From: Modestobacter roseus
Lineage (GTDB): Bacteria > Actinomycetota > Actinomycetes > Mycobacteriales > Geodermatophilaceae
Assembly (NCBI RefSeq): GCF_007994135.1
Contig: NZ_VLKF01000001.1
Coordinates: 3,348,001 to 3,412,000, forward strand
Direction of reading: 5' to 3'
Length of the DNA: 64,000 bases
The translations under genes and the position numbers were made by a program. Of this stretch, positions 1-64,000 are shown in pieces. How positions within the stretch are numbered: the stretch's first letter is position 1; each line of letters starts with the position of its first letter. The notes below the pieces were generated by a model, which worked only from the letters and a program-made list of their open reading frames with translations, was not told the DNA's origin and made no database searches.

Positions 1-2
1 CG

Positions 3-1865
3 GGCGGGGAGCCCCTCGGTCAGCTGGTCGCCGGGGTCAGCCCCAACCTCGACCTGGACGAGGAGTACCGGACCTTCCTGGAGCTCGCCGCCGGCCAGGT
101 CGCGACCGCACTGGGCAACGCCCGCGCCTTCGAGGCCGAGCGCCGGCGGGCGGAGGCGCTGGCCGAGCTGGACCGGGCCAAGACCGCCTTCTTCTCCGAC
201 GTCAGCCACGAGCTGCGCACCCCGCTCACCCTGCTGCTGGGGCCGATCAGCGACGTGCTGGCCGATCCGGGCGCACCGCTGCCGGACGGCGCCCGGGAGC
301 AGCTGACCCTCGCGCTGCGCAACGGGCAACGGCTGCAGCGCCTGGTCAACGACCTGATGGACGTCGCGGCGATCGAGGCCGGCCGCGCCGCCGCCGTCCG
401 GGTGGAGACCGACGTCGCCGCGTTCACCACCGAGCTGGCCGGGGTGCTCCGCGCCGCCGCCGAACGGGCCGGCCTGACGCTCACCGTCGACTGCCCGCCG
501 CTGCCGCGACCGGTCTTCGTCGACCCGCGGATGTGGGAGAAGGTGGTGCTCAACCTGCTGTCCAACGCGGTGAAGTACACCTTCGTCGGCAGCATCGCGG
601 TCACCCAGCGCGCGGCGGGTGACCAGCTGGTGCTCACCGTCCGCGACACCGGCATCGGCATCCCCGCCGCCGAGCTGCCGCTGGTCTTCGACCGGTTCCA
701 CCGGGTGCAGGGCTCCGTGGCGCGCACCCGGGAGGGCACCGGCATCGGGCTGGCGCTGGTCCGCGAGCTCGTGGCCCTGCACGGCGGCTCGGTCACCGTG
801 GACAGCGAGCCCGGCGTCGGCAGCACGTTCACCGTCACCGTCCCGTTCGGGTCACCCGATGCCACACCGGAGGACGGCGCACCCGCGTCCCCCTCCGCCG
901 CCGCGCTGGGCACCGCGGCGAGCTGGGAGCAGGACGTCACCGTGCTGCCGGACCCGGTCGCCCCGCCGGGCGCCACCGCGACGGTGCTGGTGGTCGACGA
1001 CAACGCGGACATGCGCAGCTACCTGGTCCGGGTGCTCTCCCCGCACTGGGCGGTGCGCACCTGCGCCGACGGCGAGGAGGCGTTGCGCAGCATCGCCGAG
1101 CACCGCCCGGACGTCGTGGTCACCGACGTCATGATGCCGCGGGTCGACGGGTTCGAGCTGCTGCGCCGGCTGAAGGGCGCCCCGGGCACCCGGTCGATCC
1201 CGGTGATCATGCTGACCGCCCGAGCCGGGCAGGAGGCCGCGGTGGAGGGCCTCGCCGCCGGCGCCGACGACCACCTGGCCAAGCCCTTCCAGGCCACCGA
1301 GCTGGTGCACCGGGTGCGGGTCGCGGTCGAGCGCGCGGGCCGTCACCGACCGCCACCGCCGCAACCGGCCGCCTCCCCGGTGCCCGCCCCGGACGTGCGC
1401 GCACTGGTCCCGGCCAGCCGTCGGCCGGCCACGCCCCTGCCCACGCCACCCCCACCGCCGGCCGGCGAGGGGGTCACCCGGGAGCGGTGGCGGTTCGCCT
1501 CCGTGCCGCAGTCGATCGCCGGGCTGCGCCGCGCGCTGCGCCGGTTCCTCGCCGCCGCGCAGCTGGACGAGGACCAGGCCTACGACCTGACGCTGGCCAC
1601 CTGCGAGGCGGCGACCAACGCGATCGAGCACGCGCAGGACCCGAGCGAGCCCTTCTTCGACGTCACCGCCGAGGCCGGCGCCGACACGGTCGTCATCACC
1701 GTGCGCGACTACGGCCAGTGGCGCGAGCGGGGCGCGAGCATGGACCGCGGACGCGGCGGGATGCTGATGAGCGCCTTCGCCGACATCACCGCCACCCCCG
1801 GCCCCGAGGGCACCACCGTGGTCATCCGCGCGCACCGCGCCGGCGAGGGCCCGAACTCCGCCTAG
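3..1865 (+). CDS. Hybrid sensor histidine kinase with C-terminal anti-sigma-type ATPase domain (5' partial)
   Basis: The gene runs in from the left edge; 620 residues are visible. Order: tail of a GAF-like sensor region and coiled linker (1-60), HisKA dimerisation domain with H-box FFSDVSHELRTP and the phospho-accepting His at about residue 69, HATPase_c with N-box NLLSNAVKYT and G-boxes (about 165-280), a receiver domain with phospho-acceptor Asp in VVVTDVMMP and Lys in AKPF (about 335-450), a Pro-rich linker, and a second HATPase of the RsbW/SpoIIAB type containing CEAATNAIEHA (about 500-615). This suggests a phosphorelay protein that may also act in partner switching of a sigma factor. It ends in TAG. 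Its cognate partner is not in the window. Domain calls are from motifs; the signal sensed is unknown. Confidence 0.88.
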   Translation, partial: GGEPLGQLVAGVSPNLDLDEEYRTFLELAAGQVATALGNARAFEAERRRAEALAELDRAKTAFFSDVSHELRTPLTLLLGPISDVLADPGAPLPDGAREQLTLALRNGQRLQRLVNDLMDVAAIEAGRAAAVRVETDVAAFTTELAGVLRAAAERAGLTLTVDCPPLPRPVFVDPRMWEKVVLNLLSNAVKYTFVGSIAVTQRAAGDQLVLTVRDTGIGIPAAELPLVFDRFHRVQGSVARTREGTGIGLALVRELVALHGGSVTVDSEPGVGSTFTVTVPFGSPDATPEDGAPASPSAAALGTAASWEQDVTVLPDPVAPPGATATVLVVDDNADMRSYLVRVLSPHWAVRTCADGEEALRSIAEHRPDVVVTDVMMPRVDGFELLRRLKGAPGTRSIPVIMLTARAGQEAAVEGLAAGADDHLAKPFQATELVHRVRVAVERAGRHRPPPPQPAASPVPAPDVRALVPASRRPATPLPTPPPPPAGEGVTRERWRFASVPQSIAGLRRALRRFLAAAQLDEDQAYDLTLATCEAATNAIEHAQDPSEPFFDVTAEAGADTVVITVRDYGQWRERGASMDRGRGGMLMSAFADITATPGPEGTTVVIRAHRAGEGPNSA

Positions 1866-1903
1866 CCACCACCCCGCCCGACCCCACCCCGCCCGACCCT
1901 GAC

Positions 1904-1925
1904 CAGGTTTCGGCGCCGAAACCTG
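1904..1925. terminator. 22-bp perfect palindrome after the kinase gene
   Basis: A perfect 22-bp inverted repeat centred on GGCGCC lies 38 nt after the kinase stop. Half of it is repeated at 1929-1945 (GGGTTTCGGCGCCGG). As RNA it would form a strong hairpin, with no U-tract. It may be a terminator or a dispersed palindromic repeat. Confidence 0.45.
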
Positions 1926-2015
1926 TCCGGGTTTCGGCGCCGGAAGCCGGAACGGTCGTGCGACATGTGCGCCGGGTGATCGTCCGCATGCGCTCAGGGA
2001 GGGCGTCGATCGGCA

Positions 2016-2046
2016 TTGACAGCGGGAGTTGTGACCCCGATAACAT
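2016..2046 (+). promoter_or_regulatory. Promoter of the ABC/AcnX operon
   Basis: TTGACA (2016-2021) is followed by 17 nt and GATAAC (2039-2044), or by 19 nt and TAACAT. The stretch GTGACC-N4-TAAC at 2031-2044 is also found in the promoter at 17789-17817 on the other strand. The 407-nt gap 1866-2272 holds this promoter, the operator just downstream, the palindrome at 1904-1925 and a 5' leader of roughly 220 nt in which I see no gene or riboswitch. Confidence 0.6.
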
Positions 2047-2064
2047 GTACGGCAGCAGCACGGT

Positions 2065-2081
2065 TGTACGGATGCCGAACA
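2065..2081. promoter_or_regulatory. Operator candidate (IclR-type inverted repeat)
   Basis: TGTACG-GATGC-CGAACA is an imperfect inverted repeat 20 nt downstream of GATAAC, just inside the predicted transcript start. It matches 14 of 17 positions of the element at 17751-17767 read on the opposite strand, which occupies the same place relative to its own promoter. The IclR regulator at 10096-10935 is the obvious candidate ligand. Binding is inferred. Confidence 0.55.
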
Positions 2082-2272
2082 CCGTCTCCTGGCAATGCCG
2101 CCTCGGGACGTCGCCGTCGAGCCACCGGGAGAGCAGCGTGAGCACTCCAGAGCACCTGCCGCGACCGCGGGCCGACGCCCCCGCCCCGAGCCGCACCCGG
2201 GACACCGCCGGGGCCGTGCTCTCCGCCTCGCCCGCCGACCTCGCCCCCACCGCCTCAACGAGGAGACCGTCC

Positions 2273-3370
2273 ATGAGCAGCCGTCGCACCTCCCTCCGAT
2301 CCCCGGTGCGCGCCGCCCGCGCGCCCCTCGCCCTCGGCCTCGCCGCGCTGCTGCTGGCCGCCTGCGGCGGGAGCGACTCCGAGGGGTCCGACGCCGCCGC
2401 CGGGTCCGGCACCGACGGCGGCGGGAGCGGTGGCACGGAGCAGGTGACGTTCCTGAACATCCTGCCGCTGGCCAGCCTCTCCTTCGCCCCCGAGCTCGTG
2501 GCGACCGAGTGCGGGTACTTCGAGGACCAGGGCCTGGAGGTCAGCTTCGAGACCACCCAGGGGTCCGCCCAGGCGATCCAGACGGTGCTCGCCGGCTCCG
2601 CCCTGATCACCCGGGTCGGTGACCTGGAGACCCAGCTGGCCGTGGCCGAGCGCGATGCGCCGCTGGTCGCCGTCGGGCAGCCGACCAAGCAGGGCACGAT
2701 CCGCTTCATCTCCGCCGAGAGCGACCCGCTGGAGACCGCCGAGGACCTCGAGGGCCGGCTGATGGGCACCCCGTCGGAGGGCGGCACCAGCCAGATCCTG
2801 CTCGAGCTCGTCGCCGAGTCGGCGGGCATCCCCAAGGAGGACGTGCAGACCCAGGTGGTCGGGCTCGCCCCGGGCGTGTTCGACCTGGTCTCCTCCGGCC
2901 GGATCGGCGGCTACATCGTCTCGCTGGACACCGCCGTGCAGCTGGAGCAGCAGCAGCCGGAGGCCGTCGTGTTCGCGCCGAACGACGCCATCGCCAGCGG
3001 CGGCCAGGTCTACGTGACCTCGCAGGACCAGAGCGAGGACCCGGCGAAGCAGGAGCAGCTGCGCCGGTACCTCGCGGCGATCGACGAGACGCTGCAGTTC
3101 ATCATCGAGGACGAGGCGAACGACTTCGCCGAGACGTTCGAGTGCCTCGAGCCCTACGACATCCCGGCCCTGGAGACCCCCGAGGTCGCCCGGGAGAGCC
3201 TCTCGACCTACATCGAGTCCTGGACCGCCGCCGGCGAGGAGGAGCTCGGCGCAGTGGTGCCGGACCAGTGGGACGCGGTCTACCAGGAGATGGTCGACGG
3301 CGGGTTCATCGAGGACGGCCTGGAGCCCTCCGAGTGGTACACCAACGAGTTCCTGCCCGGGGGCAACTGA
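2273..3370 (+). CDS. ABC transporter substrate-binding lipoprotein (NMT1/SsuA-TauA type)
   Basis: 365 aa. The ATG at 2273 is preceded by AGGAG with 7-nt spacing and starts a lipoprotein signal peptide: Arg-rich n-region, hydrophobic run, lipobox LLAAC with Cys31. A Gly/Ser-rich linker follows, then a periplasmic-binding fold like the SsuA/TauA/NMT1 family (residues about 55-360), which binds sulfonates, thiamine precursors, aromatics and other small anions. An in-frame GTG upstream would put extra residues before the signal peptide and is unlikely. Its stop overlaps the ATPase start, so it is the first gene of a translationally coupled operon. It probably captures the compound degraded by the downstream dehydratases; the ligand is unknown. 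Confidence 0.9.
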   Translation: MSSRRTSLRSPVRAARAPLALGLAALLLAACGGSDSEGSDAAAGSGTDGGGSGGTEQVTFLNILPLASLSFAPELVATECGYFEDQGLEVSFETTQGSAQAIQTVLAGSALITRVGDLETQLAVAERDAPLVAVGQPTKQGTIRFISAESDPLETAEDLEGRLMGTPSEGGTSQILLELVAESAGIPKEDVQTQVVGLAPGVFDLVSSGRIGGYIVSLDTAVQLEQQQPEAVVFAPNDAIASGGQVYVTSQDQSEDPAKQEQLRRYLAAIDETLQFIIEDEANDFAETFECLEPYDIPALETPEVARESLSTYIESWTAAGEEELGAVVPDQWDAVYQEMVDGGFIEDGLEPSEWYTNEFLPGGN

Positions 3371-4365
3371 TGCGACTGCCCGGGACCACTCCCCCCTCCG
3401 AGACCGCGACCGGTGTCCCGCCGGAGAGCGCCGCCGGCACGAACGCCGGGGTGACCCACCACCCTGCGACCGACCCGCGGACCACCGGGTCGACGTCGGC
3501 ACCGACCCCGCCGCCCGCCGCACCCGAGCGGGGCGCCGCCCAGACGGCCCCGTCCCCGGCCGCGGCACCCGGGGACGGGACGGCGCCGCCGCAGCTGCGG
3601 CTCACGGACGTGGACAAGACGTACCAGGCCCGCCAGGGCGAGGTGCACGCGCTCAGCAACGTGAACCTGACCATCGCCCGCGGGGAGTTCATCTCCCTGG
3701 TCGGCCGGTCCGGCTGTGGCAAGACCACGCTGCTGCGGATCCTGTCCGGACTGCTGCCGCCGACCTCCGGTGAGGTGGAGGCCGACGGGGCACCGATCTG
3801 GCGGGGCAACAAGCGCAACGACGAGGCGTTCAAGCAGTTCGGGCTGGTGTTCCAGGACGCCAACCTCTTCCCCTGGTACACGGTGGCGGAGAACATCTCG
3901 CTGCCGCTGAAGCTGCGCGGCGTGGGCAAGAAGCAGCGGCTGGCCCGGGCGAGCGAGCTCGCCGAGCTCGTCGGCCTGCCCGGCTTCGAGAAGGCCTACC
4001 CCCGGGAGCTCTCCGGCGGCATGCGGCAGCGCGCCGCCATCGCCCGGGCGCTCAGCTACGACCCCACGATCCTGCTGATGGACGAGCCCTTCGGCGCCCT
4101 GGACGCCCTCACCCGGGACAAGATGAACCTGGAGCTGCAGAACATCCACGCCCAGGCCGGCGCGACGGTGGTCTTCGTGACCCACTCGATCCCCGAGGCG
4201 GTGTTCCTCGCCGACCGCGTCGTGCTGCTCTCCCCCCGGCCCGGCCGGATCCGCTCCATCACCCCCGTCGGGCTGCCCCGCCCCCGCTCGCTGGAGACCG
4301 AGACCTCCAACGACTTCCAGGCGATCGTCCGCACCCTGCGCACCGAACTGGACGAGGAGGACTGA
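3370..4365 (+). CDS. ABC transporter ATP-binding protein (SsuB/TauB type)
   Basis: 331 aa, starting at the ATG that overlaps the previous stop (TGATG). Walker A GRSGCGKTT (112-120), Q-loop in VFQDANLFPWY, signature LSGGMRQR, Walker B ILLMDEP, D-loop FGALDALT and switch His in VTHS are all present, so it should be an active ATPase energising nitrate/sulfonate/taurine-type import. The first ~75 residues are a low-complexity Pro/Ala/Thr extension absent from typical family members of about 250-270 aa. Translation could start later, but no better-placed start with an RBS was seen. Coupled to the permease by an ATGA overlap. Confidence 0.92.
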   Translation: MRLPGTTPPSETATGVPPESAAGTNAGVTHHPATDPRTTGSTSAPTPPPAAPERGAAQTAPSPAAAPGDGTAPPQLRLTDVDKTYQARQGEVHALSNVNLTIARGEFISLVGRSGCGKTTLLRILSGLLPPTSGEVEADGAPIWRGNKRNDEAFKQFGLVFQDANLFPWYTVAENISLPLKLRGVGKKQRLARASELAELVGLPGFEKAYPRELSGGMRQRAAIARALSYDPTILLMDEPFGALDALTRDKMNLELQNIHAQAGATVVFVTHSIPEAVFLADRVVLLSPRPGRIRSITPVGLPRPRSLETETSNDFQAIVRTLRTELDEED

Positions 4366-5219
4366 TGACCGCAGTCGAGAACGGCGTCCGCGACGACAGC
4401 ACCACGGCTCCGGCCACGAACCGGCAGGGTGGGGGCGTCGACCGCGAGAAGCTGCTGAAGGCCCTGCCGTGGATCAGCACCCCGATCATGCTGCTGCTGC
4501 TCATCGGCAGCTGGCAGTTCGCGGTCAGCGTCGTCGGGGTCTCGGAGTTCATCCTCCCCGCCCCGCTCGCGGTCTGGGACTCCCTGGTCGACCTGCTGTC
4601 CACCAGCGCCGTCTACAGCGACATCTGGATCACGCTGGCCGAGGTGCTGATCGGCTTCGCCATCGCGCTGGTCGTCGGCATGGCCGTCGGTGCCGTGCTC
4701 GGCCGGGTGATCTGGCTGGAGAAGGCCGTCCAGCCCGCCCTGGTCGCCCTGCAGGTCGTGCCGAAGGTCGCCTTCATCCCGATCTTCGTCATCTGGTTCG
4801 GCTTCGGCATGACCTCGAAGATCATCATGGCCGCGATCCTGGCGTTCTTCCCGATCATGCTGAACGTGATGCTCGGCGTGCGGTCGGTCGACCGCGGCCA
4901 CCGCGACGTGATGCGCGGTCTCGGTGCGAGCCGCTGGGCCACCTTCAAGAGCCTGGAGCTGCCGAGCACGCTGCCCTACGTCTTCGCCGGAGCGGAGGTC
5001 GGCATCGTGTTCGCCGTCATCGGTGCGATCGTCGGGGAGTACCTGGGTGGCAGCGAGGGGCTGGGCCACCTGGTGGTCTCCAGCCTGAACTCGCTCAACG
5101 CACCGCAGCTGTTCGCCGTCATCGTGCTGCTGGCGCTGATGGGCTCGCTGCTCTACCTCGCGGTCACCACCACCAAGCGGCTGGTCATCCCCTGGCACGA
5201 CTCGGTGGCCAAGCAGTGA
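4365..5219 (+). CDS. ABC transporter permease (SsuC/TauC type)
   Basis: 284 aa inner-membrane permease. After a hydrophilic N-terminus of about 40 residues come about six membrane segments. The BPD_transp_1 EAA loop can be seen around DVMRGLGASRWATFKSLELP, which contacts the ATPase. It starts at ATG in the ATGA overlap with the ATPase gene and ends overlapping the GTG of the next gene. With the two preceding genes it forms a complete importer. The presence of a single permease gene suggests a homodimer. Confidence 0.92.
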   Translation: MTAVENGVRDDSTTAPATNRQGGGVDREKLLKALPWISTPIMLLLLIGSWQFAVSVVGVSEFILPAPLAVWDSLVDLLSTSAVYSDIWITLAEVLIGFAIALVVGMAVGAVLGRVIWLEKAVQPALVALQVVPKVAFIPIFVIWFGFGMTSKIIMAAILAFFPIMLNVMLGVRSVDRGHRDVMRGLGASRWATFKSLELPSTLPYVFAGAEVGIVFAVIGAIVGEYLGGSEGLGHLVVSSLNSLNAPQLFAVIVLLALMGSLLYLAVTTTKRLVIPWHDSVAKQ

Positions 5220-6961
5220 CCCGTGCGCCCGACGGGTCCCCGGCGCCGCTGCGCAGCAACCTGGCGGTGGGCAGCTCGCGCTGGGCCGTCCGCCGGGCCC
5301 AGTGGCGGGCGCTGGGCATCGCCGACGAGGACATGACCAAGCCCAAGATCGCCATCGTCAACTCCTCCTCGAAGCTGGCCATCTGCTTCAGCCACCTGGA
5401 CGACGTCGTGCCGCCGCTGGAGGAGGCGATCCGGGCCGCCGGGGGGCTCCCCTTCGAGGTGCGCACCGCGGCGCCCAGCGACTTCATCACCAGCGCCGGG
5501 CGCGACGGGCGCTACATCCTCCCCAGCCGCGACCTGATCGTGAACGACATCGAGGTGGCCGTGGAGGGCGCGCAGCTCGACGGCATGGTCTGCCTCGCCT
5601 CCTGCGACAAGACCGCGCCCGGGCAGGTGATGGCCGCCGCCCGACTGGACGTCCCCACGATCATCGTCGGCTGCGGCTACCAGCCCAGCGGGCAGTACGC
5701 CGGCGAGCACGTCGACATCGAGGAGGTCTTCCTCGCCGCCGGGCACGTCGCGGCCGGCCGGATGACGCTGGACCACCTCACCGGGATGAGCGAGAACGCG
5801 ATCCGCGGCCCCGGCGTCTGCGCCGGCATGGGCACGGCGAACTCCATGCACATGGCCTGCGAGGCGCTGGGCATGGCGCTGCCCGGCACCACCCCGGTGC
5901 TGGCCAACAGCCCGGCGATGTGGGACGGCGTCGCGCGGGCCGGCGCCCGGATCGTCGAGCTGGTCACCGAGGGGCTCCGCCCCCGCGAGGTGCTCACCCC
6001 GGCGGCCTTCCGGAACGCGGTGACGGTGATGCTGGCGACCAGCGCGTCGGTCAACAGCATCAAGCACCTGCAGGCCATCGCCCACGAGGCCGGCTGCGAC
6101 GTCGACGTCCCGGGCCTATTCGCCGAGCTGGCCGACCGGGTGCCGTTGCTGTGCTCGGTGCGGCCCAACGGGCCGGACTCGATCGAGGACCTCGAGGCGG
6201 CCGGCGGCACCCGGGCGGTGATGCACCAGCTCGGCGACCTGCTCGACCTCTCCGCCCGCACCGTCGCCGGCGGCACCCTCGCCGACGCCCTGACCGGGGC
6301 GACCGTGGCCGACCCCGAGGTGGTCCGGCCCCTCGACCGCCCCTTCGGGGACCGGCCGAGCATCGTGATGGTGCACGGCTCGCTGGCGCCCGGCGGCGCC
6401 GTGGTCAAGCGGCCGGTGCACGACACCGGCGCCCAGGTGTTCCGCGGCACCGCCCGCTGCTACGCCACCCGAGACGAGGCCCTGGCCGGGCTGTCCGACG
6501 GGGAGATCCGCCCCGGCGACGTCGTCGTCCTCGGCGGGCTCGGCCCGGTCGGCGGACCCGGCATGGCGCTGGGGTCGGCCCTGGTCTTCGCCCTCGACGG
6601 CGCCGGCCTGGGCGACAGCGTCGCGCTGGTCACCGACGGTCAGATGTCCGGGCTGGTCAACACCGGCACGGTGGTCGGCGAGGTCTCCCCGGAGGCCGCC
6701 GTCGGCGGCCCGCTGGCCCTGGTGGCGGACGGCGACCCGATCGTCATCGACCTGGTGCGCCGCGCGGTCGACCTGGAGGTGCCCGCCGACGAGCTGGCGC
6801 GCCGCGCCGCCGTCTGGGCCGAGCGCCACCAGCTGCCGCCCGACACCGGCTGGCTGTCCATCTACCGGCAGCTGGTCACCCCGGTGGCCGCCGGCGCCGT
6901 GCTGACCCCGCCCCCGCACCGCCCATCCGGAGAGACGGCACAGGAGACGAGCACCCCGTGA
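5216..6961 (+). CDS. IlvD/Edd-family Fe-S dehydratase, copy 1
   Basis: 581 aa, GTG start in a GTGA overlap with the permease gene. The family removes water from dihydroxy or sugar acids to give 2-keto acids, using an Fe-S cluster and Mg. Three candidate cluster cysteines are placed as in dihydroxy-acid dehydratases: Cys57 (ICFSHL), Cys130 (ASCDKT, with the Lys that is carbamylated in the family) and the Cys of GVCAGMGTANSMH near 203. The C-terminal domain has the catalytic-Ser region TDGQMSGLVNTG. Its place in a catabolic operon, and a diverged second copy at 10946-12616, argue against the branched-chain biosynthetic enzyme and for a sugar-acid or hydroxy-acid dehydratase. Substrate unknown. 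Confidence 0.88.
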   Translation: MTRAPDGSPAPLRSNLAVGSSRWAVRRAQWRALGIADEDMTKPKIAIVNSSSKLAICFSHLDDVVPPLEEAIRAAGGLPFEVRTAAPSDFITSAGRDGRYILPSRDLIVNDIEVAVEGAQLDGMVCLASCDKTAPGQVMAAARLDVPTIIVGCGYQPSGQYAGEHVDIEEVFLAAGHVAAGRMTLDHLTGMSENAIRGPGVCAGMGTANSMHMACEALGMALPGTTPVLANSPAMWDGVARAGARIVELVTEGLRPREVLTPAAFRNAVTVMLATSASVNSIKHLQAIAHEAGCDVDVPGLFAELADRVPLLCSVRPNGPDSIEDLEAAGGTRAVMHQLGDLLDLSARTVAGGTLADALTGATVADPEVVRPLDRPFGDRPSIVMVHGSLAPGGAVVKRPVHDTGAQVFRGTARCYATRDEALAGLSDGEIRPGDVVVLGGLGPVGGPGMALGSALVFALDGAGLGDSVALVTDGQMSGLVNTGTVVGEVSPEAAVGGPLALVADGDPIVIDLVRRAVDLEVPADELARRAAVWAERHQLPPDTGWLSIYRQLVTPVAAGAVLTPPPHRPSGETAQETSTP

Positions 6962-8322
6962 GCGCACCACCCACCTGGCTGGACGAGCCCAGCCGCCGCA
7001 CCCCGGTGCTCGGCGCCTACGAGGTCGTCGTCGTCGGCGGCGGCCCGGCCGGGGTGACCGCGGCCGCCGCGGCCGCCCGCGCCGGCCGCTCCACCGTGCT
7101 CGTCGAGCGCTACGGCTACGCCGGTGGCGCCGGCAGCGGCGGGGGCCTGAGCACCTTCTGCGGGCTGCACGCCAACGTGCACGGCGAGCACCGGCAGGTC
7201 GTGCACGGGCTGGCCGACGAGGTGCTGGAACGGGTCGACCGGCTGGGCGGGCTGAACGCGCCGCACCTCAGCTTCGCCGACCGGATCCTGGCCCAGGCCT
7301 ACGACATCTCCGCCTACAAGATCGCGCTGGACGACGTCCTGGTCTCCTCCGGCGTCGACGTGCTCTTCCACGCCCTCGGCGTCGGGGTGCTGATGCGCGA
7401 CGAGCAGACCGTCGGGGCGCTGCTGGTGGAGTCCAAGTCCGGCCGCGGCGCGATCACCGGTGAGGTGTTCATCGACTGCTCCGGCGACGGCGACGTCGCC
7501 GCCTGGGCCGGGGCACCGTACGAGAAGACCGACCCGGCGCACGGGATGCTCTACCCGTCGCTGATGTTCCGGGTGAACGGCGTGGACGCCCCCGCGGCCG
7601 TCGCCGCCCAGCGGCAGATCGCCGGGCTGATGGAGGAGGCCGAGGAGGCGGGGCGCTACCGCTTCCCGCGCAAGCGCCCGATCGTCCGGCCGCAGCGCAA
7701 CCCGCTGGAGTGGCGGGCCAACCTCACCCAGCTGAGCAACCCCGACGGCAGCGCGATCGACGGCACCGACCTGCGGCAGCTCTCCCGCGGGGAGCTGCAG
7801 GGCCGCCGGCAGGTGCGCGACGTCTTCCCGTTCTTCCAGGAGTCGGTGCCCGGCTTCGCCGACTCCTACGTGGTCGACATCGCGCCGTCGATCGGCATCC
7901 GGGAGACCCGCCGGATCATCGGCGCCTACCAGCTCACCGAGGACGACATCCTCGACTGCGCCGACTTCCCCGACTCCATCGGCGTGAACGGCTGGCCGGT
8001 CGAGGCGCACGTCGAGGGCGATGTGGACATCCGCTGGCAGCGCGGCGAGGACAACCGCGGCTACAACCAGCTGCCCTTCCGGATGCTGGTGCCGCAGGTG
8101 CTCACCAACACCTACGTGGCCGGGCGCTGCGCGTCGATGACCCACGAGGGGCAGTCCAGCGCCCGGGTCACCGGCCCGTGCTTCGCGATGGGCCAGGCCG
8201 CCGGCACCGCCGCCGACCTCGCGCTCGGCGCGGGCGTCGCCGTCGGCGACATCGACGTCCCGGAGCTGCAGCGGCGGCTGGAGAAGGACGGCGCGTGGCT
8301 CGGTCAGGAGGAGGGCGCATGA
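6958..8322 (+). CDS. FAD-dependent oxidoreductase (FAD_oxidored family), copy 1
   Basis: 454 aa, GTG start overlapping the previous stop. The Rossmann FAD-binding motif GGGPAG is near residue 28, followed by AAAAARAGRSTVLVERYG, and the C-terminal FAD contact region is AGRCASMTHEGQSSARVTG. The family (PF12831-like) oxidises or reduces small molecules but is poorly characterised. A close paralog lies at 12613-13995, also next to an IlvD/Edd gene. The pairing suggests the flavoprotein acts directly before or after the dehydratase. No signal peptide, so cytosolic. Confidence 0.85.
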   Translation: MSAPPTWLDEPSRRTPVLGAYEVVVVGGGPAGVTAAAAAARAGRSTVLVERYGYAGGAGSGGGLSTFCGLHANVHGEHRQVVHGLADEVLERVDRLGGLNAPHLSFADRILAQAYDISAYKIALDDVLVSSGVDVLFHALGVGVLMRDEQTVGALLVESKSGRGAITGEVFIDCSGDGDVAAWAGAPYEKTDPAHGMLYPSLMFRVNGVDAPAAVAAQRQIAGLMEEAEEAGRYRFPRKRPIVRPQRNPLEWRANLTQLSNPDGSAIDGTDLRQLSRGELQGRRQVRDVFPFFQESVPGFADSYVVDIAPSIGIRETRRIIGAYQLTEDDILDCADFPDSIGVNGWPVEAHVEGDVDIRWQRGEDNRGYNQLPFRMLVPQVLTNTYVAGRCASMTHEGQSSARVTGPCFAMGQAAGTAADLALGAGVAVGDIDVPELQRRLEKDGAWLGQEEGA

Positions 8323-9596
8323 GGCTGGCCCCCGACGAGCAGGCCATGCTCGACGGCGACCAGGGCGAGGCGGTGGCCGCCGCGATGGACCTGCTGGTCC
8401 GCTACGGCGAGGTGCTGGGCGCCGAGCGCCTGGTCGACACCGACAACGTGTGCGGGGCCAACCTCTTCGGCTCCCGGCACACCATGGTCTGCGGCTCCCC
8501 CGGCCCGGACGCCGCCTTCGCCGAGCACAGCCTGGACGCCCCGGCCCCGCTGCCGATCCCCGCGGTGCGGGCGCAGAGCTACCAGCTCATCGGCCCGATG
8601 GACACCCGCAACTGGGAGGTGCAGGGCGTCTCCCCCGAGGAGCGGGACGCGGTGGTGGCCAGCGAGGCCTACAGCGCCGAGCACGGCATCCACCTGATGA
8701 ACACCTGCACGCCCTACCAGGTGGGGAACGTGCCGGTGAAGGGCGAGCACTGCGCCTGGATGGAGTCCTCGGCGGTGGTCTACGTCAACTCCGTGCTCGG
8801 CGCGCGCACCAACGTGGAGGGCCGGGAGAGCACCGGCGCCGCCATGCTCACCGGCAAGATCCCCTACTGGGGCTACCACCTCCCGGAGAACCGGTTCGGC
8901 AGCCACCTGGTCGACGTCGGCGTCCCGGTCGTGGACACGCTCGACTGGGGGCTGCTCGGCTACTGGATCGGCGAGCAGGTCGCCGAGGGCGTGCCGGTGC
9001 TCGACGGCATCACCGCCACACCGGACCTGGTCAAGCTCAAGCACTTCGGGGCGGCCGCGGCCTCCTCCGGCGGCGTCGAGCTCTACCACGTCCCGGGCAT
9101 CACGGCCGAGGCCCGCACCGTGGAGGAGGCGTTCGACGGCGCCGCGCCCGCGGAGCGGCTCGCCTACACCCCGGCCGAGCGGCAGCGCACCTACGAGCAC
9201 CTGAACTCCACCGGCCGGGACGAGCACGTGGACCTGGTGATGATCGGCTGCCCGCACGCCACGCTCGGCCAGATCCGGGACGTCGTCCGGCTGCTGGAGG
9301 GCCGGCGGGTGCACGCCGACAGCGAGCTGTGGGTGTTCACCCCGCGCGCGCTGCGCGAGGTGGCGGAGTCCAACGGCTACGCCCGGGCCCTCGAGGCCGC
9401 CGGCGCCCGGCTGATGAGCGACACCTGCCCGGCGATCGGCCAGTTCCTGCCGAAGGGCACCCGGGTGATCGCCACCGACTCGGCCAAGCAGGTGCACTAC
9501 CTGCCGGCGATCATGGACGTGCAGGGCTGGTTCGGCACGCTCGGGGACTGCGTCGACGCCGCGGTCACCGGCACCTGGCGGGGGGAGCTGCGATGA
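8319..9596 (+). CDS. Aconitase X, large (catalytic) subunit
   Basis: 425 aa, ATG in an ATGA overlap. It matches the AcnX large-subunit family (formerly DUF521): N-terminal DNVCGANLFGS, central MNTCTPYQ, EHCAWMESSAVVYVNS, the conserved IGCPHATLGQI and the C-terminal SDTCPAIG. Cys in the TCTPY, GCPH and DTCPA motifs are likely Fe-S ligands. Characterised members are cis-3-hydroxy-L-proline dehydratase in bacteria and mevalonate-5-phosphate dehydratase in archaea, so a dehydration is the expected chemistry. The partner subunit is the next gene. The surrounding IlvD/Edd and FAD genes are not those of the usual hydroxyproline cluster, so a different substrate is possible. Confidence 0.88.
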   Translation: MRLAPDEQAMLDGDQGEAVAAAMDLLVRYGEVLGAERLVDTDNVCGANLFGSRHTMVCGSPGPDAAFAEHSLDAPAPLPIPAVRAQSYQLIGPMDTRNWEVQGVSPEERDAVVASEAYSAEHGIHLMNTCTPYQVGNVPVKGEHCAWMESSAVVYVNSVLGARTNVEGRESTGAAMLTGKIPYWGYHLPENRFGSHLVDVGVPVVDTLDWGLLGYWIGEQVAEGVPVLDGITATPDLVKLKHFGAAAASSGGVELYHVPGITAEARTVEEAFDGAAPAERLAYTPAERQRTYEHLNSTGRDEHVDLVMIGCPHATLGQIRDVVRLLEGRRVHADSELWVFTPRALREVAESNGYARALEAAGARLMSDTCPAIGQFLPKGTRVIATDSAKQVHYLPAIMDVQGWFGTLGDCVDAAVTGTWRGELR

Positions 9597-10012
9597 GCAC
9601 CCGGACCCTGCACGGCCGGGGGCTGGTGGGCGGCGTCGCCGAGGGCGAGGCGCTGGTCACCACGGAGGCGCTGTCCGGCTGGGGCGGCGTGGAACCGCGC
9701 CGCGGCCGGGTGATCGAGCTGCGGCACGAGCTGGTGGGGCAGTCCTTCGCCGGCAAGGTGCTGGTCTTCCCCGGCGCCAAGGGCTCCTCCGGGTGGTCGG
9801 GGATGTTCCACATGTCCCGGCTGATGGGCACCGCGCCGGCGGCGATGGTCTTCACCACGATGAACACCAAGATCGCCCTCGGCGTCGTCGTCACCCGGGT
9901 GCCGGCGCTCACCGACCTCGACGGCGACCCGCTGACCAGCGTGCGCACCGGCGACTGGGTGCGGGTGGACGCCGACCGCGGTGAGCTGACCGTGCTGCGC
10001 ACCACCGGGTAG
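9593..10012 (+). CDS. Aconitase X, small (swivel) subunit
   Basis: 139 aa, ATG overlapping the large-subunit stop by 4 nt. It matches the AcnX swivel domain (formerly DUF126): GRGLVGGVAEGEALV at the N-terminus, a FPGAKGSSGWSGMFH loop with the Ser equivalent to the substrate-binding Ser of aconitase swivel domains, and PAAMVFTTMNTKIALG. It should form a heterodimer with the preceding protein. One of the few genes here ending in TAG. The IclR gene follows after 83 nt and is probably on the same transcript. Confidence 0.9.
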   Translation: MSTRTLHGRGLVGGVAEGEALVTTEALSGWGGVEPRRGRVIELRHELVGQSFAGKVLVFPGAKGSSGWSGMFHMSRLMGTAPAAMVFTTMNTKIALGVVVTRVPALTDLDGDPLTSVRTGDWVRVDADRGELTVLRTTG

Positions 10013-10095
10013 CGTCCCGGAACGGGAACGGGCGCACACCCCGGCCCCGCCGCCCGGGGCAGGCACCACGACGCAGGAGCGGGGACGGGATCGGG

Positions 10096-10935
10096 ATGGA
10101 CGGCGCAGGCGAGGACGCACCGGACGACGGCGCCGCGGAGGCCCCGCGGGGTGACTGGTTCGTGCAGTCCCTCGAGCGCGGGTTCTCGGTGATCAAGGCC
10201 TTCTCCGCCGACGAGCCGGAGCTGACCCTCAGCGACATCGCCCGCCGCACCGGGATGACCCGCGCCGCGGCGCGGCGGTTCCTGCTCACCCTGGTCGACC
10301 TGGGCTACGTCGCCGTCGACGACCGCCGCTTCCGGCTGCGCCCCCGGGTGCTGGAGCTGGGGTTCACCTACCTGTCCATGCTGCGGCTGCCCGAGCTGGC
10401 GATGCCCTACCTCAGCGAGCTCTCCCGCGACATCCAGGAGACCACCAGCATGGCGGTGCTCGACGGGCCCGACGTGGTCTACGTCGCCCGGGTGGGCGGC
10501 CGCCGGGTGATGGCCAGCGGCATCACCGTCGGCAGCCGGCTGCCCGCCTACGCCACCTCGCACGGCCGGGTGCTGCTGGCCGCGCTCCCCGACGACCAGC
10601 TGGACGCCTACCTGGCCGGCACCGAGCTGGTCCGCCGCACCGCGCGGACCGTCACCGACCCGGTGGTGCTGCGGGAGCGGGTGCTCGCCACCCGGGAACG
10701 CGGCTGGGCGCTGCTGGACCAGGAGCTGGAGGAGGGCGTGACCTCCCTGGCCATGCCGGTGTGCGGCGCGACCGGTGCGGTGATCGCCTCGGTCAACATC
10801 GGGGCGCACTCCAGCCGGCACACCCCCGAGCATCTGGAGGAGGTCGCCCTCCCGCTGATGACCGACGCCGTGCAGCAGCTGGAACGGGACCTCCGCCTGG
10901 CCGGCGTCCGGACGCCGGGCCACCCGCTGCTCTGA
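10096..10935 (+). CDS. IclR-family transcriptional regulator
   Basis: 279 aa. N-terminal winged helix (about 20-80: LSDIARRTGMTRAAARRFLLTLVDLGYV) and C-terminal IclR effector domain (about 95-270) with TSMAVLDGPDVVYVARV and HGRVLLA. It resembles the PcaU/PobR branch that controls aromatic and hydroxy-acid catabolism. ATG at 10096; the Shine-Dalgarno is weak. It sits where the two convergent operons meet and is the only regulator in the region, so it is the likely ligand of the paired inverted repeats at 2065-2081 and 17751-17767. The effector is probably the imported compound or a breakdown product (inference). Confidence 0.9.
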   Translation: MDGAGEDAPDDGAAEAPRGDWFVQSLERGFSVIKAFSADEPELTLSDIARRTGMTRAAARRFLLTLVDLGYVAVDDRRFRLRPRVLELGFTYLSMLRLPELAMPYLSELSRDIQETTSMAVLDGPDVVYVARVGGRRVMASGITVGSRLPAYATSHGRVLLAALPDDQLDAYLAGTELVRRTARTVTDPVVLRERVLATRERGWALLDQELEEGVTSLAMPVCGATGAVIASVNIGAHSSRHTPEHLEEVALPLMTDAVQQLERDLRLAGVRTPGHPLL

Positions 10936-10945
10936 GCCCGCGCCC

Positions 10946-12616
10946 TCAGGCGCCCAGCGTGGCACCGCGGGCGACCGGCTGCACCGAGCGGGCGTAGACC
11001 GACAGCCAGCTGCACCCGGTGGGTGCGGGGTGCGGGGCCAGCCGCTCGCGCCGGGCCGCCAGCTCCTCGGGCGGCACGTCGAGGTCGACGGTGCGGGCCT
11101 CGACGTCGACGCTGATCACGTCGCCGTCCTCGACCAGCCCCAGCGGTCCGCCGAGCGCACCCTCCGGCGCCACCTCGGCGACCACCAGCCCCTTGTTGAC
11201 CAGCCCGGACATCTGCCCGTCGGTCACCACGACCACCTCGTCACCGAGCCCGGCGCCGTCCAGGGCGAAGACGAACGCCGAGGTGAAGGCCATCCCGGGC
11301 GAGCCGCGCAGCCCGAGCCCGCTGAGCACGAGCACCTCGCCGGCCTGCACCTGCCCGCCCCGGATGGCGGCGATCCCCTCCTCGCGGGAGCGGAACACCC
11401 GCGCCGGGCCGCGGAACACCTTGATCCCGTCGTCGGCCACGGTCCGCTTCACCACCGCGCCGTCCGGCGCGAGCGTCCCGCGGACGATCATCACCCCGGG
11501 ATGGCGGGCCAGCGGGTCATCGACCGGGCGGATGACGTCGGAGTCGGGCACGTCGACGCCGCCGAGCACCTCCCCCAGCGTCCGGCCGGCCACGGTGAGC
11601 TGGTCGAGGTCGAGGAACGGCCGGAGCCGGTACAGCAGCGCCTGCGCGCCGCCGGCCGCCTCGAACTCGTCGATCTGCCGGTCGCCGTTGGGCTTGACCG
11701 CCGACAGCAGCGGCACCTGCCCGGCGAGCTCCTCGAACAGCGCGATCACGTCGACGTCGCAGCCGGCCTCGACCGCGACCGCCTGCAGGTGCTTGACGCA
11801 GTTCACCGACCCGCTGACCGCGAGCACGGCGGCCACCGCGTTCCGGAAGGCGCCCGGGGTGAGGATCCTGCGCGGGCGGAGGTCCTCGGCGACCATGGCC
11901 ACGATCCGCGCGCCGGCGGCCGCGACCGCCTCCCACATCCGCGGGCCGTTCGCCAGCACCGGCGTGGAGCCGGGCAGCGCCATGCCCAGCGCCTCGGTGG
12001 CGATGTGCATGGAGTTGGCGGTGCCCATCCCGGCGCAGACGCCCGGTCCGGTGACGGCGTTGGCCGCCATCTCGGCCAGGTCCTCGACCGTCATCCGCCC
12101 GGTGGCCACGTGCCCGGCGTAGAGGAACACGTCCTCGAAGTCGACGTGCTCGCCGCGGAAGAGCCCGCTCGGCTGGTAGCCGCAGGCCACCACGATCGTC
12201 GGGACGTCGAGCCGGCCGGCCGCCATCAGCTGGCCGGGCGTGGTCTTGTCGCAGGAGGCCAGGGTGACCATGCCGTCCAGCAGCGCCCCCTCGACCGCCA
12301 CCTCGATGTCGCTGGCGATCAGGTCGCGGGTGGGCAGGATGTACTGCCCGGCGGCGCCGGCGCTGGTGATCGCGTCGCTGGACGCGGCCGTGCGGACCTC
12401 GAACGGCACGCCACCGGCGGCCCGGACCGCCTCCTTCAGCGGTCCGACGATGCCGTCGAGGTGGCTGAAGCAGCTGGCCAGGCCGGACGAGCTGTTCACG
12501 ATGGCGATCTTGGGCTTGGCCATGTCCTCGGCGGGGATGCCCAGCGCCGTCCACTGGGCCAGCCGCATCGCCCACCGCGTGGTGCCCGGCTCGAAGTCGC
12601 TGCGCAGCCCGGTCAC
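10946..12616 (-). CDS. IlvD/Edd-family Fe-S dehydratase, copy 2
   Basis: 556 aa, GTG start overlapping the stop of the upstream FAD gene. All hallmarks of the family are kept: Cys in ASCFSHL, ASCDKTTPGQ, GVCAGMGTANSMH and the TDGQMSGLVNKG region near the C-terminus. It is clearly homologous to the copy at 5216-6961 along its whole length but well diverged, so the two probably act on different intermediates or stereoisomers. Last gene of the minus operon; it ends 10 nt from the convergent IclR gene, leaving no room for a separate terminator. Confidence 0.88.
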   Translation of the reverse strand: MTGLRSDFEPGTTRWAMRLAQWTALGIPAEDMAKPKIAIVNSSSGLASCFSHLDGIVGPLKEAVRAAGGVPFEVRTAASSDAITSAGAAGQYILPTRDLIASDIEVAVEGALLDGMVTLASCDKTTPGQLMAAGRLDVPTIVVACGYQPSGLFRGEHVDFEDVFLYAGHVATGRMTVEDLAEMAANAVTGPGVCAGMGTANSMHIATEALGMALPGSTPVLANGPRMWEAVAAAGARIVAMVAEDLRPRRILTPGAFRNAVAAVLAVSGSVNCVKHLQAVAVEAGCDVDVIALFEELAGQVPLLSAVKPNGDRQIDEFEAAGGAQALLYRLRPFLDLDQLTVAGRTLGEVLGGVDVPDSDVIRPVDDPLARHPGVMIVRGTLAPDGAVVKRTVADDGIKVFRGPARVFRSREEGIAAIRGGQVQAGEVLVLSGLGLRGSPGMAFTSAFVFALDGAGLGDEVVVVTDGQMSGLVNKGLVVAEVAPEGALGGPLGLVEDGDVISVDVEARTVDLDVPPEELAARRERLAPHPAPTGCSWLSVYARSVQPVARGATLGA

Positions 12617-13995
12617 GCCGGCTCACCGCCCAGGAACACGCCGTCGCGGACCAGCTGGCGCTGCAGCCGGTCGACCGCGACGTCCCGGACGGGCACGCCG
12701 GCGTCCAGCGCCAGGTCGGCGGCGGTGCCGGCGGCCTGGCCCATCGCGAAGCACGGGCCGGTGACCCGCGCGGAGGACTGCCCGAACCGGGTCATCGAGG
12801 CGCACCGCCCGGCGACGAGCAGGTTGTCCACCCGCTGCGGCACGAGCATCCGGTAGGGGAGCTGGTTGTACCCGCGGGGGTCCTCGCCGCGCTGCCAGCG
12901 GAACTCGACCGTGCCGGCCACGTGCGCCTCGACCGGCCAGCCGTTGACCCCGATCGAGTCGGGGAAGTCGGCGCAGTCGAGCACGTCGTCCTCGGTCAGC
13001 AGGTGCTCCCCCAGCACCCGCCGGGTCTCCCGGATCCCGATCTGCGGGGCGATGTCGACGATGTAGGAGTCGGTGAAGCCGGGCGTGTGGTCCTTGATGA
13101 AGGTGAAGGCGTCGAGCACCTGCTGCCGGCCCTGCAGCTCCCCGTGGCTCAGCTGCTCGACGTCGGTTCCGTCGACCGCGCTGCCGTCGGGGTTGCTCAG
13201 CTGGGTGAGGTTGGCCCGCCACTCCAGCGGGTTGCGCTGCGGGCGCACGATCGGCTTCTTGCGCGGGAAGGAGTGCGTGCCGGCCTGCTCGGCGGCGTCC
13301 ATCAGCCGCTCCACGGTGCGCCAGGGCTTCTCGCCGGCCGCCGCGACGTCGACGCCGTTGATCCGGAACATCAGCGAGGGGTAGAGCAGCCCGGGCGACT
13401 TCTCGTACGGCACCCCGGCCCAGGCCGACACGTCGGCGTCCCCGGAGGCGTCGACGAACACCCGGCCGCGGACGGCCTGCCGGCCGGACTTGGACTCGAC
13501 CAGCACGGCACCGATCCGGTCCGGCCCGTCCATGACGACCCCGACGGCCATCGCGTGGAACAGGATGCGGGCCCCGGACCCGACGACCAGCTCGTCGGCG
13601 GCGATCTTGTAGCTGGAGATGTCGAACGCCTGGGCGAGGATGCCGTCGTTGATCGTCAGGTGCGGCTCGGAGAGGCCGTCCATCTTCGCCAGCCGCTCGA
13701 GCAGCTCGTCGGCCAGGCCGTGCACCACCTGCCGGTGCTCGCCGTGCACCTTGGCGTGCAGCCCGCAGAAGGTGCTCAGCCCACCGGCCGTGCCGGCGCC
13801 GCCGAGGAAGCCGTAGCGCTCCAGCAGCAGGGTCGAGCGGCCGGCGCGGGCCGCCGCCGCCGCGGCCATCAGCCCGGCCGGGCCGCCGCCGATGACAACG
13901 ACGTCGAACTCGCCGAGGACCGGGGTCCGCCGGGCGGGTTCCCCGATCGTGTCCGGCCCGTGCTCGTCCACCCCGTGCTCCTCCGACGTGCTCAC
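12613..13995 (-). CDS. FAD-dependent oxidoreductase (FAD_oxidored family), copy 2
   Basis: 460 aa, GTG start overlapping the ligase stop (GTGA). FAD motif GGGPAG near residue 37, then AAAAARAGRSTLLLERYG. It shares long identical stretches with the copy at 6958-8322 (GLSTFCGLHA, VHGEHRQVVHGLADE, RPQRNPLEWRANLTQLSNPD), so the two are paralogs from a duplication that also included the dehydratase. Gene order is reversed: here the oxidoreductase precedes the dehydratase. Function as for copy 1, on an unknown substrate. Confidence 0.85.
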   Translation of the reverse strand: MSTSEEHGVDEHGPDTIGEPARRTPVLGEFDVVVIGGGPAGLMAAAAAARAGRSTLLLERYGFLGGAGTAGGLSTFCGLHAKVHGEHRQVVHGLADELLERLAKMDGLSEPHLTINDGILAQAFDISSYKIAADELVVGSGARILFHAMAVGVVMDGPDRIGAVLVESKSGRQAVRGRVFVDASGDADVSAWAGVPYEKSPGLLYPSLMFRINGVDVAAAGEKPWRTVERLMDAAEQAGTHSFPRKKPIVRPQRNPLEWRANLTQLSNPDGSAVDGTDVEQLSHGELQGRQQVLDAFTFIKDHTPGFTDSYIVDIAPQIGIRETRRVLGEHLLTEDDVLDCADFPDSIGVNGWPVEAHVAGTVEFRWQRGEDPRGYNQLPYRMLVPQRVDNLLVAGRCASMTRFGQSSARVTGPCFAMGQAAGTAADLALDAGVPVRDVAVDRLQRQLVRDGVFLGGEPA

Positions 13996-15683
13996 CGGCG
14001 TGCCTCCTCGATCTCAGTGGAACTGGTGGGTGCCGGCCCGGTCAGCTGCCGGGCGGCCTGCTGGGCCCAGGAGCGGTCGACCTTGCCGGAGGCGCTGCGC
14101 CGCACCGTCTCGACGAAGAGGACCGACCGGGGCCGCTTGTAGCCGGCCAGCACGCTGCCGACGTGGTCGGCGAGCGACCGCGCCGTCGCCTCGCCCGGTG
14201 GGTCGGCGACGACGAGCGCGGTGACCCGGCTGCCCCAGCGGTCGTCGGGCAGCCCGAGGACGACGGCGTCGCGGACCAGCGGGTGGTCCAGCAGCGCCTG
14301 CTCGACCTCCTCGGCGAAGACCTTCTCGCCGCCGGTGTTGATCACCCCGGAGCCGCGGCCCAGCAGGCTGAGGGTGCCGTCGGCCTCGACGGTGGCGGAG
14401 TCCCCGGGCACCACGTGCCGGACGCCGTCGACCATCCGGAAGACCGACGCGGTCAGCTCGGGCGCGTCGAGGTAGCCCAGCGGCAGCGCCCCGGAGCTGG
14501 CGAGCTCGCCGACCTCCCCGGAGCCGGGCACCACGTCCCGGCCGTCGGGGGTGAGCACGCGCGCGTTCTCCGGCAGCGCGAACCGGGTGGTCACCGACTC
14601 CGGGTCCGGCCCGACCAGCGAGACGCCGAACGGGCCGCCCTCGGTGGCGGCGATCGTGTCCTGCAGGGTCATCCGGCCGGCCGCCAGCAACCGCCGCTTG
14701 ACGTCGGGGCTCCAGCGCACCCCGGAGCTGATCACCCGGCGGAGGCTGCCGAGGTCGTAGGGGCGCCCGGCGGCGGCCGCCCGGTCGAGCTCGGCGAGCA
14801 GGGGGACGGCGAACGCGTCACCGACGATCGCCAGCTCCTCCACCCCGTGCCGCTCGACGGCGCGCCACAGCTCCGCCGGGTCGAGGGAGGGGTCGGTGAG
14901 GGTGACGACGCAGCCCCCGCGCAGCAGGTTGCCGAACGCGGCGAAGAAGCCGGTGCCGTGCATCAGCGGTGACCCGGGGAGCACGACGGGGGCGGTGCCG
15001 CCCCGCACGGCGGCCACGGCGGCCGCCACCGCCCCGGCCCGGTCCCGCGGCACGGGCACCCCGGCCCGCCTGTACGCCGACGCCACGACCGCGCAGACGC
15101 CGGCGGAGTCCCAGACGACGGCCTTGGGCGCCCCGGTGGTGCCGCCGGTGAGCAGCCAGACCTGGTCGTCCGGCGACCGCTCGCAGCGGGGCAGGGGGGC
15201 GGCGTCCAGCGCCTGCTCCCACGGGACGGCGCCGTCGTCCTGGGAGCCCGGGCCGCAGCGCACCACCGTGCGCAGGCTCGGCAGCCGGCCGGCCACCTCG
15301 GCCAGCGTCCCGGCCAGGCCGTCGTCCACCAGCACCGCCTCGGCGGCGACGTACCCGAGCACCTGGGCGAGCTCGGTGGCCCGGTACCGGTAGTTGACGT
15401 TGACCGGCACCGCCCGCAGCTTGCACGCGGCGAACACCCCGATCAGGTACTCCGGCGAGTTGTGCAGCCCGATGCCCACCCGGGCGCCGGGGCCCACCCC
15501 GGCCGCGGCCAGGTGGCCGGCCAGCCGGGCCGCCTGCTGGTCGAACTCGGCCCAGGTGACGGCGCGCTCACCGGCGACCAGCGCCGCCCGCCCCGGGTCC
15601 AGCGCGCTGATCGCGTCGGCCACCGCCTCCAGCCGGGTGGCGACGTCGTCCCGCTGGACGGCGTCGGCGGCCGGCGCGGTCAC
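13992..15683 (-). CDS. AMP-dependent acyl-CoA synthetase/ligase
   Basis: 563 aa. GTG at 15683 overlaps the stop of the hot-dog gene (GTGA); no closer ATG with an RBS was seen. Adenylation-domain motifs are in order: P-loop LLTGGTTGAPKAVVW (about 170), IAATEGG (A5 region), GRGSGVINTGGEKVFAEEVE (A8 hinge) and catalytic Lys in RSASGKVDRS near the C-terminus. It should activate a carboxylic acid to its CoA thioester via an acyl-adenylate. Being in the UGSC operon, it implies that at least one intermediate of this pathway is processed as a CoA ester. Confidence 0.9.
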   Translation of the reverse strand: MTAPAADAVQRDDVATRLEAVADAISALDPGRAALVAGERAVTWAEFDQQAARLAGHLAAAGVGPGARVGIGLHNSPEYLIGVFAACKLRAVPVNVNYRYRATELAQVLGYVAAEAVLVDDGLAGTLAEVAGRLPSLRTVVRCGPGSQDDGAVPWEQALDAAPLPRCERSPDDQVWLLTGGTTGAPKAVVWDSAGVCAVVASAYRRAGVPVPRDRAGAVAAAVAAVRGGTAPVVLPGSPLMHGTGFFAAFGNLLRGGCVVTLTDPSLDPAELWRAVERHGVEELAIVGDAFAVPLLAELDRAAAAGRPYDLGSLRRVISSGVRWSPDVKRRLLAAGRMTLQDTIAATEGGPFGVSLVGPDPESVTTRFALPENARVLTPDGRDVVPGSGEVGELASSGALPLGYLDAPELTASVFRMVDGVRHVVPGDSATVEADGTLSLLGRGSGVINTGGEKVFAEEVEQALLDHPLVRDAVVLGLPDDRWGSRVTALVVADPPGEATARSLADHVGSVLAGYKRPRSVLFVETVRRSASGKVDRSWAQQAARQLTGPAPTSSTEIEEARR

Positions 15684-16102
15684 AGGTACCGCCGGACCAG
15701 GGTCGACGCGACGCAGGCCGGCTCGGTGTGCCCCTCGGCCTCGAACACCAGGGTGAGCGCCAGCTGCACCCCGCCCGGCACGGCGTCGACCGCGTCGACC
15801 GTGGCCGTGCAGCGCACCCGGCTGCCCACCGGCACCGCAGCGGGGAAGCGCACCGACCGGCAGCCGTAGTTGACCGACAGGGCGAACCCGCGGGACTCCA
15901 GCAGCTCGGGCATGAAGACCGTGGTGAGGGCGAGCACCAGCAAGCCGGGGACGGTGCGGTCCGCGGGCGGCGGGGTGCCCGTCGCGGCGCAGAAGCGGTC
16001 GACCCGCTCGGCCGTGACCTCCACCCAGGAGCTGGTGCCGAGCGTGCGGCCGGCGAGCGCCTGGGTCTCCTCGACGCCGGTGACGACGGTGGCGGCGGGC
16101 AT
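15680..16102 (-). CDS. MaoC/NodN-like hot-dog fold protein, catalytic residues replaced
   Basis: 140 aa, ATG at 16102 with GGAGG 7 nt upstream. The layout is that of MaoC-like enoyl-CoA hydratases: WVEVTAERVDRFCAATG then a hydrophobic helix and a C-terminal sheet. But the usual Asp after ATG is Thr, and the His of the hydratase motif (HG before the helix) is absent (PADRTVPGLLVL). It may therefore be a thioesterase-like or structural hot-dog protein instead of an active hydratase. It lies between the UGSC partner and the acyl-CoA ligase, fitting a role on a CoA ester. Confidence 0.65.
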   Translation of the reverse strand: MPAATVVTGVEETQALAGRTLGTSSWVEVTAERVDRFCAATGTPPPADRTVPGLLVLALTTVFMPELLESRGFALSVNYGCRSVRFPAAVPVGSRVRCTATVDAVDAVPGGVQLALTLVFEAEGHTEPACVASTLVRRYL

Positions 16103-16111
16103 CGTGCCTCC

Positions 16112-17176
16112 TCAGTTCCCGGCCGGCTGCACGCGGGCGACGGCCGGACGCCCACCGCGCGGCCCGAAGGTCTCCACGACCGCCGACACCCCGGCGTTCG
16201 ACGCCCCGGCGACCACGACGAGCACCGCCTCCGGCGAGGAGAGGGCGTGGATGCCGTCGCGGTCGGGGTCGGGGCCGGGGTCGACCTCGCCGTCGGGGTG
16301 GCCGGTGGGCACCCGCCAGCGGCTGACCTGGGAGACCGCGCCCTTGCCGACGGCGTCGAGCTCGGCGCGGCTGCGGAAGGACGCGTCGTAGAGGAACTGC
16401 GCGATGTCCCGCTTGCTCCAGCCGTGCCCGGCCAGCAGCCGCGCGTGCTCCGGTCCCAGCACGATGCAGGCGCTGATCCCGGCGTGGATCAGCGCCCCGG
16501 TGCGGGAGACGGTGCCGGCGATGTCGGTGAGCAGCTGCTCGGGGACGGAGGTGTGCCGGGCCTCGATGTGCACGGTGGAGCGCATCGTCATCGCCGTCAC
16601 CGTGCTCTCGCCCGGGTCGTGCCCCTCGTCGACGTGCAGTGGAGCCCAGGGCGACTCCTCCTCGTTCTCGGCGATGCAGCAGGTGTACTTCGCCGGGGTG
16701 CCCTGGGTCGCCTGGTCCAGCTCGTGCGGCCGGACGCCGAGCACGTTGAGCGCGGTGAGCCGGAGCGCCCGGCCGATGGTGGCGTTGGCGCGGAACCCGG
16801 GCCCGAAGACGTTGCCCGTGCTGTTCAGCCCGAGCTGCTCGCGCACCGGGCCGTTGACCAGCAGCAGCGGCGCGGTGCCGGTGGTGGACTGCCAGATGCC
16901 CTTGCGGACGTAGCCCTCCTCGCGCAGGGCGTCCCAGCCGGCGAGCACGACCGGGAAGTACTCCGGACGGCAGCCGGCCATCACCGCGTTGATCGCCGCC
17001 AGCCGGACGGTGATCGCCCGGTTGATCTGCGGCATCGCGAGCACCGTCTCGCCCGGGTCGCGGTCGACCGTGGCGAGGAAGGCGTCGAGCTGCTCCTGCG
17101 TGCACGGGACGACGGGCAGCCCGTCGGTCCAGCCCTTCTCGTAGCAGTGCTCGAGCGCTTCCAGCGTCGTGGTCAC
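16112..17176 (-). CDS. Conserved partner of the UGSC protein, function unknown
   Basis: 354 aa, GTG overlapping the UGSC stop. No catalytic family is recognised. Conserved-looking features: GWTDGLPVVPCT at the N-terminus, INAVMAGCRPEYFPVVLA, LNSTGNVFGPGFRANATIGRA, and a CC pair followed by acidic residues in KYTCCIAENEEESPWAPLH, plus GWSKRDIAQFLYD near 265. No signal peptide or membrane segment. I recall proteins of this type beside UGSC genes in other soil bacteria, which together with the 4-nt overlap suggests a two-component enzyme with the UGSC protein as redox-active subunit. This is inference; the reaction is unknown. Confidence 0.6.
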   Translation of the reverse strand: MTTTLEALEHCYEKGWTDGLPVVPCTQEQLDAFLATVDRDPGETVLAMPQINRAITVRLAAINAVMAGCRPEYFPVVLAGWDALREEGYVRKGIWQSTTGTAPLLLVNGPVREQLGLNSTGNVFGPGFRANATIGRALRLTALNVLGVRPHELDQATQGTPAKYTCCIAENEEESPWAPLHVDEGHDPGESTVTAMTMRSTVHIEARHTSVPEQLLTDIAGTVSRTGALIHAGISACIVLGPEHARLLAGHGWSKRDIAQFLYDASFRSRAELDAVGKGAVSQVSRWRVPTGHPDGEVDPGPDPDRDGIHALSSPEAVLVVVAGASNAGVSAVVETFGPRGGRPAVARVQPAGN

Positions 17177-17709
17177 TCCTCCACCCCCAGGATCTCCAGC
17201 ACCTGCGGGAGCGCGGCGGTCACCCGCTCCCGGATCTGCTCGGCGGTCAGGCTGGCCACCGGATGAGGCAACGAGACGTACTCGTAGCCGGGGAAGCCGT
17301 AGCCGCTGGCCATGGCCGCCCCCGTGATGCGGAAGGCGTCGGTGCAGACGGAGACGGCGGGCACGCCCGCGCGCTCCAGCAGGATCCCGTCGGCCACACT
17401 GGCCGCGCTGCAGGAGCCCTAATCACCGATCGCGGTGATCGCGAAGTCGCACTCCTGGAAGATCCGCTGGGTCTGGGTCGGCTCGACCGGGGTGCCGAAG
17501 TAGGGCTTGGTGAACATCAGCACCTCGCCCACGCCGTGCCGCTCGCGCAGCTGCCGGGCGAACTCCTCCAGCAGCGCCGCGCCGTTGGGCTTGCCGTTGT
17601 CGAGCAGGCCGAGGGTGGCGCCGCGCAGGGTGCGCGTGCGGGGTGCCAGGGCGGTGTCCTGCCCCTGCTCACCAGCGCCGGTGGGGTCGAGGATCTCGTG
17701 CAGTTCCAT
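17173..17709 (-). CDS. UGSC-motif selenoprotein with UAG-encoded selenocysteine
   Basis: Reading from ATG 17709 (MELHEILDPTG) gives 96 residues to FAITAIGD, then an in-frame TAG (17421-17419), then GSCSAASVADG and 73 more residues to TGA at 17173. With the TAG read as Sec the protein is 178 aa and the motif is U97-G-S-C100, the signature of the UGSC (seleno)protein family. Both halves are in one frame, without a frameshift, and residues on both sides look well preserved. UAG as a Sec codon has been reported in Geodermatophilus and Blastococcus. Sec97 and Cys100 would form a UxxC redox pair. First gene of the minus operon; role likely reductive or thiol/selenol catalysis with the partner at 16112-17176. 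The alternative is a pseudogene. Confidence 0.82.
17391..17405 (-). promoter_or_regulatory. SECIS-like hairpin after the UAG codon
   Basis: On the mRNA, a 5-bp stem CGGCC/GGCCG closes the loop AGUGU. The loop starts 18 nt after the UAG, within the 16-37 nt window known for bacterial SECIS elements, and has G at its second position followed by U, as expected for SelB recognition. The helix can extend below an internal loop (UCC with GGA). Fold and SelB binding are predicted only. Confidence 0.55.
17419..17421 (-). other. In-frame UAG proposed to encode selenocysteine
   Basis: The codon (CTA on the + strand) is followed directly by GGC TCC TGC, completing U-G-S-C. It falls exactly at the family's Sec position. 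Confidence 0.8.
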
Positions 17710-17750
17710 CGCGCCGTCCGTTCTCCGGAGCGGGAGCTCTCGTGCCGCAG

Positions 17751-17767
17751 TGTTCGGGATGCGAACA
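17751..17767. promoter_or_regulatory. Operator candidate upstream of the UGSC gene
   Basis: TGTTCG-N5-CGAACA is a perfect 6-bp inverted repeat in the 5' leader, 21 nt after the -10 hexamer on the minus strand. Matches 14 of 17 positions with 2065-2081. Likely bound by the IclR protein at 10096-10935. Confidence 0.6.
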
Positions 17768-17788
17768 GGAGTGCTCTTGTCGAACGCG

Positions 17789-17817
17789 ACGTTAGCCAGG
17801 TCACAGGGGCACGTCAA
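17789..17817 (-). promoter_or_regulatory. Promoter of the UGSC operon
   Basis: On the minus strand TTGACG (17817-17812), 17 nt, TAACGT (17794-17789). The spacer contains GTGACC-N4 directly before TAAC, exactly as in the promoter at 2016-2046. It predicts a leader of about 75 nt before the ATG at 17709. Confidence 0.6.
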
Positions 17818-17868
17818 CGGGCGACGGCGCGATGGCGCCGCCGCCCGTCGGACCGGCGGGAGAGGGGG

Positions 17869-19203
17869 TCAGGCCAGCGGGCTGCGGGGGAGCAGGCGGT
17901 TGCTGATGATCCGCTTCTGGATCTCGCTGGTGCCCTCGAAGATCGTGGTCAGCCGGGCGTCGCGCCAGTGCCGCTCGACCTGGCGCTCCGTGGTGTAGCC
18001 GTTGCCGCCGTGCAGCTGCATGGCCTGGTTGGTCACCCGCACGGCCATCTCGGTGGCCTGCAGCTTCACCATCGCCGCCTCCCGCTCGCAGGGCACGCCC
18101 TCGTCGAGCAGGTGCGCGACCTGGCGGTAGAAGGCGCGGGCCTGCTCGACGTCGGCGGCCATCTCGGCGAGGGTGAACCGCAGCGCCTGGAAGTCACCGA
18201 TCGGGCGACCGAACTGCGCCCGCTCCTGCAGGTACCGCGTGGTGTCCTCCACCGCCGCCCGGGCCAGGCCCACCGCCCGGGCCGCGGTCTGCACCCGCGC
18301 GGTGTTGAGGAACGCCTGCGCCTCCCGGAAGCCCGCGCCGGAGTCCCCGCCGCCGCCCGTGCCGCCCTCGCCGGGGCCGACGATCAGGTCACCGGCCGGG
18401 ATCCGCACCCCGTCGAAGGTGAGGTCCCAGGTGAGGAAGCCGTGGTAGCCGACCTTGTCGATGGCGTAGCCGGACAGCCCGGGCGGGAAGGCGCCGCGCT
18501 CCTTGACCAGCAGCAGGTTGCGCAGGCCGCGGGAGCGGGACTCCCCCGGCTGCGGGTCGGCGACCCGGACCAGCACCTGGATGAAGTCCGCGGCGAGCGC
18601 GTTGCCGGCCCAGCGCTTGTGACCGGTCACCACCCACTCGTCGCCGTCCAGCACGGCGCGGGTCTGCACGTTGGCGAGGTCCGAGCCCGCCTCGGGCTCG
18701 GACAGCGCCACGCTGCCGATCCACTCGCCCCGGGCGCTCCGGCGGAGCAACCCGGCCCGCCGGGCGGGGTCGGCGACCTGGGTGCCCATGCCCTGCGCGC
18801 GCGCCAGGATGCTCGCCACGCTCATCCACGCCCGCGCCAGCTCCTCGCTGACCAGGCAGTACTCGAAGACGCCGAGCCCCAGGCCGCCGTCGGCCGCGGG
18901 GATGGTCAGGCCGAACCAGCCGAGCTCGCCCAGCCGCGCGATCAGCTCGGGCGGGATCTGGCCCTTCTGCGGGTCGAGCTCGTCGGCGACCGGGAGCACC
19001 TCGTCCCGGGCGAAGGCCCGCGCCTGCTCCATCAGCGCCGCCCGGGCGGGGGTGTGCCACGGCGAGTGCAGCACCGGCGGCTGGGGCGGCCACGGCTCGG
19101 CGAGCACCGGCTCGGTGGGCACCGGCTCGGTCGGCTCGGTCGGCGCGGTCGGCTCGGTCGGCGCGGTCGGCGCGGTCTCGGGGCGGCGGGCGGTCGACGT
19201 CAC
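17869..19203 (-). CDS. Acyl-CoA dehydrogenase with repetitive N-terminal tail
   Basis: 444 aa from GTG 19203, which has GGAGG 7 nt upstream; a longer reading to 19254 has no such support. Residues about 65-440 are a full acyl-CoA dehydrogenase: ALSEPEAGSDLANVQT (FAD/substrate loop), VTGHKRWAGNALAADF, QAMQLHGGNGYTTERQVERHWRDAR and the C-terminal TTIFEGTSEIQKRIIS. Residues about 5-30 are a Pro/Thr/Glu-rich tail from a 9-nt repeat. The gene lies directly upstream of the UGSC operon on the same strand but is followed by that operon's own promoter, so it may be a linked yet separately transcribed step acting on a CoA ester. Confidence 0.9.
   Translation of the reverse strand: MTSTARRPETAPTAPTEPTAPTEPTEPVPTEPVLAEPWPPQPPVLHSPWHTPARAALMEQARAFARDEVLPVADELDPQKGQIPPELIARLGELGWFGLTIPAADGGLGLGVFEYCLVSEELARAWMSVASILARAQGMGTQVADPARRAGLLRRSARGEWIGSVALSEPEAGSDLANVQTRAVLDGDEWVVTGHKRWAGNALAADFIQVLVRVADPQPGESRSRGLRNLLLVKERGAFPPGLSGYAIDKVGYHGFLTWDLTFDGVRIPAGDLIVGPGEGGTGGGGDSGAGFREAQAFLNTARVQTAARAVGLARAAVEDTTRYLQERAQFGRPIGDFQALRFTLAEMAADVEQARAFYRQVAHLLDEGVPCEREAAMVKLQATEMAVRVTNQAMQLHGGNGYTTERQVERHWRDARLTTIFEGTSEIQKRIISNRLLPRSPLA
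19111..19178. repeat. 9-nt tandem repeat inside the acyl-CoA dehydrogenase gene
   Basis: About seven imperfect copies of a 9-nt unit (GGTCGGCTC/GGTCGGCGC on the + strand) encode alternating TAP/TEP tripeptides at the protein N-terminus. Likely a slippage-prone, length-variable tract. Confidence 0.7.
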
Positions 19204-19308
19204 TGTCGTCCTCCAGGGCTCGGGTGTCCGGATGTGGCGACCACTCTCCGGCACCGCCGCGGCCCCGCACAGCCCCGCTGGGCCGGCAGTGACCAGCGCA
19301 ACACCCGG

Positions 19309-20682
19309 TCAGTCGACCGTGCAGGGTGGGCGCTCGACGTGCCAGCTGGTGCGCTGCTGGAACCAGGCCCCGGCGTCGAGCAGCAGGTCCTCCCCGCCGA
19401 CGGCGGCCGTGAGCTGGGCGCCGACCGGCAGACCGGAGACGGGGTGCCGGCCGACCGGCAGGGCGAGCGTGGGCCCGGCGTGCAGCGACCACGGCGCGGT
19501 CAGCGTGCTCAGCCGGCGGGTGAGGGTGAGCACGTCGTCGGCGCCGACCGCCGTGGGGACGTCGCCGGGCAGGGTGGGCGTGAGCAGCACGTCGACGGAG
19601 CCGAAGAGCTCCTCCAGGCCGCGCTGGTACTCCGCGCGCACCTGCAGCGCCGCGGACCGGTCGCCCTCGGACACGCCCTCGCCCACCCGCAGCCGGGCGA
19701 GCGTCTCGGGCTGGAAGAGCTCCGGCTCGGCCAGGCGCTCGCGGTGCAGGTCGGCGATGGTGGAGTAGACGATCGTGTAGAGCACGTCCTGGGCGACGCT
19801 GATCCCCGGCACCGTCACCGGCACCAGCTCGGCGCCACCCTCGCCGAACACCGCGCCCGCGGCCGCGACCACCTCCGCGACGCCGGGGTCCAGGTCGTCG
19901 AACCAGGGTTCGGGGACGCCGATCCGCCGGGGCACGGCCGGGCGCAGCGTCCGGGGCGGCCGGCCGGCGAGGACGGCGAAGGCGCGGGCGGCCAGCTCGA
20001 CCGTGCGGGCCAGCGGGCCGACCGTGTCGACCAGTTCGCAGACCGGGAAGGTGCCGGCGTCCGGGACGACGGAGATCCCCGGCCGCAGCCCGGTGACCCC
20101 GCAGGCCGCGGCGGGCAGCCGCACCGAGCCGCCGGTGTCGGTGCCCAGGGCGACGTCGACCAGGCCGGCGGCGACCGCGGCACCCGCGCCGCCACTGGAG
20201 CCCCCGGGCAGCCGGTCCAGGGCCCACGGGTTGCGGACCGGGCCGACGGCCGAGTTCTGGCTGGTCAGCCCGATGGCGAACTCCGACAGGTTCAGCTTGG
20301 CGACCATCTGCGCGCCGGCGTCGGCCAGCCGGGTGACGACGACCGCGTCGGTCTCGGGGACCCGGTCGGCGAAGAACGCCGATGCGCAGGTGGTGGGCAC
20401 CCCGGCGGTGTCGATGTTGTCCTTCAGCCCGACCCGCACCCCGGCGAGCGGGCCGTCGGGGGCGTGCGCCAGCGGCGGGTCGATGCGGCGCAGCACCGCA
20501 TTGGTGGCCGCGCGCACCTCCTCCTCCCGCCGAGCGCGCTCGGCGGCGTCCAGGGGTCCCACCTTCAGCACCCGGCGTCGGACGGGGGCGGCGAGGTCGG
20601 GACGGCGGTCACGGACGGTGAGACTGCCACCTCCGGGCCCGTCCGTCAGCAGGGCGGTCCAGCGGCCTGGACCAGGGGACAC
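19309..20682 (-). CDS. Amidase-signature family hydrolase
   Basis: 457 aa, GTG start. Amidase-signature residues are visible: catalytic Lys in VRVGLKDNIDTAG (about 83), cis-Ser and Gly/Ser-rich core LPGGSSGGAGAAVAAGLVDVALGTDTGGSVRLPA (about 155-185). It should hydrolyse an amide to acid and ammonia; GatA-type tRNA amidotransferase is unlikely because no GatB/C is nearby and the gene is solitary. It is divergent from the formamidase genes and follows a cluster of acid-catabolic genes, which would fit release of an acid from an amide, but the substrate is unknown. Confidence 0.85.
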   Translation of the reverse strand: MSPGPGRWTALLTDGPGGGSLTVRDRRPDLAAPVRRRVLKVGPLDAAERARREEEVRAATNAVLRRIDPPLAHAPDGPLAGVRVGLKDNIDTAGVPTTCASAFFADRVPETDAVVVTRLADAGAQMVAKLNLSEFAIGLTSQNSAVGPVRNPWALDRLPGGSSGGAGAAVAAGLVDVALGTDTGGSVRLPAAACGVTGLRPGISVVPDAGTFPVCELVDTVGPLARTVELAARAFAVLAGRPPRTLRPAVPRRIGVPEPWFDDLDPGVAEVVAAAGAVFGEGGAELVPVTVPGISVAQDVLYTIVYSTIADLHRERLAEPELFQPETLARLRVGEGVSEGDRSAALQVRAEYQRGLEELFGSVDVLLTPTLPGDVPTAVGADDVLTLTRRLSTLTAPWSLHAGPTLALPVGRHPVSGLPVGAQLTAAVGGEDLLLDAGAWFQQRTSWHVERPPCTVD

Positions 20683-20866
20683 CGGACGGGGACCGCCGCA
20701 TGCCCGGCCCCCGGCTGCCCACCCGGTGCGTCACGACGCGCCGCCGGGGGCCGTGGCCGGAGCCGGCCCGGGACGCGAGCGCCTTGACCGCCCTGCCGGC
20801 GGGGTCGAGGGTCCGTCTGGTCCGGAGGGCCGAGTGCCCTTCCGCCGGTGCCCCCGGAGGTCCGAC

Positions 20867-21157
20867 ATGGCCGTCTACCTGTACCGCTGCCGCGCTCACG
20901 GGCCGACCGAGGCCCGTTTCGCGATGGGCTCCGCGCCCGCTGCGGTGGCGTGCCCGGCCTGCGGTTCGACCGCGGCACGGGTGTTCACCGCCCCCCGGCT
21001 CTCATCCGGGTCCGCGGCGCGCCGCGCCCTGATCGAGCGCGCGGAGCGCAGCAGCGAGCAGCCCGACGTCGTCGCCGCGCCGCCGCCGGGACCGCGCTCC
21101 GCGCGGGGGGCCGACGTGCTGCGCAACCCGGCCCTGAGCCGGCTGCCCCGGCCCTGA
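20867..21157 (+). CDS. fmdB: FmdB-family zinc-ribbon protein
   Basis: 96 aa, ATG at 20867 behind GGAGG. FmdB zinc ribbon at the N-terminus: MAVYLYRCRAHGP and ACPACGSTAARVFTAPRL, with three of four usual Cys (Cys at 8, 29 and 32); the second position of the first knuckle is His11, so it may be a CxxH...CxxC site. The C-terminal half is Pro/Arg/Ala-rich and low-complexity. FmdB proteins accompany amidase/formamidase genes and are proposed regulators. Here it is 68 nt upstream of fmdA, probably on one transcript. Confidence 0.85.
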   Translation: MAVYLYRCRAHGPTEARFAMGSAPAAVACPACGSTAARVFTAPRLSSGSAARRALIERAERSSEQPDVVAAPPPGPRSARGADVLRNPALSRLPRP

Positions 21158-21225
21158 GGTCGGCCCGTTCCCCGCCCTTCCGCAGCCGGCAACCCGCGAG
21201 CAGACCCGAGACCAGGAGGCAGACC

Positions 21226-22479
21226 ATGCCCGAGCGACTGTTCCCCCTCGACTCCAGCAAGCCGTTCACCGAGCAGCAGCACATCGGTCACAACCGCTGG
21301 CACCCCGACATCCCGGCCCAGGTGACCGTCCGTCCCGGGGACACCTTCCGGGTCGACTGCCGCGAGTGGTTCGACGGGGCCATCCACGACGACGACTCGG
21401 CCGACGACGTCCGGGACGCCCCGCTGTCCACGGTGCACGTGCTGAGCGGCCCGTTCGCGGTGGAGGGCGCCGAGCCGGGTGACCTGCTGATCGTCGACAT
21501 CCTCGACGTCGGGCCGATCCCGCAGGAGGACTCCGGGCCGCTGGCCGGGCAGGGCTGGGGCTACACCGGGATCTTCGCCACCCGGAACGGCGGCGGCTTC
21601 CTGACCGAGCAGTTCCCCGACGCGTACAAGGTCATCTGGGACTTCGCCGGGCAGACGGCGACCTCCCGGCACGTCCCGCACGTGTCCTTCACCGGGATCG
21701 TGCACCCCGGCCTGATGGGCACGGCGCCGTCCGCGGAGCTGCTGGCCCGCTGGAACCGCCGCGAGGGCGCGCTGATCGCCACCGACCCCGACCGGGTGCC
21801 GCCGCTGGCCCTGCCACCCCTCCCCCAGGACGCCATCCTCTCCGGCCTGACCGGCGCGGAGTACGACCGCGTCGCCGGGGAGGCCGCCCGCACCGCCCCG
21901 CCGCGGGAGAACGGCGGCAACCAGGACATCAAGAACCTGACCAAGGGCAGCCGGGTCTTCTACCCGGTGTTCGTGCCCGGGGCGAAGCTGTCGCTGGGCG
22001 ACCTGCACTTCTCCCAGGGCGACGGCGAGATCACCTTCTGCGGGGCCATCGAGATGGGCGGCTTCGTCGACCTGCACGTCGACCTGATCAAGGGCGGCAT
22101 GGAGACCTACGGGGTCGGCGAGAACGCCATCTTCATGCCGGGCAACGTCGACCCCCGGTACGAGAAGTGGCTGGCCTTCTCCGGGACGTCGGTGACGCTG
22201 GACGACGAGCAGCGCTACCTGGACTCGCACCTGTCCTACCAGCGGGCCTGCCTGCACGCGATCGACTACCTGACGAGGTTCGGCTGGTCGCCCGAGCAGG
22301 CGTACATGATCCTCGGCGCGGCGCCGATCGAGGGGCGGCTGTCCGGGGTGGTCGACATCCCGAACTCCTGCGCCACCGTCTACCTGCCCACCGGCATCTT
22401 CGACGTCGACGTCACCCCCGCGGCGTCCGGGCCGACGCGGATCGACCCCGGCATGGGCGTCCCCCGCTCCGGGTTCTGA
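21226..22479 (+). CDS. fmdA: Formamidase / acetamidase
   Basis: 417 aa, ATG behind AGGAGG. Full-length FmdA_AmdA family protein: N-terminal HIGHNRWHPDIP, central QDIKNLTKGSRVFYPVFVPGA, the conserved SLGDLHFSQGDGEITFCGAIEM segment and ENAIFMPGNVDPRYEKWLAFSG. It hydrolyses short-chain amides (formamide to formate and ammonia) in the cytosol, providing nitrogen. The strong hairpin at 22488-22512 ends the transcript. Confidence 0.92.
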   Translation: MPERLFPLDSSKPFTEQQHIGHNRWHPDIPAQVTVRPGDTFRVDCREWFDGAIHDDDSADDVRDAPLSTVHVLSGPFAVEGAEPGDLLIVDILDVGPIPQEDSGPLAGQGWGYTGIFATRNGGGFLTEQFPDAYKVIWDFAGQTATSRHVPHVSFTGIVHPGLMGTAPSAELLARWNRREGALIATDPDRVPPLALPPLPQDAILSGLTGAEYDRVAGEAARTAPPRENGGNQDIKNLTKGSRVFYPVFVPGAKLSLGDLHFSQGDGEITFCGAIEMGGFVDLHVDLIKGGMETYGVGENAIFMPGNVDPRYEKWLAFSGTSVTLDDEQRYLDSHLSYQRACLHAIDYLTRFGWSPEQAYMILGAAPIEGRLSGVVDIPNSCATVYLPTGIFDVDVTPAASGPTRIDPGMGVPRSGF

Positions 22480-22487
22480 GACCCCGG

Positions 22488-22512
22488 GCTCCTCGGCCGT
22501 CGGCCGAGGAGC
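22488..22512. terminator. Bidirectional terminator hairpin
   Basis: Perfect 11-bp stem GCTCCTCGGCC/GGCCGAGGAGC with a 3-nt loop, between the convergent fmdA and CPBP genes. No U-run. Confidence 0.7.
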
Positions 22513-22519
22513 ACGACGG

Positions 22520-23314
22520 TCAGAGCTCCTCGGCCGGGCGCGGGTCGTCGACGGAGGGCTCGTCGGCGAACAGCGGCGGCAGGAACCGCAGCATCAGCAC
22601 CGACCAGGTGGCGTGGGTGAGCATCGGCGCCTGGATCCCGCCGGTGACCCGTCGCTGGAAGGCGAACAGCAGCCCCATCGGCACCGAGGCGAGCACCAGC
22701 GCCGGGTTGCGGGTGGCGACGGTGGCCAGCGTGTAGACGGCGGAGGACTTCAGCACCGGGTGGTGCACGCCGGCCGCCGCGTACAGCGCACCGCGGAAGA
22801 AGACCTCCTCGGCGAGGCCGTTGGCCAGGGTGGTGGTGAGCACCAGCGGCGGCGAGCCCTGCTGGGCGTACCGCAGCACCCGGGAGATCGCTGCGTCCAG
22901 CGGTGGGATGCGCTTGGCGACCAGCGCGGCGCCGTAGAACAGCCCGAACGACGCCACCCCGCCCACGACCGGGGTGAGCAGCGGGCGGCGCAGCGTGGCC
23001 TTCGGGGTCTGCACCCAGCCCCGGTGGAGCGGGCCGGAGGCGATGCCCCCGGCGACCCAGGTGCCCGCCACGCCCATGGTCAGCGCGTAGAAGGCCGTCG
23101 AGTTCGGCTTCTGCGACAGCGACACCCCGAGCAGCCCGGCCCCGGCCAGCGACACCCCGGCGGTCACCCGGCGGCGGCGGCGGAAGGCCTCGTCGGACTC
23201 GCGGTGGTCGCGCGGCACCTTGTCCACCAGCCAGGACGGCGCCCAGGCCAGCAACCGGGCCAGCCGGGCGTCGGTCAGCAGGGACTGTCCGGGCCGTCGC
23301 ACGGTGCGGGTCAT
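22520..23314 (-). CDS. CPBP-family intramembrane protein
   Basis: 264 aa, ATG in an ATGA overlap with the upstream gene. About seven membrane segments. The CPBP (Abi/CAAX protease-like) motif EEVFFRGALY is near residue 170 and the second motif HATWSVLML near 235, giving the Glu-Glu, Arg and His residues expected of the metalloprotease site. Substrates of bacterial members are mostly unknown. It is coupled to the NAD-binding gene at 23311-24237. Confidence 0.85.
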   Translation of the reverse strand: MTRTVRRPGQSLLTDARLARLLAWAPSWLVDKVPRDHRESDEAFRRRRRVTAGVSLAGAGLLGVSLSQKPNSTAFYALTMGVAGTWVAGGIASGPLHRGWVQTPKATLRRPLLTPVVGGVASFGLFYGAALVAKRIPPLDAAISRVLRYAQQGSPPLVLTTTLANGLAEEVFFRGALYAAAGVHHPVLKSSAVYTLATVATRNPALVLASVPMGLLFAFQRRVTGGIQAPMLTHATWSVLMLRFLPPLFADEPSVDDPRPAEEL

Positions 23315-24237
23315 CCCGGCTGCCCCGCGGCCTTCGTCGCCCGCGCGTCCCGGCGGGCCCGGGCCCGTTCGCCCAGGGCGGTCAGCACCGCATCGTCGTA
23401 GGACATCGGCTCGAACGGGACCACCCGACGGATCGAGTCGTCCTTCACCACCACCTCGTTGGTCATCGAGTCGATCAGCGACCGGCCGGTCTGCACGTCG
23501 ACGTCGGTGACCAGCGACAGCCAGTAGGAGGAGAGCTTCGGGCTCAGCAGCGGCACCGGGACGATCAGCAGCCGGCGGCCCTGGATCTCCGCGACCCGGG
23601 TCAGCATCTCCAGGTACTCCAGCACCTCGCACCCGCCGACGTCGAACGCCCGCCCCTCGGCGTCCGGGGCCTCCAGCACCCCGACCAGGTACCGGACGAC
23701 GTCGGCGATCGCGATCGGCTGGGTGCGGGTGTGCACCCAGCGCGGGGTGATCATCGCCGGCAGGTGGGCGACGAGCTGGCGCGTCATCTCCCAGGAGACG
23801 CCGCCGTGGCCGATCACGATGCCGGCCCGCAGCGTGGTGACCGGCACGCCGGTCTCGCCCAGCAGCCGCTCGACCTGGCGGCGGCTGCGCAGGTGCGCGG
23901 AGAGGTCGTCGTCGTCGCTGCCCAGCCCGCCGAGGTAGACGATCCGGCGGAGCCCGGCGTCGGCCGCGGCCCGGGCGAAGGAACGGGCGGCCGCGGCGTC
24001 CTTCTCCTGGAAGTCCGGCGAGTCCAGCGAGTGCACCAGGTAGTAGGCCGCCTCGCAGCCGGCCAGCGCGGCGCGCAGCGACGCCTCGTCGCCGACGTCC
24101 CCCTGCACCGGGGTGCCGGCGCCGGCGTAGGTGTCCGGGTGCCGGGTCATCGCCCGGACCTCGTGCCCGGCCTCCTCCAGGGCAGGCCCCAGCCTGCTGC
24201 CGACGAACCCCGACGCCCCGGTGACCAGTACTCGCAC
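23311..24237 (-). CDS. NAD(P)-binding epimerase/NmrA-like protein
   Basis: 308 aa. N-terminal Rossmann motif VTGASGFVGSRLGPAL (GxxGxxG at residues 7-13), followed by an extended/atypical SDR fold with YYLVHSLDS and IVYLGGLG; no clear YxxxK. Similar proteins are annotated as NAD(P)H-binding or complex I intermediate-associated (NDUFA9-like). Actinobacterial members often have an extra C-terminal helical region, as here (PFEPMSYDDAVLTALGERARAR). Its stop overlaps the CPBP start, so it is the first gene of a two-gene unit. Specific function not known. Confidence 0.8.
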   Translation of the reverse strand: MRVLVTGASGFVGSRLGPALEEAGHEVRAMTRHPDTYAGAGTPVQGDVGDEASLRAALAGCEAAYYLVHSLDSPDFQEKDAAAARSFARAAADAGLRRIVYLGGLGSDDDDLSAHLRSRRQVERLLGETGVPVTTLRAGIVIGHGGVSWEMTRQLVAHLPAMITPRWVHTRTQPIAIADVVRYLVGVLEAPDAEGRAFDVGGCEVLEYLEMLTRVAEIQGRRLLIVPVPLLSPKLSSYWLSLVTDVDVQTGRSLIDSMTNEVVVKDDSIRRVVPFEPMSYDDAVLTALGERARARRDARATKAAGQPG

Positions 24238-24328
24238 GCCCCCAGCCTCCCGGTGCGGCCGGTCGGGCGCGACTCAGAGGTGTCCGACCCACCGCGCGGC
24301 CCGGCCGGACCCGCGCGATGATCGGCCC

Positions 24329-24754
24329 ATGAGCGCCCCCGGCGAGGACCGCAACGTGCTGGGCGGCCCGCTGGAGCCGTGCGGCACCGACCCGATGACC
24401 GGCTTCACCCGGGACGGCTCGTGCCGCACCGGGCCGGCCGACCTGGGCAGCCACACGGTGTGCGCCGTGGTCTCCGCGGAGTTCCTGGCGATGCAGCGCG
24501 AACTGGGCAACGACCTGGTCACCCCACGCCCCGAGTACGACTTCCCCGGCCTGCGCCCCGGTGACCGCTGGTGCGTCGTCGCCGTCCGCTGGTGGCAGGC
24601 GCTGCAGGCGGGCGCGCCGGCCGGGGTGGTGCTGGCCGCCACGAACGCCCGCGCCCTGGAGGTGGTCCCGCTCGAGGCCCTGCGGTCCCAGGCCGTGGAC
24701 GTCCCCGACGACGCCTCCGCCCTGGGGGAACACCCCGGCGACGGCGACGGTTGA
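24329..24754 (+). CDS. DUF2237 family protein
   Basis: 141 aa. Matches DUF2237: NVLGGPLEPCGTDPMTGFTRDGSC at the N-terminus, then HTVCAVVSAEFLAMQRELGNDLVTP and PGDRWCVVAVRWWQAL. Small cytosolic protein with several conserved Cys/Trp; function unknown. It lies 6 nt before the glutathione peroxidase gene on the same strand, so the two are probably co-transcribed. Confidence 0.85.
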   Translation: MSAPGEDRNVLGGPLEPCGTDPMTGFTRDGSCRTGPADLGSHTVCAVVSAEFLAMQRELGNDLVTPRPEYDFPGLRPGDRWCVVAVRWWQALQAGAPAGVVLAATNARALEVVPLEALRSQAVDVPDDASALGEHPGDGDG

Positions 24755-24760
24755 GCCGGC

Positions 24761-25255
24761 GTGACCGACCTCCTGGCGCTGCCCCTCACCACCCTCGACG
24801 GCGAGGAGACGAGCCTCGGTGCGCTGACCGGCGGCCGCGTGGCCCTCGTCGTCAACGTCGCCAGCCGCTGCGGGCTCACCCCGCAGTACGAGCAGCTCGA
24901 GGCGCTGCACCGGGAGTACGCCGACCGCGGGTTCACCGTGCTCGGCGTGCCCTGCAACCAGTTCGCCGGCCAGGAGCCGGGCAGCGCCGAGGAGATCAGC
25001 ACCTTCTGCTCGGCCACCTACGGCGTCACCTTCCCGCTGACCGCCAAGACCGAGGTCAACGGCGCGGATGCGGCGCCGCTCTACCGCGAGCTCACGTCGG
25101 TGCCCGACGCCGCCGGCGAGGCGGGGCCGGTGCAGTGGAACTTCGAGAAGTTCGTGCTCGCCCCCGACGGCGCCGTGGTGGCCCGCTTCCGGCCCCGGAC
25201 CGAGCCGACCGCACCCGAGGTGCGCGCCGCCGTCGAGTCGGTGCTGCCCGGCTGA
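24761..25255 (+). CDS. Glutathione peroxidase family thiol peroxidase
   Basis: 164 aa, GTG start. Peroxidatic Cys37 in NVASRCGLTPQY is encoded by TGC, so this one is a Cys enzyme, not a selenoprotein. GVPCNQFAGQEPG and WNFEKFVL complete the catalytic tetrad, and the Cys in ISTFCSATYGV is the likely resolving Cys. Bacterial members usually reduce hydroperoxides with thioredoxin. Confidence 0.92.
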   Translation: MTDLLALPLTTLDGEETSLGALTGGRVALVVNVASRCGLTPQYEQLEALHREYADRGFTVLGVPCNQFAGQEPGSAEEISTFCSATYGVTFPLTAKTEVNGADAAPLYRELTSVPDAAGEAGPVQWNFEKFVLAPDGAVVARFRPRTEPTAPEVRAAVESVLPG

Positions 25256-25276
25256 TCCCGGGTCAGCTGGGCAGGG

Positions 25277-26233
25277 TCAGCTGGGCACGGTCTCCGGCAC
25301 CGGGCCGGGCTCCGCCGCCGTCCGGGCGGTCTGGGCCAGCACGATGCCGGTCAGGACGACGGCCCCACCCGCGATCTGCCACCCGGTGAGCACCTGCTCG
25401 ACCCACAGCCAGGCGACGATCGAGGCCAGCACCGGTTCGGCGGTCGCCAGGATGCCGGCGGTGGTCGGTGGCAGGTGGCGCAGCGCGGCCAGCGAGAGCC
25501 AGAACGGCAGGGCGGCGCCCAGCACGGCGATCCAGCCCACCAGCACCCAGAGCGGCAGCTGGGCGTTGCCCAGGGAGACCGGCACCCGCTCGGCAAGGAC
25601 GCCGGCGTCGAACCGCCACCACGGCGCGGCGACCGCCCAGAAGACCGCGGCCGCCGCGAAGCTCCACGCGGTCACCGCCATCGGGTCGAGGCCGGCCGCG
25701 CTGCGCTCGCCCACCAGGTAGTAGGTGGCCAGGCAGACCGCGGCGGCGAGGGCCACGGCGACGCCGAGCGGGTCCAGCGACCCGCCACCGGACCAGACCT
25801 CGGCGACGAGCACCAGGCCCGACAGCGACAGGGCCAGCGCCCACCACAGCCGGTTGCGGACCTGCTCCCGGCGGACCAGCCACACGTAGAGCGCGATGAA
25901 GACCGGGGCGGTCATCTCGAAGACCAGCGCGATGCCCACGGGCAGCCGGCCGTCGATGGCGGTGTAGAAGAGGAACTGGGTCGCCGCGATGCCCACCACG
26001 CCCAGCAGCGCGACCAGCGGGACGTCGGCCCGCCGCAGCCGCAGCCGCCGCGGGGCGACGACGGCCAGCGCCAGCAGCAGGGCGATCGCCGCGCCGGTGC
26101 AGCGCAGCGCGGTCAGGTTGGTCGGCGGGATGCCGGCCTGCAGCGCCAGCGTGGAGACCGTGCCGTTGATCGCGAAGACGCCGGCCGCGGCGAGGGTGAG
26201 CAGGGAGCCGACGGCGGGGCGGGCGACGGGCAC
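25277..26233 (-). CDS. EamA-family (DMT) transporter
   Basis: 318 aa, about ten predicted membrane helices arranged as two EamA repeats (about 10-140 and 160-300). Typical exporter of amino acids, metabolites or drugs across the cytoplasmic membrane. Single gene, convergent with the peroxidase gene; the 21-nt gap carries a short direct repeat (GGTCAGCTGGGCA twice). Substrate not predictable. Confidence 0.9.
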   Translation of the reverse strand: MPVARPAVGSLLTLAAAGVFAINGTVSTLALQAGIPPTNLTALRCTGAAIALLLALAVVAPRRLRLRRADVPLVALLGVVGIAATQFLFYTAIDGRLPVGIALVFEMTAPVFIALYVWLVRREQVRNRLWWALALSLSGLVLVAEVWSGGGSLDPLGVAVALAAAVCLATYYLVGERSAAGLDPMAVTAWSFAAAAVFWAVAAPWWRFDAGVLAERVPVSLGNAQLPLWVLVGWIAVLGAALPFWLSLAALRHLPPTTAGILATAEPVLASIVAWLWVEQVLTGWQIAGGAVVLTGIVLAQTARTAAEPGPVPETVPS

Positions 26234-26282
26234 ACCGGCAATGTAGCGGGTGAACGAGCCCTTGCCACCTACCCGGCGCTGC

Positions 26283-26684
26283 TCAGCCCTGCAGGGCGGC
26301 CGAGTCCATCCACGCGACCTCCCAGACGTTGCCGTCCGGGTCGGTGAAGCTGGTGCCGTACATGAAGCCGTGGTCCTGGGCCGGCTGCCAGGGCTTGCCG
26401 CCGGCGGCCAGCGCCCGGGCCAGCAGGTCGTCGCACTCCGCCCGGTCGGCCGCGGAGACCGCGTTGATCACCGAGGTCGCCTGCGCCGGGTCGCCGACCT
26501 CGCCCGCCACGAACCCGGCGAACTTCTCCCGGGTCAGCAGCATCACCAGGATGTTCTCCTCGACCACCACCGCGGCCGCCGTCTCGTCGGTGTACCGGTG
26601 GTCCGGCGTGAAGCCCAGCGCGGTGTAGAAGGCCACCGCCCGGTCCAGGTCGGTCACGGGCAGGTTGATGAAGACGGTGCGCAC
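26283..26684 (-). CDS. VOC-family (glyoxalase-like) protein
   Basis: 133 aa. Two beta-alpha-beta-beta-beta units: FINLPVTDLDRAVAFYTALGFTPD and GTSFTDPDGNVWEVAWMD, the latter with the Glu used as metal ligand in many members. Resembles the lactoylglutathione lyase-like subgroup found widely in bacteria; substrate unknown. Monocistronic; upstream GGGAGC is a plausible RBS. Confidence 0.85.
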   Translation of the reverse strand: MRTVFINLPVTDLDRAVAFYTALGFTPDHRYTDETAAAVVVEENILVMLLTREKFAGFVAGEVGDPAQATSVINAVSAADRAECDDLLARALAAGGKPWQPAQDHGFMYGTSFTDPDGNVWEVAWMDSAALQG

Positions 26685-26756
26685 GGGGAGCTCCTCGATG
26701 GGTGGGGGACCGCCGTCGGGTCCCGTCCCCCCTCAGACCGGCCGGCGACGGAGAAC

Positions 26757-27545
26757 TCATCGGCGGGCGGTCCCGGCGAGCACCACCGCGACGGTCTCCT
26801 CCGGGGCGTCCCACATCGGGAAGTGGCCCGACCCGGCGAACCAGTGCAGCTCCGCGTCCGGGAAGGCCCGCACCGCCCGCGCCGCCTGCCGGGCGAGGGT
26901 CACCCGGTCCCGCCGTCCCCAGCCGATGGTCAGCCGCCCCGGCAACGACCCGGCCGGCGCCCCCTGCTGGCGGGGCCCGCGGGCCAGGTCGGTGAGCGCC
27001 GCGTCGAAGGACGGCGACGCCACGTACCCGGTCAGCTCCCGGGTGACCACCCCGCCGTCCAGCGCCCACGGGTGGGCGGAGAACTGCGACAGCAGCGCCG
27101 TCCGCCCCACCGGGTTGTCCAGCAGAGCGGGCAGGGCAGGCCGGATCCGGCGGACCAGCGCCATGGAGGCGCGCAGGCTGGTGAGGAAGGCGGTGGCCTC
27201 CCGGTCGGTCCAGAAGCCGCCCGGGTCCAGCGCCACGTTGTCCCGGCCGAGCCCCCGCCGGGACAGCTCCAGCACCATCCGGGCCCCCAGCGAACTGCCG
27301 ACCAGCGGGGCGTCGGCCAGCCCCGCCGTCTGCAGCCAGTCGGCCAGCACGTCGGTGAGCGAGCCGAAGCCCGCGTCCGGCAGCGGCGGGGTGGCGCCGG
27401 CGAAGCCGGGGAGGTCGACCGCCACCACCTCCCGGGAGGCGGCGAGCCCCGGCAGCACCGTCTCCCAGGAGCGCCACGAGCCGCCCAGGCCGTGGACGAG
27501 GACGAGGGGGTCGCCGGAGCCGGTCCGGTGCGCAGCCAGGTGCAT
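26757..27545 (-). CDS. Alpha/beta hydrolase
   Basis: 262 aa from ATG 27545. Oxyanion motif VLVHGLGGSWRSW near residue 16, nucleophile elbow VGSSLGARM (Ser at about 83), Asp in GRRDRVTLAR and His in GSGHFPMWDAPE near 240 complete the triad. Esterase, lipase or haloalkane-type activities are all possible. A 23-bp palindrome lies in the divergent region towards the lipoprotein gene. Confidence 0.88.
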   Translation of the reverse strand: MHLAAHRTGSGDPLVLVHGLGGSWRSWETVLPGLAASREVVAVDLPGFAGATPPLPDAGFGSLTDVLADWLQTAGLADAPLVGSSLGARMVLELSRRGLGRDNVALDPGGFWTDREATAFLTSLRASMALVRRIRPALPALLDNPVGRTALLSQFSAHPWALDGGVVTRELTGYVASPSFDAALTDLARGPRQQGAPAGSLPGRLTIGWGRRDRVTLARQAARAVRAFPDAELHWFAGSGHFPMWDAPEETVAVVLAGTARR

Positions 27546-27571
27546 GCCCTCCCCCCTACCCAGCCCGGCGG

Positions 27572-27594
27572 CTGGGCAGCCGCCGGCTGCCCAG
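27572..27594. repeat. 23-bp palindrome in a divergent promoter region
   Basis: CTGGGCAGCCG / CGGCTGCCCAG with one central base: perfect 11-bp arms between the alpha/beta hydrolase (minus) and lipoprotein (plus) genes. Could be an operator or a transcript hairpin. Confidence 0.4.
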
Positions 27595-27710
27595 GGACGT
27601 CCGGCGGGGGGTGGGACTGTGAGGATGTGCGCGGGGCGGGTGTGCGTGCGGGGACGCCGTCCGACAGCATGTGCTGGTCCGGCAGGAGCGCGGCAGGAGG
27701 AGTGCAGACG

Positions 27711-28142
27711 GTGAGCACGTCGAGGAGCAACCGGGTGCGTGCGGCCATCGGCACCGTCAGCCTGACCGGCGCGGCCATGGGGTTCATGACCGCCTGCGGC
27801 ACCGGCTACGACGACGAGGAGGCCGAGGCCCGCACCGTCTACTGCGTCGACGAGCAGGACCAGGTCGTCGACGAGGACCTGTGCGAGGAGGCCGAGCGCA
27901 GCGGCGGGTACGTCGGCGGCTTCCCCTACTTCTTCCTGCTCGGTGGGTTCGGCGGCAACCGGTACTCGGTGGGCCAGACGATCCCGCAGCAGTACACCGG
28001 CGCGGCCAACCGGGTGAACCCCTCCGACACCTCGGCGCGGACGCGGGCCGGGCTGCCCGGCAGCGGCCGGGTCAGCTCCGGCAGCCGGATCTCCGGCGGG
28101 ATCGGCTCCGGCCGGGTCGGCAGCGGCAGCGTCGGGTCGTGA
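27711..28142 (+). CDS. Small secreted lipoprotein next to a YgiC-like gene
   Basis: 143 aa, GTG at 27711 with AGGAGG upstream. N-terminal signal followed by a lipobox-like MTAC (Cys29), then an acidic stretch with two Cys (YCVDEQDQVVDEDLC) and a Gly/Ser/Arg-rich tail (repeats of GSGRV). Coupled to the next gene by a GTGA overlap. The arrangement of a small lipoprotein before a glutathionylspermidine-synthase-like gene recalls ygiB-ygiC of enterobacteria; the sequence itself I cannot assign firmly. Confidence 0.65.
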   Translation: MSTSRSNRVRAAIGTVSLTGAAMGFMTACGTGYDDEEAEARTVYCVDEQDQVVDEDLCEEAERSGGYVGGFPYFFLLGGFGGNRYSVGQTIPQQYTGAANRVNPSDTSARTRAGLPGSGRVSSGSRISGGIGSGRVGSGSVGS

Positions 28143-29401
28143 GGCGGCTCTACGGCACGGCACGGCTCGGCTGGGAGGCCGAGATCGAGAGCCAGGGGCT
28201 GGTCTACAACAAGACGACCGTGCCCGGGGAGGACCCGCGCTCCTACTGGCGCGAGGACGTCTTCTACGACTTCACCGCCGACGAGGTCGACACCCTCGCC
28301 GACGTGACCGACCAGCTCTTCGCCGCGTGCGTGGAGGCCGGCGACGTCGCGCTGGCCGACGAGCGGCTGCTGGACCGGATGCGGATCCCGCGGGACGCCC
28401 GCGACGTCGTCCGGGCCACCTGGGACGCCGAGCCGCCCAGCGTCTACGGCCGGTTCGACCTGTGGTGGGACGGCAAGGACACACCCCGGCTGCTGGAGTT
28501 CAACGCCGACACCCCCACGTCGCTGGTCGAAGCCGCGGTCGTGCAGTGGGCCTGGCACCTGGAGACCGGGCAGGGCCGGGACCAGTGGAACCAGCTCGAC
28601 GACCGGCTGGTGGCCGCCTGGCAGCGCAACCTCTCCCGCTGGGAGGGCCACCACCACCGCAAGCCCGTCGTGCACCTGGCCTGGACCGCCGGCGACCGCA
28701 GCGGCGAGGACTGGATGACGGTGGCCTACCTGGCCGACACCGTGCAGCGGGCCGGCTACGAGGCGGTGGTGATCACCACCGAGGAGATCGGGCTGGACAC
28801 CGGCGACGCCCGGTTCTACGACCCGAAGGGCAACCGGATCGACGTCGTGTTCAAGCTCTACCCCTGGGAGTGGCTGCTCGCCGACGAGTACGGCCCGTCG
28901 GTGATCGCCGACATCCGCGACCCGGGCGGCACGACCTGGATCGAGCCGGTCTGGAAGCTGCTCTGGTCGAACAAGGGCCTGCTGCCGGTGCTGTGGCAGC
29001 GCTACGAGAACGACCCGGTGATCTCCCGGTACCTGCTGCCGGCGTTCTTCGCCGACGACCCGCGCGCCGGTGAGCTGGCCGCGACCGGGTACGCCCGCAA
29101 GCCGCTGTTCGGCCGGGAGGGCGGCAACGTCGAGCTGGTCGCGCCCGGCGGTGAGGTGCTGGCCGCGCAGGGCGGGCAGTACGGCGCGGAGGGGTGGATC
29201 GTGCAGCAGCTGTGCGCCCTGCCGGACTTCCCCGGCCCCGACGGCCCGCACCACCCGGTGCTCGGCGCGTGGGTGGTCGACGGCGAGGCCGCCGGGCTGG
29301 GCATCCGGGAGTCCGACGGGCTGATCACCGACGACCTGTCCTTCTTCGTCCCGCACACCATCGGCTACCAGCGCCCTCCGAACACCAGCTGGTCGGCCTG
29401 A
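28139..29401 (+). CDS. Glutathionylspermidine synthase-like ATP-grasp protein (YgiC/YjfC type)
   Basis: 420 aa, GTG start. Full-length GSP-synthase ATP-grasp fold without the amidase domain: WWDGKDTPRLLEFNADTPTSLVEAAVVQW (ligand-binding Asn/Asp), VFKLYPWEWLLADEYG, LWSNKGLLPVLWQ and KPLFGREGGNV near 340. YgiC-type proteins are thought to ligate an unknown peptide to an amine and do not necessarily make glutathionylspermidine. The last 23 nt of the gene are part of a 26-bp sequence repeated at 31151-31176. Confidence 0.88.
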   Translation: MRRLYGTARLGWEAEIESQGLVYNKTTVPGEDPRSYWREDVFYDFTADEVDTLADVTDQLFAACVEAGDVALADERLLDRMRIPRDARDVVRATWDAEPPSVYGRFDLWWDGKDTPRLLEFNADTPTSLVEAAVVQWAWHLETGQGRDQWNQLDDRLVAAWQRNLSRWEGHHHRKPVVHLAWTAGDRSGEDWMTVAYLADTVQRAGYEAVVITTEEIGLDTGDARFYDPKGNRIDVVFKLYPWEWLLADEYGPSVIADIRDPGGTTWIEPVWKLLWSNKGLLPVLWQRYENDPVISRYLLPAFFADDPRAGELAATGYARKPLFGREGGNVELVAPGGEVLAAQGGQYGAEGWIVQQLCALPDFPGPDGPHHPVLGAWVVDGEAAGLGIRESDGLITDDLSFFVPHTIGYQRPPNTSWSA

Positions 29402-29404
29402 TCC
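29379..29404. repeat. Left 26-bp direct repeat flanking the islet
   Basis: Covers the 3' end and stop of the YgiC-like gene. It matches 31151-31176 at 25 of 26 positions (G/C difference at position 11). Confidence 0.75.
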
Positions 29405-29423
29405 AACAACAAGGGCCACGTGA

Positions 29424-29444
29424 GATTCTCACTCGTTGAGAATC
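29424..29444 (-). terminator. Hairpin at the 3' end of the AlbA_2 gene
   Basis: GATTCTCA-N5-TGAGAATC, a perfect 8-bp stem that includes the stop codon of the minus-strand gene. Unlike other hairpins here it is AT-containing, in keeping with foreign origin. Confidence 0.45.
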
Positions 29445-30856
29445 CAAACAGCGCGGGGGTCCTTTGGCGACTTGCCGTTCCATCGAATGAGGTCCTCTGC
29501 CTCGAGCGCACGCAATCGTGCGGTCGTAGCAGGTCGACTGTATCCCAGAGCCTCCGCGATATCCCCAGTACCTAGCGCCCTGTCGGAAGCGCGCAAGATG
29601 TCGAGAACCTGCTGACTTCCCTTAGGTAGACGAGCGGCAACCCGCACATCAAGGCTGGGAACCGCCTGAAGGAAGAGGCGGACGCTTCCCCCACTCTGCT
29701 TGTAAACGGGGTCGGTCAAGCCCACGCGACGCATCTCTTCGAAGATTCTCTTGATCCCCTCCCCCAACTCTTGACCGATGCGCAGATCGGCACACACACG
29801 CGCCACACGAGGGTTGCGCGCGAACCGACTGATTTCCAAAGGCTTAGCTGGATTAGCAAGACCAGGGAAGCGCCCAGGACTCTCAATCTCCACACGGTTC
29901 GGGTAGATCTCAACCCTGATGTGATCCCCCGCGAGGCTGTAGGACCGGTGGATGACTGCGTTGACGAGCCCCTCGAGCCATGCGTCGCGCGGAACGATCG
30001 GGCGACCTTCGAAGCGCCCGCTCTCCACAAGTCGCCTACGTGAGGGAACCTCGCGCTCTATGATCCGACTCGCCTCTTGGATAGCCCACGGGATCGGGCC
30101 CTCAATCCGGTAGTCCGACCCCTCTTCGATGCCCAAACGAGCCCCGGTGCCGCGTTCAACATCCAGGAATTTTACTACTCGAATGAATGCTTGAGGGAAC
30201 AGGTCCTGAGGGTTCTTGCCGAAAAGAAGATACCCAGCGTTCGTCATCTCCCCGGCGCGCGTCAGAAGACTGCGGGCTTGCAATAGGCCGGTGACCGTTC
30301 CAGTGGAACCTACGCGCTCGCGATAGTTCTCGAGCAGTCGACTATCGAGATCTGAAGCCGTGACACCCTTAGCGGCAAAGCCGTCGTATTGTGCTTGCCC
30401 CTTGTCGAACTCAAGCTCGGTGCGCTGCTGATAGTTGAGGCGGCGCGACTCGTCGCCGATCCGTAGGTAGCAATCCCCGTTCGGGAGTTCATGTACGCGC
30501 TCTCCAGGATCGATACGAGCCACCAGCAGCTCATCGTCCTCACCTGCATCGTTAACGCACGGAACCTCCTCGAACAGTGCGCGCACAGGGGGCACCGTGA
30601 AGTCGATCGGAGCCTGACGCAGGTCGTTGAGCTTCTTGCGGTTAGTGCGGGTTCCCTCAACCTTGCCGTTGTGGAGACCGATCACCAGGGTGCCACCCTC
30701 CGCGTTGGCGAAGGCAGTCAGAGGTACGGCCACGTCCTTCGCGGCTAGCTTGATGCTCTTGCGGTCGAACCACTGGTCTTCGATAAGCCCGAGAAGTCGC
30801 TTCCCCACCTCGGCGCGAGGCGCTGACAGCGCGGCATCTACCTCGTTCGCGGTCAT
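29429..30856 (-). CDS. Schlafen AlbA_2 domain / RecG-like ATP-binding protein
   Basis: 475 aa from the ATG at 30856 (MTANEVDAAL); a longer frame to 30940 runs into repeats and is less likely. The N-terminal Schlafen AlbA_2 domain (about 20-150) has WFDRKSIKLAAKD, AFANAEGGTLVIGLHNG and YLRIGDESRRL. A middle region (about 235-420) resembles the C-terminal ATPase-like fold of these proteins (GLVNAVIHRSYSLAGDHIRVEIYPNRVEIESPGRFPG), and a winged helix at the end (IAEALGYSRPATTARLRALEAEDLI) suggests DNA binding. Base composition and codon use differ from all neighbours, indicating recent transfer. Related proteins act as regulators or in phage defence; which applies here is unknown. Confidence 0.85.
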   Translation of the reverse strand: MTANEVDAALSAPRAEVGKRLLGLIEDQWFDRKSIKLAAKDVAVPLTAFANAEGGTLVIGLHNGKVEGTRTNRKKLNDLRQAPIDFTVPPVRALFEEVPCVNDAGEDDELLVARIDPGERVHELPNGDCYLRIGDESRRLNYQQRTELEFDKGQAQYDGFAAKGVTASDLDSRLLENYRERVGSTGTVTGLLQARSLLTRAGEMTNAGYLLFGKNPQDLFPQAFIRVVKFLDVERGTGARLGIEEGSDYRIEGPIPWAIQEASRIIEREVPSRRRLVESGRFEGRPIVPRDAWLEGLVNAVIHRSYSLAGDHIRVEIYPNRVEIESPGRFPGLANPAKPLEISRFARNPRVARVCADLRIGQELGEGIKRIFEEMRRVGLTDPVYKQSGGSVRLFLQAVPSLDVRVAARLPKGSQQVLDILRASDRALGTGDIAEALGYSRPATTARLRALEAEDLIRWNGKSPKDPRAVWILNE

Positions 30857-30874
30857 GGCCCCTACTCTAAACTC

Positions 30875-31010
30875 TTGCAAGTAGCAGCTTCCCGGGGTTC
30901 GACGCGCCGAGCTTCGTCGAAGTTGCAAGTAGTGCTTCATGTAGACGGGGCAAGGATGAAAAACTGCAGGTCAGAGGCCTGCGAACGCTGTTCGATCACC
31001 TTGCAAGCGG
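30875..31010. repeat. Three TTGCAAG repeats upstream of the AlbA_2 gene
   Basis: TTGCAAGTAG at 30875-30884 and 30923-30932 (48 nt apart) and TTGCAAGCGG at 31001-31010, each followed by a GCTT-containing stretch. They lie upstream of the gene start and may be operator half-sites. The rest of the 408-nt gap 30857-31264 holds no recognisable gene. Confidence 0.5.
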
Positions 31011-31150
31011 CTTACATGCAGCGAGAATCGCCCAAGCTGAACCCTCGCGCACTCCTGCAGTGACGAGTCAACCCCCTAGGCAGGGCCTACAACCCTGGTC
31101 GCCGCCCCCACCAACGCGTCCTGGCGCCGACAGCGCGGTAGATCAAGACT

Positions 31151-31176
31151 CGAACACCACCTGGTCGGCCTGATCC
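31151..31176. repeat. Right 26-bp direct repeat flanking the islet
   Basis: Second copy of the sequence at 29379-29404, outside any gene. High-GC sequence typical of the genome resumes right after it. Confidence 0.75.
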
Positions 31177-31264
31177 GCCCTGCCTGACCCGGGCCGGTTC
31201 CGGTCCCCGCCGGCGCTGCCGAGAACTGCTGGAGCAGGTACTCGGCGATGAGGAGCGGCACACG

Positions 31265-31834
31265 GTGACGACGGCGGGGACGACGGCCCGGGACCAGCGG
31301 CGGGCGGTGCGCCCCACCGGGCAGGAGCGGGTGCTGGAGCCCGACGACCTGATCGTCTCCAAGACCGATCCGCGCGGGGTGATCACCTACGCCAACGAGG
31401 CGTTCCTGCGGGTGTCACGGTACGAGGAGGACGAGGTCCTCGGGCAGCCGCACAACCTGATCCGGCACCCCGACATGCCCAAGGCCGTCTTCGCACTGCT
31501 GTGGGACACCGTCGCCGCCGGCCAGGAGGTCTTCGCCTACGTCAACAACCTCGCCGCCGACGGCGCGTACTACTGGGTGCTGGCCAACGTGACCCCCAGC
31601 TACGACGCCCGCGGCCGGATCGTCGGCTACCACTCCAGCCGCCGCGCGCCGACCCGCCCGGCCATCGCCGCGGTGAGCGCGGTGTACGACCAGCTGCGCG
31701 CCGTCGAGCGCGCCCAGCCCAACGGCCGGGCGGCGGTCGAGGCCTCCACCGCGCTGCTGGGCACGCTGCTCGCCGCCCGCGGGGAGTCCTACGACGAGTT
31801 CGTCTGGTCGCTGATCTCCGAGGGAGGTTTCTGA
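31265..31834 (+). CDS. PAS-domain protein (Aer-like, soluble)
   Basis: 189 aa, GTG start. A single PAS domain (about 25-130): [26 protein letters not shown] and [24 protein letters not shown] with the Asn/His/Trp pattern of Aer/redox PAS domains, which often bind FAD. The C-terminal part is helical. It is separated by one nucleotide from the chemoreceptor-like gene downstream, so sensor and signalling domain are split over two coupled genes. Confidence 0.85.
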
Positions 31835-31835
31835 G

Positions 31836-32789
31836 GTGGGGTTCCGTCCCTCGCCGGGCACGTCGGCCGAGCAGGAGCTGGCGGTCTACCGGGCGTTCGT
31901 GTCCGAGCTCAGCCGGGTGTGCCGCGCGGCGGCCGCCGGCGACCTGGAGGCGCGCAGCCGCGCGGTGGCCGGCTCCCGCGGGGTGCCCGAGCTGCGCGAG
32001 CTGCAGGACGGCGTCAACCAGCTGCTCGACGTCTCCGACACCTTCGTCCGCGAAGCCGGCGCTGCGCTGACCTCCGCCGCCGACGGGCGGTTCCACCGGC
32101 GGGTGCTGGAGCGCGGCCTGCCGGGCGCGTACCGGCGCGCCGCCGGCATCCTCAACCAGGCCGGTGCGGCGATGCGCGCGTCGGCCGACCGGGTCACCGA
32201 GGCGCAGGCGGCCCGGCTGGCGCTGGCCGACGAGTTCGAGTCGGTCGTCCTGGCCATGTCCGAGCAGGTGGCGACGGCGGCGACCGAGCTGAGTGCCTCC
32301 GCCGCCGGGCTGACCGGGGCCGCTGCCTCGGCCGGCACCGAGGTCGGCCGGGCCGAGGACAGCGTGGTCTCCCTCGACCGGTCCTCCACCGAGATCAAGG
32401 AGGTCATCGCGCTGATCGACTCGGTGGCCGCGCAGACCCGGCTGCTGGCGCTCAACGCCACGATCGAGGCCGCGCGGGCGGGACAGGCCGGCCTGGGCTT
32501 CGCCGTCGTCGCCTCGGAGGTCAAGGACCTCGCCGACCAGACCGCGAGCGCCACGGAGCGGGTGACCGCCCAGGTCGCGTCGGTGCGCGCCGCCTGCGGC
32601 GACGTCTCGGACGTGATGACCAACGTGGGGACGACGGTGGCGGACATGACCGGCCTGGTCGACGGGATCACCACCGCCGTCGACGGCGCGGCGGCCGACC
32701 CGCTGGGGACGACGTCGCCGGGGCTGTCCCAGCTGGCCGAGAAGCTGCGCGCGGAGATGACCACGTTCCTGGCCCACATGCGCAGCTGA
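31836..32789 (+). CDS. Soluble methyl-accepting chemotaxis-type protein
   Basis: 317 aa, GTG start behind GAGG of the preceding gene end. No membrane segment. N-terminal helical region, then an MCP signalling domain with the hairpin tip [21 protein letters not shown] and [20 protein letters not shown]. The usual tip QTNLLALN is QTRLLALN. It probably receives its signal from the PAS protein just upstream. No che genes are nearby. Confidence 0.88.
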
Positions 32790-32807
32790 GGAAGGACCCC
32801 GTCCCCC

Positions 32808-33878
32808 TCATCCCTCGCACGCTCGGGACGAGCCTCTGGACGGGGCCTGGCGACCACCGGCTCGGGCCAGGGCGGCCGCGGCGGGGAGCCAGTCGATGCG
32901 GCCGCCGTGCGGGTCGGTGTACGCCAGCGGCTCGCCGTCCAGCGCCAGCAGGAACCGGCGTTCCCCCGCGGCCGGGGCCTCCGGCAGCCGCGCCGCCACC
33001 GCGGGCAGCACCCCGACGCCCTCTTGGGAGACCCACCGCACCGGCAGCCCGCCGACCAGCTCGACGAAGGCCTCCTTCGCCGCCGCCGGCAGGTAGGCGA
33101 GCACCGCGGTGTGGACGACGACGACGGTGCAGTCGGCGGGCATCGCCGCGACCAGGCCGGGCAGCTCCGCCAGCAGGTCACCGCGCACGATCGACGCGGG
33201 CTCCCGGGCGGCGATCGCGGCCGCGGCGGTGAGCCGGTCGCGGCGGGCGTCCATGCCGGGCCAGACCAGCGCCTGCAGCCACGCGACGTCGTCGGGGTCG
33301 GCCGGGTCCAGCGGGTTCAGGTCGATGCCGGCCCGGCGCACCACCCGCGGCACCGCGGCCGGCACCGGCCCCCGTCCGGTGACCTCACAGCTCAGCTGGA
33401 CCGGGCTGGACGCCGACCCGACCCGGACGCCGCCCTCGTCGTCGTCCCGGTGGTACTCGTAGCCGTACCGGTCGGGGTACAGGCACAGCCCGGCCGAGGC
33501 GCCCACCTCGATCAGCGCCAGCGGCCCGGGCAGGCCGGCCAGCAGCGGCAGCAGAGCGGCACAGCGGGCGGCCTCGTTGGTCTGGGTGGCCCGGGCGAGC
33601 ATCGTCGCCCGCAGCCGGTCGGCGTCGCCCAGCACCCGCTCGTGCAGCTCGGCGCCGTCGCGCGGTGGGCCGCCGTGCAGGTACTGCAGCGCGCCCAGCA
33701 GCAGGTTGGCCTGCCGCTTCGGCGTCGGCAGCGTGCCCAGGAAGGCGAGCACGTCGTCGTCCCTGGCCACCGCGGCGGCCAGCTCCGCGTACCGCGGGGA
33801 GACCGGCGCGGCCTCCACCCCGGCGAACCACCGGTAGTGGTCGGCCAGGTCGGTGAGCTCCTCGTCGAGCGATCTCAC
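32808..33878 (-). CDS. DUF2332 family protein
   Basis: 356 aa, GTG overlapping the stop of the NhaA fusion gene. DUF2332 hallmarks: NEAARCAALLPLL, LIEVGASAGLCLYPDRYGYEY (a GxSAGL turn like a SAM-binding loop), GIDLNPLDPADPDDVAWLQALVWPG, TVVVVHTAVLAYL and a C-terminal segment ending near DPHGGRIDWL. Function unknown; the fold hints at a methyltransferase-like protein. Translationally coupled to the upstream transporter fusion. Confidence 0.85.
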   Translation of the reverse strand: MRSLDEELTDLADHYRWFAGVEAAPVSPRYAELAAAVARDDDVLAFLGTLPTPKRQANLLLGALQYLHGGPPRDGAELHERVLGDADRLRATMLARATQTNEAARCAALLPLLAGLPGPLALIEVGASAGLCLYPDRYGYEYHRDDDEGGVRVGSASSPVQLSCEVTGRGPVPAAVPRVVRRAGIDLNPLDPADPDDVAWLQALVWPGMDARRDRLTAAAAIAAREPASIVRGDLLAELPGLVAAMPADCTVVVVHTAVLAYLPAAAKEAFVELVGGLPVRWVSQEGVGVLPAVAARLPEAPAAGERRFLLALDGEPLAYTDPHGGRIDWLPAAAALARAGGRQAPSRGSSRACEG

Positions 33879-36532
33879 GTGGTGGTCAGGTCCCGTGCCG
33901 TGCCGGCGAACCGGGCCAGGTCGTCGCGGGTGGGCTCGACGAGCACCCGCCCGTCGGGGGTGAGCACCACCGGGGACGTCGCGTCCTCCGCGCCGATCTC
34001 GGCCAGCAGCCGGCGGGCGGCGTCGTCGTCGGCGGGGTCGAGCCACTGGTGCGGCACGCCGTCCTCGGCCAGCTGCTCGCGCAGCGCGACGCTCGCCGGC
34101 CAGCGCCGGTCGCCGACCACCCGCAGGCCGCTGGCCTGCCCGATGAGCATCGCCCGGCGCAGCAGGAACGACCGGGTGACGACGTCGGCCAGGCTCCGGT
34201 CGCGGACGAAGGCGGCGCGCAGCTGCTCCAGGCTGAGCACGATCACCTCGCCGTCCTCGGCGGCCACCAGCGACCGCACCGGCCGCTGCCCGGCCAGCAT
34301 GTTCAGCCCACCCAGGAACCGGCCCGGGCCGTTGACCGCCACCACCCGCTTGCCGCCGTCCGCGCCGTGCTCGAGCGAGCCCTCGACCACCGCGACGGCG
34401 CCGGACACGACGACGAAGAAGTCGAACTCCGCCTGCCCCGAGCGCAGCAGCACCTGGCCGCGCACCGTGCTCATCCGCCGCCCCATCCGGCGGAACACCG
34501 CGATGTGCTCGTCGGAGAGCCGGGGCGAGGAGCCGTCGTCGGGCGTCTCGGGGAGCGGGCCGCCGGGCAGCACGTCGATCGCCGGCATCTGCACCGGCGG
34601 GGAGAGGATCCGCAGCTGCTGCGCCGGCGCCACCGGCTCGGCCGGCGGCAGCAGGCCGCCGTGGCCCGGTCCGCGCGGGTCGGAGGCGACCAGCGCCGCG
34701 GCCAGCGACTCGGTGGTGGTCGGCCCCTCGTGCCGGACGCCGTTGACGAAGAACGTCGGGGTGCCCTGCACGCCGCTCGCCTCGGCCCCGACGACGTCGG
34801 CGCGCACGCGGGCGGCGTGCACGCCGGACCCCAGCTCCTCGGCGAACCGGCCGAGGTCCAGGCCCAGGGCGGCGGCGTGGTCGAGCAGCTCGTCGGCCTC
34901 CAGCTGGTCCTGGTGGGCGTAGAGCCGGTCGTGCATCGCCCAGAACGCCCCCTGGGCGCCGGCGGCCTCGGTGGCCTCGGCGGCGAGCTCGGCGTGCGGG
35001 TGCACGTCGGGCAGCGGCAGGTGGCGGAACACGTAGCGCAGGTCGTCGCCGAACCGGCGGCGCAGCTCCTCGACGACCCCGGTGGCGCGGCCGCAGAACG
35101 GGCACTCGACGTCGCCGTACTCCACCAGGGTCAGCGGCGCGTCGGCCCGGCCGCGCAGGTGGTCGGCCTCCGGGTCGACGGGCGGGTCGAGCTCGCGGGC
35201 CCCGGTCTCGGTGACCTGGGGCGCGCGGCGGCCCAGCACCCAGAACCAGACGGCGCCCAGGACGGCGGCGACCACCCCGGCGGCGAGGACGCCGATCATC
35301 GCCTCCTCGCGGAGGACCGCGTCGTCGAAGGCCAGGTCGGCGACGAACAGCGAGACGGTGAACCCCAGACCGGAGAAGGCTGCGCCGCCCCACACGCTGG
35401 GCAGGGCCACGCCCGGCGGCAGGGAGCCCATGCCGAACTTCACCGCCAGCGTGGAGACCAGCCCGATGCCGACGAACTTGCCGACGACGAGGCCGAGGAA
35501 GACCCCGATCGTCACCGGCGAGGTGAGCGCCCGGTCCAGCACCTCGCCGCTGAACTGCACCCCGGCGTTGGCCAGGGCGAAGACCGGGACGACGACGTAG
35601 CCGCTCCACGGCACCAGCAGCGCGCCGATCCGCTCGTTGGGCGAGATCGCCCGCTCGACGGAGAGCTTCGCCCGCCGGGCCAGGGCGACGTCCGGGGCCT
35701 GCCGGAAGGCGCGGGCCAGCGTGCCGGCGGACTCGACCTCGGCGCGGCGCGGGGTGTAGGCGCTGACCAGCAGGCCCAGCACCACGCCGCCGATCGTCGC
35801 GTGCACGCCGGAGGCGTGCATCGCCAGCCACATGACCACGCCGACGGCGAAGTAGGCCGGGCCCCGCCACACCTGCAGCCGGGTGAGCCACCCGAAGGCG
35901 ACCACGCACAGCGCGGCGATCCCGAGGGCTACCAGGTCGATGTCCGCGGAGTAGAAGACCGCGATCACGGTGAGCGCGCCGATGTCGTCGACCACGGACA
36001 GGGAGAGCAGGAAGACCCGCAGCTGGGTGGGGGCGCGGGAGCCGACCAGGGCGAGCGCGCCGAGCACGAAGGCGGTGTCGGTGGCCATCGGGATGCCCCA
36101 GCCGTGCGCGCCCGGGCCGCCGGCGTTGATCACCAGGTAGATGCCGGCGGGCACCACCAGTCCGGCGATCGCGCCGAGGGCCGGCACCGAGAGCCGGCTG
36201 CGCTGGGTCAGCTCGCCCATCGACAGCTCCCGGCGCACCTCCATCCCGATCAGGAAGAAGAAGAACACCATCAGGCCGTCGTTGACCCAGTGCCGCAGGT
36301 CCATCGCGACCTCGGTCGAGCCCAGCTGCACGGCGAACTCGGTGTGCCACACCCGCTCGTAGGAGTCGCCCCACGGGGAGTTGGCCCACAGCAGGGCCAG
36401 CAGCGTGCCGGCGACCAGCAGCACCGCGCTGGAGGCCTCGGTGCGCAGGAACCGGCGGGCCGGGGTGGAGAGCTGGGCGAGCAGGTGCCCGGTCCGCGAA
36501 GACCGGCTCTGCGTGCGGGACGGGGGCGTCAC
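33875..36532 (-). CDS. NhaA Na+/H+ antiporter fused to DsbA-like, cyclic-nucleotide-binding and thioredoxin-like domains
   Basis: 885 aa. Residues about 20-430 are a full NhaA with MATDTAFVLGALAL, LSVVDDIGALTVIAVFYS (the two Asp needed for Na+/H+ exchange) and SGVHATIGGVVLG. Residues about 455-625 are a DsbA-type thioredoxin fold with active site C477-PF-C480 and cis-Pro loop GVQGTPTFFVNGV. Residues about 665-795 are a cNMP-binding domain (VVVSGAVAVVEGSLE, FLGGLNMLAGQ). The last ~80 residues are a small thioredoxin-like module (VVGDRRWPASVALREQLAEDG). NhaA-DsbA fusions are known in actinobacteria; the added cNMP and terminal modules are unusual. Suggests pH or sodium homeostasis tied to redox and cyclic-nucleotide state. 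Confidence 0.9.
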   Translation of the reverse strand: MTPPSRTQSRSSRTGHLLAQLSTPARRFLRTEASSAVLLVAGTLLALLWANSPWGDSYERVWHTEFAVQLGSTEVAMDLRHWVNDGLMVFFFFLIGMEVRRELSMGELTQRSRLSVPALGAIAGLVVPAGIYLVINAGGPGAHGWGIPMATDTAFVLGALALVGSRAPTQLRVFLLSLSVVDDIGALTVIAVFYSADIDLVALGIAALCVVAFGWLTRLQVWRGPAYFAVGVVMWLAMHASGVHATIGGVVLGLLVSAYTPRRAEVESAGTLARAFRQAPDVALARRAKLSVERAISPNERIGALLVPWSGYVVVPVFALANAGVQFSGEVLDRALTSPVTIGVFLGLVVGKFVGIGLVSTLAVKFGMGSLPPGVALPSVWGGAAFSGLGFTVSLFVADLAFDDAVLREEAMIGVLAAGVVAAVLGAVWFWVLGRRAPQVTETGARELDPPVDPEADHLRGRADAPLTLVEYGDVECPFCGRATGVVEELRRRFGDDLRYVFRHLPLPDVHPHAELAAEATEAAGAQGAFWAMHDRLYAHQDQLEADELLDHAAALGLDLGRFAEELGSGVHAARVRADVVGAEASGVQGTPTFFVNGVRHEGPTTTESLAAALVASDPRGPGHGGLLPPAEPVAPAQQLRILSPPVQMPAIDVLPGGPLPETPDDGSSPRLSDEHIAVFRRMGRRMSTVRGQVLLRSGQAEFDFFVVVSGAVAVVEGSLEHGADGGKRVVAVNGPGRFLGGLNMLAGQRPVRSLVAAEDGEVIVLSLEQLRAAFVRDRSLADVVTRSFLLRRAMLIGQASGLRVVGDRRWPASVALREQLAEDGVPHQWLDPADDDAARRLLAEIGAEDATSPVVLTPDGRVLVEPTRDDLARFAGTARDLTTT

Positions 36533-36586
36533 GCGGTCTTCCTACCTCCCCGATGTGACGACGGGGAAACCGTCTGCGCCCCGCCG

Positions 36587-39500
36587 TCAGCCCAGGACGG
36601 CGAGCAGGTCACCGCCCTCGACCTGCTGGACGGCGCCGATCGCCACCCGCGTCACCGTCCCGGCCCGCGGTGCGGTGATCGCGGCCTCCATCTTCATCGC
36701 CTCGATGGTGGCGATCGCCGCCCCCGCCTCGACCGCGTCACCCTCGCCGACCTGCAGCGTGACCACCCCGGCGAAGGGTGCGGCGACCTGGCCGGGGTCG
36801 GTGCGGTCGGCCTTCTCGGCGGGCTGCACCTCCGACGTGACGGACCGGTCCCGCACGCTGACCGGCCGGAGCTGGCCGTTGAGGGAGCACATCACCGTGC
36901 GCATCCCGCGCTCGTCGGCGTCGGACACCGCCTCGATGCCGATCAGCAGCCGCACGCCGGGCTCCAGGTCGACCGAGTGCTCGGTACCGGACCGCAGCCC
37001 GTACAGGAACTCCTTGCTGGGCAGCACCGACACGTCGCCGTAGGACTCGGCGTGCGCCTCGAACTCCGCCGTCGGGCCGGGGAAGAGCAGCCGGTTCAGC
37101 GTGCGCCGCGGCTCCGCCGCCAGCCCGGCGAGGTCGGCGTCGGACAGCTCGGCCGGGGGCTGCGCCTCCCGCCGGCCCGCCAGCGCCTTCGACCGGAACG
37201 GCTCCGGCCAGCCGCCGGGCGGGTCGCCCAGCTCGCCGCGGAGGAAGCCGACGACGGAGTCGGGCAGGTCGAACCGGTTGGGCTCGGCGGCGAACTCCGC
37301 GACGTCCACGCCGGCGCCGACCAGCTGCAGCGCGAGGTCGCCGACGACCTTCGACGACGGGGTGACCTTGACCAGGTGGCCGAGCAGCCGGTCGGCGGCG
37401 GCGTACATCGCCTCCACCTCCTCGAACCGCTGCCCCAGGCCCAGCGCGATCGCCTGCTGGCGGAGGTTGGACAGCTGCCCGCCGGGGATCTCGTGGGTGT
37501 AGACCCGCCCGGTCGGCGCCGGCAGCCCCGACTCGAACGGCGCGTAGACCCGGCGGACCGCCTCCCAGTAGGGCTCCAGGTCGTTGACCGCCCGCAGGTC
37601 CAGGCCGGTGGCCCGGTCGGTGTGGTCGGTGGCCGCGACGATGCTCGACAGCGCCGGCTGCGACGTCGTCCCGGCCAGGGCGGCGCTGGCGCCGTCCACC
37701 GCGTCCACGCCGGCCGACCAGGCCGCCAGCAGGGTGGCCAGCTGCCCGCCGGGGGTGTCGTGGGTGTGCAGGTGCACCGGCAGGTCGAACCGCTCGCGCA
37801 GCGCCCGCACCAGCGTGGCCGCGGCGGGTGGACGGAGCAGCCCGGCCATGTCCTTGATCGCCAGCACGTGCGCCCCGGCGTCGACGATCTGCTCGGCCAG
37901 CGCGAGGTAGTAGTCCAGGGTGTACAGCGGCTCGGCCGGGTCGGAGAGGTCGCCGGTGTAGCAGAGCGCGACCTCGGCCACCGCCGTCCCCGTCTCCCGG
38001 ACGGCGTCGATCGCCGGGCGCATCTGGCCGACGTCGTTGAGCGCGTCGAACACCCGGAAGACGTCGATGCCGGTGCGCGCGGCCTCGGCGACGAACGCCG
38101 TGGTCACCTGCTCCGGGTAGGGGGTGTAGCCGACGGTGTTGCGGCCGCGCAGCAGCATCTGCAGGCACACGTTGGGCACCGCCTCGCGCAGCGCGGCCAG
38201 CCGCTCCCACGGGTCCTCGTGCAGGAAGCGCAGCGCGACGTCGTAGGTGGCCCCGCCCCAGGCCTCGATCGACCACAGCTGCGGCAGCAGCCGTGCCTGG
38301 TGCCCGGCGACGGCGACCAGGTCCTTGGTGCGCACCCGGGTGGCCAGCAGCGACTGGTGCGCGTCCCGGAAGGTGGTGTCGGTGACCGCCAGCGCGGTCT
38401 GCGCGCGCAGGTCCGCGGCGAACCGCTCGGGGCCCAGCTCCCGCAGCCGGTCGCGGGAGCCGTCCAGCGGCGCCAGGTTCAGGTCGACGGCGGGCAGCTT
38501 CTCGGCCGGGTCGACCAGGTGCGGGCGCTCGCCGTGCGGGGCGTTGACGGTCACGTCGGCCAGGTAGCTGAGCAGCTTGGTGCCCCGGTCGGCGGACTGC
38601 CGGGCGGTGAGCAGCCCGGGCCGCTCCTCGATGAACGACGTCGTCACCCGGCCCGCGGCGAAGTCCGGGTCGTCCAGCACCGCCTGCAGGAACGGGATGT
38701 TGGTGGAGACGCCACGGATGCGGAACTCGGCGACCGCCCGCCGGGCCCGGGCCACCGCGATGTCCCAGGTGCGGCCGCGACAGGTGAGCTTGACCAGCAT
38801 CGAGTCGAAGTGCGCCCCCACCTCCGCGCCCAGCGACGCCCCGCCGTCCAGCCGCACCCCGGCGCCGCCGGGCGAGCGGTAGGCGGTGATCCGGCCGGTG
38901 TCCGGGCGGAAGCCGTTGGCCGGGTCCTCGGTGGTGATCCGGCACTGCAGGGCCGCGCCGCGCAGCTGCACCGTCTCCTGGGACAGGCCCAGGTCGGCCA
39001 GCGTCGCCCCCGCGGCGATCCGCAGCTGGCTCTGCACCAGGTCGACGTCGGTGACCTCCTCGGTCACCGTGTGCTCGACCTGGATGCGCGGGTTCATCTC
39101 GATGAACACGTGCCGGCCCTCGCGGTCGAGCAGGAACTCCACGGTGCCGGCGCAGGAGTAGCCGATGTGGCGGGCGAAGGCGACGGCGTCGGCGCAGATC
39201 CGCTCGCGCAGCGCCGGGTCCAGATTCGGTGCCGGCGCCAGCTCGACCACCTTCTGGTGCCGGCGCTGCACGGAGCAGTCCCGCTCGAACAGGTGGATCA
39301 CGTTCCCGGCGCCGTCGGCCAGGATCTGGACCTCGATGTGCCGCGGGTCGACCACGGCCTGCTCGCAGAAGACGGTGGCGTCGCCGAACGCCGACTCCGC
39401 CTCCCGCATCGCCGCCTCGATCGCCCCGCGCAGCTGGGCCCGGTCGTCGACCCGGCGCATGCCCCGCCCGCCACCACCGGCGACGGCCTTGACGAAGACC

Positions 39501-39982
39501 GGCCCGTCGATCTGCCCGGCGGCGGCGATCAGCGCGTCGACGTCGGTGCCGGGCTCGGTGCCCTGCAGCACCGGCAGGCCGGCCTCCCGCGCCGCGGCGA
39601 TCGCCCGGGACTTGTCCCCGGTCAGCTCCAGGACGGCGGCGCTCGGGCCGACGAAGGTGATCCCCGCCCGGGCGCAGGCCTCGGCGAGCTCCGGGTTCTC
39701 CGACAGGAAGCCGTAGCCGGGGTAGACGGCGTCGGCGCCGGCGCGCTGCGCGGCCCGGACGATCTCGGTGACGTCGAGGTAGGCGCGCACCGGGTGGCCG
39801 GGTTCGCCGATCTGGTAGCTCTCGTCGGCCTTGAGCCGGTGGACGGAGTTGCGGTCCTCGTGCGGGAAGACCGCGACCGTCCCGGCGCCCAGCTCGTAGG
39901 CGGCCCGGAAGGCCCGGACGGCGATCTCCCCGCGGTTGGCGACCAGGACCTTCTCGAACACGGGCGCGTCCTCTCGGCTCAC
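36587..39982 (-). CDS. pyc: Pyruvate carboxylase
   Basis: 1131 aa, complete. Biotin carboxylase domain (about 5-455) with ATP-grasp GGGGRGMRRV and FIEMNPRIQVEHTVTEEV, carboxyltransferase domain (about 515-800) with FRDAHQSLLATRVR and IKDMAGLLRPPAA, PYC_OADA conserved domain (about 830-1030), and biotinyl domain with the biotinylated Lys in EAMKMEA near residue 1097. Converts pyruvate, bicarbonate and ATP to oxaloacetate, the anaplerotic step feeding the TCA cycle. Single gene, GTG/ATG start at 39982. Confidence 0.97.
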   Translation of the reverse strand: MSREDAPVFEKVLVANRGEIAVRAFRAAYELGAGTVAVFPHEDRNSVHRLKADESYQIGEPGHPVRAYLDVTEIVRAAQRAGADAVYPGYGFLSENPELAEACARAGITFVGPSAAVLELTGDKSRAIAAAREAGLPVLQGTEPGTDVDALIAAAGQIDGPVFVKAVAGGGGRGMRRVDDRAQLRGAIEAAMREAESAFGDATVFCEQAVVDPRHIEVQILADGAGNVIHLFERDCSVQRRHQKVVELAPAPNLDPALRERICADAVAFARHIGYSCAGTVEFLLDREGRHVFIEMNPRIQVEHTVTEEVTDVDLVQSQLRIAAGATLADLGLSQETVQLRGAALQCRITTEDPANGFRPDTGRITAYRSPGGAGVRLDGGASLGAEVGAHFDSMLVKLTCRGRTWDIAVARARRAVAEFRIRGVSTNIPFLQAVLDDPDFAAGRVTTSFIEERPGLLTARQSADRGTKLLSYLADVTVNAPHGERPHLVDPAEKLPAVDLNLAPLDGSRDRLRELGPERFAADLRAQTALAVTDTTFRDAHQSLLATRVRTKDLVAVAGHQARLLPQLWSIEAWGGATYDVALRFLHEDPWERLAALREAVPNVCLQMLLRGRNTVGYTPYPEQVTTAFVAEAARTGIDVFRVFDALNDVGQMRPAIDAVRETGTAVAEVALCYTGDLSDPAEPLYTLDYYLALAEQIVDAGAHVLAIKDMAGLLRPPAAATLVRALRERFDLPVHLHTHDTPGGQLATLLAAWSAGVDAVDGASAALAGTTSQPALSSIVAATDHTDRATGLDLRAVNDLEPYWEAVRRVYAPFESGLPAPTGRVYTHEIPGGQLSNLRQQAIALGLGQRFEEVEAMYAAADRLLGHLVKVTPSSKVVGDLALQLVGAGVDVAEFAAEPNRFDLPDSVVGFLRGELGDPPGGWPEPFRSKALAGRREAQPPAELSDADLAGLAAEPRRTLNRLLFPGPTAEFEAHAESYGDVSVLPSKEFLYGLRSGTEHSVDLEPGVRLLIGIEAVSDADERGMRTVMCSLNGQLRPVSVRDRSVTSEVQPAEKADRTDPGQVAAPFAGVVTLQVGEGDAVEAGAAIATIEAMKMEAAITAPRAGTVTRVAIGAVQQVEGGDLLAVLG

Positions 39983-40107
39983 CGGGCGGCCGGCGCCGGC
40001 CCCTCGTGCCGCCCGACCGTAGCGGCGGGGAGGGGAGGACGGCGGGCGCAGCGAGCCGGTTGTGCACGACAGGCGTGCGCCCGGGACGCTCCGGGTAGCG
40101 GGGGAGC

Positions 40108-41010
40108 GTGACTGCCGAAGAGACCGCAGACCGGACCCGCGAGGTCGTCCTCGTCACCGGCGCCTCCTCCGGGATCGGGCGCGCCTCGGCGGTGCAGTTC
40201 GCCGAACGCGGCGCCGCCCTGGTCCTGGTCGCCCGCAGCCGGGAGTCCCTCGAGCAGGCCGCCGCCGAGTGCCGGGCCGCCGGGGCGCGCGAGGTGCAGG
40301 TGTGCCCGGCCGACGTGCTCGACGGCGCCGCGGTGCAGGCCGCCGTGGACCGCGCCGTGACCTCCCACGGCCGGCTGGACGTCGTCGTCCACTCCGCCAC
40401 CGTGATGGCCTACGGGTCGATCGAGGACCTCCAGCCGGAGGTGTTCGAGCGGGTGGTGGACACCGCCATCAAGGGCACCTTCCACGTCTTCCGGGCCGTG
40501 CTGCCGCAGTTCCGCGCCCAGCAGCGCGGGTCGCTCGTCGTCGTCAGCTCGCTGCTGGCGTCGGTGACCACGCCGACGATGGGCGCCTACAACACCGGCA
40601 AGTGGGGCCAGCTGGGCCTGATCCGCACCGTGCAGCAGGAGCTGCGCGACCTGCCCGACGTGCACGTCTCCGCCGTCGCCCCGGGCGGGACGTCGACCCC
40701 GATCTACCGGCAGGCGGCCACCGTGCTGGGCAACACCGGCCACCCGCCGCCGCCGGTCTACACCCCCGAGCGGGTGGCCCGCGCCGTCGTCGCCCGGGTG
40801 GCCGACCCGCGCCGGCTGAAGCAGTCCGGCTTCGCGAACCCGCTGATCATCGCCGGGTTCCGGCTGCTGCCGCCGGTGTACGACGCGCTGGTCGGGCCGC
40901 TGCTGAAGGTGTTCGGCTACGCCCGCGACTCGGTGCCGCCGACCACCGGCAACGTCTTCGCCCCGGTGCCGGAGAAGGAGGCCACCCGCGGGCCGTTCGT
41001 CGGCATCTGA
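40108..41010 (+). CDS. Short-chain dehydrogenase/reductase
   Basis: 300 aa, GTG start. Classical SDR: TGASSGIGRASAVQF (cofactor), CPADV, VVSSLLASV with the catalytic Ser and YNTGKWG with Tyr and Lys. The extra C-terminal 60 residues contain a hydrophobic helix (PLIIAGFRLLPPVYDALVG), as in SDRs annotated as membrane-associated oxidoreductases. Substrate unknown. Divergent from pyruvate carboxylase across 125 nt. Confidence 0.88.
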   Translation: MTAEETADRTREVVLVTGASSGIGRASAVQFAERGAALVLVARSRESLEQAAAECRAAGAREVQVCPADVLDGAAVQAAVDRAVTSHGRLDVVVHSATVMAYGSIEDLQPEVFERVVDTAIKGTFHVFRAVLPQFRAQQRGSLVVVSSLLASVTTPTMGAYNTGKWGQLGLIRTVQQELRDLPDVHVSAVAPGGTSTPIYRQAATVLGNTGHPPPPVYTPERVARAVVARVADPRRLKQSGFANPLIIAGFRLLPPVYDALVGPLLKVFGYARDSVPPTTGNVFAPVPEKEATRGPFVGI

Positions 41011-41125
41011 CCCCGCGCCGGGACGGCGAGTGCGCAGTTGCGGTCGTCGACACGCACCGCCACGCCGAGGCAGGCGACCACCACTGACCACTCGGCGCCG
41101 GCGGGGCATCGGGGAGGATGGGCCG

Positions 41126-42385
41126 GTGACCGACGTCCGCACCTCGTTCTCCGCGGAGGTCTCCGACGCCGTCCGACGGCTCGCCGGGGTCGCCGAGCGG
41201 ACCCCGCTGCAGCGCAACGCCCGCCTGTCCGAGCTGACCGGCGCCGAGGTGTGGGTGAAGCGGGAGGACCTCCAGGTCGGCCGCTCCTACAAGGTGCGCG
41301 GCGCCTACAACACGATCAGCCAGCTCGACGCCGCCGGCCGGGCCGCCGGGGCGGTCTGCGCCAGCGCCGGCAACCACGGGCAGGGCGTGGCCTACGCCTG
41401 CCGGGTCCTCGGCGTCCACGGCCGGGTGTTCGTGCCCGGGACGACGCCCCGGCAGAAGCGGCAGCGGATCGCCGCCCTCGGCGGGGACATGGTGGAGCTG
41501 GTGGTCACCGGCGACACCTACGACGACGCCGCCGCCGCGGCCGCCGCCTCGGCGCAGATGACCGGGGCGACCCTGGTGCCGGCGTTCGACGCGCTGTCCA
41601 CGGTGGTCGGGCAGGCCACGGTGGCCGTGGAGGTGCTCGACCAGCTCGGCGGCGCCCCGGACGTCGTCGTCCTGCCGGTCGGGGGCGGTGGGCTGCTGGC
41701 CGGCTGCGGCACCTGGCTGCGGGAGCACAGCCCCGGCACCCGGCTGGTCGGCGTCGAGCCGGCGGGCGCGGCGAGCATGGCCGCGGCGCTGGCCGCCGGC
41801 GCACCGGTCGAGCTGCCCGAGATCGACACGTTCGTCGACGGCGCCGCGGTGCGCCGGGTCGGCGCGGTCACCCACCCGCTGGTGCGTGACGCCGGCGCGG
41901 AGCTGGTCGCGGTCGCGGAGGGGCAGATCTGCACCGAGATGCTGGAGCTCTACCAGGTCGACGGGGTGATCGCCGAGCCCGCGGGGGCGCTGGCCACCGC
42001 GGCGCTGACCGGGGGTGTGGTCCGCGTCGAGCCGGGCCAGACCGTCGTCTGCCTGCTGTCGGGCGGCAACAACGACGTCAGCCGCTACGCCGAGATCGTC
42101 GAGCGTTCCCTGGTGCACCAGGGGCTCAAGCACTACTTCCTGGTCGAGTTCCCGCAGGAGCCCGGGGCGCTGCGCCGCTTCCTGGACGAGGTGCTCGGCC
42201 CGGACGACGACATCGTGCTGTTCGAGTACGTCAAGCGGGACAACCGGGAGACCGGTGCGGCGCTGACCGGGATCGAGCTGGGCAGCCCCGAGGGCCTGGC
42301 GCCACTGCTGGCCCGGATCGAGGCGGGTCCGCTGAAGATCCAGCACCTCGCCCCTGGCACCACGGCCTACCGCTTCCTCGTCTGA
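41126..42385 (+). CDS. ilvA: Threonine dehydratase (threonine ammonia-lyase)
   Basis: 419 aa, GTG at 41126 behind GGGAGG. PLP fold type II enzyme: PLP-binding Lys in GRSYKVRGAYN, SAGNHGQGVAYA, PVGGGGLLAGC (phosphate loop) and LLSGGNND. A shortened ACT-like C-terminal domain (LKHYFLVEFPQEPGALRRFLDEVLG) ends the protein, as in actinobacterial IlvA. Converts threonine to 2-oxobutyrate and ammonia, the first step to isoleucine. Confidence 0.93.
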   Translation: MTDVRTSFSAEVSDAVRRLAGVAERTPLQRNARLSELTGAEVWVKREDLQVGRSYKVRGAYNTISQLDAAGRAAGAVCASAGNHGQGVAYACRVLGVHGRVFVPGTTPRQKRQRIAALGGDMVELVVTGDTYDDAAAAAAASAQMTGATLVPAFDALSTVVGQATVAVEVLDQLGGAPDVVVLPVGGGGLLAGCGTWLREHSPGTRLVGVEPAGAASMAAALAAGAPVELPEIDTFVDGAAVRRVGAVTHPLVRDAGAELVAVAEGQICTEMLELYQVDGVIAEPAGALATAALTGGVVRVEPGQTVVCLLSGGNNDVSRYAEIVERSLVHQGLKHYFLVEFPQEPGALRRFLDEVLGPDDDIVLFEYVKRDNRETGAALTGIELGSPEGLAPLLARIEAGPLKIQHLAPGTTAYRFLV

Positions 42386-42395
42386 GGCCCCGCCG

Positions 42396-42465
42396 CCCTC
42401 CGGCACTGTGCGCGGAGTGCCCGCTCCGGCATTGGAACGGGCACCCCGCGCACAGTGCCGGAGGG
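42396..42465. terminator. Large bidirectional hairpin (28-bp arms)
   Basis: Arms 42396-42423 and 42438-42465 are inverted repeats with 27 of 28 pairs and a 14-nt loop, filling the gap between convergent ilvA and the alcohol dehydrogenase gene. Much longer than a usual terminator stem, so it may also be a dispersed repeat. Confidence 0.75.
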
Positions 42466-42475
42466 TTCGAGCCGG

Positions 42476-43534
42476 TCAGGGTTCGACGGTCACCTTGATC
42501 GCTTCACCGTTCTGCACGATGGAGAAGGCGTCGAGCACCCGGTCCAGCGGGATGTGCTCGGTGATCAGGTCCTTGACCGGCACCTGACCGGTGGAGATGT
42601 ACTCCAGGGCGCGCTTGTTGTGCTCGGGAGCGGAGCCGTTCGCGCCGTGGATGTGCAGCTGCCGGTAGTGCACGACGTTGGAGTCGCAGGTGATCGTGGG
42701 GTTCGTCTTCGGCAGGCCGCCGAAGAAGGAGATCCGCCCGTTGCGGGCGGCCATCGCGATGGCCTGCTCCTGGGTCACGTTCGCCGCGGTCGCGGTGATG
42801 ATGACGTCGGCGCCCCGCCCGCCGGTGAGCTCCATGACCCGGGCGACGACGTCGACCTCGGCGCCGTTGATCACCTCGTCGGGCTGCACGGCGTCGGCGG
42901 ACATCTTCAGCCGCTGGGCGTTGACGTCGACCAGGATGACCCGGCCGACCTTGTGCACCCCGCGGGCGATGCGGATGTGCATGCACCCGATCGGACCGGC
43001 GCCGAAGACGACGAGGGTGTCGCCCTCCTCGATGCCGAGCAGCTCCTGGGCGTTGATGGCGCAGGCGAACGGCTCGGCGGCGGACGCCTCGTCGTAGCCG
43101 ACGTTGTCCGGGATGCGGTTCAGGCCGTCCACCTTGAGCACCTGCTCCGGGACGATCATGTACTCGGCGAACCCGCCGTCGTACTGGTAGCCGACGGAGG
43201 TCTGGTTCTCGCAGACCGCCATCCAGCCCTTCCGGCACTCGTGGCAGTGCCCGCACGGCACCGCCGCGATGACCTGCACCCGGTCACCCGGCGCCCAGCT
43301 GCTGCCGTGGGTGGCGTTGACGTCGGCGCCGACCTCCACGACCTCGCCGGCGATCTCGTGCCCGATGGTGCGCGGCGGCGTCAGGTTCTGGTGACCGTTG
43401 TGGAAGATCTTGACGTCGGTGCCGCAGGTCGAGGTGTTCTTCACCTTGATCTTGACCTCGCCCGGGCCGCACTCGGGCTCCGGGACGTCCTCGAGCCGTA
43501 CGTCCTCCGGGGCGTAGAACCGCAACGCCTTCAT
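42476..43534 (-). CDS. Zinc-dependent alcohol/polyol dehydrogenase
   Basis: 352 aa. MDR superfamily: catalytic zinc site Cys38/His59-type (NTSTCGTDVKIFHNGH, TIGHEIAGEVVEVG), structural zinc Cys cluster PCGHCHECRKGWMAVC, Rossmann VVFGAGPIGCMHIRIA. Closest in style to sorbitol, galactitol-phosphate and threonine dehydrogenases. It is divergent from the mannitol-type PTS gene across 280 nt, so it may oxidise the polyol phosphate delivered by that transporter; no MtlD of the usual type is in the window. Confidence 0.88.
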   Translation of the reverse strand: MKALRFYAPEDVRLEDVPEPECGPGEVKIKVKNTSTCGTDVKIFHNGHQNLTPPRTIGHEIAGEVVEVGADVNATHGSSWAPGDRVQVIAAVPCGHCHECRKGWMAVCENQTSVGYQYDGGFAEYMIVPEQVLKVDGLNRIPDNVGYDEASAAEPFACAINAQELLGIEEGDTLVVFGAGPIGCMHIRIARGVHKVGRVILVDVNAQRLKMSADAVQPDEVINGAEVDVVARVMELTGGRGADVIITATAANVTQEQAIAMAARNGRISFFGGLPKTNPTITCDSNVVHYRQLHIHGANGSAPEHNKRALEYISTGQVPVKDLITEHIPLDRVLDAFSIVQNGEAIKVTVEP

Positions 43535-43677
43535 GTCGTCCTCCGGGGTGCTGTGTCGATGAGTGACGCCGTCCGGCGCCGGGGGCTGCCCACTGGCTGG
43601 ATGCGTCGATCACTGTAGGACGGCGTCGCCGCACCCGGATGAGTGGATCTCTCTGCGTTCACGTTTGTTTGGACCCC

Positions 43678-43706
43678 TTGACCCGGCCTACGCGGGCGGA
43701 TATACA
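43678..43706 (+). promoter_or_regulatory. Promoter of the PTS gene
   Basis: TTGACC (43678-43683), 17 nt, TATACA (43701-43706). A near-consensus sigma-70 promoter, notable in this GC-rich context. It predicts a leader of about 100 nt. The T-rich stretch ACGTTTGTTTGG just upstream (43661-43672) could be a regulator site. Confidence 0.7.
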
Positions 43707-43814
43707 GGCATACGCAGATTCTGGTGATCGGCGTCACAGCACCGCACACACAGTCCACCCGCCCGAACGACCCCTGTCGATCGCGGTTGCAGATCCAGCC
43801 CAGGAGGGTCCTTC

Positions 43815-45893
43815 ATGGCCACGACCACCCGTCCAGCCGCGCGCTCGGGAGGGATGCGACTGCACGTCCAGCGGTTCGGCACCTTCCTGTCCAACATGGT
43901 GCTGCCCAACATCGGCGCGTTCATCGCCTGGGGGCTGATCACCGCCCTCTTCATCGAGACCGGCTGGATCACCCTGATCGGTGACGCGCTGGGCTACACC
44001 GGTGGCTACGGCTTCGTCGAGGACCTCGGCGCCTGGGGCTCCGGCGCCGAGGGCACCGGGATCGTCGGCCCGATGATCACCTACCTCCTGCCGCTGCTCA
44101 TCGGCTACACCGGCGGCCGGATGATGTACGACGACAACCTCCGCGGCGGCGTCGTCGGTGCCATCGCCACCATGGGCGCCATCACCGGCGCCGAGGGCAC
44201 GCCGATGTTTCTGGGCGCCATGATCATGGGGCCGCTCGGCGGCTGGTCGATGAAGAAGCTCGATGCACTGTGGGCGCACAAGATCCGCCCCGGCTTCGAG
44301 ATGCTGGTCAACAACTTCTCCGCCGGCATCTGGGGCGGCTTCCTCGCCGTCATCGGCTTCGTGCTCGCCGGCCCGCTGGTGCAGGCCTTCAGCAACCTCG
44401 CCTCCGACCTCGTCGACGTCCTGGTCGAGAACAGCCTGCTGCCGCTGACCTCGATCTTCATCGAGCCGGCCAAGGTCCTGTTCCTGAACAACGCGATCAA
44501 CCAGGGCATCCTCACCCCGCTGGGCACCACCGAGGCGGCCGAGGTCGGCCAGTCGATCCTGTTCCTGCTGGAGGCCAACCCCGGCCCCGGCCTGGGCCTG
44601 CTGCTCGCCTTCGCCGTCTTCGGCCGCGGCGTCGCCAAGGCCTCGGCGCCCGGCGCGATCCTCATCCAGTTCGTCGGTGGGATCCACGAGATCTACTTCC
44701 CCTACGTGCTGGCCAAGCCGAAGCTGATCGCCGCGGTCATCCTCGGCGGCATGGCCGGCGTGGCCACCAACCTGCTCTTCGGCTCGGGCCTGCGCTCGCC
44801 GGCCTCCCCCGGCTCGATCATCGCCGTCTGGGCGGCCTCCCCACCCAGCGCCCTGCTCGGCGTCACCGCCTCGGTGATCGTCGCCGCCGGTGTCACCTTC
44901 GTCGTCGCCGCCTTCCTGCTGAAGCTGGACAAGGACGACGACGGTGATCTGACCGCCGCGACCGCGGCGATGGAGGCCAACAAGGGGAAGAAGTCCTCGG
45001 TCGCCTCGGCCCTGGCCGGCGCCGGGGCGGCCCGCACCGACGGCCCGATCCGCTCGATCGTGTTCGCCTGCGACGCCGGCATGGGCTCCTCCGCCATGGG
45101 CGCCTCGGTGCTCCGCAAGAAGGTGCACAGCGCCGGCTTCGACGACGTCACCGTGGTCAACAAGGCCATCTCCAACCTGACCGACGACTACGACCTCGTC
45201 GTCACCCACGAGGACCTGACCGACCGGGCCCAGCAGAAGACCGGGTCGGCGGTGCACGTGTCGGTGTCGGACTTCATGTCCAGCCCGCGCTACGACGAGA
45301 TCGTCGAGATGCTGAAGCGGACCAACGCCGCGCCCACGGCCGAGGCGGCCACCGCCGCCGCCGCGCCCGACGGTGCCGCCGTCCCCGGGCGCCATGCCAC
45401 CGCCCCTGCCGCGGACGGCGGCCTCGGCCGGCTGACCGGCGACGGGCACGACGCCGGCAGCGAGGTGCTCGCCGTCGAGAGCATCGTGCTGGAGGGCACG
45501 GCCACGAGCCGCGACGAGGCGATCACCGAGGCCGGCGAGCTGCTGGTCGCAGCCGGCGCCGTCGACCCTGCCTACGTGCAGGCCATGCACGAGCGGGAGA
45601 CCTCGGTGTCGACCTACATGGGCAACGGGCTGGCGCTGCCGCACGGCACGAACGAGGCGAAGCCGGCCATCCGGCGCACCGCGATCTCCTTCGTGCGCCA
45701 CGCCCGGGGCGTCGACTGGAACGGCAAGGAGGTCTCGTTCGTGATCGGCGTCGCCGGCGCCGGGGACGACCACCTCAAGCTGCTCGGCCGGATCGCGGAG
45801 GTGTTCGTCGACCCCGCGCAGGTCGCTCGGCTGGAGGCGGCGCAGAGCCCGGCCGACGTCCTGGCCGTGCTCGGTTCGCTGCAGCCCGCGTAG
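43815..45893 (+). CDS. mtlA: PTS mannitol-type transporter, IIC-IIB-IIA fusion
   Basis: 692 aa. IIC membrane domain (about 15-380) with PNIGAFIAWGLITALF, MGAITGAEGTPMFLGAMIMGPLGG and GGIHEIYFPYVL (the GIxE motif binding the polyol). IIB domain (about 410-505) with phospho-Cys419 in FACDAGMGSSAMG. Ala/Pro linker, then IIA (about 550-690) with phospho-His610 in LALPHGTNEAK. A complete one-chain mannitol permease that phosphorylates its substrate during uptake; EI and HPr must be encoded elsewhere. AGGAGG precedes the ATG. Ends in TAG, followed by a strong terminator. Confidence 0.93.
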   Translation: MATTTRPAARSGGMRLHVQRFGTFLSNMVLPNIGAFIAWGLITALFIETGWITLIGDALGYTGGYGFVEDLGAWGSGAEGTGIVGPMITYLLPLLIGYTGGRMMYDDNLRGGVVGAIATMGAITGAEGTPMFLGAMIMGPLGGWSMKKLDALWAHKIRPGFEMLVNNFSAGIWGGFLAVIGFVLAGPLVQAFSNLASDLVDVLVENSLLPLTSIFIEPAKVLFLNNAINQGILTPLGTTEAAEVGQSILFLLEANPGPGLGLLLAFAVFGRGVAKASAPGAILIQFVGGIHEIYFPYVLAKPKLIAAVILGGMAGVATNLLFGSGLRSPASPGSIIAVWAASPPSALLGVTASVIVAAGVTFVVAAFLLKLDKDDDGDLTAATAAMEANKGKKSSVASALAGAGAARTDGPIRSIVFACDAGMGSSAMGASVLRKKVHSAGFDDVTVVNKAISNLTDDYDLVVTHEDLTDRAQQKTGSAVHVSVSDFMSSPRYDEIVEMLKRTNAAPTAEAATAAAAPDGAAVPGRHATAPAADGGLGRLTGDGHDAGSEVLAVESIVLEGTATSRDEAITEAGELLVAAGAVDPAYVQAMHERETSVSTYMGNGLALPHGTNEAKPAIRRTAISFVRHARGVDWNGKEVSFVIGVAGAGDDHLKLLGRIAEVFVDPAQVARLEAAQSPADVLAVLGSLQPA

Positions 45894-45910
45894 GCGACCA
45901 GCACCCACGA

Positions 45911-45952
45911 CGCCACCGGCCCGGTCCCCCGAGGGGGGCCGGGCCGGTGGCG
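45911..45952. terminator. Bidirectional terminator hairpin
   Basis: About 19-20 bp GC stem (CGCCACCGGCCCGG paired with CCGGGCCGGTGGCG) with a short loop, between convergent mtlA and the DUF2277 gene. Confidence 0.8.
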
Positions 45953-46222
45953 TCAGCGGGCGTAGCGGGCCGCAGAGCGGGCGCGGGCCTGGGCGGCGAG
46001 CACCTCGCGGTCCCGGGGCGGCGCGGTGGTGACCAGGTCGGCGAGCAGGTGCTCGGTGGCGTGCGCGATCTCCTCGACCGCCCGGTCGAACGCCGCCTGG
46101 TTCGCCTGCGAGGGCTTGGCCGACCCGCTGACCTTGCGCACGTACTGCAGCGCCGCCGCCCGGACCTCGTCGGAGGTGGTGGCGGGCGCCAGGTTGTGCA
46201 GGACGTGGATGTTCCGACACAT
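45953..46222 (-). CDS. DUF2277 family protein
   Basis: 89 aa. DUF2277 signature at the N-terminus: MCRNIHVLHNLAP, then ATTSDEVRAAALQYVRKVSG and QAAFDRAVEEIAHAT. Small cytosolic helical protein of unknown function. It is just downstream of the acyl-CoA dehydrogenase start region, on the same strand as and 17 nt before that gene's 3' end, so it likely starts its own transcript. Confidence 0.85.
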   Translation of the reverse strand: MCRNIHVLHNLAPATTSDEVRAAALQYVRKVSGSAKPSQANQAAFDRAVEEIAHATEHLLADLVTTAPPRDREVLAAQARARSAARYAR

Positions 46223-46239
46223 GCCCGGCAGCGTAGGAC

Positions 46240-47412
46240 TCAGCGGGTGACGACGGTGGTCCGCTCGTCGCCGCCACGGGCCAGGGCGCGGCTGATCACC
46301 AGGCGCTGGATCTGGTTGGTGCCCTCGAAGATCTGCATGACCTTCGCCTCGCGCATGTACCGCTCGACCGGGAAGTCGCGGGTGTAGCCGTAGCCGCCGA
46401 GCACCTGGACGGCGTCGGTGGTCACCTTCATCGCGTTGTCGGTGGCCACCAGCTTGGCGATCGAGGCCTGCCGCCCGTACGGCCGGCCGGCGTCGCGCAG
46501 CCGGGCGGCGGCCAGGTAGGTGGCCCGGGCGGTCTCCACGGCGGCGGCCATGTCGGCGAGCAGGAACCCCAGCCCCTGGTGCTCGATGATCGGTTTGCCG
46601 AAGGTCTCCCGCTCCGCGGCGTAGGCGACCGCGTCGTCCAGCGCTCGCTGGGCGAGGCCGGTGGCGACGGCGGCGATCCCCAGCCGCCCGGCATCCAGCC
46701 CGGCGAGGGCGATCGACAGCCCCTCGCCCTCCGCGCCCACCCGGCGGCCGGCGTCGACCCGCACGCCGTCGAACCGCATGGTGGCCGTGGTCGAGCCGGT
46801 GAGCCCCATCTTGCGCTCGGCGGGGTCCGCGGACAGCCCGGCGGCGTCCGCGGGCACGAGGAAGCAGGAGATGCCGCGGGCGCCGTCGTCGGAGGTGCGG
46901 GCCATCACCGTGTAGAAGTCGGCGTGGCCGCCGTGGGTGGTCCAGGCCTTCTCGCCGGTGAGCACGTACGAGTCGCCGTCCCGCACGGCCCGGGTGCGCA
47001 TCGCCGCGGGGTCGGAGCCGGCGTGCGGCTCGGAGAGGCAGTAGGCGCCCAGCTGCTCACCGCCCAGCAGGTCGGGCAGCCACGCCTGCTGCTCGGGCGT
47101 GCCCCGGGTGGCCAGCGCGAAGCAGGACAGCCCGTGCACGCTCACCCCGACGCCGACGCTGGCCCAGGCGGCGGCGATCTCCTCGAGCACCTGCAGGTAC
47201 ACCTCGAGGGACTGCCCGCCGCCGCCCAGCTCCTCGGGGTAGGGCAGGCCGAGCAGCCCGGCCCGGCCGAGGGTGCGGAACACCTCGCGCGGGAACTCCT
47301 CGTCGGCCTCCGCGGCCGCGGCCCGGGGAGCCAGCTCGGCGCGGGCCAGCTCCCGGGTCAGGTCGAGCAGGTCCGCGGCCTCCTGGGTGGGCACGAGACG
47401 GGCGACGGGCAC
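46240..47412 (-). CDS. Acyl-CoA dehydrogenase
   Basis: 390 aa. Complete family features: YCLSEPHAGSDPAAMRT, LTGEKAWTTHGGHADFYTVMART, GRLGIAAVATGLAQRALDDAV, and catalytic Glu in VMQIFEGTNQIQRLVI near residue 368. The position of the Glu is that of short/medium-chain enzymes. FAD-dependent alpha,beta-oxidation of an acyl-CoA. Divergent from a TetR gene with paired operator-like repeats in between, the layout of FadR/KstR-like control. Confidence 0.93.
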   Translation of the reverse strand: MPVARLVPTQEAADLLDLTRELARAELAPRAAAAEADEEFPREVFRTLGRAGLLGLPYPEELGGGGQSLEVYLQVLEEIAAAWASVGVGVSVHGLSCFALATRGTPEQQAWLPDLLGGEQLGAYCLSEPHAGSDPAAMRTRAVRDGDSYVLTGEKAWTTHGGHADFYTVMARTSDDGARGISCFLVPADAAGLSADPAERKMGLTGSTTATMRFDGVRVDAGRRVGAEGEGLSIALAGLDAGRLGIAAVATGLAQRALDDAVAYAAERETFGKPIIEHQGLGFLLADMAAAVETARATYLAAARLRDAGRPYGRQASIAKLVATDNAMKVTTDAVQVLGGYGYTRDFPVERYMREAKVMQIFEGTNQIQRLVISRALARGGDERTTVVTR

Positions 47413-47445
47413 GGGCGATACCTCCGGGACGACGGTGTCCTGCCA

Positions 47446-47475
47446 GCAGTACTGCAGGACGGTACGCAGTACTGG
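47446..47475. promoter_or_regulatory. TetR operator candidates in the divergent region
   Basis: GCAGTACTGC (47446-47455, a perfect palindrome) and GCAGTACTGG (47466-47475), start-to-start 20 bp; the outer CTGCC/GGCAG flanks extend the symmetry. They lie between the acyl-CoA dehydrogenase and TetR genes. Confidence 0.6.
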
Positions 47476-47532
47476 CAGCGGTCGTCGAGGTCAGCGCCGT
47501 TGTTACCCTCCGGTACCCCCGAGGGAGGCACG

Positions 47533-48123
47533 ATGACGTCGCTGGACACCCGCAGCCCCCGCGCCACGGCCCGGCGCGCGGAGCTGCTGGACCACCTGGT
47601 CGAGCTGATGCTCGCCGAGGGGTTCGCGGCGTTCACCCTCGACGAGCTGGCCCGCCGGCTGCACTGCTCCAAGAGCACGCTCTACGGCATCGCGGCCAGC
47701 AAGGAGCAACTGGTCGTCGCCGGGGTGAAGCGGTTCTTCCAGCGCGCGACCACCGCCGTCGAGGAGCAGGCCGCCGCTCCGGCCGACCACCGCGAGCGGA
47801 TCAGTGCCTACCTGCTCGCCGTCGCCGCGCAGCTGCAGCCGGCCTCCCCCACCTTCTTCGCCGATCTCGCCGCCTTCGCCCCCGCGCGGGACATCTACCA
47901 GCACAACACCCGCACGGCCGCCGCCCGGGTGCAGCGCCTGGTCGCCGAGGGGGTGGCCGCCGGCACCATCCGCCCGGTGCACGCCTCGTTCGTCGGGACG
48001 GCGGTGGCGCAGGTGATGGCCGCGATCCACCGGGGCGACGTCCGCGCCGCGACCGGCCTGGACGACGCCGCCGCCTACCGGGAGCTCGCCGACCTCGTCG
48101 TCGCCGGCGTCGCCCCGCGCTGA
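47533..48123 (+). CDS. TetR-family transcriptional regulator
   Basis: 196 aa, ATG behind GGGAGG. N-terminal HTH: LAEGFAAFTLDELARRLHCSKSTLYGIAASKEQL (about 28-62), C-terminal ligand domain helical. Most likely represses itself and the divergent acyl-CoA dehydrogenase through the repeats at 47446-47475, with an acyl-CoA as likely effector (inference). Confidence 0.9.
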   Translation: MTSLDTRSPRATARRAELLDHLVELMLAEGFAAFTLDELARRLHCSKSTLYGIAASKEQLVVAGVKRFFQRATTAVEEQAAAPADHRERISAYLLAVAAQLQPASPTFFADLAAFAPARDIYQHNTRTAAARVQRLVAEGVAAGTIRPVHASFVGTAVAQVMAAIHRGDVRAATGLDDAAAYRELADLVVAGVAPR

Positions 48124-48201
48124 CCCGGCCGAAGGGCCCCGCGGGCGGGCGCGGAGCCGTCTCGCCCACCCCACCGGCTGCCGCCCGGCCCGACCGGTGG
48201 G

Positions 48202-48220
48202 TAAGGTGAGCCTTCCCTGC
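48202..48220. promoter_or_regulatory. Iron box (IdeR/DmdR type)
   Basis: TAAGGTGAGCCTTCCCTGC matches 14 of 19 positions of the actinobacterial iron box TWAGGTTAGSCTAACCTWA. 49 nt upstream of the siderophore permease gene, so expression is probably repressed by iron-loaded IdeR. Confidence 0.65.
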
Positions 48221-48268
48221 CTGTCCGGGGTGTCGGCACGCCCCAGTCCACCGCCCCAGGAGCAGCCC

Positions 48269-49333
48269 GTGGCGCAGCGCACCGCCACCGCCGTTCCCTC
48301 GGCGGCCGCCGAACCCCGCCGCGGACTGCTCCACGGCGCGTTCACCCGCACGCTGGGGCTGTGGCTGCTGCTGGCCCTGACCGTGGTGGCCTGCGTCCTC
48401 AGCATCACCGTCGGCACCCGGTCCATCGGCCTGGGCACCGTCTGGCAGGCGCTGACCGACGCCTCCACCCCGGGCGACGAGACGCTGATCATCCGGGAGC
48501 TGCGGGTGCCGCGCACGCTGCTGGGCGTGCTCGCCGGGGTCAGCCTGGGTGTCGCCGGCGCGCTCATGCAGGGGCACACCCGCAACCCCCTGGGCGACCC
48601 GGGGCTGCTCGGGGTGACCGCGGGCGCGTCGTTCGCCGTGGTGCTCTCCATCTGGCTGCTGGGGCTCAGCACGCCGGGGGGCTACGTCTGGTTCGCCCTG
48701 GTCGGCGCCCTGCTGGGCAGCGTCACCGTCTACGCGATCGGCTCCGCCGGCCCGGGCGGGTCCACCCCGGTGACCCTGGCGCTGGCCGGCGCCGCGCTGA
48801 CCGCGCTGCTCTACGCCCTGATCCAGGCGATCACCATCCGCGAGACGACGGCGCTGGACGCCTACCGCTTCTGGGTGGTCGGCGCGCTGGCCGGCCGGGA
48901 CGCCGAGGTCGCCGCACAGGTCGCCCCGTTCATCGTCGTCGGCCTGGTGCTCGCCCTGGTCAACGCGCCGGCGCTCAACCTGCTCGGGCTGGGTGAGGAC
49001 GTCGCCCGCGGGCTGGGCACCCGGATCTGGCTGGCCCGCAGCGTCGGGCTGGCGTCGATCACGCTGCTGGCCGGCGCGGCGACCGCCGCCTGCGGGCCGA
49101 TCGTCTTCGTCGGGCTGGTCGTGCCGCACGTCGCCCGCGCGGTCACCGGCCCCGACCACCGCTGGCTGATCCCGTACTCCGCCCTGCTGGGCGCGATCTT
49201 CCTGCTGCTGGCCGACGTGCTCGGCCGCGTCGTCGCCCGCCCCGGCGAGCTGCAGGTCGGCATCGTGCTCGCCGTCGTCGGCGCACCGTTCTTCATCGCC
49301 CTGGTCCGCCGGCGGAAGCTGGCCGCGCTGTGA
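48269..49333 (+). CDS. Iron-siderophore ABC transporter permease (FecCD), first subunit
   Basis: 354 aa from GTG 48269 with AGGAG 6 nt upstream; an in-frame ATG at 48197 lies within the iron-box region and would overlap the operator. About nine to ten membrane helices. Family motifs: RVPRTLLGVLAGVSLGVAGALMQGHTRNPLGDPGLLGVTAGA and GPIVFVGLVVPHVAR. FepD/FecC-like. First of three coupled genes; no binding protein gene is in this operon, so it must be elsewhere. Confidence 0.93.
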   Translation: MAQRTATAVPSAAAEPRRGLLHGAFTRTLGLWLLLALTVVACVLSITVGTRSIGLGTVWQALTDASTPGDETLIIRELRVPRTLLGVLAGVSLGVAGALMQGHTRNPLGDPGLLGVTAGASFAVVLSIWLLGLSTPGGYVWFALVGALLGSVTVYAIGSAGPGGSTPVTLALAGAALTALLYALIQAITIRETTALDAYRFWVVGALAGRDAEVAAQVAPFIVVGLVLALVNAPALNLLGLGEDVARGLGTRIWLARSVGLASITLLAGAATAACGPIVFVGLVVPHVARAVTGPDHRWLIPYSALLGAIFLLLADVLGRVVARPGELQVGIVLAVVGAPFFIALVRRRKLAAL

Positions 49334-50415
49334 CGCTCGCGCCGCCCACCCGTGCCCCCGAGCGCTCCCCCGCCCGGCGGGCGGTGCGGGTGGGGCCGTT
49401 CTCCGCCGTCTACCGGCCCCGGCAGCTCGCCGTCCCGGTGGCGGTGCTCGCCGCGCTGGTCGTGGTCAGCGCGCTCAACCTGGGCCGCGGCGACTACCCG
49501 ATCAGCGTGCCGGAGGTGCTCGGCACCCTGGTCGGCGCCGGCGACGACACCCAGCGGTTCATCGTGCTGGAGCTGCGGGCGCCCCGGATCGCCGTCGGGC
49601 TGCTGGTCGGGGTGGCCCTGGGGGTCTCCGGGGCGCTGTTCCAGACCTTCGCCCGCAACCCGCTGGCCAGCCCGGACATCCTCGGGGTCACCGGCGGGGC
49701 GGCGGTCGGCGCCGTCGGGGTCATCGTGCTGGGCGGCACCGGCGCCGGGGCACTGCTGGGCGGGGTCGGGATCCCGGCCGCGGCGCTGCTCAGCGGCCTG
49801 CTCACCGCCGGGTTGATCTTCGGGCTGGCCTGGCGCAAGGGCATCGACGGCTACCGGCTGGTGCTGGTCGGCATCGGGCTGGCCGCGTTCGCCCAGGCCC
49901 TGATCGCCTACCTGCTCACCCGCAGCGACATCAACGACGCCGCCGCGGCCAACGTGTGGCTCACCGGATCGCTGAACGGCCGGGGCTGGGACCAGGCCGC
50001 GCCGCTGGCGCTGGCCCTGGTGGTGCTGCTGCCCGCCGCGCTCGCCCTGAGCCGGGCGCTCGGCGTGCTGCAGTTCGGCGACGACACCGCCCGGGCGCTC
50101 GGCGTGCGGGTGGGTCCGGCGCAGGGCGTGGTCGTGCTCGTCGCCGTGGCGCTGGCCGCCTTCGCCGTCTCCGCCGCCGGCCCGATCAACTTCGTCGCGC
50201 TGGTGGTGCCGCAGGTGGCCCTGCGCCTCACCGGCGGCTCCCGCCCCCCGGTGGTCGCCTCGGCGCTGCTCGGCGCCCTGCTGCTGATCGGCAGCGACCT
50301 GGTGGCCCGCACCGTGCTGCCCGACTCGTTCCCCGTGGGGGTGGTGACCGCCGTGGTCGGCGCCCCCTACCTGCTCTGGCTCCTCGTCCGCGGAAGGCGG
50401 CGATCGACCCTGTGA
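49330..50415 (+). CDS. Iron-siderophore ABC transporter permease (FecCD), second subunit
   Basis: 361 aa, GTG overlapping the first permease stop. Same fold as its neighbour: RAPRIAVGLLVGVALGVSGALFQTFARNPLASPDILGVTGG and GPINFVALVVPQVALRLTGG. FepG/FecD-like; forms the membrane heterodimer with the preceding subunit. Confidence 0.93.
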   Translation: MTLAPPTRAPERSPARRAVRVGPFSAVYRPRQLAVPVAVLAALVVVSALNLGRGDYPISVPEVLGTLVGAGDDTQRFIVLELRAPRIAVGLLVGVALGVSGALFQTFARNPLASPDILGVTGGAAVGAVGVIVLGGTGAGALLGGVGIPAAALLSGLLTAGLIFGLAWRKGIDGYRLVLVGIGLAAFAQALIAYLLTRSDINDAAAANVWLTGSLNGRGWDQAAPLALALVVLLPAALALSRALGVLQFGDDTARALGVRVGPAQGVVVLVAVALAAFAVSAAGPINFVALVVPQVALRLTGGSRPPVVASALLGALLLIGSDLVARTVLPDSFPVGVVTAVVGAPYLLWLLVRGRRRSTL

Positions 50416-51248
50416 CTGCCTCACCCACCCTCGCCCGCGACGCCTCCCGCCCCGACGCGCCCCCGGTGCGGCTCGCCGCCGACGGCGTCCGGCTCGCCTA
50501 CGGCGAGAAGGTCGTCGTCGACTCCCTCGACCTCGAGCTCACCGACGGGTCGTTCACCGCGATCGTCGGCCCGAACGGCTGCGGCAAGTCCACCCTGCTC
50601 AAGGCGCTCGGCCGGCTGCTGCGCCCCACCGGCGGCACGGTGCTGCTCGACGGCCGGGCGATCACCGCCACCCCGACCCGCGAGGTGGCCAAGGTCCTCG
50701 GCCTGCTGCCGCAGACCCCGCTGGCCCCGGAGGGGCTGACCGTCGCCGACCTGGTGGCCCGGGGCCGGCACCCGCACCAGAGCTGGCTGCGGCAGTGGTC
50801 CTCCGACGACGAGGCGGTGGTCGCCGAGGCGCTGCGCTGGACCGACATGGCCGAGCTGGCCGACTCCCCCGTCGACGCGCTGTCGGGCGGGCAGCGGCAG
50901 CGGGCGTGGATATCCATGGCCCTGGCCCAGGGCACCGACCTGCTGCTGCTCGACGAACCGACCACCTACCTCGACCTCGCCCACCAGGTCGACGTCCTCG
51001 AGCTGGTCGGCCGGCTGCACGCCGAGCGCGGCCGCACGGTGGTCGTGGTGCTGCACGACCTCAACCTGGCGGCGCGCTACGCGCAGCGGCTGGTGGCGAT
51101 GAAGGACGGCGTGCTGGTTGCGGCCGGCACGCCGGCGGAGGTGCTCACCGAGGAGTTGCTCGCCGACGTCTTCGAGCTGGAGGCCCGGGTCGTGCCCGAC
51201 CCGGTCACCGGCACCCCGATGGTGGTGCCGGTCCGCCGACTGCGGTGA
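50412..51248 (+). CDS. Iron-siderophore ABC transporter ATP-binding protein (FepC type)
   Basis: 278 aa, GTG overlapping the second permease stop. Walker A GPNGCGKSTLL (about 54), signature ALSGGQRQRAW, Walker B LLLLDEPTTYLDLAH, switch His in VLHDLNLAARYA. Completes the importer; cytoplasmic ATPase. Last gene of the operon. Confidence 0.94.
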   Translation: MTASPTLARDASRPDAPPVRLAADGVRLAYGEKVVVDSLDLELTDGSFTAIVGPNGCGKSTLLKALGRLLRPTGGTVLLDGRAITATPTREVAKVLGLLPQTPLAPEGLTVADLVARGRHPHQSWLRQWSSDDEAVVAEALRWTDMAELADSPVDALSGGQRQRAWISMALAQGTDLLLLDEPTTYLDLAHQVDVLELVGRLHAERGRTVVVVLHDLNLAARYAQRLVAMKDGVLVAAGTPAEVLTEELLADVFELEARVVPDPVTGTPMVVPVRRLR

Positions 51249-51262
51249 CCTCGCCCCGCCGG

Positions 51263-52873
51263 TCAGTACCTGAAGGTGCTCACCGCGGTCCGCAGCTCGG
51301 CCGCCATCCGGGACAGCTCGTCGACGGCCTGCCGGGTCTGCCCGAGCGCCTCGGTGGTGGACGACGCCGCGGCCGACACCCCGGTGATGTTGACGGCGAT
51401 CTCCGTCGAGCCGCCCGCGGCCTCCTGCACCGACCGGGACATCTCGTTGGTGGTGGCCGTCTGCTCCTCCACCGCGCTGGCGATGGTCAGCTGGTAGTCG
51501 TTGATCGACCCGATGACCTCGGAGATGCGGCCGATCGCGGCCACCGCGCCGCTCGTGTCGCCCTGGATGGCCTCCACCCGGCGCGCGATGTCCTCGGTGG
51601 CCCGCGCGGTCTCCTGGGCCAGCTCCTTCACCTCGTTCGCGACGACGGCGAACCCCTTGCCCGCCTCACCCGCGCGCGCGGCCTCGATCGTGGCGTTCAG
51701 CGCCAGCAGGTTCGTCTGCTCCGCGATGCTCGTGATGACCTTGACCACCGCGCCGATCTCCTGCGAGCTGGCGCCCAGCTTCTGGATCGTCCCGGTCGTC
51801 GTCTGGGCCTCGGTCACCGCCTGAGCGGCGACCCGGGTGGCCTCGTTCACGCTCTGGCTGATCTCCCGGATCGCCGAGTTCATCTCATCCGCCCCCGCCG
51901 CGACCGTGGCCACGCTGCGCGACACCTCCGCCGCCGCCGCCGAGACGACCCCGGACTGGGCCGAGGTCTCCTCCGCCGACGCCGAGATCTGGCCGGCCGA
52001 CGCCGACAGCTGCTCGGATGCGGCCGCGACGGCGTCGGAGGAGGCGGTGACCGAACCGATCACCCCGCGCAGGTGCACCTGCGCGGTGTCGAGGGCCGCG
52101 GCCATCTGGCCGACCTCGTCGCGCGCCGTGACCCCGGCCGACCGGGTGAGGTCACCGACCGCCATCGCCTCCAGCGTGCGCTTGACGCGGCCCAGCGGGC
52201 CGGCGATCGACCGCTGCAGCAGCAGGCAGATGCCCGCGACCAGCAAGGTGCCCACCACGGCGGTCAGCACGGCGACCCGGTCGGCGGTGGAGATGGCGGA
52301 CTGCAGCTCGCCCTGCGCACCGCTGGCCAGCGCGGCGAGGTCGTCCTTGGCGGCGCTGACCGCGGCGTCGGAGACGTCGTTGGCCTGCTGCACCTCCTCG
52401 TAGCGCAGGCGCATCCCGGCCTGGTCGGTGACCGCGCCCTGGATGAAGACCCCGATGGCACCCGTGTAGCCGGCGAAGGCCTCCGGGAGCGCGACGACGT
52501 CGGCGGCGATCGCCCCGTCGAGCGGGACGGCCGCCAGTTCGGCGAGCAGCTCCTCGGTCGTGGCCGTGTCGTCGGCCAGGTCCTGCAGCTGGGCCGTCGG
52601 GTCCTCGCTGACCAGGGCCTTGAGCGCGTCGACCTTGAGCTCGCTGGCCCGGGTGTCGAGCTGGAGCACCAGCGCCTGGGCGTCGGCGAGATCGCCCGCG
52701 ATGCGGCTCTCCTCGCGGACGACACCGTGCGCGACCAGGGTGCTGGTCAGCAGCGCGGCGAACGCCACCGCGACGACGCCGAGCAGGATGCCGAACCGCA
52801 CGGCCAGCCGGAGGTCGGCGAACCGCCCGGCCCGGTGCGGGTGGGACGGGGACGCGGTGCGCGACGCTGCCAT
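51263..52873 (-). CDS. Methyl-accepting chemotaxis protein (membrane-bound)
   Basis: 536 aa from ATG 52873; the frame extends further upstream but without RBS. TM1 about 25-48, extracytoplasmic four-helix-bundle sensor about 50-195, TM2 about 197-218, HAMP (about 220-272), signalling domain with tip [38 protein letters not shown]. Ala-rich variable region near the C-terminus. Signal unknown. No other chemotaxis gene adjoins it; the soluble receptor at 31836-32789 is the only other one in the window. Confidence 0.9.
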
Positions 52874-53095
52874 GGGTGCTCCAGCTGACCTGTGGGGGGA
52901 CGTGCCTGTCTCCGGACGGATCGGTTGTGCACCACCGGCTCTTGAGGCCGACGGGCGGACAACCCACGATCGGGCGAATCCGGGGCCCGGCCGTCCGTTC
53001 AACTGAACCGGTGGTTCTCGGTTCTGCCGTCCACATCGGCACCGTCGCGCCGGACTGGAGGGGACGGAGGTCCCGATCTCGTCCCGACGGCACCA

Positions 53096-53128
53096 CCCGG
53101 CGCGTGCGCCCCACGCGCACGCGCCGGG
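53096..53128. repeat. 13-bp-arm inverted repeat in the gap before the chemoreceptor
   Basis: CCCGGCGCGTGCG and CGCACGCGCCGGG separated by 7 nt. Within the 341-nt gap 52874-53214, which holds this hairpin, the terminator at 53161-53203 and a GTTCAACTGAAC palindrome near 52998; no gene is seen there. Confidence 0.55.
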
Positions 53129-53160
53129 GGAGTCACCCGCCGCCCGGACCCGCCCGGGAC

Positions 53161-53203
53161 GACGACGACCCGTCCACCCGGGGAGGGTGGACGGGCCGTC
53201 GTC
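53161..53203 (-). terminator. Terminator of the BCCT gene
   Basis: CCCGTCCACCC (53169-53179) pairs perfectly with GGGTGGACGGG (53185-53195) around a 5-nt loop, with an outer GACGAC/GTCGTC helix. It lies 12 nt past the BCCT stop codon. Confidence 0.75.
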
Positions 53204-53214
53204 GGGACCGGTGC

Positions 53215-55041
53215 TCAGTCGCGGGCGTCCTGGGGCCGCCCCGCGGTGAGCTCCTCGCGCTCGGCCGGAGCCGGGCCGGCCACCCCGTTCCCGTCGACCG
53301 GGCTCGGCGTGGTGGCCCCGGCGGGCGCCGGCTCGACCACGATGACGAAGTCGTCGCCGTGCCGGCTGATCCCCTCGACCACCGCCTGCTCGACGGCCTC
53401 CGCGGCGTAGGCACGGCGCAGCACCATCGGGTCCGACCGCAGGTCCTTGGCCAGCGAGACGGCCAGGCCGATCATCACCACCGCGAACGGCAGCGCCGCG
53501 ATGATGGTCAGGTTCTGCAGCCCGGTGAGCGCCTCGTCACCGCCGACCAGCAGCATGATCGCCGCGACCGCGGCGATGGTCAGCCCCCAGAAGACGACGA
53601 TGAACCGGCTGGGGTGCACGGTGCCGCGCTGGGAGAGCGAGCCCATCACGATCGACGCCGAGTCGGCGCCGGTGACGAAGAAGATGCCGACCAGCAGCAT
53701 GACCAGCACCGTGGCGATGGTCGAGAGCGGGAACTGCTCCAGGACGCCGAACAGCTGCCCCTCCGCGGTCGACTGACCGGCGACGTCCACCCCGTCGCGC
53801 TGGGCGTAGATGCCGGCGCCGCCGAAGACGGCGAACCAGACCAGGCTGACCACGCTGGGCACCAGCAGCACGCCGGTGACGAACTGCCGGACCGTGCGGC
53901 CGCGGCTGATGCGGGCGATGAACAGCCCGACGAACGGCGTCCAGCTGATCCACCAGGCCCAGTAGAAGACCGTCCAGCCGCGCAGCCAGGCGGCCATGGC
54001 GTCCCCGCCGGTGGCCTCGGTGCGGCCGACCATGTCGCCCAGCTGGGAGAAGTACGCGCCCACGGCCTCGGGCACCAGGTTGAGGATGAAGACCGTCGGG
54101 CCGACGACGAAGACGAACACCGCGAGGATGCCGGCCAGCACGACGTTGGTGTTGGACAGGTACTGGATGCCCTTGGCCACGCCGGAGACGGCGGAGGCGA
54201 CGAAGGCGGCGGTGAGCACCGCGATGATCGCGATCAGCACGCCGTTGCCGACGCTGCCGGCCCAGCCGATGATCTCCACGCCGCTGCCGATCTGCAGCGC
54301 CCCGAGCCCGAGGGAGGCGGCCGAGCCGAAGAGGGTGGCGAAGATCGCCAGCACGTCGATGAGCTTGCCGGCCGGGCCGTCGGTGCGACGGGTGCCCAGC
54401 AGCGGCGCGAACGTCGAGCTGATCAGCTGCCGGCGACCGCGCCGGAAGCTGCTGTAGGCGATCGCCAGGCCGACGACGGCGTAGATGGCCCACGGGTGCA
54501 GGGTCCAGTGAAACAGGGTGGTGGCCATCGCCGTCTGGACCGCCTCGGGGGTCACCCCCTCGACCGTGCCGGGCGGCGGCGACGTGTAGTGCGACAGCGG
54601 CTCGCTGACGCCGTAGAACATCAGCCCGATGCCCATGCCGGCGCTGAACATCATCGCGATCCACGAGATGGTGCGGAACTCCGGCGGCTCACCGTCGCGG
54701 CCCAGCGGGATCCGGCCGTACTTGCTGGCGGCCAGCCAGATCACGTAGACCACCAGCGCGCTGGTCAGCACGACGAACAGCCAGCCGAGGTTGGCCTCGA
54801 TCCAGGTCAGCGCCGAGGAGCTGACGTCGCCGAGGTTGCCCGGGCTGCTGACCCCCCAGGCGACGAAGGCCAGCGCGAGGACGGCGGAGATGCCGAAGAC
54901 GACGGTGTCCAGCCGACCCGTCCCTTCGGCCTCGCTGACCGGTGGCTGGGCGAGGGCGGGGTGCGTGACGGCCTTGCTGCGGTCCCGCTTGGGGAAGTGC
55001 GGGCGGCGCGGACGGCCGGGTGGTTCGGCAGGTGTGCTCAC
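53215..55041 (-). CDS. BCCT-family glycine betaine/choline transporter
   Basis: 608 aa, GTG start, 12 membrane helices. Family motifs: [40 protein letters not shown] (helix 3-4 aromatic box), and [25 protein letters not shown]. Long charged N-terminus (about 45 residues) and a C-terminal tail as in osmoregulated BetP-type carriers, with about 60 residues after the last helix. Imports betaine or related compatible solutes with sodium or protons. Confidence 0.93.
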
Positions 55042-55266
55042 AGTCGATACGGCCCGGCGTGCGGGCGCTCTCCTCTCCGGTCGGGGGGCAGCGGTCGTCG
55101 GTCGCGGTGGCGCTCCCTGAGCTCAGGACGGTCGCCAACGCTCCACGCTCCCTCGCACAGCTGCCCCACGGCAAATCGGGGAACATCACGATCTGATGAC
55201 CACGGGTGAGAACGGTCACCCGCCGCAGGCTGCAGCGCCGTCCCCGGCAGGCCAGACTGGGCAGTG

Positions 55267-56177
55267 ATGGACGCGCTCGTGGATCTCTGGAACTGGCTGC
55301 GCAGCGCGGGGCTCGAGGCGCTGCTCATCGTGCTCGGCGCGGTGCTGCTCGCCCGCTTCGTCAGCTGGGCGGGCACCCGGATCACCGACCGGATCGACGC
55401 CACCGCCCGGGAGTCCGACGCCCTGGTGCGGTCGGAGGCGGCGAAGCACCGGCACTCGCTGACCCAGGTGGTCACCTGGGCGGCGATCGTGCTGGTCTGG
55501 TCGATCGCGGTGTTCTTTGTGCTGGAGCGGCTCGGCGTCCCGATCACCGGCCTGGTCGCCCCGGCGACGGTGCTCGGCGTCGGGCTGGGCTTCGGTGCCC
55601 AGCGCGTCGTCGGTGACGTGCTGGCCGGCTTCTTCCTGATCACCGAGCGCCAGTACGGCTTCGGCGACGTCGTCTCCATCCAGGTGGTCGGGGGATGGAG
55701 CCCGCGTCCGGGACGGTGGAGGACGTCACACTGCGGATCACCCGGGTGCGCTCCGTCGACGGTGAGGTCGTGATCGTGCCCAACGGCCAGATCGTGAAGG
55801 TGACCAACCTGTCCCGCGACTGGGCCCGGGCGGTGGTCGACGTGCCGGTGCCGGCGACCACCGACGTCACCCGCGTTCAGGAGGTGCTGCGGGAGGTCGG
55901 GCAGCGGGCCTTCGCCGACCCGCGGCTGCACCAGCTGCTGCTGGACGAACCCAGCGTCATGGGCGTGGAGAGCATCACGCTGGACGAGGTGAACCTGCGG
56001 ATGGTGGCCCGGACGCTGCCCGGCAAGCAGTTCGAGGTCGGGCGTGACCTGCGGGCCCGGGTCGCGCTCGCGCTGTCCCGCGAGGGCGTGTCGCTGCGGG
56101 CCACCACCACCGACGCCCCCAGCGCGCAGGACGAGGCGATGGCCGAGGACCGGGCCCGGGCTGGAGGAGCAGCATGA
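55267..56177 (+). CDS. MscS-family mechanosensitive channel, frameshifted
   Basis: Two overlapping reading frames give one MscS protein of 303 aa if one G is added to the G5 run at 55690-55694 (VSIQVVGG then MEPASGTVEDVTLRIT). Three membrane helices; pore helix region APATVLGVGLGFGAQRVVGDVLAGFF, then the beta domain (TLRITRVRSVDGEVVIVPNGQI) and a C-terminal domain. Releases solutes on hypo-osmotic shock. The whole downstream frame is intact, which argues for a sequencing error or a very recent mutation. Confidence 0.85.
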
Positions 56178-56715
56178 GCACCCCCGACGAGCAGCCGACC
56201 ACCGTGCAGAACCGCACCGCCGAGCAGCCCGACATCGCCACCGCCCCGGAGTCCGCCAGGACCCCGGTCTGGCGACGCCGGCCGCCCGCCCGCCTCGGCC
56301 GCGCGCGCACCTCGACCGTCGTGCTCGGCGTGCTCTTCGTGACGTTCTTCGCGCTCTGGCTGGGCATCCGCCCCGAGTACGTCGACGTCCCGCTGCCCGG
56401 CGGGGGACTGCCCGGGTGGCGTGCTCGCAGGTGAGCACCTGCGGCGAGCCGACGCCGAGCGAGACGCCGGCGCCCAGCGAATCCCCCACGGAGCCGGTGG
56501 TCCCCACCGAGAGCAGCAGCGTGCCCCCGCCCACCAGCCGGGCACCGCAGCCCACCGGTGACGACGACGAGACGCCGACCACCACCCCGCGGACCAGCCG
56601 CGCGCCGTCGCCGACCACCGGGAGCACCCCGACGACGACCGACGAGGAGCCGACGACCAGCCCCGACGAGGACGAGCCCGACGCGTCGCCGACCGACGGG
56701 GCGACGACCGGCTGA
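56174..56715 (+). CDS. Membrane-anchored protein with Ser/Thr/Pro-rich tail, frameshifted
   Basis: ATG overlaps the MscS stop (ATGA). The first frame codes about 80 residues with one membrane helix (STVVLGVLFVTFFALWLGIRP) and ends at 56434. Adding one G in the run 56414-56416 continues into a second frame: GVACSQVSTCGEP and about 90 residues rich in Pro, Thr, Ser and Glu, total 180 aa. No family recognised. The tail looks like a cell-wall-spanning or extracellular linker. Operon partner of the channel. Confidence 0.65.
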
Positions 56716-56721
56716 CCGGGG

Positions 56722-56877
56722 TCAGTCCCGGGAGCTGCTCTGGGTGAGCCCCCACGCCGCGGTTCCCAGGAACAGCACGACGCCCACGACGAAGAGCCAG
56801 AACAGGCCCTCGACGAGGGCCCCGATCACGGTCACCACCAGCCAGGCGACCAGCAGCAGTGCGATGAGCGCCAGCAC
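56722..56877 (-). CDS. Small two-helix membrane protein
   Basis: 51 aa, GTG start with GAGGAGGG upstream, stop TGA at 56722. Almost wholly hydrophobic: LALIALLLVAWLVVTVIG and LFWLFVVGVVLFLGTAAWG are two predicted membrane helices, followed by a short polar tail TQSSSRD. No family recognised. Convergent with the preceding gene, only 6 nt between the stops. Confidence 0.6.
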   Translation of the reverse strand: MLALIALLLVAWLVVTVIGALVEGLFWLFVVGVVLFLGTAAWGLTQSSSRD

Positions 56878-56961
56878 GGTGCCCTCCTCAGCTCGATGTC
56901 GGTGCCCGGGTACCCATCGTCGTGCCCCGGCAGGCGGCTGAGCGGGGAGGTCACCAGAACG

Positions 56962-57997
56962 TCATGTCCCGCACGGGCGGACGACGGCGATCCCCGGCGC
57001 GCGGCCGACCGCGGCCAGCGCGGCACCGGCGTCGTCGAGGCCGAGCTCGCGGGTGACCAGCAGGTCGGGCGGAGCCGGCCGGCGGAGATGAGCGAGAGCA
57101 TCGCCGGGTAGTCGCCGGCCGCCATGCCGTGGCTGCCGAGCACGGCCAGCTCGCGGGCGATGACCAACTCCATCGGGATCTCCGGCCGGCCCGTCGCCGG
57201 CGGCAGCAGCCCGACCTGCACGTGCCGTCCGCGCGGGCGCAGGCTGCGGATCGAGTTGGTGCACGTGCCCACCGAGCCGAGCGCGTCCAGCGAGAGGTGG
57301 GCGCCCCACCGGTCAGCGCGGCGACGGCGGCGGGCACGTCGGGAGCGGCCCCGTCGACCACGTGCTCGGCGCCCATCCGGCGGGCGTGGTCGAGCGCGCC
57401 GGGGGCCACGTCGACCGCGACCACCCGGGCGCCGGCGGCGACCGCGACCTGCACGGCCGACAGCCCCACCCCGCCGCAGCCGTGCACCGCGACCCACTCC
57501 CCGGGACGCACCCGGCCCACCCCGGTGAGCGCCCGGAAGGCGGTGGCGAATCGGCAGCCCAGACTGGCCGCGGTGGTGGCCGGCAGCCCCTCGGGCAGGG
57601 CGACGAGGTTGACGTCGGCGGCGTCCAGGGCGACGGACTCAGCCAACGACCCCCAGTGCGTGAACCCCGGCTGGGTCTGGTTCAGGCAGACCTGCCCGTT
57701 GCCCTCCCGGCAGGGCGCGCACCGGCCGCAGGCGCAGACGAAGGGCACGGTCACCCGGTCGCCGACCGCCCAGCGGCGCACCTCGGGGCCGGCGGCGGCG
57801 ACCGTGCCGGCCAGCTCGTGCCCGGGGACGTGCGGGAGGACGACGTCGGGGTCGTGCCCGGACCAGGCGTGCCAGTCGCTGCGGCAGATGCCGCTGGCCT
57901 CGACCCGCACCACCACCCCGGCGGGCGCCGGCCGCGGGTCGGGCACCTCCCGGACCTCGAGCGGACCACCGAAGGACTCGAACACCAGCGCGCGCAC
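56962..57997 (-). CDS. Zinc-dependent alcohol dehydrogenase, frameshifted twice
   Basis: Start GTG 57997 (VRALVFESFGGP). Three frames must be joined: the first to about 57304 (VAALTGG), the second to about 57067 (AHLSLDALGS to LISAGRL), the third to the stop (RPDLLVTRELGLDDAGAALAAV). One extra base at the C4 run 57304-57307 and one at the G3 run 57067-57069 restore a 345-aa protein. Catalytic zinc region SGICRSDWHAWSGHDPD and PGHELAGTVAAAGP, structural zinc CACGRCAPCREGNGQVC, Rossmann VAVHGCGGVGLSAVQVA. An MDR dehydrogenase; substrate unknown. Confidence 0.8.
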
Positions 57998-58022
57998 GCC
58001 GACAGCCTGCCCCGCCGCGGGC

Positions 58023-58280
58023 TCAGCGGCCGAGCAGGTCGCCCAGCAACGCGTCGGTGCCACCGTCGACCTCCACCACCTTGGTGCGGGACGTCGCCCC
58101 GGTGACCAGCGTGACGGCCGACCGGCGCACGCCGAAGGCGCCGGCGACGGCGGCCAGCGCCGCCTCGGTGGCCTTGCCGTCGACGGCCCGGGCGGACACC
58201 CGCACGAGGAGGGCACCGTCGTGCTCCCCACCGACCGCCGTCCGACCGGCCCCGGGCCGGACCCGGATGGTGATGCGCAC
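58023..58280 (-). CDS. DUF167 (YggU) family protein
   Basis: 85 aa. DUF167 fold: ITIRVRPGAGRTAVGGEHDG, LLVRVSARAVDGKATEAALAAVAGAFGV and VTLVTGATSRTKVVEV. Conserved small protein of unknown function. It lies 25 nt upstream of the alcohol dehydrogenase on the same strand, possibly co-transcribed. Confidence 0.9.
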   Translation of the reverse strand: MRITIRVRPGAGRTAVGGEHDGALLVRVSARAVDGKATEAALAAVAGAFGVRRSAVTLVTGATSRTKVVEVDGGTDALLGDLLGR

Positions 58281-58329
58281 CCGCTGATCCTGCCCGGTCA
58301 GTCGGTCAGCCGGCCCGATCGACCGGTGA

Positions 58330-58983
58330 TCAGCTCACGGTGAGGGCGACGAGGACGGCGACCGCCAGCAGGAAGGACAGCAGCGCGACCAGCCCGGCCC
58401 GGTGCAGCCGCTGGGACCGCCGGGCGTCCCGCACGGTCGCCGCCAGGTCGGGGTCCGGCGGCCCGGTCACCGCGGCGAGCGCGGCCAGGTGCCGGTCGAG
58501 CTGCCCGGCCACGTCGTCGTCCGCACCGCCCAGCCGTGCGCCGAGGCGGGCGAGGGCAGCGCGGTCCTCCTCGGCCACCGCGGCGGCGTCCCCGCCGACG
58601 GCGTCGGCGACGTCCGCGTCGCTCAGGTGTTCCCCGTGCCGCAGCACGAGCACGGCGCGGGACCGGGCCGGCAGCTGCGCCAGCGCCTGGCCGACCGGGG
58701 TGCGGGGTGTGACTGCAGCGGACCCTCGGGCCAGGCCGTTCAGCGCGGGGACGGCGGACACCGTCTCCCCCACCCGGGTGCGCCGGTGCCAGGCGGCGTG
58801 CGCGGCCACCAGAGCACGGCGGAGGGTCCGGTCGTCGGTGCGGGCGTCCCGGCCGGCGACGCCGGTCAGCGCCTCGACGACCAGCTCCCGGGCCTGCACG
58901 TCGTCGCCGGTGAGCAGGTGCGCGATCCGGAGGAGAGCGGGGCCGCGGTCGGCGAGGAGGACGGCGAGCTCGGCGTCGGTCAC
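58330..58983 (-). CDS. Degenerate sigma-70-like protein with C-terminal membrane helix
   Basis: 217 aa, GTG overlapping the stop of the upstream gene. Residues about 8-75 resemble ECF region 2 (LLRIAHLLTGDDVQARELVVEAL) and residues about 105-150 region 4 (ALAQLPARSRAVLVLRHGEHLSDADVADAVGGDAAAVAEEDRAALARL), like the SigE group of actinobacterial ECF factors. The Asp-rich core-binding and the DNA-recognition helix are poorly kept. A membrane helix (LVALLSFLLAVAVLVALTV) ends the protein. Possibly a membrane-tethered regulator that evolved from a sigma factor (inference). Confidence 0.6.
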   Translation of the reverse strand: MTDAELAVLLADRGPALLRIAHLLTGDDVQARELVVEALTGVAGRDARTDDRTLRRALVAAHAAWHRRTRVGETVSAVPALNGLARGSAAVTPRTPVGQALAQLPARSRAVLVLRHGEHLSDADVADAVGGDAAAVAEEDRAALARLGARLGGADDDVAGQLDRHLAALAAVTGPPDPDLAATVRDARRSQRLHRAGLVALLSFLLAVAVLVALTVS

Positions 58984-59462
58984 GTCGACGACGGGTCCGG
59001 CCAGCCGGCCAGGTGTCCGATCCAGGCCAGCGCCAGCCACGCACCGGACAGCTGGCCGTTGGTCGCCCCGTCGGTCAGGGTCAGCGTCCAGCCGGCCTCG
59101 GCCCAGCGGGCCGGCTCCGACCCGTCCGGGACGGCGGTGACCACCCGCAGCTCGCCGACCGGCACCGGACGCGGCGGCCGCCCCGCGCCGGTCGCCCAGA
59201 CCCCACGCCGGCTCGCCTGCACCTGTTCGGCCGGGGCGTCCTGCGGCCAGCGCAGCCGCACCGCGCCGAGCCCCAGGTACGCGTCGGGGTCGTGCGGCGC
59301 CGCCCAGCTGGGTCGCTGGGCGCCGATCGCGGCGTCCGCGCCGAACGTGGCCACCGTCGAGGCCAGGTGGAACAACCCACCCAGCGCCCGGCCGGCCCGC
59401 GCCCGCAGCGGTGGGTCGGTGACCGGCCACTCGACCTGGTCCCGGAGCTCGGCCTCGGACAC
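58980..59462 (-). CDS. Hypothetical protein
   Basis: 160 aa, GTG start. No family recognised. No signal peptide or strong membrane segment; Trp/Pro/Ala-rich with GRALGGLFHLASTVATFGADAAIG in the first third and a C-terminal hydrophobic stretch SGAWLALAWIGHLAGW. Its stop overlaps the start of the sigma-like gene, so the two are probably one functional unit; a modulator of that protein is a guess. Confidence 0.65.
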   Translation of the reverse strand: MSEAELRDQVEWPVTDPPLRARAGRALGGLFHLASTVATFGADAAIGAQRPSWAAPHDPDAYLGLGAVRLRWPQDAPAEQVQASRRGVWATGAGRPPRPVPVGELRVVTAVPDGSEPARWAEAGWTLTLTDGATNGQLSGAWLALAWIGHLAGWPDPSST

Positions 59463-59467
59463 CGGCG

Positions 59468-60007
59468 CTACTCCACGCGGCGGACGGCGCGGTGGGCGTC
59501 CAGCCGGTCGGTGTAGCTGACCGCGTTCGCCCGGATCGCCGCGACGTCGTCGTCGGTCGTCTGTCGTCGCACCTTCGCCGGCACCCCGGCGACCAGCGAG
59601 TTCGGCGGCACCACGGTGCCCTGGGTGACCACGGCCCCGGCCGCGATGATCGACCCGGTCCCGATGTGCGCGCCGTTCAGCACGGTGCTGCCCATCCCGA
59701 CGAGCACCTCGTCGTCGACCCGGCAGCCGTGCAGCACCACGCCGTGGCCGACGGTGACCCGCTCGCCCAGCACCAGCGGGAAGCCGGGGTCACTGTGCAG
59801 CGTCGAGCCGTCCTGCACGTTGGAGTCGGCGCCGATCTCGATCACCTCGGCGTCGGCCCGGGCGACCGCGCCGTACCAGATGCTGGCCCGCGGCCCCAGC
59901 GTCACCCGGCCGACGACGACCGCCGTCGGCGCCACGAACGCCTCCTCGTCGATGGTCGGCGAGCCGTAGGCCAGCTCGCCGACGAACGCGCCGTCCCCGA
60001 CCGTCAC
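59468..60007 (-). CDS. Gamma-class carbonic anhydrase-like hexapeptide protein
   Basis: 179 aa, GTG overlapping the NnrD stop. Left-handed beta-helix repeats: VVVGRVTLGPRASIWYGAVARAD, VQDGSTLHSDPGFPLVLGERVTVGHGVVLHGC and VGMGSTVLNGAHIGTGSIIAAGAVV, including the three His (HSD, GHG, HGC) that bind metal. Similar to YrdA/PaaY-type gamma carbonic anhydrases. Ends in TAG. Confidence 0.92.
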   Translation of the reverse strand: MTVGDGAFVGELAYGSPTIDEEAFVAPTAVVVGRVTLGPRASIWYGAVARADAEVIEIGADSNVQDGSTLHSDPGFPLVLGERVTVGHGVVLHGCRVDDEVLVGMGSTVLNGAHIGTGSIIAAGAVVTQGTVVPPNSLVAGVPAKVRRQTTDDDVAAIRANAVSYTDRLDAHRAVRRVE

Positions 60008-60894
60008 AGGTCCACCTCCGCGAGCACCCGCGGTACCTCCCGGGGCAGCTCCCGGGCCAGGAAGCCCAGGCGGCCGATCTGCGCGGCCAGCCGCTCCCCG
60101 GCCCGGCCGTGCAGGTGCGAGGCCCACACCGCGGCCTGCGCCGGCTCGGCGCCCCGGGCGAGCAGCCCGGCCACGATCCCGGCCCGCACGTCGCCGGACC
60201 CGGAGACCCCCAGCCCCGCGCCGCCGTTCTCGTCCTCCCAGGCCCGGCCGTCCGGCGCGACGACCCAGCTCGTGCCGCCGCCGAGCCCGACCACCGCCTG
60301 GGCCGACTCGGCGAGCCGCCGGGCGGAGCCGACCGGGTCGTCGGCGACCTCGTCGTGTGCCACGTGCAACGCGATGGCCAGCTCGGTCGGGTTCGGCGTC
60401 AGCACCACCTGCCCGCCGAGGTGGTGCAGGCACGCGGGTGCAGCGGTGACCGCGGCCAGGCCGAGGGCGTCCAGCGCGACCGGGCCCTCGAGGTCGGGCA
60501 GCAGCTGCTCGACCAGGCCGCGGGTCTCCGCCTCGTCGGCCATCCCCGGGCCGATCAGCACCGCCGACGCGCCCTGCGCGAGTTCCAGCACCAGCTCCGC
60601 CGCCGACGCCCGGATCGCGCCCGCCTCGGTGTGCGGCACACCCCGCACCAGCGCTTCCGGCAGCGAGATCGACACGTGCGGGGCGACCTTCGAGGGGACG
60701 ACGACCTGCAGCTTGCCGGCGCCGGAGCGCAGCGCCGCCTCGGCGGCCAGCAGCACCGCGCCCACCGTCTCGGTGCTGCCGCCGACGACGAGGATGGAGC
60801 CGCGGGACTCCTTGCCCCCGGTCGGCTCCGGCAGCCGCCAGTCCCGCAGCACCTGCGGGGTGACCAGGGTGGGCTCAGGCCGGGCTGGGGACAT
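60004..60894 (-). CDS. nnrD: ADP-dependent NAD(P)H-hydrate dehydratase
   Basis: 296 aa. YjeF C-terminal (carbohydrate kinase-like) domain only: LVVGGSTETVGAVLLAAEAALRSGAGKLQVVVP at the N-terminus, TPNPTELAIAL and the catalytic-Asp loop GVSGSGDVRAGIVAGLL. Repairs hydrated NADH/NADPH using ADP (or ATP). The NnrE epimerase domain is absent and must be a separate gene. Its start overlaps the end of the phosphatase gene. Confidence 0.93.
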   Translation of the reverse strand: MSPARPEPTLVTPQVLRDWRLPEPTGGKESRGSILVVGGSTETVGAVLLAAEAALRSGAGKLQVVVPSKVAPHVSISLPEALVRGVPHTEAGAIRASAAELVLELAQGASAVLIGPGMADEAETRGLVEQLLPDLEGPVALDALGLAAVTAAPACLHHLGGQVVLTPNPTELAIALHVAHDEVADDPVGSARRLAESAQAVVGLGGGTSWVVAPDGRAWEDENGGAGLGVSGSGDVRAGIVAGLLARGAEPAQAAVWASHLHGRAGERLAAQIGRLGFLARELPREVPRVLAEVDL

Positions 60895-61627
60895 CGGTCT
60901 CCTCGGTGACGGGTGTGTCGGCCCGACCGTCGTCGGTCAGGTGGTGCACGCCGTTGAACTCGACCAGCCGCAGGTCGCCGTCGTCGTCGCGCCGGTAACG
61001 GGTGACCGAGGTGTTGGCGACCTGGTCGGTGCGGTCGATCTCCAGCAGCTGCTGCTCGGTGAGCTCCTCGAGCACGTACCGGAACACCATGATCACCGCT
61101 TGGTGGGCGACGCAGAGCAGCCGCTCGCCGTCGTGGCGCAGCGCCTCGGTGGCCAGCAGGCTGCGGATGCGCAGCGCGACGTCGGCCCAGCTCTCCCCGC
61201 CTGGCGGCCGGTAGTAGAACTTGCCCAGCAGCTCGCGGCGCTCGGCCTCCTCCGGGTGCTCGGCGCGGATGCCCGAGCGGGTCATGCCGTCGAAGACCCC
61301 GAAGTCGCGTTCCCGCAGCCGCTCGTCGTGCCGAATCGGCAGCTGCAGCCCAGCCGCTGCGACCGCCCGCTCCGCGGTACCGAGCGCCCGGGCGAACGGC
61401 GAGCTCAGCACGGCCGTCGGCCGCTCATCGGCCGGCAGGCCGGCCAGCCAGGCGCCCAGCGCGTCGGCCTGCTGCTCCCCGGTGCCCGACAGCCGGACGT
61501 CGGGGTCGCGGACGTCGAGCTCCAGCCGCCCGGACCCCGTCTCGTGCGCCTGCGCGTCGGCCAGGTTGCCCACGCTCTCCCCGTGGCGGACCAGCCAGAG
61601 CGCGGAGGGCCCGGGTGTCTGTGGCAT
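60875..61627 (-). CDS. Histidine phosphatase (phosphoglycerate mutase-like)
   Basis: 250 aa. Catalytic RHGESVGN motif (phospho-His at about 15), LSSPFARALGTAE, ERDFGVFDG and second His in CVAHQAVIMVF near 190. Branch of the PhoE/GpmB type; likely a broad phosphatase. First gene of a three-gene minus-strand unit with nnrD and the gamma carbonic anhydrase gene, the coding regions overlapping by about 20 nt and 4 nt. Confidence 0.9.
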   Translation of the reverse strand: MPQTPGPSALWLVRHGESVGNLADAQAHETGSGRLELDVRDPDVRLSGTGEQQADALGAWLAGLPADERPTAVLSSPFARALGTAERAVAAAGLQLPIRHDERLRERDFGVFDGMTRSGIRAEHPEEAERRELLGKFYYRPPGGESWADVALRIRSLLATEALRHDGERLLCVAHQAVIMVFRYVLEELTEQQLLEIDRTDQVANTSVTRYRRDDDGDLRLVEFNGVHHLTDDGRADTPVTEETDVPSPA

Positions 61628-61764
61628 CGCCGTCCCGTCGTCCTGCGGCGCCCCTGCTGAGCGCCGTCCAGTCAGCCGTTAGCCGACCACCTCGGCGACC
61701 AAACCGCGACCCCTGCACGTCCAGCCCCCTGGACGCCGACGGCCGGACTGCGGACGATGACCGG

Positions 61765-62328
61765 GTGGCCGACGAGGACTTCCCGGTGCTGCCCTTCGCC
61801 ACGGCCGCGGACTTCGACACCTGGCTGACCGCCGAGCACGACCGGGCGCCCGGGTTGTTCGTGAAGCTGGCACGGAAGTCATCCGGCATCCCGTCGATCA
61901 CCGCACCGGAGGCGGTCGAGGTCGCGCTGTGCCACGGCTGGATCGACGGCCGCAGCAACCGGGTCGACGACACGTGGTTCACCGTTCGCTACACCCCGCG
62001 GCGTCCCCGCAGCGTGTGGTCGCAGAAGAACGTGGCGACGGTCGCCCGGCTGGTCGCCGCGGGGCGGATGCGCCCGGCCGGGCTCGTGCAGGTCGAGGCG
62101 GCCCGGGCCGACGGGCGGTGGGACCGCGCCTACGCCGGCCCGGCCACGATCACCGTGCCGGCGGACCTCGCCGCGGCCCTGGCGGAGATCCCCGGTGCCG
62201 CCGCGGCGTTCGAGGCGCTGCGGTCGCAGGACCGGTACGCCGTCCTCTACGGGGTGCACGCGGCGAGGACCCCGCAGACCCGCGCGCGGCGGATCGCCGC
62301 CGCCGTCCAGCAGTTGGCCGGCGGGTGA
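61765..62328 (+). CDS. YdeI/OmpD-associated family protein
   Basis: 187 aa, GTG start. Family features: FATAADFDTWLTAEHDRAPGLFVKLARK, ITAPEAVEVALCHGWIDGRSNRVDDTWFTVRYTPRRPRSVWS and a helical C-terminus ending in TPQTRARRIAAAVQQL. Often annotated as bacteriocin-protection protein; function not established. Single gene on + strand. Confidence 0.85.
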   Translation: MADEDFPVLPFATAADFDTWLTAEHDRAPGLFVKLARKSSGIPSITAPEAVEVALCHGWIDGRSNRVDDTWFTVRYTPRRPRSVWSQKNVATVARLVAAGRMRPAGLVQVEAARADGRWDRAYAGPATITVPADLAAALAEIPGAAAAFEALRSQDRYAVLYGVHAARTPQTRARRIAAAVQQLAGG

Positions 62329-62331
62329 CCG

Positions 62332-63333
62332 TCAGCCGGTGACGCGGCGGGCACCGACGTAGCCGCCCTGGTCCACGCTGGTGACGGCGACGGGCTTGCC
62401 GGTCACGCTGGCGTGCACCATCTGGCCGTTGCCGATGTACATGCCCACGTGGCTGATCGGGGAGTAGAAGAAGACCAGGTCCCCGGGCTGCAGCTCGCTG
62501 CGCGACACCGGCACGCCCAGCTGGGCCTGCGCGCGGCTGGAGTGCGGCAGCGAGATGCCCGCCGCGGCGTAGGCGTACTGGGTCAGACCGGAGCAGTCGA
62601 AGCGGTCCGGCCCGCTCCCGCCGGGCAGGTACATGTCCCCGACCTGGGCCAGCGCGGTCTGCACCGCCTCGCCGGCGGCCGCGGTGGGCGCGGGGGCCGG
62701 CGCGGCGACGACGTCGGGGCCGGCGATCGCGGTCTGCACGCGCACCCGGTCGGCGGCGGAGAGCCGGGCGAAGTCCGCCTCGTAGCGGTCCATCTCGTCC
62801 TCGAGCTCGTCGGCCCGACGCTGCAGGTCGGCGGCGGCCTGCTCGGCGGCGGCCGCCGCGGCGGTCGCATCGGCCTGCGCCTGGTCCGCGGCTGCCCGCG
62901 CGGCGGCGGCCTCGCCGACGACGGCGTCGGCGTGCGAGGCCAGCTGGTCGAGGGTGTTCATCTGCTGCACCAGGTCGTCGGCCGACCCGCTGGTCAGGAA
63001 GGCCGCCAGCCGGCCGCGCGTGGTGCCCACGAACCCGGACTGGGCGATGGAGCGCAGCTGGGGCTCCAGCGCGTCCAGCTGCACCTGCGCCTGGGCGGCG
63101 GCCGCTGAGGCCGCCTCGGCGGCGGCCCGCTCCTGCTCGGCGGTGGCGGTGGCCTGGTGCACCTCCTCGTCCAGCGCGCTGAGCTTCCGGCCGGTCTCGG
63201 TGACCGCCTGGCGGGCCTCGTCGGCGGTGGTCGGGGCCGCGGAGGCCGTCGCGGGGACGAGCGTGAGCGCCGCACCGGCACCCAGCGCCAGCGCTGCGCC
63301 CCGGGTCCACCGGCGGGTGGTCGATCGGGTCAC
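62332..63333 (-). CDS. Secreted NlpC/P60 peptidoglycan endopeptidase
   Basis: 333 aa, GTG 63333 behind GGAGGC. Signal peptide: RRWTRG, hydrophobic core, cleavage after TASA at about residue 33. A long Ala/Gln/Asp-rich coiled-coil region (about 35-215) precedes the NlpC/P60 domain (about 222-333): Cys in FDCSGLTQYAY, His in SHVGMYIG and the third residue in MVHAS. RipA-like architecture; cleaves peptide stems during cell-wall remodelling. Its 3' end is 3 nt from the convergent YdeI gene. Confidence 0.92.
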   Translation of the reverse strand: MTRSTTRRWTRGAALALGAGAALTLVPATASAAPTTADEARQAVTETGRKLSALDEEVHQATATAEQERAAAEAASAAAAQAQVQLDALEPQLRSIAQSGFVGTTRGRLAAFLTSGSADDLVQQMNTLDQLASHADAVVGEAAAARAAADQAQADATAAAAAAEQAAADLQRRADELEDEMDRYEADFARLSAADRVRVQTAIAGPDVVAAPAPAPTAAAGEAVQTALAQVGDMYLPGGSGPDRFDCSGLTQYAYAAAGISLPHSSRAQAQLGVPVSRSELQPGDLVFFYSPISHVGMYIGNGQMVHASVTGKPVAVTSVDQGGYVGARRVTG

Positions 63334-63552
63334 CGTGCCTCCGTCTGCGCGTGGCGGCCCGGGGAAGGGGCGACGTGGTCCATGCGCGTCGAGCACGGAA
63401 CGTAAGGAGACTTCGACGGCGCGTCGCCCTCGGCGCGCCGGGGGACGACCGGTCCGCTCGTCGAGTTGGTCCCACCGACCCCGCTCGTCACTCCCGTCCC
63501 ACGCGGGCGCGGCGGTGACGGTAGAGCGCGCCGTCCCACCCCGGACATGCGA

Positions 63553-63590
63553 CGAGGCCGCCCGCCGGTTCCCCCCGGCGGACGGCCTCG
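63553..63590 (-). terminator. Terminator hairpin of the Cys-rich gene
   Basis: CGAGGCCGCCCGCCGG pairs with CCGGCGGACGGCCTCG (15 of 16) around a 6-nt loop, 23 nt after the stop codon. The remaining gap 63334-63552 is GC-rich; nothing recognisable, including no c-di-AMP riboswitch consensus, was found in it. Confidence 0.75.
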
Positions 63591-63613
63591 AGTCGAGCAG
63601 GGCCGAGCAGTGC

Positions 63614-63919
63614 TCAGCCGGCGAGCGGCTCCTGGCACTCCAGGGCCTCGACGACGGCGACGTCGCGCAGGATCGCGGCGAGCTCGGCGGAGGTCCACGC
63701 CTCGCAGCAGTCGCAGGTGCCGGAGTCGGTGAAGCTGCGCAGACCCAGGCTGCCGCCGGCCTGGTCCTCGGCGAGGGCGAGCTGCCCGTCGGCCGGGTTC
63801 CGGTGACAGCGGCAGGAGGCGGCGCACATGCCCAGACCCCACCCGGAGACGATCACGGACGGGCCGTTCTCGTGGACCTTGCCCAGCTGGAAGATCGAGG
63901 GCTTCTGTCGGTACGTCAT
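63614..63919 (-). CDS. Cys-rich small protein
   Basis: 101 aa from ATG 63919 with GGGGAG upstream; the frame continues to the edge at 63991 but without RBS. Two Cys groups: MCAASCRCHR (residues about 31-40) and DSGTCDCCEAW (about 67-76), eight Cys in total with another near the C-terminus. They look suited to metal or Fe-S binding, or to disulfides. No signal peptide. Family not recognised. Confidence 0.6.
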   Translation of the reverse strand: MTYRQKPSIFQLGKVHENGPSVIVSGWGLGMCAASCRCHRNPADGQLALAEDQAGGSLGLRSFTDSGTCDCCEAWTSAELAAILRDVAVVEALECQEPLAG

Positions 63920-64000
63920 GGCTTGGCTCCCCTCGCCGTCCTGCCGGAGCAGGGGGTCGTCGTCGGCGTCAGGAGAAAAAGTAGTCGGCATCTTGTTTCG

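Follow-up and report, generated by a model that had tools for sequence, protein, structure and literature searches.

A gene of the UGSC family in Modestobacter roseus carries an in-frame TAG that, on the evidence of the sequence, is almost certainly read as selenocysteine in the cell. The observations are jointly best explained by a selenocysteine at residue 97 that is specified by UAG and decoded through tRNA-Sec(CUA), SelA, SelD, SelB and a hairpin, by what is most simply one exchange of codon and anticodon, and by a probable redox protein acting together with the product of the neighbouring gene—an explanation in which we place very high confidence. The gene lies in the window, by which we mean the whole stretch of 64,000 nucleotides that was analysed (C1:3348001-3412000, C1 being contig NZ_VLKF01000001.1), within a host genome of 4.5 Mb that is 99.83% complete. 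The features relevant to the argument are, in window coordinates:

16112-17176, minus strand: partner gene, 354 aa, GTG start (from the ORF list and homologues)
17173-17709, minus strand: UGSC-family gene, 178 residues, residue 97 being TAG (translation; PF24696 216.8 bits; NF041046 159.1 bits)
17389-17407, minus strand: SECIS-like hairpin after the TAG (folds, alignments and pair counts)
17419-17421, minus strand: in-frame TAG at the Sec position, codon 97 (translation and codons of homologues)

Read on the minus strand from 17709 to 17173, the UGSC gene opens with ATG, closes with TGA and contains a lone TAG, with both halves in one frame; residues 97-100, TAG-Gly-Ser-Cys, form the U/C-G-S-C motif of the family. 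The PF24696 profile aligns across the TAG (residues 5-175 against profile positions 1-171 of 172, E 2.9e-64), and both its score and that of NF041046, the model for UGSC family (seleno)proteins, exceed the curated cut-offs of 25 and 125 bits, respectively. The preliminary description, made from the letters of the window, had proposed a protein of two intact halves divided by the TAG, with Gly-Ser-Cys directly behind that codon; its coordinates and the length of 178 residues are correct, and the division is confirmed by the translation and by the near end-to-end profile match. Its warning that automated annotation would split the gene is equally justified, as mechanical gene finding does split such genes. 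The mechanical list of reading frames also holds a 1174-aa ORF at 17263-20787 on the plus strand, antisense to the UGSC and acyl-CoA dehydrogenase genes, which looks like a high-GC artefact.

Could the TAG be an accident? The Cys-type UGSC paralogues present in the same genome lend some plausibility to the idea that it is a nonsense mutation in such a gene, or else a sequencing error, but the distribution of the codon among relatives makes this very improbable. Across 112 genomes of the family, the Pfam UGSC model found 95 matches, of which 72 hold exactly one TAG, 23 no stop and none a TGA or TAA, a pattern that bears out the earlier contention that random nonsense mutation would not account for the TAG. 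The matches are spread over 54 genomes, 48 of them with a TAG copy; that UGSC matches occur in no more than 54 of the 112 genomes we count against our preferred explanation. Among 46 copies located by their motif, a set from which copies with a differing motif and duplicate loci were left out, 35 have TAG at the U site and 11 a Cys codon. All 35 TAG copies, and none of the 11 Cys copies, have AGT at positions 22-24 counted from the T of the TAG as 1 (the numbering used for the hairpin throughout), a codon that accounts for 5 of the 221 Ser codons in 11 genes. The frame behind the TAG also stays similar in relatives; for example, 61 of 77 codons specify the same residue as in locus L094.

Alternatively, the TAG might be a true stop between two short proteins, the second of them initiated at a GTG further on. 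A 74-aa frame with a GTG start is indeed found behind the TAG at 17173-17397, and, release factor 1 truncation at Sec codons being established in general, some truncated product is to be expected. The GTG, however, lies behind the Gly-Ser-Cys, so that the motif would be cut off; moreover, the Cys homologues are single frames, and orthologues from outside the family carry TGA and the hairpin at this place. We therefore regard two separate proteins as a very slim prospect. The outside orthologues in question, the nearest that were found beyond the family, belong to two MAGs, one named Pseudonocardiaceae (65% identity) and the other Nocardiopsaceae (58-59%); both have TGA at exactly codon 97, both contain the hairpin CGGCCAGTCTGGCCG, and a search for their tRNA-Sec gave no tRNA within the loci examined. 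Residue and hairpin are kept and the codon alone differs, which we consider the most telling single result of the analysis. A scan of named genomes returned seven UGSC loci, five of them in Geodermatophilus or Blastococcus records and all five with TAG, in agreement with the host family that had been proposed at the outset. Aligned at the U site, the homologues hold TAG, TGA or Cys codons and no unrelated residues, the presence of which the preliminary description had named as grounds for abandoning its claim. No relatives appeared in a scan of viral contigs.

It is because the genome possesses a matching altered tRNA together with selenium machinery that we read the TAG as selenocysteine. A tRNA-Sec with anticodon CUA is located at C1:639892 (Rfam 65.6 bits, cut-off 47), selD directly adjoins it, and selA and selB follow some 6.6 kb further on. 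In profile searches of the genome selD scored 383.7 bits and selB 277.9 bits, both above cut-off, and SelA, present as a single copy, 307.3 bits. The CUA anticodon would also suit a UAG that encodes pyrrolysine, and ARAGORN does label the tRNA (L001:1501-1596) as tRNA-Pyl, a trap for automatic annotation. Yet Rfam scores the same tRNA as tRNA-Sec above its cut-off, PylS has no match at E 0.001 in the genome by a search that was above cut-off in one of 14 control genomes, selA, selB and selD are present, and homologues have Cys or TGA at the site, leaving pyrrolysine with a negligible probability. The preliminary description had called for a search for selC with a CUA anticodon and for selA, selB and selD, and had held that a genome devoid of such a tRNA would speak against it; all of these genes are present, and its interpretation of the TAG as selenocysteine draws support from them, from the absence of pylS, and from a formate dehydrogenase (FDH) and a second UGSC gene with TAG in the same genome.

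The Sec codon of the FDH gene (C1:4027159) is TAG, in the context ENQARI-TAG-HSATV. Four UGSC genes are encoded in the genome, two of which—the window gene and one at C1:2246269—have TAG at the same site, while TGC (Cys) occupies the U site of those at C1:1965334 and C1:1968744. The Cys-type genes form a pair about 3 kb apart in locus L079 (C1:1963500-1971000), with a homologue of the partner gene near each. A SECIS model, R1, run against the genome with 150 of 19,873 first-look candidates scored, gave 35 matches at E up to 10. The strongest, at 48.9, 47.7 and 40.3 bits, are the window gene, the FDH gene and the second UGSC gene, as expected given that all three are members of the model; the next match reaches 24.4 bits. 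Twenty matches came with loci, and the 17 below the top three, inspected by eye as candidates for further UAG selenoproteins, offered no convincing case: several consist of a TAG with some open frame on either side, and none looked like a real protein.

The hairpin of the window copy has a core stem pairing positions 17-22 with 26-31 and a loop with G23-U24. In other groups the stem extends over 15-22 with 26-33; the outer two pairs (15-33 and 16-32) are not formed in the window copy and are absent in its own group. In an alignment of 12 UGSC and 8 FDH sequences (A3; 19 distinct, the UGSC sequences chosen from those available, the FDH ones being 8 of the 13 with TAG, and L066 left out), 92.1% of cells are paired, against 34-48% in slid versions. 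Cells changed on both sides number 40, compared with 13.6 in shuffles and with none of 500 shuffles as high; seven of the eight pairs show changes on both sides, a number also attained in 96 of 500 shuffles. For UGSC alone (A1; 23 sequences, 14 distinct), pairing extends to 83.9% of cells, with three of the eight pairs having changes on both sides, as many as in 247 of 500 shuffles. The hairpin sequence is also under coding constraint. The loop of FDH reads GGTCT in 12 of the 13 TAG copies and AGTCT in the other, in the same register as UGSC (the FDH loci L151 and L153 were unmatched by the FDH motif search), and the GGTCT of Escherichia coli fdhF lies equally far from its Sec codon. A register common to UGSC, FDH and E. 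coli fdhF is a modest addition to the known picture. Judged by sequence and covariation, the genome thus appears to have the SECIS hairpin that belongs to a UAG-Sec system.

How would such a codon be decoded? Charging and delivery of the tRNA follow the established bacterial Sec pathway: tRNA-Sec(CUA) would be charged with serine and converted by SelA to Sec-tRNA with selenophosphate from SelD, after which SelB, drawn in by the hairpin that immediately follows the UAG, would bring it to the ribosome, where insertion at the UAG would compete with release factor 1. Codon and anticodon would have been exchanged together, from UGA/UCA to UAG/CUA, with the hairpin and the enzymes staying in place, and most simply once, in the ancestor of most genera of the family.

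A survey of the family is consistent with this proposal. The best tRNA-Sec could be read in 108 of the 112 genomes, with CUA only in 100, UCA only in seven, all from genera g6, g7 and g8, and both in one (G059). The other four (G068, G072, G097 and G098), which are MAG-like and 67-82% complete where listed, gave no tRNA-Sec match above 60 bits, the one read in G072 being a tRNA-Ser. A TAG-bearing FDH match was found in all 17 genomes searched from the host's own genus (g1), and a TGA-bearing FDH in at least five of 12 genomes from other families, with none carrying TAG among the matches listed. By their FDH, nine further genomes of the family were divided between TAG (G059, G076, G107 and G111), TGA (G071, G073 and G074) and neither codon (G067 and G070). 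Across the family, the anticodon and the Sec codon shift in step.

A SelB tree was built from 22 rows. All 13 CUA rows cluster together (100/99), and beside them stand the two g6 genomes with UCA (96/91); the three from g7 and g8, also with UCA, are placed with the four outgroup rows, whose loci each contain a tRNA-Sec with UCA. The tree is a midpoint-rooted tree of one gene, not a species tree, its outgroups group weakly (51/19), and it took 22 of 28 genomes, G069, G074, G112, G116, G117 and G118 being without a match above cut-off; the UCA genomes are assemblies broken into hundreds of contigs. Because the sampled CUA genomes form one SelB group, one UGA-to-UAG switch inside the family is the simplest reading. 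We consider it likely that a single complete swap of the Sec codon took place in the ancestor of most genera, after g6 had branched off, whereby the anticodon of tRNA-Sec became CUA in place of UCA, TAG replaced TGA as the Sec codon of the selenoprotein genes examined (FDH and several UGSC groups), SECIS and SelB were kept, and the window gene was re-spelled. More than one tRNA-Sec gene was noted in two genomes. In G059 the CUA copy (L077, C11:15836-15927) lies beside the single selA and the UCA copy (L111:1169-1263, C17) in a part of a 69-kb contig that is rich in transposases; as the FDH and UGSC genes of this genome use TAG, we would take the UCA copy for an acquired orphan, and G059 may read both codons as Sec. 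G037 has two tRNA-Sec(CUA) genes (L046 and L189) on two contigs of one fragmented assembly, which may represent a strain mixture.

What could be the role of the UGSC protein? Its stop codon and the GTG start of the partner gene share four bases (GTGA), and this overlap suggests that translation continuing past the TAG may in addition promote initiation at the partner gene. Homologues of the partner, which has no Pfam or NCBIfam match, occur in all 26 UGSC-bearing loci searched (a number that includes two same-place pairs from two collections, L094/L177 and L098/L180) and mostly adjoin the UGSC gene. In L093 the homologue is some 3 kb away, and the L064 homologue (genus g3) is situated upstream of UGSC and includes an N-terminal stretch that scores weakly as a thioredoxin (19.8 bits, cut-off 27). 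Genes nearby encode an acyl-CoA dehydrogenase, an FAD oxidoreductase, an IlvD-type dehydratase and an amidase, alongside a weak MaoC-like match below its cut-off and a frame that by eye resembles an AMP ligase. In the AlphaFold model of the UGSC protein (mean pLDDT 83.1) the predicted fold is alpha/beta and residue 97 immediately precedes helix 98-113, and a U-x-x-C pair at the start of a helix would fit thiol-selenol redox chemistry. From the model and the motif, we take the product to be a probable redox protein that has Sec97 and Cys100 where the helix begins and that works with the partner product; our best guess, held with low confidence, is a redox reaction whose substrate is a small carbon compound or a thiol. 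None of the Foldseek hits for the UGSC model reached E 0.001 (the best had E 1.1e-3 and a TM-score of about 0.4), for which reason we claim no fold family; among solved structures the best sequence match had E 0.067, and the model of the partner is poor (mean pLDDT 39.5). A link to GrdB/PrdB, considered by us from a likeness of motifs, found no support, a Pfam search at E 10 having given UGSC alone for all eight members.

The Geodermatophilaceae offer a clean natural case of a changed tRNA anticodon giving a stop codon a new meaning, and, since related bacteria exist in which it has occurred and in which it has not, one can now test in what order the steps of a codon switch took place. They also illustrate an annotation hazard, in that such genes are split and their tRNA is misnamed. 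UAG-encoded selenocysteine in UGSC and FDH is already known in kind and in this family, having been published in 2016 and 2017. Our additions are modest—the shared hairpin register, the UGA orthologues whose hairpin is the same, and the evidence that points to one switch. A literature search, conducted mostly without subscription journals, found no family-wide anticodon survey and no switch placed on a tree, and we claim no priority.

Section 17 of Santesmasses et al. 2017 (PMC5330540) describes three Geodermatophilaceae genomes with tRNA-Sec(CUA), credits UAG-encoded FDH and UGSC-motif selenoproteins in this family to Mukai et al. 2016 (doi 10.1002/anie.201511657), and adds AhpC in Blastococcus saxobsidens. 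The present system shares with the one outlined there the tRNA-Sec(CUA), the TAG at the Sec codon of FDH and UGSC-motif proteins, and the host family, and it shows no difference in kind from that outline. With the UGSC selenoprotein family (PF24696, NF041046), in so far as the relevant part of the Global Ocean Sampling study (PMC2398784) portrays it, our gene has in common the full-length match and the U-G-S-C motif; it differs in that the Sec codon is UAG instead of UGA, and two Cys copies accompany it in the genome. In the SECIS and SelB system of E. coli fdhF, too, the Sec codon is immediately followed by a hairpin that carries G-U at positions 23-24, but there the codon is UGA, here it is UAG, and the letters of the stem differ.
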